From the IMG/VR virus record IMGVR_UViG_3300046777_001108, positions 1-24,438 of that record: a stretch of DNA of 24,438 nt; one strand, written 5' to 3'. The first letter of the stretch is position 1. Each line of letters begins with the position of its first letter. Of the stretch, positions 1 to 24,438 are shown in pieces. The notes under the pieces are model-generated. The model worked only from the letters and a program-made list of their open reading frames with translations, did no database searches and was not told the DNA's origin. The translations under genes and the position numbers were made by a program. The stretch comes from a virus.

Positions 1-209
1 AAACCAAACTGATTAATTTCGTACGTATTGTGTTCATCGATTGTTCCAACAAATGGGTCCTTCTTATTCCATTCTGTTGCAACAGCATCTTTACGATATG
101 GGTTATAGTAGCCAATTTCTTTTGTGTTTGAAAAAAATTTTGTCAAGTACCAACGATTTTGTTCATTGAATTTATAAAAATCTAAAATTTCTTTTGTTAA
201 AAAATTCAT
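1..209 (-). CDS. Hypothetical protein, N-terminal part
   Basis: The gene starts with ATG at 209 and runs off the left edge, so only 69 residues are visible. It begins MNFLTKEILDFYKFNEQN, is rich in aromatic and charged residues, and later has a DPFVGTID segment. I do not recognise the family with confidence; a small enzyme such as a phage hydrolase or transferase is possible but unproven. The start is supported by a TATAAT box (215-220) with the extended TGC upstream and only five bases between box and ATG, so the message is probably leaderless. It is the last visible member of the left minus-strand block. Confidence 0.7.
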   Translation of the reverse strand, partial: MNFLTKEILDFYKFNEQNRWYLTKFFSNTKEIGYYNPYRKDAVATEWNKKDPFVGTIDEHNTYEINQFG

Positions 210-214
210 AATTA

Positions 215-223
215 ATTATAGCA
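215..223 (-). promoter_or_regulatory. Leaderless extended -10 for gene 1..209
   Basis: TGC-TATAAT on the minus strand, five bases before ATG 209. No -35 at standard spacing; the TGn extension probably compensates. Confidence 0.6.
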
Positions 224-239
224 TAATGGCATTAATGCC

Positions 240-356
240 TTACTTATTATCCATCTCTTGATGATCTTTTTCCCAAACCTTTTTCCCGTCCTTATAAACA
301 GGCCAGTAGCCCAAGGCTCTCCAGTCCATCTTCGTAATCTTAGGCTCTCTTGGCAC
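240..356 (-). CDS. Small hypothetical protein, possibly the second half of a split zinc-ribbon gene
   Basis: The frame reads from GTG at 356 (38 aa) or from an internal ATG at 329 (29 aa) to TAA at 240. It contains WRALGYWPVYKDGKKVW and ends in a charged tail. The GTG start lies inside the end of the upstream frame (340..441), which carries the CxxC motif. The two frames may be overlapping coupled genes. Alternatively, they were once a single protein of about 66 aa, now separated by a +1 shift near 345-356. No convincing ribosome binding site is visible. Confidence 0.5.
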   Translation of the reverse strand: MPREPKITKMDWRALGYWPVYKDGKKVWEKDHQEMDNK

Positions 357-441
357 ACCACACCTTGTAATCGCTCATAGTTTGATGAGTATCCCAGTAC
401 TCAATGTTTTCTTTGTCCATCTTACAGGTAGGGCAGATCAT
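340..441 (-). CDS. Short CxxC protein (33 aa), possible frameshifted N-terminal half
   Basis: ATG at 441 overlaps the stop of the upstream gene by four bases (ATGA), typical of translational coupling. The 33-aa product starts MICPTCKMDKENIEYW, where CPTC looks like one half of a zinc knuckle; a further Cys lies near the end, then a stop. A single zinc half-site in so short a protein is odd. The following frame (240..356) continues with plausible protein sequence, so a frameshift or recoding event may join them. Function unknown. Confidence 0.55.
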   Translation of the reverse strand: MICPTCKMDKENIEYWDTHQTMSDYKVWCAKRA

Positions 442-557
442 TGTCTATGCCGTTTCTTATTACCAAACTTAGATTTAACTTCAGCCTTAGCCTGATTAAC
501 TATGGCGTTCGTAATGTCTTCTAAATTAAACTCTTGATCAAACTCTGCTTCGTTCAT
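438..557 (-). CDS. Small basic hypothetical protein (39 aa)
   Basis: Start ATG at 557 is chosen because GAAGGG lies just upstream on the minus strand; longer in-frame alternatives would overlap the upstream gene much more. The product has an acidic N-terminus (MNEAEFDQEFNLEDI), an amphipathic middle and a basic end (KSKFGNKKRHRQ). It overlaps the upstream membrane-protein gene by 20 bp and its stop overlaps the next ATG. No recognised domain. Confidence 0.6.
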   Translation of the reverse strand: MNEAEFDQEFNLEDITNAIVNQAKAEVKSKFGNKKRHRQ

Positions 558-789
558 TTTTATACCCTTCGCTAATACCGTTGGCAATTCCTTTAAGTCC
601 ATTATAGACAAGGAATGCAATTATTGCAACAGGCCCTGCCAAGGCAATTATGGTAGAGATTACAATGAATAGTCCTAATAGAATTGCATCTATCCCGCCA
701 AAGACTTTTAATTCTTCTTTAATCATATTCTTTAGTGTGTACCTAAACACAATCAATGAACAGGCAAGCCATAATAGTTTAACTATCAT
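538..789 (-). CDS. Small membrane protein with two predicted transmembrane segments (83 aa)
   Basis: ATG at 789 follows GGAGG with a 6-base gap and shares its A with the upstream TGA, so the pair is coupled. Residues about 1-16 and 35-68 are strongly hydrophobic, with a charged linker (KNMIKEELKVFGG) and a basic C-terminal tail (YKNERSRV). Topology suggests an inner-membrane protein. A holin is a formal possibility from size alone, but no lysis genes are adjacent. Function unknown. Confidence 0.7.
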   Translation of the reverse strand: MIVKLLWLACSLIVFRYTLKNMIKEELKVFGGIDAILLGLFIVISTIIALAGPVAIIAFLVYNGLKGIANGISEGYKNERSRV

Positions 790-995
790 CAGTATCCTCC
801 AAGACACTCGTTGCGTGTGTGAAATAATCTAATTTTTGTCATAATTTTGCGGGATGGAGCATAAAGATCATCCTTACAGGTAGTACATCTATAAGACCAC
901 TCCCCAGTAAAGAAGTTATGAACATAGCCCTTAGCGTTAGCATACTTCTTGGCTACAAAGGTTTGGAAAGGATCAGGGATTTCCATATTAATCAT
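789..995 (-). CDS. Small protein with a CxxC motif (68 aa)
   Basis: The product starts MINMEIPDPFQTFVAKKYAN and carries a CTTC motif near residue 37-40 plus a late Cys, which could form a zinc site. It overlaps the upstream gene by 8 bp and its stop overlaps the next ATG. Upstream of ATG 995 is TATGGT with an extended TGG and a 6-base gap, a weak version of the leaderless promoter seen elsewhere here. A second ATG (986) is possible. Function unknown. Confidence 0.65.
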   Translation of the reverse strand: MINMEIPDPFQTFVAKKYANAKGYVHNFFTGEWSYRCTTCKDDLYAPSRKIMTKIRLFHTRNECLGGY

Positions 996-1272
996 TGCGT
1001 GACCATACCAATCTCAAGAAGTTGTTCCATGAATATTTATCTAACGCTAAGTCTTTCCACCTAATGTAAGACTTTAGTCCTACTGCACCATAAAGAATAG
1101 CACCAAGAATAAAGCCATACTGTTTTGTAATCAGAGCATAGGCGGTCCACATAAACTCATTGAATATAAACCAAAGCCAGCCCCATCTTTTTTTACGTCC
1201 AATGGTAAACATTGCTGCTGCACCACTAAGGACAAGCACCCAAGATGCGTAGTTATTTACCCATTGTTCCAT
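988..1272 (-). CDS. Small multi-pass membrane protein, PnuC-like in character (94 aa)
   Basis: Residues about 8-28, 33-48 and 50-70 are hydrophobic and Trp/Tyr rich (WGWLWFIFNEFMWTAY, then YGFILGAILYGAVGL). This pattern is reminiscent of short PnuC-like nicotinamide riboside transporters or related phage membrane proteins; the resemblance is by eye only. The start ATG at 1272 is chosen over an ATG at 1311 because a complete promoter, TTGACT-17-TATACT, ends exactly six bases before it. The -35 box overlaps the end of the upstream sulfotransferase-like gene. Confidence 0.65.
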   Translation of the reverse strand: MEQWVNNYASWVLVLSGAAAMFTIGRKKRWGWLWFIFNEFMWTAYALITKQYGFILGAILYGAVGLKSYIRWKDLALDKYSWNNFLRLVWSRND

Positions 1273-1278
1273 ATATTT

Positions 1279-1307
1279 AGTATACCCTAATCCTGTCCTT
1301 AAGTCAA
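1279..1307 (-). promoter_or_regulatory. Leaderless promoter for gene 988..1272
   Basis: TTGACT (1302-1307), 17-bp spacer, TATACT (1279-1284), then six bases to ATG 1272. The -35 overlaps the upstream stop codon. It resolves the start of the membrane-protein gene. Confidence 0.7.
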
Positions 1308-1870
1308 ACATTACATAGGCTTAGAGCCTTATTGTATAGGTCAAACAATAAAGAATTATCCTGTTGTTCATAATGATCTTTTATTGAATCGTACAAAAAT
1401 GTATTTTTGCTGGACACTATGTACCCGCTCTTTTCCCCAAGTGTTTGTGTATAGTCAACCATGCTGTACGGTATGTTTAATTTATTTAAAACGTTGGACA
1501 TTGTTTCTTTAGGGTTTGTTATAAATTTTTCATAATCAATAAAGATATCTGCCTCTGAAACAATCTTTTTATAAAACTCTGAATAATCTTCGATATCTCC
1601 ACCAAGAATATCTGATAATTCTGTAAAACTATTAATGCTCTCTGTTTCATAAATCATAGCAGTTCTTGATGCCATACATTCTATTGGATTTCTAACTATG
1701 GTTATTATCTTTCTTCCCCTGGCATATTCTATGTCGTGAGACTTTGGAATATATGTTCCAGTGAGTTGTTTAAAGTATTCTGCAAAGTAGTTTGATCCAG
1801 ACCTTGGATAGGTTATAAGACATACTGCTGGAGGTGCCCAAGGAATAACCTCTTTTATAGACTCACCCAT
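1304..1870 (-). CDS. Sulfotransferase-like protein (188 aa)
   Basis: Residues 20-29 read TYPRSGSNYF, matching the 5'-phosphosulfate-binding loop of PAPS-dependent sulfotransferases (TYPKSGTTW-like). Residues 59-69 (VRNPIECMASR) match the 3'-phosphate-binding RDPxDxxxS element. At 188 aa it is shorter than typical 250-300 aa sulfotransferases, so it is a minimal form; the sulfate acceptor is unknown. It lies 7 bp after a second, related gene (1878..2420) and shares the same two motifs, so they are probably diverged tandem paralogues. A cell-surface or glycan modification role is inference only. Confidence 0.75.
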   Translation of the reverse strand: MGESIKEVIPWAPPAVCLITYPRSGSNYFAEYFKQLTGTYIPKSHDIEYARGRKIITIVRNPIECMASRTAMIYETESINSFTELSDILGGDIEDYSEFYKKIVSEADIFIDYEKFITNPKETMSNVLNKLNIPYSMVDYTQTLGEKSGYIVSSKNTFLYDSIKDHYEQQDNSLLFDLYNKALSLCNV

Positions 1871-1877
1871 TTTATAA

Positions 1878-2420
1878 CTAAAGAACTATTTTCTTTTCTA
1901 AAAGCCTGTTATAGTAAAAGTAACACAGGTCAATGTTGAAATCGGTCAGATCTACATCTGCATAAACCTTAAGTTCTTTACTCGACTCAACAAAGTTCTT
2001 AGAGTTATAGTCGATATCTGTAACAAACTGATGAGAATTTTCTTTGTTTATGTCTAATAGGTTTAGTGTTTTCTTAGTTACTTGATCTGGATGCTCTACA
2101 AGGTCTTTAAAGTCTATTACAATGTCTGCATGGTCATACAAAAAACTATATAGCAATACATATTCTGTTATAATTTGATTTATTCTTGGACCATCGCAGT
2201 GCGATAAATATTTTTCAAGTGCAACGTAAGAAGATATGCTGTCTTTTGGGTCTCTTGCTATTGTGACGATGGCTCTTCTTTTATTATTGTCTTTATCAAG
2301 CAAGTTGTGTACAGTATGAGATCTTTCAATATGAAAGTTTGCCTCTTTATATATAAGTCTATCAAAATAGTGAGACCCACTTCTTGGGTATGTTATTAGA
2401 TGTGGTGCTATTTTGCTCAT
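1878..2420 (-). CDS. Sulfotransferase-like protein (180 aa)
   Basis: TYPRSGSHYF at residues 10-19 is the P-loop-like PAPS-binding motif and IARDPKDSISS at about 54-64 is the 3'-phosphate-binding region. Between them is a conserved SH that follows the substrate strand (IERSHTVH), where many sulfotransferases place their catalytic His or acceptor site. The C-terminal half is acidic and aromatic. It is followed within 7 bp by the shorter paralogue 1304..1870. The ATG at 2420 has no clear Shine-Dalgarno sequence, so it may depend on upstream translation. Substrate unknown. Confidence 0.75.
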   Translation of the reverse strand: MSKIAPHLITYPRSGSHYFDRLIYKEANFHIERSHTVHNLLDKDNNKRRAIVTIARDPKDSISSYVALEKYLSHCDGPRINQIITEYVLLYSFLYDHADIVIDFKDLVEHPDQVTKKTLNLLDINKENSHQFVTDIDYNSKNFVESSKELKVYADVDLTDFNIDLCYFYYNRLLEKKIVL

Positions 2421-2421
2421 A

Positions 2422-2547
2422 TTATGAGATTAATCCCATAGAAAGATGATCTAAGCAGACATCTGCAATAACAAAGTCAGAGTGATTAACCACTATGTCG
2501 TAGTGGGTTGCATCTTTGTTACAAAAGAAACATTTTGATTTATTCAT
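2422..2547 (-). CDS. Small zinc-binding-type protein (41 aa)
   Basis: ATG at 2547 encodes MNKSKCFFCNKDATHYDIVV and later CLDH, a CxxC...CxxH arrangement expected to hold one zinc ion. Start choice is firm: TATAAT (2554-2559) with the extended TGG lies six bases upstream, giving a leaderless transcript, and this promoter begins right after the stop of the oxygenase gene 2563..4005. It thus opens a separate transcription unit for the two sulfotransferase-like genes. No DNA-binding domain can be assigned from 41 residues. Confidence 0.7.
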   Translation of the reverse strand: MNKSKCFFCNKDATHYDIVVNHSDFVIADVCLDHLSMGLIS

Positions 2548-2553
2548 GTATTT

Positions 2554-2562
2554 ATTATACCA
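2554..2562 (-). promoter_or_regulatory. Leaderless extended -10 for gene 2422..2547
   Basis: TGG-TATAAT, six bases before ATG 2547, located between two genes, so the sulfotransferase-like genes have their own transcription start. Confidence 0.7.
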
Positions 2563-4005
2563 TTAGGCAAAATCAAACCATAGAGGCATTATGTATCTTG
2601 ATCCATTGGTAGATTCTACATTGTACCAATAGTGAGGATTGCCAGGGAATAAAATAAGGTCACCAGCCTTTGGCTTTATAGTCATATTCTGATGAATAAA
2701 AGATAACTCTCCACCATGGTAATCGTCGTTTAGATATACCCATCCAGCCATATGGTTTGAGTCTTTTGACCCCATATCATCTATGCTAATCATTCTGCTA
2801 CCATTGTGCACCCACTGAGCAAACCGTGAGTTTCTTGGCTTTAGTTTTACATCATACTCTTTTTCTATCAAGTCCTGAACTGCTGGAATATATCTTTTTG
2901 AGTAATCAAGGGAGTCATAGTACAATAGATTCAACGATGGGTTTCCAAGAGGATCTGATTGGAGAAGTCTATCATTGCTTGTCTCTGTGCTATTAATTAA
3001 TTCTATGATGTTATCGCATTCATCTTTGCTTAAATAGTTATTAAATATTTTTATATTATTTTGACCGCCACCCATATTGGTAAAGTTTTTTATGGTTAGT
3101 TCAGATATTACAGCATTTCTAACTTTCTCAATGTTAGATTCAGGAACCACAATGCTGTCAAAATCTTTTACCAACTGTAGCAACTTGCTAATATCTTCTT
3201 GGTCAGTGTGGATCATAAAATCATATATGTCAAACCTTTTAGACAATTCTCTTATTTGTCTAACAACATCAACCATCGATCCCTTTATGTGGTGATACTG
3301 AGTTCTTGGTGCTGCATTTTTATCATACTTAACATTTTTCTCATCATCTGGATGATTCATGATAAGCGGATCAAGAATAAGTATTGGCTTTACTCGACTA
3401 AGGTCAATCTTTTTAAACTGATCCTTTTGCACCAAGTTATCATCAACATATATGTATTCGCAGTGCTTGTTTGCTATTCCAATTGTTGTATCTGAGGACC
3501 CAACAACTGCCATATGTGTCTTATGTTGATGAGTACTCATTAAGTCCATAATCTTATCCATCCAAACCTTAGACACTTCAACTCTTTTTGCAAGTGTGTC
3601 AATGAGCGATGGGTCATGCATGTAGTGATCTATAACTAACTTTTCAGACTTATCGTTTCCTTCGTCTCCCCATCTTCCAGCAACAAGGTTTACACCAATT
3701 CTTCCAGGGGCAAAACGATTTAATGTCTCACAAACTTTAGCAGCATAGTCTGGACTTACTCCGTATGCTGGTAAAGCAATAGTCATAATTAGTTGATCTG
3801 TTGCATCTAATGCGTCCTTAATAACTAATGAAAAGTCGATGCCTCCTGGACCATATGGCAGCAGAACAGACTTTACTCCTGCCCCATCTAACTCCTTAGC
3901 CATCTGCATAATTCCGTTAAGGTCTAAGTGCTCGATGCTATCAGTTATTTGCCAGTGTCGTCTCCACATCCAGTGAAACGTTATCTTTTTATTGTTATTT
4001 TCCAT
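2563..4005 (-). CDS. Luciferase-like monooxygenase domain fused to a degenerate 2OG-Fe(II) oxygenase domain (480 aa)
   Basis: Residues about 8-285 resemble the bacterial luciferase-like/SsuD flavin monooxygenase barrel: FHWMWRRHW at the start, GAGVKSVLLPYGPG, a strand ending in MTIALPAYGVSP, then FAPGRIGVNLVAGRWGDEG. Residues about 317-480 resemble a prolyl-hydroxylase-type 2OG oxygenase: GWVYLNDDYHGGELSF, KPKAGDLILFPGNPHYW, GSRYIMPLW. Compared with the separate oxygenase 4252..4866, the HxD His is Ser407 (SID) and the distal His is Tyr461, while Asp409 and Arg470 remain. The fused C-domain may therefore not bind iron normally. It overlaps the upstream gene by 11 bp, in one operon with 4252..4866. 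Substrate unknown. Confidence 0.75.
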   Translation of the reverse strand: MENNNKKITFHWMWRRHWQITDSIEHLDLNGIMQMAKELDGAGVKSVLLPYGPGGIDFSLVIKDALDATDQLIMTIALPAYGVSPDYAAKVCETLNRFAPGRIGVNLVAGRWGDEGNDKSEKLVIDHYMHDPSLIDTLAKRVEVSKVWMDKIMDLMSTHQHKTHMAVVGSSDTTIGIANKHCEYIYVDDNLVQKDQFKKIDLSRVKPILILDPLIMNHPDDEKNVKYDKNAAPRTQYHHIKGSMVDVVRQIRELSKRFDIYDFMIHTDQEDISKLLQLVKDFDSIVVPESNIEKVRNAVISELTIKNFTNMGGGQNNIKIFNNYLSKDECDNIIELINSTETSNDRLLQSDPLGNPSLNLLYYDSLDYSKRYIPAVQDLIEKEYDVKLKPRNSRFAQWVHNGSRMISIDDMGSKDSNHMAGWVYLNDDYHGGELSFIHQNMTIKPKAGDLILFPGNPHYWYNVESTNGSRYIMPLWFDFA

Positions 4006-4249
4006 TGATGTTTACTCTTCCCTTAGTTTTAAACCAAGAACCTATTTTAGAATATGATACCTTAGTTCTTAAAAGTTCTCCAAATGTTTCATGAGATATT
4101 TCTGAACCAAGATATTCTTGTCCAGTTTCAAGATCAATTAACTTCCATTTTCCTGGTGCTCTTGTATGCAAGATTAGATCAATTGGGTAGTCATAATCGT
4201 TTACCTCAGAACCATCTAAAAGTTTTCTTTTTTTAGTGCTATCTGTCAT
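3995..4249 (-). CDS. Conserved-type small phage protein (84 aa)
   Basis: The product starts MTDSTKKRKLLDGSEVNDYD and contains PGKWKLIDLETGQEYLGSE, a compact mixed alpha/beta sequence I associate with small conserved phage proteins of unknown function. The ATG at 4249 is chosen; a longer reading frame would extend into the upstream oxygenase gene. It sits 2 bp after the stop of 4252..4866 and overlaps the fused monooxygenase gene by 11 bp, so the three are probably cotranscribed. A weak GATAGT lies six bases upstream of ATG. Confidence 0.65.
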   Translation of the reverse strand: MTDSTKKRKLLDGSEVNDYDYPIDLILHTRAPGKWKLIDLETGQEYLGSEISHETFGELLRTKVSYSKIGSWFKTKGRVNINGK

Positions 4250-4251
4250 TT

Positions 4252-4866
4252 TTAAACTATCGTAAACCAAATAGGTAGTGTGTATCTGATGCCAGATAAA
4301 ACTTTTGTAACTTCATGTGGGTAGTGCATATTTCCTGGGAAAACAATAAACTCACCAACATTTGGCTTAAAGGACAAGTTATGTGTTTCAAACTTAATCT
4401 CTCCACCTTCGTATTCATCGTTAAGGTAGATGTGTACTGGTAGGTGGTTATCTGTAACATAGCCAAGATCATCAACATGCATCTCAAGATATGTGCCCTC
4501 TGTCCACTTAACAACGCTAAGTGTGTCCTGCTTTACTTGTATCTTTTCTTTTGCAATTCCATAAGATTTAGATATTTCCTCTATACATCTGTCGACGATA
4601 TTATAAGTGTCTAAAACACCATTGTACTTCGTCATGTGTGTTAGGGCATTACCTTGGTGATCCTTTTGAGACACGAATGTGATAGATGGTCTGTCTTCTA
4701 TGTTACGCAGAAGATATTCAACTTCTTCTTTTGTGATGAAATTAGGCACAACCTTGATATTTTCAGGGGAGTTACCAACCCTGTGGAAAAACTCTAAGTA
4801 GGATTCATTTCTTTCAATGCTCGCTGGATCATTACCAACCGCTTTACCATTTATCATGTATGTCAT
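4252..4866 (-). CDS. 2OG-Fe(II) oxygenase, prolyl-4-hydroxylase-like (204 aa)
   Basis: The double-stranded beta-helix core is recognisable at residues about 115-204. EMHVDD gives the HxD iron ligands (His130, Asp132), VHIYLNDEYEGGEIKF is the conserved strand pair, FPGNMHYPHEV supplies the distal His184, and GIRYTLPIW supplies Arg194 for the 2-oxoglutarate carboxylate. All key residues are present, so it should be active; its target (protein, free amino acid or small molecule) cannot be told. ATG 4866 is chosen because TATAAT (4873-4878) lies exactly six bases upstream. It heads an operon with 3995..4249 and the fused oxygenase. Confidence 0.8.
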   Translation of the reverse strand: MTYMINGKAVGNDPASIERNESYLEFFHRVGNSPENIKVVPNFITKEEVEYLLRNIEDRPSITFVSQKDHQGNALTHMTKYNGVLDTYNIVDRCIEEISKSYGIAKEKIQVKQDTLSVVKWTEGTYLEMHVDDLGYVTDNHLPVHIYLNDEYEGGEIKFETHNLSFKPNVGEFIVFPGNMHYPHEVTKVLSGIRYTLPIWFTIV

Positions 4867-4872
4867 ATAACC

Positions 4873-4878
4873 ATTATA
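4873..4878 (-). promoter_or_regulatory. Leaderless -10 for gene 4252..4866
   Basis: TATAAT exactly six bases before ATG 4866; no good -35 and no perfect TGn extension. Drives the oxygenase operon. Confidence 0.65.
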
Positions 4879-4972
4879 CACCATATAGCAATCTTTAAGT
4901 TCGGCGCAAAATAGAAGTAAAGAACCTTTCTATGCCCTAAACGGGCACTATTGGTTACTATCCTTCACCCTG

Positions 4973-5578
4973 CTACTTGCACTTATGAGCAATATTGTGT
5001 GGACTTTTTATCAGTTTTATATTTAAAAAACGACTTTCAATTGGGCTTAGCCCAAGATAAGATCTCCTGCTAATTACGTATTTTGATGTAAACTCCCATA
5101 AAAATGTGTCTGAGTATCCAGAGTGAGATTTATATTTTATTGTTAGGTCTTTATGACAAAATGAACATAGTGGCAAAATGTCAGACATTGCCTCACAGCC
5201 CAACCTGTTATATGTTCTGTGATGAAACTCTATCTTTTCAGTTGCTTCGCATGCCCAACAGCATTGCAAAAACCCAGATTTTCGATATTTCTTCTTCTTT
5301 TTCTTCCACTGCAAACTATTTAGATAGTCAGTATAACTTTCTCTTCCAAGATTTTCTTGTTTTCCTTTTTTCCAACTTTCGCCAACCATCTGTTCAAATG
5401 GATTAACACACAAAGCCCTATGCTTTATTTTTTTAGTACGAACATTCCAAAAAACTGCAGTCCCTCTTTTTATGACTAACCCACACGCATGGCAAAACAC
5501 CTTATTGCGAGCAATAACAGGTTTCCATTCATCTATCCTGTCTTTTACTACTTTATTAATAAGATTCTTAGTATCCAT
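4973..5578 (-). CDS. HNH endonuclease-like protein with an extra N-terminal zinc site (201 aa)
   Basis: CWAC (residues 107-110), a paired His119-His120 in EFHHRTYNRLG, and LCSFCH at 137-142 make the zinc-coordinated beta-beta-alpha HNH fold. An earlier CHAC at 29-32 may form a separate zinc ribbon. The central segment is very Lys-rich (KKKKKKYRK), suiting DNA binding. The gene overlaps its upstream neighbour 5568..5723 by 11 bp and lacks a Shine-Dalgarno sequence, so it is probably coupled to it. It could be a homing endonuclease or a terminase-associated HNH protein; the location among accessory genes favours the former. Confidence 0.75.
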   Translation of the reverse strand: MDTKNLINKVVKDRIDEWKPVIARNKVFCHACGLVIKRGTAVFWNVRTKKIKHRALCVNPFEQMVGESWKKGKQENLGRESYTDYLNSLQWKKKKKKYRKSGFLQCCWACEATEKIEFHHRTYNRLGCEAMSDILPLCSFCHKDLTIKYKSHSGYSDTFLWEFTSKYVISRRSYLGLSPIESRFLNIKLIKSPHNIAHKCK

Positions 5579-5723
5579 TTTCAATTAGCCAATCATATGT
5601 ATCTTGAAGTTCTTCTTTTGACATCTTTTCTGGTTGCAAAACGGTAAAGCCATGGCTTCTGAGCATCTCTATCTCAGGCTCAGTTAGTTCAATTTCGGAT
5701 GGGATAAGGTAATCATGGCTCAT
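5568..5723 (-). CDS. Small acidic hypothetical protein (51 aa)
   Basis: The protein starts MSHDYLIPSEIELTEPEIEM and ends in a helical stretch YDWLIENGY; acidic and probably all-helical. ATG 5723 is defined by a complete promoter, TTGACA-17-TATCCT with extended TGA, ending six bases before ATG. The -35 hexamer overlaps the stop codon of the upstream HNH gene. It is followed by, and overlaps, the HNH gene 4973..5578. I do not know its function; the sequence type looks like a small phage protein family. Confidence 0.7.
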   Translation of the reverse strand: MSHDYLIPSEIELTEPEIEMLRSHGFTVLQPEKMSKEELQDTYDWLIENGY

Positions 5724-5729
5724 ACTCTA

Positions 5730-5758
5730 AGGATATCAAAACTCATTATCAATGTCAA
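5730..5758 (-). promoter_or_regulatory. Leaderless promoter for gene 5568..5723
   Basis: TTGACA (5753-5758), 17 bp, TATCCT with TGA extension (5730-5735), six bases to ATG. Overlaps the end of the upstream HNH gene. Confidence 0.7.
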
Positions 5759-6198
5759 CTGTTCGCCCATTTCCTTAAATTGCATAACCCATGTGCTGGT
5801 CTAACATTTTCTAAAGTATCTGAGCCACCTTTTGCAAGAGGAACAAGGTGATCGATATGCAAACCATGCTCCCAACCTTCTACCCCACATTTTCGGGGAG
5901 CCATAAAGTCAATCTCATTACCACATAAATAACAATCAGTCCCATAGACAGATATAACCTGGAGTTCATTATAGTCGTTCGTAATCTTTGCTCTACGTTT
6001 TCTATTTTTAGATCTCTCTCGCTCTCTGACCTTATCAAGATTTGAAGCACGATACTTGGCAGTTACATGAGCACGATTATTCTTGGCATATCGTAATCTA
6101 TTATAGACACTGGATGCTGCTAAACACTCAAGACAAGGTTTAGTCTTATGGTTATGGTGTTTGCGATAGCCTGCATAGGTGCCACAGTTAGGATACAT
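5755..6198 (-). CDS. HNH homing-endonuclease-like protein (147 aa)
   Basis: CYLC (89-92), then HIDHLVPLAKGGSDTLENV (114 onward) and a final HGLCN form a textbook HNH nuclease (zinc Cys pairs, catalytic His in IDH, Asn/His of the last helix). The N-terminal part has CLEC and a strongly basic helical linker (RERERSKNRKRRAK) likely to contact DNA. ATG 6198 follows TTGACA-17-GATAAT with extended TGA by six bases, a divergent leaderless promoter back to back with that of the GIY-YIG gene on the other strand. Confidence 0.85.
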   Translation of the reverse strand: MYPNCGTYAGYRKHHNHKTKPCLECLAASSVYNRLRYAKNNRAHVTAKYRASNLDKVRERERSKNRKRRAKITNDYNELQVISVYGTDCYLCGNEIDFMAPRKCGVEGWEHGLHIDHLVPLAKGGSDTLENVRPAHGLCNLRKWANS

Positions 6199-6204
6199 CA
6201 AACC

Positions 6205-6233
6205 ATTATCTCAGTTTTGGCAGGGTATGTCAA
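6205..6233 (-). promoter_or_regulatory. Leaderless promoter for HNH gene 5755..6198
   Basis: TTGACA (6228-6233), 17 bp, GATAAT with TGA extension (6205-6210), six bases to ATG 6198. It interleaves with the divergent GIY-YIG promoter. Confidence 0.75.
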
Positions 6234-6234
6234 G

Positions 6235-6240
6235 TATAAT
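6235..6240 (+). promoter_or_regulatory. Leaderless -10 for GIY-YIG gene 6247..6567
   Basis: TATAAT six bases before ATG 6247, only 1 bp from the -35 of the opposite HNH promoter, so the two promoters may exclude each other. Confidence 0.65.
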
Positions 6241-6246
6241 GATCCT

Positions 6247-6567
6247 ATGGAAGCAGCAGTATTATATATACTATATAGCCCACTACATAAGGCTGTCAAG
6301 GTAGGCATATCAGATATCTCAGGTAGAAGGTTTGCAAGCCATAGGACCAAGGGCTGGGTATTGATCAAGTATTGGCATTTTTTCGAACGGGATAAGGCAA
6401 GACAAGTCGAATCTATAGTACTAAAAACACTAAGGGAAAGATATGGTTACTTTCTGGATAAGGCGGATATGCCTCAAAATGGATACACAGAGACCTTTGA
6501 TGCGTCAAAGATAACACGTAGGGCCTTGATCAGTATGGTCAATAGGGCTATAAAACAGTGTTCGTAA
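6247..6567 (+). CDS. GIY-YIG nuclease-like protein (T5orf172/MUG113 type, 106 aa)
   Basis: LYILYSPLHKAVKVGIS resembles the start of the GIY-YIG fold (first Tyr motif, then KVG replacing YIG). It is followed by Arg27-Arg28 in SGRRFASHRTKGW and Glu54 in KARQVESIVLKTL, in the order of catalytic residues of this family. It is the only plus-strand gene among minus-strand neighbours, fitting a mobile nuclease. The ATG at 6247 is chosen because TATAAT (6235-6240) ends six bases upstream; earlier starts would lie inside the divergent promoter region. Confidence 0.7.
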   Translation: MEAAVLYILYSPLHKAVKVGISDISGRRFASHRTKGWVLIKYWHFFERDKARQVESIVLKTLRERYGYFLDKADMPQNGYTETFDASKITRRALISMVNRAIKQCS

Positions 6568-6587
6568 TCTTTATTTACCCTGGTTTT

Positions 6588-6713
6588 TTACTCAGATAGA
6601 CATGAATCACAGACAAATGGCTCATCATTTTGTTTGAAATATAGATTATTACATTGAGTACAGGCTATTTTGTACCCCATAAACTTAGTATATGATGATT
6701 CCAATTTGTGCAT
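6588..6713 (-). CDS. Zinc-ribbon-like small protein (41 aa)
   Basis: Two CxxC knuckles, CTQC and CDSC, are separated by about 14 residues (NNLYFKQNDEPFV), the pattern of a minimal zinc ribbon. ATG 6713 lies six bases after TATAAT (6720-6725, extended TGA), so the message is leaderless. It follows the HAD-like gene by 18 bp and converges with the GIY-YIG gene. Role unknown; such ribbons often bind nucleic acid or protein. Confidence 0.7.
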   Translation of the reverse strand: MHKLESSYTKFMGYKIACTQCNNLYFKQNDEPFVCDSCLSE

Positions 6714-6719
6714 TGGATT

Positions 6720-6728
6720 ATTATATCA
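6720..6728 (-). promoter_or_regulatory. Leaderless extended -10 for gene 6588..6713
   Basis: TGA-TATAAT six bases before ATG 6713, just downstream of the HAD-like gene stop. Confidence 0.65.
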
Positions 6729-6731
6729 GCG

Positions 6732-7067
6732 TTATAGGTCTTTTGGAAAGATAGCATTAATACCCAGAGACTTATATGCATTGACAATCTTAGGGTTATT
6801 GTCTATGGCAAGAGTGATGTTTGGGATAGTCTTTGACATTTCTATCTTGAAGGTTTTGTCAGTATCTTGATCTAATGGGTTAAGAATTATATCCACATAG
6901 GCTATACCTAACCTTGAGAGTAATGCTTCATACTCAGGTTTCTTGGATATGTGAGAGCCTGAGATTATGTAGATATCTTCTGTTGTGTTGTTTAAGAAGT
7001 CTACCGTTTTTTGGATAGGTTTACCCTCATTGGCGATAGTTCCATTGATATCAACAAGGATAGACAT
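6732..7067 (-). CDS. HAD-superfamily-like phosphatase, small (111 aa)
   Basis: VDINGTI at residues 5-11 corresponds to HAD motif I, IISGS (34-38) to motif II, a Lys near 71-74 could serve motif III, and LAIDNNPKIVNAYKSLGI (87 onward) to motif IV. It lacks a cap domain, as do small phage 5'-nucleotidase or polynucleotide 3'-phosphatase-like proteins. The usual second Asp of DxD is Asn8, so the general acid is missing and classical phosphatase activity is doubtful. ATG 7067 is six bases after TATAAT (7074-7079, extended TGC); a DnaA-like box (7084-7092) abuts the promoter. Confidence 0.7.
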   Translation of the reverse strand: MSILVDINGTIANEGKPIQKTVDFLNNTTEDIYIISGSHISKKPEYEALLSRLGIAYVDIILNPLDQDTDKTFKIEMSKTIPNITLAIDNNPKIVNAYKSLGINAIFPKDL

Positions 7068-7073
7068 GGGTTA

Positions 7074-7082
7074 ATTATAGCA
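7074..7082 (-). promoter_or_regulatory. Leaderless extended -10 for gene 6732..7067
   Basis: TGC-TATAAT six bases before ATG 7067. A DnaA-like box at 7084-7092 sits in the spacer position, so DnaA binding could block it. Confidence 0.65.
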
Positions 7083-7094
7083 GTTATCCACAGG

Positions 7095-7214
7095 TTAGCA
7101 GTTATGAGTATATCCACAATCAGGACATTTCTCTCCTGGGTTTGCTACACAATCATCACACCAATCTGGAGCATCCTTCCAGGATATGCCTAATGGATCT
7201 AATTCTTCAGTCAT
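7095..7214 (-). CDS. Zinc-ribbon-like small protein (39 aa)
   Basis: The product has WCDDC and KCPDCGYTHNC, four knuckle cysteines plus His and a terminal Cys, a minimal zinc ribbon. The N-terminus is acidic (MTEELDPLGISWKDAPD). ATG 7214 is six bases after TATACT (7221-7226) with extended TGA. The gene is embedded in the DnaA-box cluster: TTATCCACA boxes lie on both sides and one near-match lies within its coding sequence. Confidence 0.7.
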   Translation of the reverse strand: MTEELDPLGISWKDAPDWCDDCVANPGEKCPDCGYTHNC

Positions 7215-7220
7215 TTATAT

Positions 7221-7229
7221 AGTATATCA
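7221..7229 (-). promoter_or_regulatory. Leaderless extended -10 for gene 7095..7214
   Basis: TGA-TATACT six bases before ATG 7214, with a DnaA-like box (7235-7243) in the spacer/-35 region. Confidence 0.65.
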
Positions 7230-7288
7230 AAGAGTTATCCACAGCCTGATACGCTAAAAATGTCATAGTTATCCACATGTTATCCACA

Positions 7289-7695
7289 GATAAATGTTAC
7301 TGATTGTTTAATTAGATAGGGTTAAAGTGGAGGATAGTGGAGAGTAGTGGAGTAGAGAGCGCTTTTATAGAAGGCGGCCTTAATCCCAAACCACCAAACC
7401 TCATATCCCCATATCCCCAAACCTTCAAACCCTTATACCACATAGCCCCATATCTGTCAAACCATTATATAAAGGTTTGGCATTATACATGCAAAACCAT
7501 GGTTTGTCAAGTCCTTTTATGCATGAAAATGCCCTAAAAAGTTCAGCGATTTTTTCGAAAAGGATCTTAATCTTTTTAAAAAACCTTAAAAAAGTTTATA
7601 AAGGTTTGGAAAAGTTTAAAAAAGTTCAGCGAATTTTATTTGATGGATCGTAATACCTTTATAGGGGTTTGTTATCAGAGTATAGGGGGTTTGGG
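7289..7695. other. Non-coding origin-like region
   Basis: No convincing gene. It contains three 10-bp tandem repeats (AGTGGAGGAT, AGTGGAGAGT, AGTGGAGTAG), many CAAACC/GGTTTG hexamers, a 14-bp direct repeat AAAAAGTTCAGCGA (7536-7549, 7619-7632) and an A/T-rich stretch (about 7536-7640) that could serve as an unwinding element. Confidence 0.6.
7326..7355 (+). repeat. Three 10-bp tandem repeats
   Basis: AGTGGAGGAT, AGTGGAGAGT and AGTGGAGTAG, one helical turn each, between the DnaA-box cluster and the hexamer array. Confidence 0.65.
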
Positions 7696-7944
7696 TTACT
7701 TGTTTTGATCCCCTGGGATTTCGCCTGGGGCGAATCGGCCTTCGGCCTGATTGTAGACTTCTCCTAGTTGCTTACCTATTGCTTGGCCGTCTAGACCCCG
7801 CACAAAATCGGGGGTAAATGAAAAGAACTTACCCAAACCTACAGTATGAGTAACACCCACAAAAGAATTCCATAGGTTATCACTAAAGGTTTGATATTCA
7901 TCTGGTTTGGCTTGTCTATATTGAGCAAAATGATCTCTTCCCAT
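7696..7944 (-). CDS. Hypothetical protein (82 aa) inside the GGTTTG repeat region
   Basis: The product starts MGRDHFAQYRQAKPDEYQ and ends GRFAPGEIPGDQNK; mixed helix, no Cys, no transmembrane segment. I do not recognise it. ATG 7944 is preceded by TTGTCA-18-TATAAT ending six bases upstream, so it is leaderless. It is isolated between two non-coding stretches packed with GGTTTG/CAAACC hexamers, three of which fall in its own coding sequence. An origin-associated role is possible by location only. Confidence 0.65.
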   Translation of the reverse strand: MGRDHFAQYRQAKPDEYQTFSDNLWNSFVGVTHTVGLGKFFSFTPDFVRGLDGQAIGKQLGEVYNQAEGRFAPGEIPGDQNK

Positions 7945-7950
7945 ACCCTT

Positions 7951-7980
7951 ATTATACACCTAGATATAAAGGTTTGACAA
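7951..7980 (-). promoter_or_regulatory. Leaderless promoter for gene 7696..7944
   Basis: TTGTCA (7975-7980), 18 bp, TATAAT (7951-7956), six bases to ATG. Its -35 overlaps a plus-strand TTGACA (7974-7979). Confidence 0.6.
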
Positions 7981-8002
7981 ATAAGGTTTGATATGGTATA
8001 AG
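7974..8002 (+). promoter_or_regulatory. Plus-strand promoter candidate 1
   Basis: TTGACA, 17-bp spacer, TATAAG with extended TGG. Near-consensus but no plus-strand gene follows; it would make a non-coding or antisense RNA. Confidence 0.5.
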
Positions 8003-8081
8003 TTTTGGGAAAAAATTTCAAACCATCGTAATCTATTTCTGGGAAAATTTTAGATTGGTTCGTAATACCCTCATATGAGGT

Positions 8082-8110
8082 TTGACAAGGTTTGAGATAT
8101 ATGATATTTT
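8082..8110 (+). promoter_or_regulatory. Plus-strand promoter candidate 2
   Basis: TTGACA (8082-8087), 17-bp spacer, TATTTT with extended TGA (8105-8110). A hairpin plus T-run (8125-8152) follows at once, which would give an RNA of about 35 nt. Confidence 0.45.
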
Positions 8111-8111
8111 T

Positions 8112-8125
8112 CTAGATCGCCTAGG
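8112..8125. repeat. CTAGATCGCCTAGG element, copy 1
   Basis: Imperfect palindrome, identical 14-mer at 16762 and 17968, near-identical at 10900. Lies beside the UUCG hairpin. Confidence 0.65.
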
Positions 8126-8152
8126 GCGCACCCCGAAGGGTGCAGCCTTTTT
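8125..8152. terminator. Strong hairpin, terminator on the plus strand
   Basis: GGC-GCACCC, loop CGAA, GGGTGC-A-GCC (8125-8147), then TTTTT (8148-8152) on the plus strand. Read on the minus strand it has an ultra-stable C(UUCG)G loop after the stop of gene 8151..8447 but no U-run. It overlaps that stop codon. Confidence 0.6.
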
Positions 8153-8447
8153 ACTGCGAGTCTCGTTCGTTTTTCTTTTGCTCTACGATTGCGAGCAGGT
8201 CGTCAAGATTATCAACATCAAGAACATCGTCCTCTGTTACTTCCATAGCGTCAAGGAACATAGCAAAGGTTTCATTTACATACTCTTCTGCCATTGGTAG
8301 TGGTGTTACTACTCCCGTTGCAATAAACCAAGCAAGCGGCAAGCCTACATCGTTGTATGAAATGAAAGGCTTTAACTCCTCATCATCTCTGAACTCATAC
8401 CAAAACTGTCCCAAAATGGCACATCTATCTGCAAAGTCTACTTCCAT
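8151..8447 (-). CDS. Conserved-type acidic phage protein (98 aa)
   Basis: The product starts MEVDFADRCAILGQFWYEFR and includes YNDVGLPLAWFIATG and an acidic helical C-terminus. I associate this sequence type with small conserved actinobacteriophage proteins of unknown function. It overlaps the upstream gene by 10 bp, with TTAGGAGAGGA about 15 bases before ATG. Its stop codon lies at the base of a strong hairpin with a C(UUCG)G loop. It is last in the ten-gene run that begins at 10779. Confidence 0.75.
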   Translation of the reverse strand: MEVDFADRCAILGQFWYEFRDDEELKPFISYNDVGLPLAWFIATGVVTPLPMAEEYVNETFAMFLDAMEVTEDDVLDVDNLDDLLAIVEQKKNERDSQ

Positions 8448-8680
8448 AGTGCTGTGTAATCCTCTCCTAAGTATCCTGTCATAAGTTTATCATACTCTTC
8501 CCCCGCAGTCAAAGCAACCACTTCAAGTCTGCGAGATACAATAACAGGGTGGTTATGTACCAAGTGAAAGCCAAGTGCTTCCAAGTTGAGCCCCATGTCC
8601 TCAGTTAGCAATTTTGCCATACGGTTTGAGAACTGTATTTCTTTAGTGCTTTCGGGTTTCTTTCGAACGCTGTAAGTCAT
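8438..8680 (-). CDS. Hypothetical protein (80 aa)
   Basis: The product starts MTYSVRKKPESTKEIQFSN and contains LEALGFHLVHNHPVIVSRRL and an acidic end. It is soluble and probably helical. A strong ribosome binding site (AGAGGAGAG) lies just before ATG 8680 and a TATAAT box at 8698-8703 lies about 17 bases before the start, so unlike many genes here it has a leader. It overlaps the downstream gene. Function unknown. Confidence 0.75.
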   Translation of the reverse strand: MTYSVRKKPESTKEIQFSNRMAKLLTEDMGLNLEALGFHLVHNHPVIVSRRLEVVALTAGEEYDKLMTGYLGEDYTALWK

Positions 8681-8697
8681 GTCTCTCCTCTTTATCT

Positions 8698-8703
8698 ATT
8701 ATA
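8698..8703 (-). promoter_or_regulatory. -10 box for gene 8438..8680
   Basis: TATAAT about 17 bases before ATG 8680, leaving room for a leader with the AGAGGAGAG ribosome site. A G-run/C-run hairpin lies just upstream. Confidence 0.5.
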
Positions 8704-8801
8704 CAGGAAGGGGAAGGGGGGCGCAACCCCCACTGGTTACGCCGTCCCTATCCTTATTTAGTTAATCAGCAGGTGACCCATACCTGTTGATCGATGATGC
8801 G

Positions 8802-9164
8802 CTAAGCGCTAACCTTTTGTGGGGCATATGCTGCTATGAATGAAGACCAGTCTACTTTAACATCTGAGCCCTCTTCATATACAGTCTTGTGTAGCAGGTC
8901 GACAATAACTGTAAAGTCTCCCAGCATTAAGTCTTTAGGGTCTACGGCATAAATTCCAAACCCTGTTTCCTCCAGCACGGAATCCTGAATAAGATAACTA
9001 ATCATCATACGTGTGGCATATGTGTCATCTACCCATCGTGGCTTAGCATGCTCCAGGGCCATTGCTAAATCCCGTTGCCATTCTGTCTCACCCCAGTGAC
9101 TGTATAGTACTACTGCAGGATGAGCATCTGAGTCTTTAAATACGTAATTAATACGGGCTCCCAT
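8802..9164 (-). CDS. Conserved-type phage protein (120 aa)
   Basis: The product starts MGARINYVFKDSDAHPAVVL and continues YSHWGETEWQRDLAMALEH. The pattern is familiar from small conserved actinobacteriophage proteins, but no biochemical role is known to me. ATG 9164 is preceded by GAGGATGAGGAATAAA, whose TAA is the stop of the upstream gene. Longer in-frame starts would overlap that gene. The 3' side holds two small inverted repeats (8769-8792 and GCGCTAAGCGCT). Confidence 0.75.
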   Translation of the reverse strand: MGARINYVFKDSDAHPAVVLYSHWGETEWQRDLAMALEHAKPRWVDDTYATRMMISYLIQDSVLEETGFGIYAVDPKDLMLGDFTVIVDLLHKTVYEEGSDVKVDWSSFIAAYAPQKVSA

Positions 9165-9165
9165 T

Positions 9166-9492
9166 TTATTCCTCATCCTCTCCAACAAAATCAATCATGA
9201 CTCGTGCTACACGGCCATCCTCTGTTATTTCTGCGTATACAGGATAGAGTCCGTCTCCGTATCCCGTTGAAAATGCTACTGCCATGTTTCCTAATTGGCC
9301 AAAGCCTTTACCAAGGGTAGCATTGCAGGCACCAAGGTAACCATACTCTCCAACCTTGTTAACATGGTCCTCAAACTTATCTACATCTCTATCCCAATTT
9401 TTCCATTCATCTAAGTAGCATGGGTCGCCAACAATGGCCTGTCCGCTGTCTACTGCAAATTGTCCGATAAGGGTCATTGTATTTGTATTCAT
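9166..9492 (-). CDS. DUF4241-like protein (108 aa)
   Basis: IGQFAVDSGQAIVGDPCYLD near the N-terminus and VAFSTGYGDGLYPVYAEI near the C-terminus match the pattern of DUF4241-type proteins (a substrate-like beta fold of unknown function). ATG 9492 overlaps the upstream stop (ATGA) and has AAGGAATACAAGA before it. It sits in the conserved compact operon. No catalytic motif is evident. Confidence 0.7.
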   Translation of the reverse strand: MNTNTMTLIGQFAVDSGQAIVGDPCYLDEWKNWDRDVDKFEDHVNKVGEYGYLGACNATLGKGFGQLGNMAVAFSTGYGDGLYPVYAEITEDGRVARVMIDFVGEDEE

Positions 9493-9869
9493 TCTTGTAT
9501 TCCTTCGCATTCGTGGGTTTCGTATTCATCAAGTATATCACCGCAGAAATCACATGTCAAGTCTGGCTCTCCCACCATAATTTGAATAGTTGTATTTTCT
9601 GGGCACGGTACCTCAGTAATGAAGTATCCTAATCTATTTACAAATGACCAGCCATTCCAGATATAGGTACCACCGTCATCGCCAGAGCCATAGGTCCAGA
9701 TATTTGCAGGGGACTGAGACTTAACAAAGGCAACCTCATCCCCATATGTCTCAAACATAATGCCTTGACCTGACTCATCTTGAAAGGAAGCATTGCTGTC
9801 TATATGATTATATATTGGCTTGTAGGCTTCTTCCCACTCACCCATATCCATTTCAATAAAGTTACCCAT
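9489..9869 (-). CDS. Conserved-type phage protein with C-terminal CxxC (126 aa)
   Basis: MGNFIEMDMGEWEEAYKPIY at the start, GGTYIWNGWSFVNRLGYFIT in the middle, and CDFCGD followed by HEC near the end suggest an alpha/beta domain plus a small zinc site. The start follows GAGGTG closely and lies inside the end of the upstream 49-aa gene (8-bp overlap). I recognise the sequence type from actinobacteriophage small-gene clusters, function unknown. Confidence 0.75.
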   Translation of the reverse strand: MGNFIEMDMGEWEEAYKPIYNHIDSNASFQDESGQGIMFETYGDEVAFVKSQSPANIWTYGSGDDGGTYIWNGWSFVNRLGYFITEVPCPENTTIQIMVGEPDLTCDFCGDILDEYETHECEGIQE

Positions 9870-10011
9870 TGAGCACCTCGATTAAATGTTTAGTAGCATA
9901 GATTTGTCCCTCGATATCTACCACATGGATAGAAGCAGGGTTTTCTTCAAGGTCTTGTTCAAGACTAATTAAATGTAGATTGATGTACTGCTTAAATGTG
10001 TTTAGGTCCAT
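9862..10011 (-). CDS. Small hypothetical protein (49 aa)
   Basis: The product starts MDLNTFKQYINLHLISLEQD and is probably one helix followed by a small beta hairpin (VVDIEGQIYATKH). ATG 10011 lies six bases after TATAAT (10018-10023) with TTGTAA 17 bp further up. The TATAAT is built from the last codons of the upstream gene (TAT AAT TAA), an economical overlap of coding and promoter sequence. Confidence 0.7.
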   Translation of the reverse strand: MDLNTFKQYINLHLISLEQDLEENPASIHVVDIEGQIYATKHLIEVLNG

Positions 10012-10014
10012 ATA

Positions 10015-10230
10015 TTAATTATAAGGGTTGGAGTCAATTTTTACAACTGTACTGGGTGTGACCTTGCTCACATCTGTAAGGATAGGGGCATTGCCATCTG
10101 ATTCTGATAATAGGATAAGTATTCCTAATCCCCCACAAATACAGGCAGGATCTAAAACCTTATCTGCACAAGCAGTGATTTCAATCAGGGCATCACAATC
10201 AGTACATAGATAATCATACTTAGTCCACAT
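10015..10230 (-). CDS. Zinc-ribbon-like protein (71 aa)
   Basis: YLCTDCDALIEITACADK followed by CICGG gives CxxC plus CxC, a zinc-ribbon pattern; the C-terminus is hydrophobic then Asp/Ser rich. ATG 10230 shares its A with the stop of the upstream gene and has AGAGGATATGT before it. A longer in-frame start at 10257 would overlap the upstream gene and is less likely. Function unknown. Confidence 0.7.
   Translation of the reverse strand: MWTKYDYLCTDCDALIEITACADKVLDPACICGGLGILILLSESDGNAPILTDVSKVTPSTVVKIDSNPYN
10018..10046 (-). promoter_or_regulatory. Leaderless promoter for gene 9862..10011
   Basis: TTGTAA (10041-10046), 17 bp, TATAAT (10018-10023), six bases to ATG; embedded in the 3' end of gene 10015..10230. 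Confidence 0.6.
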
Positions 10231-10469
10231 TACATATCCTCTTTCTTTAAAAACCATCTACCCTCGTGGATGTGGTCGCAGTTTCCAAGTGCCGTAGTGT
10301 ATTTATATACAGTTGGGTCGTCCCAATGTCCAAAGCCACCCTGATAGTAACAAACAACCTTTTCTGTCTTGATAGACTCAGGGGGATTAATCCAATCAAC
10401 AAAAGCAACTATAGGAATCAACGGGATTTGAATAAGCAAGGCAACAATCATAGCATCACCAAACTTCAT
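10230..10469 (-). CDS. Small membrane-anchored protein (79 aa)
   Basis: Residues about 6-26 (AMIVALLIQIPLIPIVAFVDW) form a single N-terminal membrane segment or uncleaved signal. The rest is hydrophilic with CYYQGGFGHWDDPTVY and a later Cys, so the two cysteines could pair outside the cell. ATG 10469 shares a base with the upstream TAA, and GAAGGG lies close upstream. Function unknown. Confidence 0.7.
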   Translation of the reverse strand: MKFGDAMIVALLIQIPLIPIVAFVDWINPPESIKTEKVVCYYQGGFGHWDDPTVYKYTTALGNCDHIHEGRWFLKKEDM

Positions 10470-10618
10470 TAGTCAAAATACCCTTCTGCCCATAAGCCCT
10501 GGAGGAATGCATAGGTCTTAGCCAAACCATCAGAAACAGTTTCATCTGTTGTATAGTCATGAGCAGTACCAACTGAGTCAATCATTTCATCTAATTCTAT
10601 TTTAGTATATCCTAACAT
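10469..10618 (-). CDS. Small acidic hypothetical protein (49 aa)
   Basis: The product starts MLGYTKIELDEMIDSVGTAH and ends GLWAEGYFD; probably two helices. ATG 10618 overlaps the end of the upstream gene by 7 bp and GAGGAA lies upstream. It belongs to the same coupled operon as its neighbours. No recognised domain. Confidence 0.65.
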   Translation of the reverse strand: MLGYTKIELDEMIDSVGTAHDYTTDETVSDGLAKTYAFLQGLWAEGYFD

Positions 10619-10779
10619 TGTTCCTCATCCCACCAGTATTTGACTATTGTATTTAAGGTGGTGTGGATGTTACAATCACAATCCCCACCGTTCATATTTT
10701 CCATGTATTCGAGATGTGCCTCATTGTCCATGTACATCTCATTGACTAATTCGTCAATTGTTCTCATTGTTTGGGTCAT
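10612..10779 (-). CDS. Small conserved-type phage protein with CDC motif (55 aa)
   Basis: The product contains GGDCDCNIHTTLNTIVKYWW, a string I associate with a common small phage protein of unknown function. The N-terminal half is an acidic helix rich in Met. ATG 10779 is the first gene of the compact operon and has a full promoter: TTGACA-17-TACAAT ending six bases upstream, hence a leaderless message. Confidence 0.75.
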   Translation of the reverse strand: MTQTMRTIDELVNEMYMDNEAHLEYMENMNGGDCDCNIHTTLNTIVKYWWDEEQC

Positions 10780-10785
10780 GTATTA

Positions 10786-10814
10786 ATTGTAGCGTTTTAG
10801 GGGATAAATGTCAA
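10786..10814 (-). promoter_or_regulatory. Leaderless promoter for the compact operon at 10779
   Basis: TTGACA (10809-10814), 17 bp, TACAAT (10786-10791), six bases to ATG 10779. Best candidate for driving genes 10612 down to 8151. Confidence 0.75.
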
Positions 10815-10884
10815 ATATCGTAATCGAAAAATCCAGGAAATATTATTTGGAGATCTTAATAAAGACTATTTAAAATCTCAATTC

Positions 10885-10898
10885 GGACATATCGGACA
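10885..10898 (-). promoter_or_regulatory. TGTCC-N4-TGTCC box 1
   Basis: TGTCCGATATGTCC on the minus strand, upstream of the 10779 promoter. Confidence 0.55.
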
Positions 10899-10899
10899 C

Positions 10900-10913
10900 C
10901 TAGATTACCTAGG
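10900..10913. repeat. CTAGATTACCTAGG element, variant copy
   Basis: Variant of the 14-mer, followed by AAATTTT, just past tRNA-Asp. Confidence 0.6.
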
Positions 10914-10921
10914 AAATTTTG

Positions 10922-10995
10922 CGATCACGAAGGGACTCGAACCCTCGACCTCCACCGTGACAGGGTGGCGTTCTAACCAACTGAACTACGTGACC
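10922..10995 (-). tRNA. tRNA-Asp (anticodon GTC)
   Basis: A 74-nt cloverleaf is readable on the minus strand. The acceptor stem pairs GGTCACG with CGTGATC (one G-T pair), with D-arm GTTCAGTTGGTTAGAAC, anticodon stem CCACC/GGTGG around CTGTCAC (GTC anticodon) and a T-loop with GGTTCGAGTCC. The discriminator is G73, as required for Asp. CCA is not encoded. It lies 5 nt after one of the conserved 24-nt hairpins (11000-11023). It is the only tRNA I find in the window. Confidence 0.95.
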
Positions 10996-10999
10996 GTGT

Positions 11000-11023
11000 G
11001 AGCAGTTTTAATTCATGCTCAGG
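11000..11023 (-). repeat. Conserved 24-nt hairpin, copy 1
   Basis: CCTGAGCATG...AAAACTGCTC, after the DUF932 gene and 4 nt before tRNA-Asp. Stem GAGCA/TGCTC. Confidence 0.75.
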
Positions 11024-11034
11024 AACTTTTTTAA

Positions 11035-12051
11035 TTATGCAATTTGCAAAGTGCTTTGCACAACCTTAAGCAAACGATTCTTTTCTGCATTGATAGCAGG
11101 GTCAAAACCAGATGCAGATGCAAGGATTGATTCGTTAGAACCACCACGAGCAGAGCGGTACCAATCAAGGCGTTCTGTTAGCGCATTGAAAGCACCCCAT
11201 GCGTTACCAGCAATCATACCATTAAACTCACCTGTGTAGATGTCGTTAATTGTATCGACCTTGTTTTCCCACTTCTTGAATGCGCCCTTAGAATCCTTTT
11301 CAGGCTTAGGGTATGCAGCAAGAATGATGTCGTTAAATTGCTTAGCATTGACTTCTGTTTCAATCATAGCCTTAGCCATGAGGTCAAAAGAATCCATGTA
11401 CTTATGTGCAAGACCTAAAGTCTCACGAGCCACTTGTACCTTACCAGCAGCGGTCTGTGTGTGGCGAATCTTGAAAGATTGCTTAACGCCACCCTTGCGC
11501 TTAGTTGTATTCAATGCAAGGTTAAGAGTGTTAGCGCACACAACACGAACAGGTGTAATGCTTGCTTGAATAGCGATTGAGCCATCATGTGATGTGTTAA
11601 TTAGCAAATAAGTCTTTACCTTATCTGCAACACCGTTAGGGTCAAGGATAGTTTCACGCTCTAATGCTAATGCACCGAATACGACACGACCACCCTTGAT
11701 TGAGCCAGCGGTCTCCCAACGACCACCACCATCAAGAATGTTATCACCAAATGAGAATAAATCCTCATTCTGCATAACGTGATAACGCTCACCAACGACA
11801 CCAAGAATGTCGGTCTGTGTGTTATCTGTAGGATTAGTACGCAATACGTACTGATAGTTTTTGTCACTTGTTAAATGTGAGGGGGTTTCCAAATCTTCAA
11901 GACGAACGTTCCAACCATTTAGGTTAGCAGCAGCAAGCATTTCGCTTGTTGTTTTTTCTTCTGTGAATACGGTACCCAATCCATGCCAAGCGGGTTCACG
12001 AAATGATGCGAATGAAGCCTTACCATTTTGTGTTTCGATTTCATGTGCCAT
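11035..12051 (-). CDS. DUF932 / TIGR03299 phage-plasmid-like protein (338 aa)
   Basis: The order of motifs fits DUF932: N-terminal PAWHGLGTVF, then VVGERYHVMQNEDLFSFGD, TYLLINTSHDGSIAIQASIT, VRVVCANTLNLAL and a C-terminal GNAWGAFNALTERLDWYRS. Length is in the family's usual range. The family is widespread in phages and plasmids; its function is not established. ATG 12051 has a strong AAAGGAG site and follows a TGTCAGT-class promoter. A conserved hairpin follows the gene before tRNA-Asp. An upstream ATG would precede the promoter and is rejected. Confidence 0.9.
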   Translation of the reverse strand: MAHEIETQNGKASFASFREPAWHGLGTVFTEEKTTSEMLAAANLNGWNVRLEDLETPSHLTSDKNYQYVLRTNPTDNTQTDILGVVGERYHVMQNEDLFSFGDNILDGGGRWETAGSIKGGRVVFGALALERETILDPNGVADKVKTYLLINTSHDGSIAIQASITPVRVVCANTLNLALNTTKRKGGVKQSFKIRHTQTAAGKVQVARETLGLAHKYMDSFDLMAKAMIETEVNAKQFNDIILAAYPKPEKDSKGAFKKWENKVDTINDIYTGEFNGMIAGNAWGAFNALTERLDWYRSARGGSNESILASASGFDPAINAEKNRLLKVVQSTLQIA

Positions 12052-12082
12052 GAGTTTACTCCTTTTTGTTGTTGATAGTTTA

Positions 12083-12111
12083 AGTATACACAACCCCACT
12101 GACAAATGCAA
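12083..12111 (-). promoter_or_regulatory. TGTCAGT-class promoter for gene 11035..12051
   Basis: TTGCAT (12106-12111), 17-bp spacer with TGTCAGT (12098-12104), TATACT (12083-12088). The TGTCAGT ends 9 bp before the -10. Confidence 0.65.
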
Positions 12112-12129
12112 ATCAAGATAGTTAGATGT

Positions 12130-12143
12130 GGACAATCTGGACA
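12130..12143 (-). promoter_or_regulatory. TGTCC-N4-TGTCC box 2
   Basis: TGTCCAGATTGTCC on the minus strand, 19 bp upstream of the -35 of the DUF932 gene. The surrounding 16-mer AATGTCCAGATTGTCC recurs at 20720. Confidence 0.6.
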
Positions 12144-12227
12144 TTTTTTAATGTGATCTTAAACACACGGTGTGTCGACTTGACAAAGTTATCCACAGGC
12201 CACCTAGGAAATTTTTGGGGGATTGAG

Positions 12228-12251
12228 GAGCAGTTTTTAAACATGCTCAGG
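12228..12251 (-). repeat. Conserved 24-nt hairpin, copy 2
   Basis: CCTGAGCATG...AAAACTGCTC, 3' of gene 12270..12689. Confidence 0.75.
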
Positions 12252-12269
12252 TTTATTAGTAGCCCCCTA

Positions 12270-12689
12270 CTAAATATCGATGCGGTCCACAGAGGATGAT
12301 AGATAGGTTACCCCTTGTGGCTCAGACACTGAATCAAAATCAATGTCATGAATTAAATTCATTGCTGACTCTTCGTCTACGGCGTTAACTGTAATTGAAT
12401 ACTGAACTGTAACTTCCAATTCAAATTCTTTTGCTAACTCAAAGCCGCAAATATCTGCAATCTCTTGTGCAGTATCTTCTGAAATTGTACCGTCGCTCAT
12501 GTTCTCCAAGGTCCAGTCTTGCATTTCATTACGCATGCGGTTACGCTCTGCAGCCTCACCATATGAGCGCTGAACTACCTGTGCATGTGCCTCTTCTAAT
12601 TGATTAATACGTGCTTTGTTTGCTACCAGTTGTGACTCAAGAAATTCTCTTGTCATGAAGTGGTTGTCTACTTTTGTTACCTGGTCCAT
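12270..12689 (-). CDS. Hypothetical protein with helical N-terminus (139 aa)
   Basis: Residues about 10-60 are a charged coiled-coil-like helix (LVANKARINQLEEAHAQVVQ). The C-terminal part has alternating beta residues (ELEVTVQYSITVNAVDEESA), a pattern seen in small phage proteins with a beta domain. A TGTCAGA-type promoter (TTGACA-18-TATAAT, 12723-12752) drives it; GAGG lies upstream of ATG. The 24-nt hairpin at 12228-12251 follows. Function unknown. Confidence 0.75.
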   Translation of the reverse strand: MDQVTKVDNHFMTREFLESQLVANKARINQLEEAHAQVVQRSYGEAAERNRMRNEMQDWTLENMSDGTISEDTAQEIADICGFELAKEFELEVTVQYSITVNAVDEESAMNLIHDIDFDSVSEPQGVTYLSSSVDRIDI

Positions 12690-12722
12690 TGGGGGCCTCT
12701 TTCTGTTTATTGGTTTATATTA

Positions 12723-12752
12723 ATTATACTGGTGCCCTCTGACATTTGTCAA
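12723..12752 (-). promoter_or_regulatory. TGTCAGT-class promoter for gene 12270..12689
   Basis: TTGACA (12747-12752), 18 bp with TGTCAGA (12738-12744), TATAAT (12723-12728). Confidence 0.65.
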
Positions 12753-12765
12753 GGACCCTTGCGGG

Positions 12766-12789
12766 GAGCAGTTTGAGATCTTACTCAGG
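12766..12789 (-). repeat. Conserved 24-nt hairpin, copy 3
   Basis: CCTGAGTAAG...AAACTGCTC, 3' of the secreted-protein gene 12850..13251; one stem pair becomes T-G. Confidence 0.75.
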
Positions 12790-12849
12790 ATCCTCATCTC
12801 AGGCATACCTGCACATCATGGCACAGGGCTTAGCAGAGATTAAGTCTAT

Positions 12850-13251
12850 TTAGCCTATTGGTCTAAATGTGATAAACCATGGGCATGAAGGTGCTGGCCC
12901 AGTGATTACCTCAACAAAATGATTCCCTGCTGGGATACCGTAGATGTATGTCGTATTTTTTAGAACTGCATCAGCACTAAAGATGTCACTTCCAGAACTA
13001 AGGTCTGCATAGTACACGCAATCTCCGTATGTTTGCCATTCTACTTCATAGTCACCTTCTAAGAATTGCTTCTTTGTAGACTCAACATCTCCATCTCCTT
13101 CAAACCAAACAACTGTTCGTGAAGGATTTTGCTTTGTTGTTTCAACTGCTGACTGATTAGTTGTAGTGCCAACTGTTTCGCTTGGAGCGAAAGATAAAAT
13201 AATTACGAGGGAAAAAAATGTGATTGCTAAAACTTTAATTGTCTTTTTCAT
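12850..13251 (-). CDS. Secreted protein with signal peptide (133 aa)
   Basis: MKKTIKVLAITFFSLVIIL is a classic positively charged start plus hydrophobic core, with likely cleavage after about residue 22-25 (SFAPSE). The mature part is Thr/Ser rich then contains WFEGDGDVESTKKQF, GDCVYYAD and APSCPW: two Cys that could form a disulfide. It may act on the host envelope or outside the cell; no known domain is recognised. ATG sits immediately after the upstream TAA, so translation is coupled. Confidence 0.75.
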   Translation of the reverse strand: MKKTIKVLAITFFSLVIILSFAPSETVGTTTNQSAVETTKQNPSRTVVWFEGDGDVESTKKQFLEGDYEVEWQTYGDCVYYADLSSGSDIFSADAVLKNTTYIYGIPAGNHFVEVITGPAPSCPWFITFRPIG

Positions 13252-13464
13252 TTATAGCACCACAAAAATAACATAAAGAACGAATAGAGCAATACCTGCT
13301 TGGAACAAGGCTTCCATTGCCTGCATTAGTTGATTAGATTGCCATTCTTTTAGGTGTGCTTCAGCAAGTGCTGGGTCTTTTGCACCTAACTCCTCTAACT
13401 CTTTTTCAAGTTTGTACTTTTTCATTGTTGGGGTTTGGTACTCATAGTTTTCTACTTTTTTCAT
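13252..13464 (-). CDS. Small C-tail-anchored membrane protein (70 aa)
   Basis: The N-terminal two thirds are charged and helical (KKYKLEKELEELGAKDPALA), and the last 18 residues (AGIALFVLYVIFVVL) are a transmembrane segment. ATG 13464 is chosen because AAGGAA lies at good spacing; a longer frame would run through the hairpin at 13490-13513. It is coupled to the secreted protein downstream, so the two may work together at the membrane. Function unknown. Confidence 0.75.
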   Translation of the reverse strand: MKKVENYEYQTPTMKKYKLEKELEELGAKDPALAEAHLKEWQSNQLMQAMEALFQAGIALFVLYVIFVVL

Positions 13465-13489
13465 TTTATTCCTTAAGATTAGTTGGGGT

Positions 13490-13513
13490 GAGCAGTTTAG
13501 CGACATACTCAGG
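13490..13513 (-). repeat. Conserved 24-nt hairpin, copy 4
   Basis: CCTGAGTATG...AAACTGCTC, 3' of gene 13526..13948; one stem pair becomes T-G. Confidence 0.75.
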
Positions 13514-13525
13514 TCGTTGGATTAT

Positions 13526-13948
13526 TTAGAGATAACGAGCCACCGCATTGTATGTTGAAGTATTAACTACTTCCTCATCTGTCATCTTGAGAATACGAAT
13601 TGCGTTCTCGATTTCCTGCTTTTGCTCTAAGTAGTTATGACGACCAATTTGCTCAAAGTCACGCTGAGGCTCTTTTGGTAGGTCTGCCTCTGATGTTGTT
13701 AAATCAAAGTCAATGTTTAGTGTGTTGTTCCAAGAACGATAGTTTGTTCTAACATTTTCTGCTTTCTTGATGTTAGAAATAGCATAAGCAAAGATTTCCT
13801 TACGCCACTTTTCCATAGCCTTGTTATACTTTGCTTCGTTTGCTTCTTGTGAAGTATAGTCCTTATCAAGTTGTGCTAATCTTGCCTCAAGTGCTTTGAT
13901 TACCTTTGGTGTTGCGATTTTTACTGAGATTGCTTTTCCTCTTGCCAT
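13526..13948 (-). CDS. Hypothetical helical protein (140 aa)
   Basis: The product starts MARGKAISVKIATPKVIKAL and has long charged helices (LEARLAQLDKDYTSQEANEA; later LEQKQEIENAIRILKMTDEE), probably coiled coil. AAAAGGAA precedes the ATG. A TATAAC at 13968-13973 could be its -10, but the TGTCAGT element seen in neighbours is absent. The conserved hairpin at 13490-13513 follows the gene. Function unknown. Confidence 0.75.
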   Translation of the reverse strand: MARGKAISVKIATPKVIKALEARLAQLDKDYTSQEANEAKYNKAMEKWRKEIFAYAISNIKKAENVRTNYRSWNNTLNIDFDLTTSEADLPKEPQRDFEQIGRHNYLEQKQEIENAIRILKMTDEEVVNTSTYNAVARYL

Positions 13949-13985
13949 GTGGGTCTGTTCCTTTTCTGTTATAGGGGGTTTGTTT

Positions 13986-14009
13986 GAGCAGTTTTACATC
14001 ATGCTCAGG
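13986..14009 (-). repeat. Conserved 24-nt hairpin, copy 5
   Basis: CCTGAGCATG...AAAACTGCTC, 3' of gene 14073..14237. Confidence 0.75.
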
Positions 14010-14072
14010 ATTGTGTGGCGGTAACGACTACGCTACTCTTACTCTTTTATCATTGAGAGCCACAATGTTTAT

Positions 14073-14237
14073 TTACTTAGCCGTCCAAGTTGTGTAGCGG
14101 TGTGAGCCATTGACATCTAACTTTACACGAACATTTCCGTTAGCCTGTGGTTCGATTGCTACGATTGTACCTGTGACCTTTGACTTCTGTGTTGTGTAGA
14201 GGTCGCCTACCTTGTATGTTGCTGTTGCTACTGACAT
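14073..14237 (-). CDS. Small beta-barrel-type protein, KOW/SH3-like (54 aa)
   Basis: TYKVGDLYTTQKSKVTGTIV and NVRVKLDVNGSHRYTTW read as the short alternating strands of an SH3/KOW-like barrel; this is a fold guess from pattern. A perfect AAAGGAG precedes ATG 14237, behind a TGTCAGT-class promoter with an ACAACAAC leader. The conserved hairpin 13986-14009 lies downstream. It may bind nucleic acid, unproven. Confidence 0.7.
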   Translation of the reverse strand: MSVATATYKVGDLYTTQKSKVTGTIVAIEPQANGNVRVKLDVNGSHRYTTWTAK

Positions 14238-14238
14238 T

Positions 14239-14469
14239 TATTTCTCCTTTGTTGTTGTATGTATTAAGTATAACATTTCCTACTGACATTTTTCAAGTCG
14301 TACCTGAATAATCTCACTATTTGGAATTGTTATTTCGTTATGTATTAAGTATAGCAAAAAATCTCATAAATCTCAAATCCTGGGGAGGGTTTGGGGTGTG
14401 ACCTTAATTACATCTTAAATAGCGTGTTGAGACTTGACAAATCAAAAGTTTTGCGCTAGGCGCTCCGTT
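14239..14469. other. Regulatory gap upstream of gene 14073..14237
   Basis: It holds two related promoters (-10 boxes at 14267-14272 and 14348-14353), a TGTGACCTTAA box (14397-14407) and a TTGACA within TGAGACTTGACA near 14430. No gene seen. Confidence 0.55.
14267..14296 (-). promoter_or_regulatory. TGTCAGT-class promoter for gene 14073..14237
   Basis: TTGAAA (14291-14296), 18 bp with TGTCAGT (14282-14288), TATACT (14267-14272). A second TGC-TATACT at 14348-14356 shares the 15-bp string TATACTTAATACATA with this one (14258-14272, 14339-14353), a duplicated promoter. Confidence 0.65.
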
Positions 14470-14538
14470 TCACAACGGTGCAGAAAAAATTAAATACAAA
14501 AACATTGCAGTTAAAAATAAAATAATTACATTAACCAT
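14470..14538 (-). CDS. 22-aa single-transmembrane microprotein
   Basis: Immediately after the GP88 gene, ATG 14538 opens a 22-codon frame starting MVNVIILFLTAMFLYLIF: almost entirely hydrophobic, enough to cross a membrane once. GAGATAGC before the ATG is a plausible ribosome site. Its size leaves real doubt. A second all-hydrophobic micro-ORF in the same class of location (18021..18083) supports it being real. Confidence 0.4.
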   Translation of the reverse strand: MVNVIILFLTAMFLYLIFSAPL

Positions 14539-14544
14539 GCTATC

Positions 14545-15279
14545 TCATTTCTTAGTTGCTGAAAAAATTATGTCACTCTTAGAGTATACACAAAGTGAAC
14601 AAGAAACGCAAGCAGAGCCAGCATTGCTAATAAGTGGAATCTGTTTATTATTCTCAGGGCACTTAGCAGCGGGACGGCCAATCATTTCTTTAACATCTGC
14701 TTGACCAATAGCAAAATTCTTAGCAAGGTATGCCATACGAACACCGCTATTAATTTTTAGATCTACGGCAGTTTTAACATTCTCACTATCTGCAGAGAAG
14801 TATAAAGAAAGATTATCAATACCCTTAAGAATAAGTGCAGCACTCTTCACACGAGTGTACACCCAGAATTGAACATCGGCATGCTTATCAATAACTACTT
14901 TCCAGGCATATGCGTAAGTATCGTTAAAGAAATCTCCATCCCAGTGAATGCGGAATAGCATGGGTGCGTCTTTCTTGATACAATCATTCTTGAAATCAAC
15001 AATCATCTCATTAAGCAAACGGACCATGGTTTCGCCATCGGCGTCTTTGAGTAGGTCCCAATTGTGCAGAAGGTTAACCTTTACTGTAGGGAAGATCTTT
15101 TCCAATTTGCCTGCATAGCAAACACTCTCGCAGACAGACGTAGCGCCAGGACATGAATAGTTTTTTCCTGCGGGTAGTCCGAAAGTATTAGCAATTGCGG
15201 CCTGCTTTCCATTCTTAGTGACAAGGTTAGCCACCTTTCTATCATTAGATCTTTTTAGTTTAAGTGTATTAGTAGTCAA
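14545..15279 (-). CDS. GP88-family phage protein (244 aa)
   Basis: The GP88 pattern is clear: FGLPAGKNYSCPGATSVCES followed by CYAGK (Cys43, Cys50, Cys54), then LFRIHWDGDFFNDTYAYAW, FWVYTRVKS, and a C-terminal CVSCSLC cluster. The conserved Cys groups suggest a metal centre, but the family's activity is unknown. No ATG is available: the most upstream start is TTG 15279, overlapping the end of the upstream gene by 11 bp. Translation probably depends on reinitiation after that gene. Its length fits the family. Confidence 0.85.
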   Translation of the reverse strand: MTTNTLKLKRSNDRKVANLVTKNGKQAAIANTFGLPAGKNYSCPGATSVCESVCYAGKLEKIFPTVKVNLLHNWDLLKDADGETMVRLLNEMIVDFKNDCIKKDAPMLFRIHWDGDFFNDTYAYAWKVVIDKHADVQFWVYTRVKSAALILKGIDNLSLYFSADSENVKTAVDLKINSGVRMAYLAKNFAIGQADVKEMIGRPAAKCPENNKQIPLISNAGSACVSCSLCVYSKSDIIFSATKK

Positions 15280-15445
15280 GGCTAAGGCTCATTTCTAACG
15301 CAATGTCTTCGTTATAGGTTGCGGACATTTCTTCAAGTAGACAGTGAGTGCACTTATCTTCATAGTCATCGACAGAATTTTCCTTGCATGAAGGGCAAGT
15401 AGTTGCGTAGTATGAGTCTAAATACTCATCGTTTTCGAATGTCAT
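15269..15445 (-). CDS. Zinc-ribbon-like acidic protein (58 aa)
   Basis: CPSC and CTHC are separated by 12 residues (KENSVDDYEDK), giving a minimal zinc ribbon; both ends are acidic. It is transcribed from a TGTCAGT-class promoter (-10 TACACT at 15482-15487) with an AACAACAAC leader and a GAAAGG site. Its end overlaps the TTG start of the GP88 gene, so the two are likely coupled and may work together. Confidence 0.75.
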   Translation of the reverse strand: MTFENDEYLDSYYATTCPSCKENSVDDYEDKCTHCLLEEMSATYNEDIALEMSLSLDY

Positions 15446-15461
15446 GGGGGCACGACCTTTC

Positions 15462-15602
15462 TTAGTTGTTGTTATACTTTAAGTGTATCAGTTCAGACTG
15501 ACATTTTTTACGGTTGTATTTCTTTTTATTTGGTACGGCAGAGGCAGCGTTGCTACGGCGTAATTCCATAAGCCTGCGTAATTCCTCTTTTGATTTCTTC
15601 AT
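15462..15602 (-). CDS. Small basic protein (46 aa) whose 3' end contains the next promoter
   Basis: The product starts MKKSKEELRRLMELRRSNAA and is strongly basic throughout (NKKKYNRKKC). ATG 15602 has a full leaderless promoter: TTGACA-18-TAAGAT with extended TGT, ending six bases upstream. The last third of the frame covers the TGTCAGT promoter of gene 15269..15445, so one may regulate or interfere with the other. It could bind nucleic acid by charge; function unknown. Confidence 0.6.
   Translation of the reverse strand: MKKSKEELRRLMELRRSNAASAVPNKKKYNRKKCQSELIHLKYNNN
15482..15503 (-). promoter_or_regulatory. TGTCAGT-class promoter for gene 15269..15445
   Basis: TGTCAGT (15497-15503) and extended TGA-TACACT (15482-15487), inside the 3' end of gene 15462..15602; no clear -35. 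Confidence 0.55.
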
Positions 15603-15608
15603 GAATTA

Positions 15609-15638
15609 ATCTTAACATACATTATAACAAAATGTCAA
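15609..15638 (-). promoter_or_regulatory. Leaderless promoter for gene 15462..15602
   Basis: TTGACA (15633-15638), 18 bp, TAAGAT with extended TGT (15609-15614), six bases to ATG. Confidence 0.55.
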
Positions 15639-15655
15639 ATCCGACACGCTAGGCA

Positions 15656-15681
15656 TTTTTGTGCGGGGAAGCACACAAAAA
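15656..15681 (-). other. Bulged hairpin after gene 15691..15933
   Basis: TTTTTGTGC pairs with GCAC-AC-AAAAA (2-nt bulge) around GGGGAA. No T-run on the minus strand; could stabilise the 3' end. Confidence 0.4.
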
Positions 15682-15690
15682 CACTTTTAA

Positions 15691-15933
15691 CTATTCATCT
15701 TCATCAATGAAAACATACAACGGAATTAAATCAGTGTATGCAAACTGAACAAACTCTTTTTCACCAAACTCGTTTTGTGTCTGTATGTCATAGTTATCTC
15801 CTGTTGAGTCACTCTCAATAAAAACAACTTCAACTATGTCATCATCAATCTTGATTAAATCACCAAGCATTACTTGGTCTGGTGTTAAATTATCTGCGTG
15901 GATCAATTCCATAGCAATTATTGTATCAGACAT
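15691..15933 (-). CDS. Acidic small beta protein (80 aa)
   Basis: The sequence alternates acidic and hydrophobic residues (MLGDLIKIDDDIVEVVFIES; VQFAYTDLIPLYVF), as in a small beta barrel. An excellent GAGGAGGA lies before ATG 15933. It is the last of a four-gene coupled operon starting at 16595. A hairpin with a 2-nt bulge lies after it (15656-15681). Function unknown. Confidence 0.75.
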   Translation of the reverse strand: MSDTIIAMELIHADNLTPDQVMLGDLIKIDDDIVEVVFIESDSTGDNYDIQTQNEFGEKEFVQFAYTDLIPLYVFIDEDE

Positions 15934-16209
15934 TTAGTCCTCCTCTACTGGGTCAATGAACCAAGATAAGTGGTGTTGTTCTACAATTGCTCTTGCTGGT
16001 GCATGACTCATGCCCTTATAGAATACGCCTTCAGGCATAGCAATAAATCGTTCATAGTCCTCCTCATAGTATGCATCAATAGCATCAATGCAAGGCTGAA
16101 CCATGCTTAGTGGTACTGGTGGATAGTGATTACCCTGCAAGTGATAGGCTAACTGAGTTTCTAAATCAAGGACGCTATCTGCTAATCCAATTGCTGTTAC
16201 ACTTCCCAT
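15934..16209 (-). CDS. Conserved-type phage protein (91 aa)
   Basis: LETQLAYHLQGNHYPPVPLS followed by AIDAYYEEDYERFIAMPEGV is a sequence type I associate with small conserved actinobacteriophage proteins; biochemical role unknown. Its ATG directly follows the upstream TAA, and GGGGGTAAG is close enough to act as a ribosome site. It abuts its neighbours on both sides, supporting cotranslation. Confidence 0.75.
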   Translation of the reverse strand: MGSVTAIGLADSVLDLETQLAYHLQGNHYPPVPLSMVQPCIDAIDAYYEEDYERFIAMPEGVFYKGMSHAPARAIVEQHHLSWFIDPVEED

Positions 16210-16428
16210 TTACTTACCCCCTACAATTCCTGAGCGATACAAAATCTTTGTATGCATCTTACCGCTTGGCTCTGACAAATTAACTGTTCGGTATTCATTA
16301 GCAAATCCGTGGTCTGAGAAAGACTCAAAACTTTTCACGGCAGATAGGGCATCGCTAAATCGACCAACCCAATCAGGCTTAGTATTGCTATCATTAGTGC
16401 TTGTTACTGAGTATAGGTATTCGTTCAT
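16210..16428 (-). CDS. Small hypothetical protein (72 aa)
   Basis: The product starts MNEYLYSVTSTNDSNTKPDW with GRFSDALSAVKSFESFSDHG, compatible with a small alpha/beta fold. ATG 16428 overlaps the upstream TAA by one base (TAATG) and has GAGGAA upstream. Part of the 16595 operon. No family recognised. Confidence 0.7.
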   Translation of the reverse strand: MNEYLYSVTSTNDSNTKPDWVGRFSDALSAVKSFESFSDHGFANEYRTVNLSEPSGKMHTKILYRSGIVGGK

Positions 16429-16595
16429 TAGTGTTGTTCCTCGCAGTCCTTGTCGTAGTCAAATTGGCAGAAATAGCAACCCATAAACTCTAAGTGCTTT
16501 TCGCAGTAATACTTAAATTGGCTTTCATCGCAACAAAAGTGTTGCTCATCTGCAATCTCATAGTATTCGGTTTTGTCGATTATTGTTAGTGCCAT
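16428..16595 (-). CDS. Cysteine-rich small protein (55 aa)
   Basis: FCCDESQFKYYCEKHLEF followed by CYFCQFDYDKDC gives six Cys and two His, enough for one or two zinc sites. It heads the four-gene operon, with GAAGGG before the ATG and a TGTCAGT-class promoter at 16633-16654. Acidic overall. Function unknown. Confidence 0.7.
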   Translation of the reverse strand: MALTIIDKTEYYEIADEQHFCCDESQFKYYCEKHLEFMGCYFCQFDYDKDCEEQH

Positions 16596-16632
16596 TAGGT
16601 TTACCCTTCTTTCTTTATTTTGTTACTCTGTA

Positions 16633-16654
16633 ATCCTATCACTACCGACTGACA
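16633..16654 (-). promoter_or_regulatory. TGTCAGT-class promoter for the 16595 operon
   Basis: TGTCAGT (16648-16654) and extended TGA-TAGGAT (16633-16638); -35 poorly defined. Confidence 0.5.
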
Positions 16655-16761
16655 AAAGTATAATTACTCATCAGTAATCTTAAATAATGAGACGCTTAAA
16701 GGGTGTGATTAATCTCACACGTAAACCTGTGGATAACTTGGTCAGACCTGTGGACGACACG

Positions 16762-16775
16762 CTAGATCGCCTAGG
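16762..16775. repeat. CTAGATCGCCTAGG element, copy 2
   Basis: Followed by AAATTTTT and hairpin copy 6. Confidence 0.65.
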
Positions 16776-16783
16776 AAATTTTT

Positions 16784-16807
16784 GAGCAGTTTTAAATCGT
16801 GCTCAGG
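16784..16807 (-). repeat. Conserved 24-nt hairpin, copy 6
   Basis: CCTGAGCACG...AAAACTGCTC, 3' of gene 16818..17012; followed by the CTAGATCGCCTAGG element. Confidence 0.75.
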
Positions 16808-16817
16808 ATTTTGTTTT

Positions 16818-17012
16818 TTATTTTAGAGTTGCAAGAAATTTTGCATCATCAACGCAAGCATCATAGAATTTTTGTTCATCAAATCTTGGATTATCTGACA
16901 AAAACCATTCGCTAAATTCGAAAATTAAATTATCGAAATCGTGAGAGTCAATACTATCCGAAAACTTATTTAGAATTCTTGCAGTTTCGATGTAGTCCTT
17001 GCGTGTCATCAT
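16818..17012 (-). CDS. Small conserved-type phage protein (64 aa)
   Basis: MTRKDYIETARILNKFSDSI followed by NPRFDEQKFYDACV is a pattern I recognise from a very common small phage protein of unknown function. Two ATGs in tandem (17012 and 17009) are possible; GGTGG is upstream and the first ATG overlaps the upstream stop. The conserved hairpin 16784-16807 follows the gene. Confidence 0.75.
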   Translation of the reverse strand: MMTRKDYIETARILNKFSDSIDSHDFDNLIFEFSEWFLSDNPRFDEQKFYDACVDDAKFLATLK

Positions 17013-17221
17013 TATGCAACCACCTTTAGAATTGCATAGGAGCCGCCTTCGTTGATTTTGTTAATTTCTGGAAGTAGTACAGGCACAAGCAGGTCCTTCA
17101 GCATTGACTCAAGCATTGCAATACGCACAGACTCCTCAAGTGCTAAGAGTTGCATTCCTACTGGATGAGTCTCGTCTACCTCTGTCACAAACTTTAGATT
17201 ATGTTCGATGCTTACTGTCAT
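17012..17221 (-). CDS. Small hypothetical protein (69 aa)
   Basis: The product starts MTVSIEHNLKFVTEVDETHP and continues with a hydrophobic helix (IAMLESMLKDLLVPVLLPEI). TAGGAAATAAAAC upstream of ATG is a fair ribosome site. A TGTCAGT-N9-TACAAT promoter-like sequence (17294-17315) lies inside the upstream gene and could drive it independently. No family recognised. Confidence 0.7.
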   Translation of the reverse strand: MTVSIEHNLKFVTEVDETHPVGMQLLALEESVRIAMLESMLKDLLVPVLLPEINKINEGGSYAILKVVA

Positions 17222-17238
17222 TGTTTTATTTCCTATTC

Positions 17239-17358
17239 TTAGTTATTTTCGGGGGTTGTAAATAGTTGGGCACAAGCACATTGTGTTATTGTTATTGTAT
17301 CGGATACCACTGACACAGTTGCAAGGGTATCGCATGAGTCGCAGATAAAGATTTCCAT
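17239..17358 (-). CDS. Zinc-ribbon-like small protein (39 aa)
   Basis: MEIFICDSCDTLATVSVVSD then QCACAQ gives CxxC plus CxC, a minimal zinc-ribbon pattern like 10015..10230. Its ATG shares a base with the upstream TAA (TAATG). It is too short for further assignment, but the reading frame fits between its neighbours exactly and with correct overlap. Confidence 0.6.
   Translation of the reverse strand: MEIFICDSCDTLATVSVVSDTITITQCACAQLFTTPENN
17294..17315 (-). promoter_or_regulatory. TGTCAGT-class promoter-like sequence inside gene 17239..17358
   Basis: TGTCAGT (17309-17315), 9 bp, TACAAT (17294-17299). Same geometry as the others although it is within a coding sequence; could drive 17012..17221. 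Confidence 0.4.
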
Positions 17359-17543
17359 TATAGAACCGCCTTACCTCTAAGAGTGCCACGAATACCAAGA
17401 GAGTCACAAGCAATCTTGACAGATACGCCAACAGGTAGAGTGTTAGGGTATTGGGATACGAATTGAGCAACCGCTCCACGAGTGGCAAGGTTGATTTTCT
17501 TAGTTGAACCGCTAAAGGTTTCGAGTGTTATAGTGTAAGTCAT
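17358..17543 (-). CDS. Small hypothetical beta protein (61 aa)
   Basis: The product starts MTYTITLETFSGSTKKINLA and has SQYPNTLPVGVSVKIACDSL, suggesting small strands. GAAAGG upstream of ATG, an AACAACAACAC leader and a TGTCAGC-type promoter (TTGTAT-17-TATAAT) define the start. First gene of the run to 16818. Function unknown. Confidence 0.75.
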   Translation of the reverse strand: MTYTITLETFSGSTKKINLATRGAVAQFVSQYPNTLPVGVSVKIACDSLGIRGTLRGKAVL

Positions 17544-17573
17544 TTGACTACCTTTCGTGTTGTTGTTAATTTA

Positions 17574-17602
17574 ATTATACATTAGGGGGCTGACAAATAC
17601 AA
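17574..17602 (-). promoter_or_regulatory. TGTCAGT-class promoter for gene 17358..17543
   Basis: TTGTAT (17597-17602), 17 bp with TGTCAGC (17589-17595), TATAAT (17574-17579). Confidence 0.65.
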
Positions 17603-17612
17603 ATCCAAATTC

Positions 17613-17626
17613 GGACATTTAGGACA
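17613..17626 (-). promoter_or_regulatory. TGTCC-N4-TGTCC box 3
   Basis: TGTCCTAAATGTCC on the minus strand, 10 bp upstream of the -35 of gene 17358..17543. Confidence 0.6.
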
Positions 17627-17649
17627 TTGGCTATGTGATACTCGTCACA

Positions 17650-17823
17650 CTACCAGCCATAGACACGCTTGCGGTATGCCTCTACCTCTGCCAATTGCTC
17701 AGGGGTAGCATTACGGAAAGCCTGAACGCTTTCTCTAATCCATGGGGATTTTTCCATAGCCTTTTCGTGGGCTACGCTACGGGAGAGGTCTTGCTCTGCT
17801 TTTATTCTGTTATAAGTATCCAT
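17650..17823 (-). CDS. Small helical protein (57 aa)
   Basis: The product starts MDTYNRIKAEQDLSRSVAHE and ends LAEVEAYRKRVYGW; nearly all helix, mixed charge. ATG 17823 is the correct start: it has the same AACAACAACACGAAAGG leader as 17543 and a TGTCAGT promoter with TGC-TATACT. A longer in-frame alternative would start upstream of its own promoter and is rejected. Function unknown. Confidence 0.75.
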   Translation of the reverse strand: MDTYNRIKAEQDLSRSVAHEKAMEKSPWIRESVQAFRNATPEQLAEVEAYRKRVYGW

Positions 17824-17859
17824 TTTATTATGAACCTTTCGTGTTGTTGTTATGTAGCA

Positions 17860-17881
17860 AGTATAGCAGGGGGGACTGACA
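17860..17881 (-). promoter_or_regulatory. TGTCAGT-class promoter for gene 17650..17823
   Basis: TGTCAGT (17875-17881), 9 bp, TATACT (17860-17865) with extended TGC; -35 weak. Confidence 0.6.
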
Positions 17882-17967
17882 AATTGGGGACATTTTCGGG
17901 CGTGTCGGGGAATTATTTTTGTGACCTTAAACACATTAGTTATACACACCCCCCTGTGGATAACTGC

Positions 17968-17981
17968 CTAGATCGCCTAGG
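17968..17981. repeat. CTAGATCGCCTAGG element, copy 3
   Basis: Between the DnaA-like box at 17955 and the terminator hairpin at 17985. Confidence 0.65.
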
Positions 17982-17984
17982 AAA

Positions 17985-18010
17985 AATTGCAGAGTTTTAT
18001 TTCTGCAATT
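17985..18010 (-). terminator. Terminator-like hairpin after the 18517 operon
   Basis: AATTGCAGA (17985-17993) pairs perfectly with TCTGCAATT (18002-18010); on the minus strand the stem runs into TTTTT. A T-run on the other side makes it potentially bidirectional. It takes the place held by the 24-nt hairpin in other gaps. Confidence 0.65.
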
Positions 18011-18020
18011 CTTTTTTTAT

Positions 18021-18083
18021 TTACAAATTACTTTGCGAATAAAGAAAACCAAAAACTAAAAACGCAATCATTAAAACTAACAA
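18021..18083 (-). CDS. 20-aa hydrophobic microprotein
   Basis: A TTG start at 18083 follows GAGGAGAAATAAA, an excellent ribosome site. The 20-residue product is almost entirely hydrophobic in its first 15 positions (LVLMIAFLVFGFLYS), a single membrane span. It directly follows the 29-aa gene and precedes a terminator hairpin. Similar in type to 14470..14538. Size makes the call tentative. Confidence 0.4.
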   Translation of the reverse strand: MLVLMIAFLVFGFLYSQSNL

Positions 18084-18084
18084 T

Positions 18085-18174
18085 TTATTTCTCCTCAATT
18101 TCATTTAGTAATTCCCAAAGTACTGGCTCTAATTCTTTTGCTACTAAATCTAATTTAGTTTGCAAGTCTTTCAT
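18085..18174 (-). CDS. 29-aa amphipathic helical peptide
   Basis: ATG 18174 lies after AAGGAGAATAATAA and overlaps the upstream stop (ATGA). The product (starting MKDLQTKLDLVAKELEPVLW) looks like one amphipathic acidic helix, as in small regulators or antirepressor-like peptides, but no function can be given. The good ribosome site and coupling argue it is translated. Confidence 0.55.
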   Translation of the reverse strand: MKDLQTKLDLVAKELEPVLWELLNEIEEK

Positions 18175-18338
18175 TTATTATTCTCCTTATAAAGAAAGTC
18201 CCAAGCCTTACGGCATAACACGATAGAGTTGCAGTTATCGCAACAGATAACCCCGTGAGGGTTAAGGTAGAAGTCATAGACATCAACCATAGCAGTTGTT
18301 GCCCCACATACGGAGGGCATTGGTAAAAAGGTACTCAT
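18171..18338 (-). CDS. Cysteine-rich small protein (55 aa)
   Basis: ICCDNCNSIVLCRKAWDF in the C-terminal half gives CCxxC...C, and an earlier Cys lies at residue 11; a zinc site is plausible. ATG 18338 overlaps the upstream TGA (ATGA). Same operon as 18335..18517. Function unknown. Confidence 0.7.
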   Translation of the reverse strand: MSTFLPMPSVCGATTAMVDVYDFYLNPHGVICCDNCNSIVLCRKAWDFLYKENNK

Positions 18339-18517
18339 TTAGTAACACTCCAATCTGACCATTGAGGCATACGCTCTAAGCCATAGTCTAACCAATAGCG
18401 GTCAATGTTTTGTTCACAATCTTGGCAGAAAGTGTATTGAAAATCGCCTACCTCTGAGATAGCAGAGAAGTAAGGGTTATGCTCAACGCATACTGTTGTT
18501 TTATTTAGTGTTATCAT
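18335..18517 (-). CDS. Small zinc-knuckle-type protein (60 aa)
   Basis: CVEHNPYF and YTFCQDCEQNIDRYW give CxxH and CxxC, a possible zinc site; the C-terminus is Trp-rich (MPQWSDWSV). AAAGG precedes ATG 18517, behind a TGTCAGT promoter (TTGTAT-17-TACACT). It leads a four-gene coupled run down to 18021. Function unknown. Confidence 0.7.
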   Translation of the reverse strand: MITLNKTTVCVEHNPYFSAISEVGDFQYTFCQDCEQNIDRYWLDYGLERMPQWSDWSVTK

Positions 18518-18571
18518 TTTGATAACCTTTCTTTAGGGGGCTTACTTATTGTTCAACCTTGTATACCTACA

Positions 18572-18600
18572 AGTGTAACAGATAGGACTGACAAATACAA
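18572..18600 (-). promoter_or_regulatory. TGTCAGT-class promoter for gene 18335..18517
   Basis: TTGTAT (18595-18600), 17 bp with TGTCAGT (18587-18593), TACACT with extended TGT (18572-18577). Confidence 0.65.
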
Positions 18601-18819
18601 ATCAAAAATAGGTATAATTCGGACATTGTGGCACGGGTCACATGTGTTTCATGTCACATTTGGGGGCACCAGTATAACAATTTGATAACGGTACTACCCC
18701 TATCGGCGTGTCGACTTGACAGGGAATATGTGCTCACTATATTTTTGACTTATTTATTTTTTAAACCCGTATCATACATCTGGACAAAATATTCAGATTT
18801 TAGGCTATTTGGGTTTTAC

Positions 18820-18835
18820 AAAATTTTTCAGATTT
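18820..18835 (+). repeat. 16-bp direct repeat, left copy
   Basis: AAAATTTTTCAGATTT, identical to 19072-19087; the pair encloses gene 18861..19073. A partial third copy (ATTCAGATTTTAGG) lies near 18791. Confidence 0.7.
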
Positions 18836-18848
18836 CGACGGGATAAGG

Positions 18849-18854
18849 TATAAT
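18849..18854 (+). promoter_or_regulatory. Leaderless -10 for gene 18861..19073
   Basis: TATAAT six bases before ATG 18861. A separate TTGACA-16-TATATT (18716-18743) lies further upstream on the same strand and could also feed the gene. Confidence 0.65.
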
Positions 18855-18860
18855 ATATTT

Positions 18861-19073
18861 ATGGGCATATTAGACAATCTAGAAAACTCAATGGACGATA
18901 ACTTTGACTGGTGTACAGCAAGTGCTTCTCAATTTGAATCAGCACCTATAACAGAAACAGACAATATGGGAAGAGATATGGGTGCTTGGACAAAAGGTCC
19001 AGCAGTCTATGATTCTTTGGCTCTAAAACTATTTTCAGAAACCTGTTGCGCTAACTGTTCTTGCGGTAAATAA
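18861..19073 (+). CDS. Plus-strand cassette gene, Cys-tailed protein (70 aa)
   Basis: The product starts MGILDNLENSMDDNFDWCTA, has GRDMGAWTKGPAVYDS and ends in CCANCSCGK, a probable metal-binding tail. I associate this type with small actinobacteriophage proteins of unknown function. TATAAT (18849-18854) lies six bases before ATG. It is the only plus-strand gene between 6.6 and 20.3 kb and is flanked by a perfect 16-bp direct repeat (18820-18835, 19072-19087). Confidence 0.75.
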   Translation: MGILDNLENSMDDNFDWCTASASQFESAPITETDNMGRDMGAWTKGPAVYDSLALKLFSETCCANCSCGK

Positions 19074-19087
19074 AATTTTTCAGATTT
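19072..19087 (+). repeat. 16-bp direct repeat, right copy
   Basis: AAAATTTTTCAGATTT, overlapping the stop of gene 18861..19073 and touching the stop of 19087..19272. Confidence 0.7.
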
Positions 19088-19272
19088 TAGATTAAAACGC
19101 CAGCAGCAGCAAGATCATCATATACCAAACCAAACATATATTCAAATGATTGACGCTGCTCAACAATTGCATCTGCAATCTGCTGATCGCTCATTCCATT
19201 TTGTCTAGCAAAGTTTGCATTATGGGTATTTACAGTATCAATCATTATGTTGATAATATCTTCTCTTGTCAT
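19087..19272 (-). CDS. Small conserved-type phage protein (61 aa)
   Basis: MTREDIINIMIDTVNTHNAN then SDQQIADAIVEQRQSFEYMF is a sequence type I recognise as a common small helical phage protein, often near structural genes. ATG 19272 is chosen because GGTGAG lies at good spacing; ATG 19281 overlapping the upstream stop is the alternative. Its stop lies at the edge of the second 16-bp repeat. Confidence 0.7.
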   Translation of the reverse strand: MTREDIINIMIDTVNTHNANFARQNGMSDQQIADAIVEQRQSFEYMFGLVYDDLAAAGVLI

Positions 19273-19277
19273 TTTTC

Positions 19278-19478
19278 TCACCATTTCTCTATAGGACATT
19301 TTGCTTCTTGTAATGTGGTTTTCAATTTCATGAAACATCCACACTTTCTGCATTTTGCGAGGGATTTCTTAAACCACTCACACTCATTGCATATTTTTAA
19401 ACGGGACTCAATGAGTTCACGATTTGATCTTGGTTGATTAGGATCAAACAAGTCCGTAAACTTAACATCATCACTCAC
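19278..19478 (-). CDS. Zinc-ribbon phage protein (66 aa)
   Basis: ICNECEWFKKSLAKCRKCGC followed by CPIEKW gives two CxxC pairs plus two more Cys, the familiar small phage zinc-ribbon pattern ending in CPxxKW. The GTG start at 19478 is chosen: it overlaps the upstream stop (GTGA) and has GGAG five bases before. GTG 19484 is the alternative. Function unknown. Confidence 0.75.
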   Translation of the reverse strand: MSDDVKFTDLFDPNQPRSNRELIESRLKICNECEWFKKSLAKCRKCGCFMKLKTTLQEAKCPIEKW

Positions 19479-20245
19479 TTCCACTCCACCTCTTGATCAT
19501 ATGTAACCGAATACTCTCCACCAAATACTTCTGCATATGAAATGATATCTCTATTATACCTGATAACGGTATTGACACCTACTTTGTCACTCATGTACTT
19601 CATACCCTTGACCAATGGCTCAAAACTCATCTGCTGGTCTTCTAGGGCCTTATTAAGGGTATCCAGGTATCTTTCCTTGCCGTATCTTTTAGATACAAAT
19701 GCTTGGTCTACATATTCAAATCTTGCATCTCTATCATTATCCCTTGCAATGTCCGAATTGTCCGTAATATACTTTACTGCAGGATGATCCATCCGTGTAG
19801 ACCAGTTTCGCATGTTATCGCTGTATTTCTCCATGTTCTTTAGAGTTGAATCAGCGAAAGCCATGCGTATAAGGTCGGAGTCGGAGGTTTGAACCTCTGT
19901 TGCGAACGAAATCAAAAAAGCGGTTGCATAAGGGAACTTGTCGGTATATGTCGTTACGCCGAAGTGAACATTCGGATTAAATGACTCAACCGACATATTG
20001 TCTTCAAGTAAGCGCATATGATTTCCGAGTGAAACATACTCTTGTCGATTCATATCGCAATCGACGAACAAGCATTCTTCTGGATTGATCCCGTCGGCGA
20101 GACATAAAATATTTTTATCATACGAACCAACTATTTTCGAACCGTTAAAACGCTCCAATAATTTTGCGGTCATAAAACCATCCATGTCAGGGGATATAAT
20201 TAAATTCTTGGAATGCTCAAGTGTATCGAGTATGGCTGTTTTCAT
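19475..20245 (-). CDS. DHH-phosphoesterase-like protein (256 aa)
   Basis: LIISPDMDGFMTAKLLERFN at residues 15-34 resembles DHH motif I (DxDG: Asp20, Asp22). LFVDCDMN (59-66) resembles motif II, and SLGNHM (72-77) sits where the DHH triad would be but reads GNH instead of DHH. It may be a diverged phosphoesterase or a non-catalytic relative; the C-terminal 170 residues are not recognised. It opens the minus-strand operon at the divergence point, with TATTTT six bases before ATG. Confidence 0.6.
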   Translation of the reverse strand: MKTAILDTLEHSKNLIISPDMDGFMTAKLLERFNGSKIVGSYDKNILCLADGINPEECLFVDCDMNRQEYVSLGNHMRLLEDNMSVESFNPNVHFGVTTYTDKFPYATAFLISFATEVQTSDSDLIRMAFADSTLKNMEKYSDNMRNWSTRMDHPAVKYITDNSDIARDNDRDARFEYVDQAFVSKRYGKERYLDTLNKALEDQQMSFEPLVKGMKYMSDKVGVNTVIRYNRDIISYAEVFGGEYSVTYDQEVEWK

Positions 20246-20277
20246 TTTTATAAAATACCCCTTATAATATTTTTGTT

Positions 20278-20547
20278 ATGACAATTCAGGACTGGGCTTC
20301 GTTAATCGTAGCAATACTTACAATTGTATCATCACTCGGTCTTGCTATCAAGTGGCTTGTCAAACATTATCTCAGCGAACTTAAGCCAAATTCTGGATCA
20401 TCATTAAAGGATCAGGTTAATAGACTCGAAAATGCAGTTCAAGAACAAAAGTTAGATTCTGAAAAATCAAGAGAACGTCAAGAGAAAAAACTTGATGAAA
20501 TGTATAGAATTTTAATCGAGCATATTGCTAAAGTTGATAAAAAGTAA
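20278..20547 (+). CDS. Membrane-anchored coiled-coil protein, holin- or tail-associated type (89 aa)
   Basis: Residues about 7-30 (ASLIVAILTIVSSLGLAIKW) are one transmembrane segment; residues 43-85 are a charged coiled coil (LKDQVNRLENAVQEQKLDSE). This layout is seen in phage membrane proteins near tail or lysis genes; a holin or spanin-like role is possible. TATAAT (20263-20268) lies nine bases before ATG, a near-leaderless start. It is the first gene of the plus-strand block. Confidence 0.7.
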   Translation: MTIQDWASLIVAILTIVSSLGLAIKWLVKHYLSELKPNSGSSLKDQVNRLENAVQEQKLDSEKSRERQEKKLDEMYRILIEHIAKVDKK

Positions 20548-20679
20548 CTCTATATATAATATATACTATATATAAGATATCTTCTATATATAAACCTTAA
20601 AGATATTCTTTTCTTCTTATATATATTTAAGTATACACCATCCCCATTCCTGATGATTTACTACAAACCAATACAAAAC

Positions 20680-20693
20680 GGACATTACAGACA
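20680..20693 (-). promoter_or_regulatory. TGTCC-N4-TGTCC box, degenerate
   Basis: TGTCTGTAATGTCC on the minus strand, in the gap before the hairpin RNA. Confidence 0.45.
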
Positions 20694-20721
20694 ATAACGA
20701 TTTGATAACTTTTAATATCAA

Positions 20722-20735
20722 TGTCCAGATTGTCC
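20722..20735 (+). promoter_or_regulatory. TGTCC-N4-TGTCC box 4
   Basis: TGTCCAGATTGTCC on the plus strand, 8 bp upstream of the TATAAT of the hairpin RNA. Confidence 0.6.
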
Positions 20736-20743
20736 TGATATGA

Positions 20744-20749
20744 TATAAT
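20744..20749 (+). promoter_or_regulatory. Extended -10 upstream of the hairpin RNA
   Basis: TGA-TATAAT (TG at 20741-20742). At the six-base spacing used elsewhere, transcription would begin at about 20756-20757, the first base of the hairpin. Confidence 0.55.
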
Positions 20750-20756
20750 TTATATT

Positions 20757-20812
20757 GACTAGTACTCTGGTTTGTCTCTCATACCCACCAGCCTGAGTAC
20801 TAGTCATTTTTT
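20757..20812 (+). ncRNA. Putative short hairpin RNA or promoter-proximal terminator
   Basis: GACTAGTACTC (20757-20767) pairs perfectly with GAGTACTAGTC (20795-20805), with TGGT/ACCA pairing inside, followed by A and six T (20807-20812). The stem starts where transcription from the TATAAT at 20744-20749 should start. The unit would make an RNA of about 56 nt that ends at its own terminator. A tandem TGTCC-N4-TGTCC box lies at 20722-20735. Alternative: a plain terminator protecting the structural genes from upstream transcription. Confidence 0.5.
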
Positions 20813-20813
20813 A

Positions 20814-20822
20814 TGGTATAAT
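20814..20822 (+). promoter_or_regulatory. Leaderless extended -10 for gene 20829..21209
   Basis: TGG-TATAAT six bases before ATG 20829, directly after the T-run of the hairpin RNA. Confidence 0.7.
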
Positions 20823-20828
20823 CTCAAT

Positions 20829-21209
20829 ATGAATACTTGTGGTCCCGAAATTTTTGGAGCAGATCCAGCCAGAATTAAATGGCAGATAGTTAGAGGAGAT
20901 ACCTCACCACTACGTATTGAATTTTTAGAAGACGACGAAGTTACATACTTTGATACTTCTGACTGGACTTATGAGGCTACCTCCTATGACCCTCAATCCG
21001 ATTTTCTTGATTCCCTTGAAGTTACAGCAGGTGATGGATATGTAGATATTATGGCTCCAGCCTCACTGACTCAGTATTGGGGCACTGGATATAAGTCAGT
21101 TGTAACAGAGTTAACTTTTGACCTTCAGGTAACTATTGACGAAGATACAGTTTGGACACCTCTGATTGGAACTATCTCTGTAATGGGAGATATTACAGGT
21201 AGTCTATAA
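20829..21209 (+). CDS. Probable structural protein (126 aa)
   Basis: IKWQIVRGDTSPLRIEFLED, the DWTYEATSYDP stretch, and TFDLQVTIDEDTVWTPLIGT suggest a compact all-beta domain as in phage tail or baseplate accessory proteins. TATAAT (20817-20822, extended TGG) ends six bases before ATG. It starts 17 bp after the T-run of the putative short RNA and is the first of a cluster ending in the tail fibre, which supports a structural role. Confidence 0.7.
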   Translation: MNTCGPEIFGADPARIKWQIVRGDTSPLRIEFLEDDEVTYFDTSDWTYEATSYDPQSDFLDSLEVTAGDGYVDIMAPASLTQYWGTGYKSVVTELTFDLQVTIDEDTVWTPLIGTISVMGDITGSL

Positions 21210-21295
21210 TGGCAGTAATTAAAGTATCAACTCCACGACCTGAGTTGCCATCAGTTATTAAGATTAAGAATAAACTATTTAAAGTAAATAAGTGA
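21209..21295 (+). CDS. Short basic protein (28 aa)
   Basis: ATG 21209 shares its A with the upstream TAA (TAATG). The product starts MAVIKVSTPRPELPSVIKIK and is Lys-rich to its end. Its TGA stop supplies the TG of the extended -10 for the next gene, so spacing is constrained on both sides. Function unknown. Confidence 0.55.
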   Translation: MAVIKVSTPRPELPSVIKIKNKLFKVNK

Positions 21296-21301
21296 TATAA
21301 T
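21293..21301 (+). promoter_or_regulatory. Leaderless extended -10 for gene 21308..21586
   Basis: TGA-TATAAT six bases before ATG 21308; the TGA is the stop codon of the preceding 28-aa gene. Confidence 0.7.
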
Positions 21302-21307
21302 CTTTTC

Positions 21308-21586
21308 ATGACAAATCACGCAATCATCTCTCTCAGCAATATAGAATCTACTCGCCTAACTCCAAATGGGGTTCACTCAGGTGTAGATATTACAATTCAG
21401 AACATAAACGAAAGCGCCTATATATATCTTGGCGGAGAAGGTTCTTTGAACTCAGAAGATTTTGGATACCGCCTGGCACCAGGAGCAGCATGGTCTGTTG
21501 AACTACCTGGTACAGATTCTTTGTATGCAATAGCAGACACAGATAATGCATATGTCGCAATTCTTCAGACAGGACTTGAGGGATAA
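21308..21586 (+). CDS. Probable structural beta-sandwich protein (92 aa)
   Basis: ITIQNINESAYIYLGGEGSL, FGYRLAPGAAWSVELPG and DSLYAIADTDNAYVAILQTG read as the strands of a small beta sandwich, a type common in phage head or tail decoration proteins. TATAAT (21296-21301) ends six bases before ATG. Its TAA overlaps the tail-fibre ATG by one base. No family name can be fixed by eye. Confidence 0.7.
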   Translation: MTNHAIISLSNIESTRLTPNGVHSGVDITIQNINESAYIYLGGEGSLNSEDFGYRLAPGAAWSVELPGTDSLYAIADTDNAYVAILQTGLEG

Positions 21587-24438
21587 TGGCACGGTTTACT
21601 ACAGCAGGCGGATCAGGTTCTGGAGCACCAGGACCGCAAGGACCAAGAGGCCCAGAGGGAGACTCTGCATATGATGTTGCAGTAGCAAATGGTTTTGTTG
21701 GTACAGAACAGCAGTGGATAGAATCTATTGGCGGTAACGCTGACATTGCTGACTTTACATTTACTCTCGATGGTGAAGGCTCTGAAAGCGTAATGAACAT
21801 TCACAATCACGATATGATGATTCAAACAACTCGTGATGGCAATGAGGATGCAGATATTTCTATTAACTCAGCAGACGATGTTTGGATTACAGCAAATGAT
21901 GAGATTGAAATTGCTTCAACTACTGACAGTGTAACAATCTATACTAATGATTTTAATACAAGTTGGGAGTTTAACACTAGCGGTGGGCTTAGGTTCCCAG
22001 ACAGTACCACCCAGACAACTGCGTACACAGGTCTTCCACAAGGATTAGATACTTCAGATAGCCCAACATTTAACAAGATTACTCTTGAAAGCAACAATGG
22101 CCAAGGAGATAACATCACAATTGGCGATGACGCATCTATTGGCGATGTCAATATTGCAAACCACGTAGCAATTATTGGTAACCAAGACACAACAACTGGC
22201 GGTATTATTTTAGGTAATGGATTTACAGAAACATTATATTCAGATGGCTCAAACCTTTCTGTAACTGCAGACAACGATATTGTCCTTAACCCTGGAAGTA
22301 CTTATGCTTATATTGGTACCCCGCAATTAGACGGCAGCAATAGAATTGCTAAGATGTCTGATATTACAGGTGGAGCAGACTTAGTTATTCCAACAGCAAT
22401 TAAAGATGAAAACAATGACGACTTCATTACAATCACAAGAACTAATACTGGAACTGCTCGTATTGATGCACCACAGGATGACCTATCACTTCGTTCTGCT
22501 GCAGACATTACTTTGTTTGCTGGTACAGATGGACCAGGACATGTTTATATCGGTTGGGGAGATGCAGAGTATACTCCAGATTCTCCAAACCGTGTAGCAA
22601 CTATAGGCGACATTCAGGCAGAATCAAACCACGGAGACTTTCAATTTACTGCAGGAACTGCAACAGTAAATGATAACGAAGCACTTATTTTGCAGTCAAA
22701 GACTCCAACTGCAGTTAAGTCGCAACTATTTCTTAATCCATATGGAGTTGCAAAACTAGAAGCATTTGATAATCCAAATACAACAACTTTTTCTGCAGCA
22801 AATCCTGACTGGGATTCTGCTACATGGTCAGTAGAGCCTGGAATTGGAAGCGTTATTCAATTTGTTAATGCACCAAACATTATTAACTGGGTTAACTCAT
22901 TAACAACTAGCGTATACGATGCTTCATTGATTATTAATGGTGTTACAACAGGTACAGTAAACGGTTTATCTTATGGAAGCACAGATGTTACTCTTTATAT
23001 TAACAATACAGTTCCTACAGAAGACCCAACAGTAAATGAACTTGGCTTTTTGTTCATAGCATCATCATTTATTGATATCAACTATGATAATGGATCATTT
23101 GATCTTGAAGCAACAAATATGGACATTAATATTAGGTCAGATGATGATGTTTATATCACTGCTGGTGGAGATGACATACTGCTTCGTGCAAGTGATGACA
23201 TTCGCTTCACATCTAATTACAATGATCCAAGTGGCGAAACATATGGTTGGACAATGAATTCAGAAGGCGAATTCCATTTACCTGGACAGGGCCTTATCTG
23301 GAATCCAAGTGGAACGTCTGGTGATGGATATGGTGGCGACACTCTGCACCTTGTTCCAAACGACACAGATAATGAAACAGAGCAAAGAATTATCATTGAT
23401 CCAACTGCACCAAACCACATTCATATTCGTGCAGGTGGAGTACAAGACTACTCCAATGTAGAACTTATTCTTGGTGGAGAACGTGCAGGAGTTAGAGTTT
23501 CTGACGCAACTGGAACCACCGTTGTTCAGTCAAAGCAAGAGGACTACACTTGGACATACCAGAATGCTAATAGCGATGGAGGGCAGGTTTATGTAATAGC
23601 GTCTGCAATGGCTGAACCAGATTATAATGACTTTACAATCATTAGTGGTCAGAAGTATGTAATTACTAACGTAGTTAGAGATGAGCAAAACGGAACTACT
23701 TCTTACGAAACTACCCCAAGCATTGGTTTTATACCATTTGATAACTATACTTTTATAAGAGATAGAGGAAACCATGTCTGGAACTTTAACAGAGCAGGCT
23801 ACCTCAATGGCCCTACAGAAACAGGACATCTTCGTGTTACAGGTATTATAAATGATGACGGTAACTTAGACGTTCAGGCAGACCAAAATCTTGTTCTTAG
23901 TGGTGGAGAAACTAATGGAGAGTACTTACATGACTCATCTAATGCAAATAACCAGATTGCAACTATTGGAGATGTAACAACAGCAGTAGGTGTTGGCGGT
24001 AATGGAGAAGTCACAAGATGGTCTCCAAACTTTACAGCAACTGGTTTAGTATTTACTGGAACAGATACTACATATCCAACATATAATTCACATTATGTTA
24101 AGAATGGTCGTATGGTAAGTTTCTGGATTGCAATTGATCTTGATACCGTGACAAATTTCGGTACAGGACAATACATCACAGCATTACCATATGCTCCACT
24201 TGCTGGAACAATGAATCACTTCCAAGCATGGGCAAATGTTGATCCACTAGTTAACCCAGATATTGCAGGACATGTTGTTTTGCAGGCAGACCATTTAGCA
24301 AATACGACTGCACTTGATTTGCACTATCTAAAGCAGGCTGGTGGAGCAAACTCTCCTCTTATGGAGGCAATGTTTACACAAGGTGCCCCAGCAACTTTGA
24401 CTACATCAAGCAAGATTTATATCAACGGTACATACATA
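21586..24438 (+). CDS. Tail fibre / receptor-binding protein with collagen-like segment, 3' truncated (at least 951 aa)
   Basis: The frame is open from ATG 21586 to the window end. Residues 12-25 are Gly-X-Y collagen-like (GAPGPQGPRGPEGD), followed by SAYDVAVANGFVGTEQQWIE, a typical linker motif after such repeats. LRFPDSTTQTTAYTG is common in phage fibres. Asp-rich beta segments recur (ADDVWITANDEIEIAS; SDDDVYITAGGDDILLRASD; LDVQADQNLVLSGGE), suggesting a repeated fibrous shaft. The last visible residues (from about 24000 on) look like a globular C-terminal tip that would bind the host; the stop is beyond the window. Confidence 0.85.
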   Translation, partial: MARFTTAGGSGSGAPGPQGPRGPEGDSAYDVAVANGFVGTEQQWIESIGGNADIADFTFTLDGEGSESVMNIHNHDMMIQTTRDGNEDADISINSADDVWITANDEIEIASTTDSVTIYTNDFNTSWEFNTSGGLRFPDSTTQTTAYTGLPQGLDTSDSPTFNKITLESNNGQGDNITIGDDASIGDVNIANHVAIIGNQDTTTGGIILGNGFTETLYSDGSNLSVTADNDIVLNPGSTYAYIGTPQLDGSNRIAKMSDITGGADLVIPTAIKDENNDDFITITRTNTGTARIDAPQDDLSLRSAADITLFAGTDGPGHVYIGWGDAEYTPDSPNRVATIGDIQAESNHGDFQFTAGTATVNDNEALILQSKTPTAVKSQLFLNPYGVAKLEAFDNPNTTTFSAANPDWDSATWSVEPGIGSVIQFVNAPNIINWVNSLTTSVYDASLIINGVTTGTVNGLSYGSTDVTLYINNTVPTEDPTVNELGFLFIASSFIDINYDNGSFDLEATNMDINIRSDDDVYITAGGDDILLRASDDIRFTSNYNDPSGETYGWTMNSEGEFHLPGQGLIWNPSGTSGDGYGGDTLHLVPNDTDNETEQRIIIDPTAPNHIHIRAGGVQDYSNVELILGGERAGVRVSDATGTTVVQSKQEDYTWTYQNANSDGGQVYVIASAMAEPDYNDFTIISGQKYVITNVVRDEQNGTTSYETTPSIGFIPFDNYTFIRDRGNHVWNFNRAGYLNGPTETGHLRVTGIINDDGNLDVQADQNLVLSGGETNGEYLHDSSNANNQIATIGDVTTAVGVGGNGEVTRWSPNFTATGLVFTGTDTTYPTYNSHYVKNGRMVSFWIAIDLDTVTNFGTGQYITALPYAPLAGTMNHFQAWANVDPLVNPDIAGHVVLQADHLANTTALDLHYLKQAGGANSPLMEAMFTQGAPATLTTSSKIYINGTYI

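Follow-up and report, generated by a model that had tools for sequence, protein, structure and literature searches.

Why does a phage genome carry DnaA-type boxes, phased short repeats and a dense array of hexamers side by side, and could such a region be a replication origin? We studied this arrangement in a virus record from IMG/VR (24,438 nt; hereafter the 24.4-kb window, meaning the whole stretch analyzed). The initial annotation had suggested either an origin or a DnaA sink. Our analysis favors the former: the region is probably a replication origin of the DnaA/iteron type, combined with a promoter-operator array.

The left part of the region contains the origin-like elements. Four exact copies of TTATCCACA (7084, 7235, 7269 and 7280) and one near match, ATATCCACA (7110), all lie on the plus strand, as reported initially. 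Two exact copies form a tandem pair (7269–7277 and 7280–7288, 11 bp apart), a third box (7235–7243) precedes the pair by 34 bp, and further left are the near-match box (7110–7118) and an exact outer box (7084–7092). Three more exact copies occur elsewhere in the window, at 12189, 16728 and 17955. An A/T-rich spacer (7289–7326, no strand), a candidate melting segment, leads from the pair to three plus-strand GTGGAG iterons (7327–7352) with an exact 10-bp period (7327, 7337 and 7347); these are the three 10-bp tandem repeats of the initial annotation.

To the right of the iterons, 18 GGTTTG/CAAACC hexamers fall between 7387 and 8094 (708 bp), the same number as first counted. The whole window has 46 copies versus 13.2 expected in shuffles (shuffle maximum 26). 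With 28 copies over the remaining 23.7 kb, hexamer density is about 20-fold higher in the array, and no hexamer enrichment in the window exceeds that of an 800-bp bin containing 16 copies (Poisson log10 term -13.7). The left block (7387–7463) consists of minus-strand CAAACC at 7387, 7395, 7418, 7426 and 7458, with 8-bp spacing within pairs; degenerate CATATCCC-like units also lie between these copies with an 8-bp period. The middle block (7474–7693) consists of plus-strand GGTTTG at 7474, 7501, 7603, 7666 and 7688. The right block (7834–8094) is mixed, with minus-strand copies at 7834 and 8019 and others at 7888, 7904, 7971, 7985, 8079 and 8089. The extended form TATAAAGGTTTG occurs three times in the window, every time inside the region. 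The 14-bp direct repeat AAAAAGTTCAGCGA was also confirmed on the plus strand (7536–7549 and 7619–7632), where it flanks an A/T-rich stretch. Plus-strand TCGTAAT repeats (7648, 8026 and 8060; 7648–8065) are an addition to the initial annotation.

Two promoter-like sites also went unmentioned there. The first, P_L (7482–7510, minus strand), is a perfect sigma70-type promoter, TTGACA-N17-TATAAT, matching at 12/12 positions. It lies in the middle of the array and reads left through the iterons and DnaA boxes, and CAAACC overlaps its -35 element. The second, TTGTCA-N18-TATAAT (7951–7980, minus strand), also has CAAACC overlapping its -35 and precedes a small ORF within the array (7696–7944, minus strand; 82 aa from the ATG at 7944), which is probably leaderless. 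This ORF has no Pfam match and is kept at the equivalent place in relatives, in some with a hydrophobic stretch. A rightward promoter-like site, TTGACA-N17-TATTTT (8082–8110, plus strand), overlaps GGTTTG; its homologue in two relatives (G004 and G005) is TTGACA-N17-TATATT. The hexamer was rejected as a general phage promoter motif, since its frequency at promoter-like sites beyond the array is not raised. The first gene downstream of P_L (6732–7067, minus strand) belongs to the polynucleotide-kinase-like family phrog_415, with one relative found. At the right edge, a conserved GC-rich hairpin (8128–8143, no strand), probably a terminator, comes directly after the stop of the right-hand neighbor gene (8151–8447, minus strand), which encodes a conserved 98-aa protein with no assigned function.

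The window is a piece of a ~115-kb phage akin to the Streptomyces phage family Stanwilliamsviridae. A megablast search of GenBank phages with the window gave no match. Relatives collected via the 98-aa gene include contigs of 100–118 kb. The DnaE-type polymerase of one relative, G001, is 46–55% identical to those of Stanwilliamsviridae, and the next best phages reach ~30%. Genes for a DnaB-type helicase, a DnaG-type primase and RecA are present in G001 or in its relative G002; relatives also have SSB-like and RuvC-like families. The window itself has no replisome gene. A DUF932-like gene, located a few kb to the right of the locus both here and in Samisti12, ties the window to Streptomyces phages. 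Homologous replisome and gene neighborhood suggest that the phage belongs to Stanwilliamsviridae or a sister group.

The layout of the locus is fixed across relatives. In an alignment of 17 loci, the most conserved elements were the tandem TTATCCACA pair, the GTGGAG repeats, TGTCAAACC and both promoter hexamers of P_L. Relatives keep only the 7269/7280 pair of boxes, often with the third box upstream, which is present in many of them; the outer box is mostly not kept. We counted features over 25 loci, 24 of which hold the tandem pair, with boxes 11 or 12 bp apart. All 24 have GTGGAG at +57 to +59 and at +67 to +69 from the first box, most have a third GTGGAG at +78/+79, and the A/T-rich spacer is of near-constant length. 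A perfect P_L is found at +158 to +239 in 21 of the 24, and a strict P_L-type promoter occurs at the equivalent place in nearly all relatives (L004–L031). Clustered consensus boxes thus occupy a single genomic place and are kept in relatives, with regular-period repeats at a fixed distance. The iteron pattern was found at one place in each of nine records checked, and the region is single-copy in the large genomes checked.

The same arrangement was recovered by a blind scan of viral contigs that used the GTGGAG repeats as sole query, with no DnaA box, hexamer or protein. This returned at least 120 stretches from at least 108 distinct loci. Among the matches listed, TTATCCACA was at the predicted offset in 96 of 106 stretches with enough left flank (91%) and the tandem pair in 84 of the 106; a perfect P_L was present in 72 of 86 with enough right flank (84%), at least 8 hexamers in 75 of 86 and at least 2 CGTAAT in 86 of 86. 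The DNA pattern TTATAAAGGTTTGG was also used for scanning, and its listed matches are a lower bound. Failure of the repeats to be conserved in close relatives had been named as evidence that would count against an origin; the layout is kept in close and distant relatives, so this half of the test does not refute. One match, L344 (CANGYR010000020.1), is filed under a Chitinophagaceae MAG and has the iterons, 31 hexamers and tandem boxes spaced from the iterons as predicted; it is probably a misbinned phage contig.

The initial annotation considered the combination atypical of phages. This did not hold for the boxes: tandem TTATCCACA is not exclusive to plasmids and chromosomes, as the converse scan of IMG/VR for copies 9–13 bp apart found at least 120 stretches. 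Among the matches listed, 8 have the array and 112 do not, some with up to 11 boxes nearby, and 7 of the 8 array-bearing stretches encode a relative of the 98-aa neighbor. Other viruses thus have tandem boxes too, and it is the array together with the iterons that marks this group.

The hexamer array looks more like an operator or recognition array around promoters than like classical plasmid iterons. Hexamer strand preference flips at P_L in relatives, with CAAACC mostly to the left and GGTTTG mostly to the right. Over 86 distinct loci, the base before GTTTG is G in 1137 copies, T in 194, A in 39 and C in 12; the nearby background has no G preference at this position. Individual genomes can depart from this, as does L383, with 18 TGTTTG and 1 GGTTTG, and in the drift from GGTTTG to TGTTTG most copies within one genome change in concert. 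Heterogeneity among loci has p = 4e-72, which overstates certainty because related loci were counted and are not independent. Judged from the sequences, such concerted drift is what would be expected if a single protein with a shifting preference read all these sites. The base before GTTTGTCAA at P_L had no clear link to the array majority, because the pattern also caught other sites.

Mycobacteriophage L5 stoperators are a familiar case of many short sites bound by one phage protein, and several overlap a -35 (TGTCAA) region. The window array is similar in having many short sites, here for one proposed phage protein, and several overlaps with -35 elements. L5 sites are longer, dispersed over the genome and in one orientation relative to transcription, whereas those of the window are clustered, in both orientations and have a different core. 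The array therefore does not consist of dispersed, single-orientation sites with a known repressor.

These observations bear on the main rival reading, a transcription-control hub with no replication role. In this reading, a phage regulator bound to the GGTTTG array would control P_L and its companion promoters; DnaA would be a transcription factor there and would not start replication. The perfect consensus promoter in nearly all relatives, the overlap of hexamers with the -35 of three promoter-like sites, the strand switch at P_L and the concerted drift all fit this reading. However, the most rigid elements, the DnaA pair and the GTGGAG iterons, are in the transcribed leader and not at the promoter. 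The DnaA boxes also persist in lineages with completely different arrays, and the hexamer does not serve as a promoter motif in other parts of these genomes. We consider a pure transcription hub rather unlikely.

Cultured phages show how far the DnaA boxes extend beyond the array. We screened seven cultured Stanwilliamsviridae (BillNye, Samisti12, Annadreamy, Gilson, Yaboi, Muntaha and Riptide), and all 7 have a single tight TTATCCACA cluster, which lies within a noncoding gap at 118–123 kb. No such cluster is present in four other actinophages that encode a DnaE polymerase. Where adjoining gene tables were examined, the gap is 1.3 to 1.8 kb; that of BillNye is shorter, with two small minus-strand genes annotated beside the cluster. 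The cluster is more than a space between convergent operons, because its flanking genes share one direction in Annadreamy, Gilson and Muntaha. An alignment-free k-mer screen of six lineages found DnaA-box words as the only 9-mers common to all, and TTCGTAA as a common 7-mer. The cultured locus shares with the window its genome neighborhood, single TTATCCACA cluster, TCGTAA repeats and promoter-like TTGACA words, but no GGTTTG array or GTGGAG iterons were seen. Each lineage has extra repeats of its own, such as GTTGAAC palindromes in Annadreamy and ATGTCTTAT in Yaboi. The locus is in GenBank without annotation in the gene tables examined, and none of the open-licence literature searched describes an origin for such large actinophages.

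Clustered consensus boxes conserved across the family would also be expected of a datA-like DnaA sink, which would titrate host DnaA and stop initiation on the host chromosome, and phage copy number presumably rises during infection. The sink suggested in the initial annotation is thus conceivable, but there are only 2–5 boxes in one cluster per genome, and the fixed iteron spacing, perfect promoter and array are left unexplained. We regard it as highly improbable.

The position of the cluster relative to the genome ends raises a packaging (pac) site at the concatemer cut junction as another reading. Cluster BE1 phages have defined ends with terminal repeats of ~11 kb (PMC5764925), and BE1 phage Lsr2 genes sit within these repeats (PMC8612146). 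In Samisti12 (L194), Yaboi (L197) and Riptide (L199), of subfamily Boydwoodruffvirinae, the DnaA cluster ends 50–63 bp before the right terminal repeat, as a pac or terminal-repeat site might. In BillNye, Annadreamy, Gilson and Muntaha, however, the repeat begins ~5–7 kb from the DnaA cluster, which is still kept, so its position does not depend on the cut. A packaging role has, in our view, a very small probability. The latter four phages (L193, L195, L196 and L198) all have a further TTATCCACA 255–256 bp from the pair (4/4), and the stretch in between looks alike in BillNye and Annadreamy.

An origin with DnaA boxes and iterons might be expected to adjoin a rep gene, and none adjoins this locus. 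No initiator family was found among locus neighbors or the 61 proteins of G001, which extends to relatives' genomes the initial observation that no initiator gene is nearby. Ten genomes searched for a DnaA C-terminal domain, indicative of a phage-encoded DnaA, had none. A search of ten genomes likewise found no ParA-type ATPase and no tyrosine integrase. This weighs against a centromere-like partition site or plasmid-prophage maintenance locus. Plasmid centromeres have repeated short sites beside promoters, which the short repeats here resemble; but besides the missing partition and integration genes, related BE phages are presumed virulent (PMC10690885), and we give this reading the least weight of all. 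Titration, packaging and partition are each less likely than either the origin or the transcription hub.

The candidate origin can be compared with several known systems. Origins with DnaA boxes and iterons are known from plasmids and plasmid-prophages of the P1 oriR, pSC101 and RK2 type. These share with the window clustered consensus DnaA boxes, helically phased direct repeats at a fixed distance and an A/T-rich spacer. The window differs in having no rep gene beside it, iterons of just 10 bp, an additional promoter-operator array and a large phage context with its own DnaB, DnaG and DnaE. In phage lambda the iterons are inside gene O. Lambda uses O protein and is not known to have a DnaA-box pair at its core, whereas the window locus is noncoding except for the small ORF. 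The lambda origin is transcriptionally activated from pR, together with an opposing pO promoter (PMC3985674), and thus resembles the window in having a strong promoter that transcribes through iterons and origin and a promoter-like site facing it. Cluster A mycobacteriophages have RNA-based prophage origins (PMC7157519). Like the window locus, these are ~600 bp to 1 kb of noncoding sequence with no initiator protein and with transcription implicated; unlike it, they lie beside parABS and serve prophage replication, and the window group has no linked ParA-type gene.

GC skew and duplex stability were also examined. The cumulative skew minimum, proposed as a check, coincides with the point where transcription diverges and not with the locus; the array sits close to the maximum. 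Skew follows gene direction and so is not a clean origin test. When fourfold-degenerate sites of same-direction genes are compared, plus-strand skew is higher to the right of the locus than to its left in 11 of 12 genomes. The step (mean 0.137) has the direction expected of an origin, but 19–50% of arbitrary long-arm positions have one as large. We therefore rejected GC skew as proof of an origin. The A/T-rich stretch is present as described but does not stand out in so AT-rich a genome: weaker duplexes are found in 7 separate segments at other places in the window and in 33–136 segments in relatives, and the stretch was not retained as a special unwinding element. In several Streptomyces relatives it is among the weakest segments. 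The initial origin reading is thus supported in part: by the conserved origin-like arrangement, but not by the cumulative skew or the A/T stretch.

The same layout, once per genome in a large phage group, is probably where or how replication starts and is controlled. A DnaA/iteron origin best explains the combination of an invariant DnaA pair, phased iterons, a promoter reading through them, an array of sites, a phage-encoded replisome and no recognizable initiator. We judge it reasonably likely that the locus is the replication-initiation and early-control site of a Stanwilliamsviridae-like actinophage. In the mechanism we propose, host DnaA would bind the tandem TTATCCACA pair, whose boxes are about one helical turn apart. 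DnaA and/or a putative phage protein would then occupy the 10-bp GTGGAG iterons at their fixed distance, and the A/T-rich spacer of 38 bp that separates pair and iterons would open. Leftward transcription from P_L through the iterons and DnaA boxes may help opening or priming, by analogy with lambda pR. A putative phage-encoded GGTTTG reader would bind up to 18 sites around P_L and the two weaker promoters; so placed, it could switch transcription and hence initiation. Phage DnaB, DnaG and DnaE would then build the forks.

More tentatively, the locus might represent a new class of phage origin: a rigid core of host-DnaA boxes and 10-bp iterons, plus a promoter wrapped in ~15–20 hexamer sites that follow a concertedly drifting phage-protein preference. 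It would be used by an abundant uncultured group and, with lineage-specific arrays, by the whole of Stanwilliamsviridae. If the origin reading holds, these large phages depend on host DnaA for replication even though they encode a helicase, a primase and a polymerase themselves, and a single short, defined fragment becomes directly testable in cultured Streptomyces phages. Hexamer drift offers a route to the GGTTTG-binding protein by co-variation, and the GTGGAG/DnaA-box signature is a ready metagenome marker for the group.

Some further observations concern satellites, RNA and gene content. The satellites MiniFlayer (L212) and MulchRoom (L213) have no DnaA-box cluster, and the locus found in their Stanwilliamsviridae helpers is absent from both. 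With no locus in common, they were rejected as carriers of the helper's origin; they have no known replication genes, yet also lack the cluster, which counts against the origin reading. Among known RNA families, a tRNA is the sole match in the window. A second perfect promoter, TTGACATTTRTYCCCCAAACCCCTATAAT, lies beside a tRNA in relatives (L006:2345–2373, L009:2456, G004:6409 and G005:4547) with CAAACC in its spacer; in the window counterpart, at about 10800, the hexamer is lost. G001 encodes two tryptophan-halogenase-like proteins and a carbamoyltransferase (L156:2600–4144, L157:11657–12865 and L157:2063–3502), unusual cargo for a phage, and left of the array the window has sulfotransferase and 2OG-Fe(II) oxygenase genes (1304–4884).
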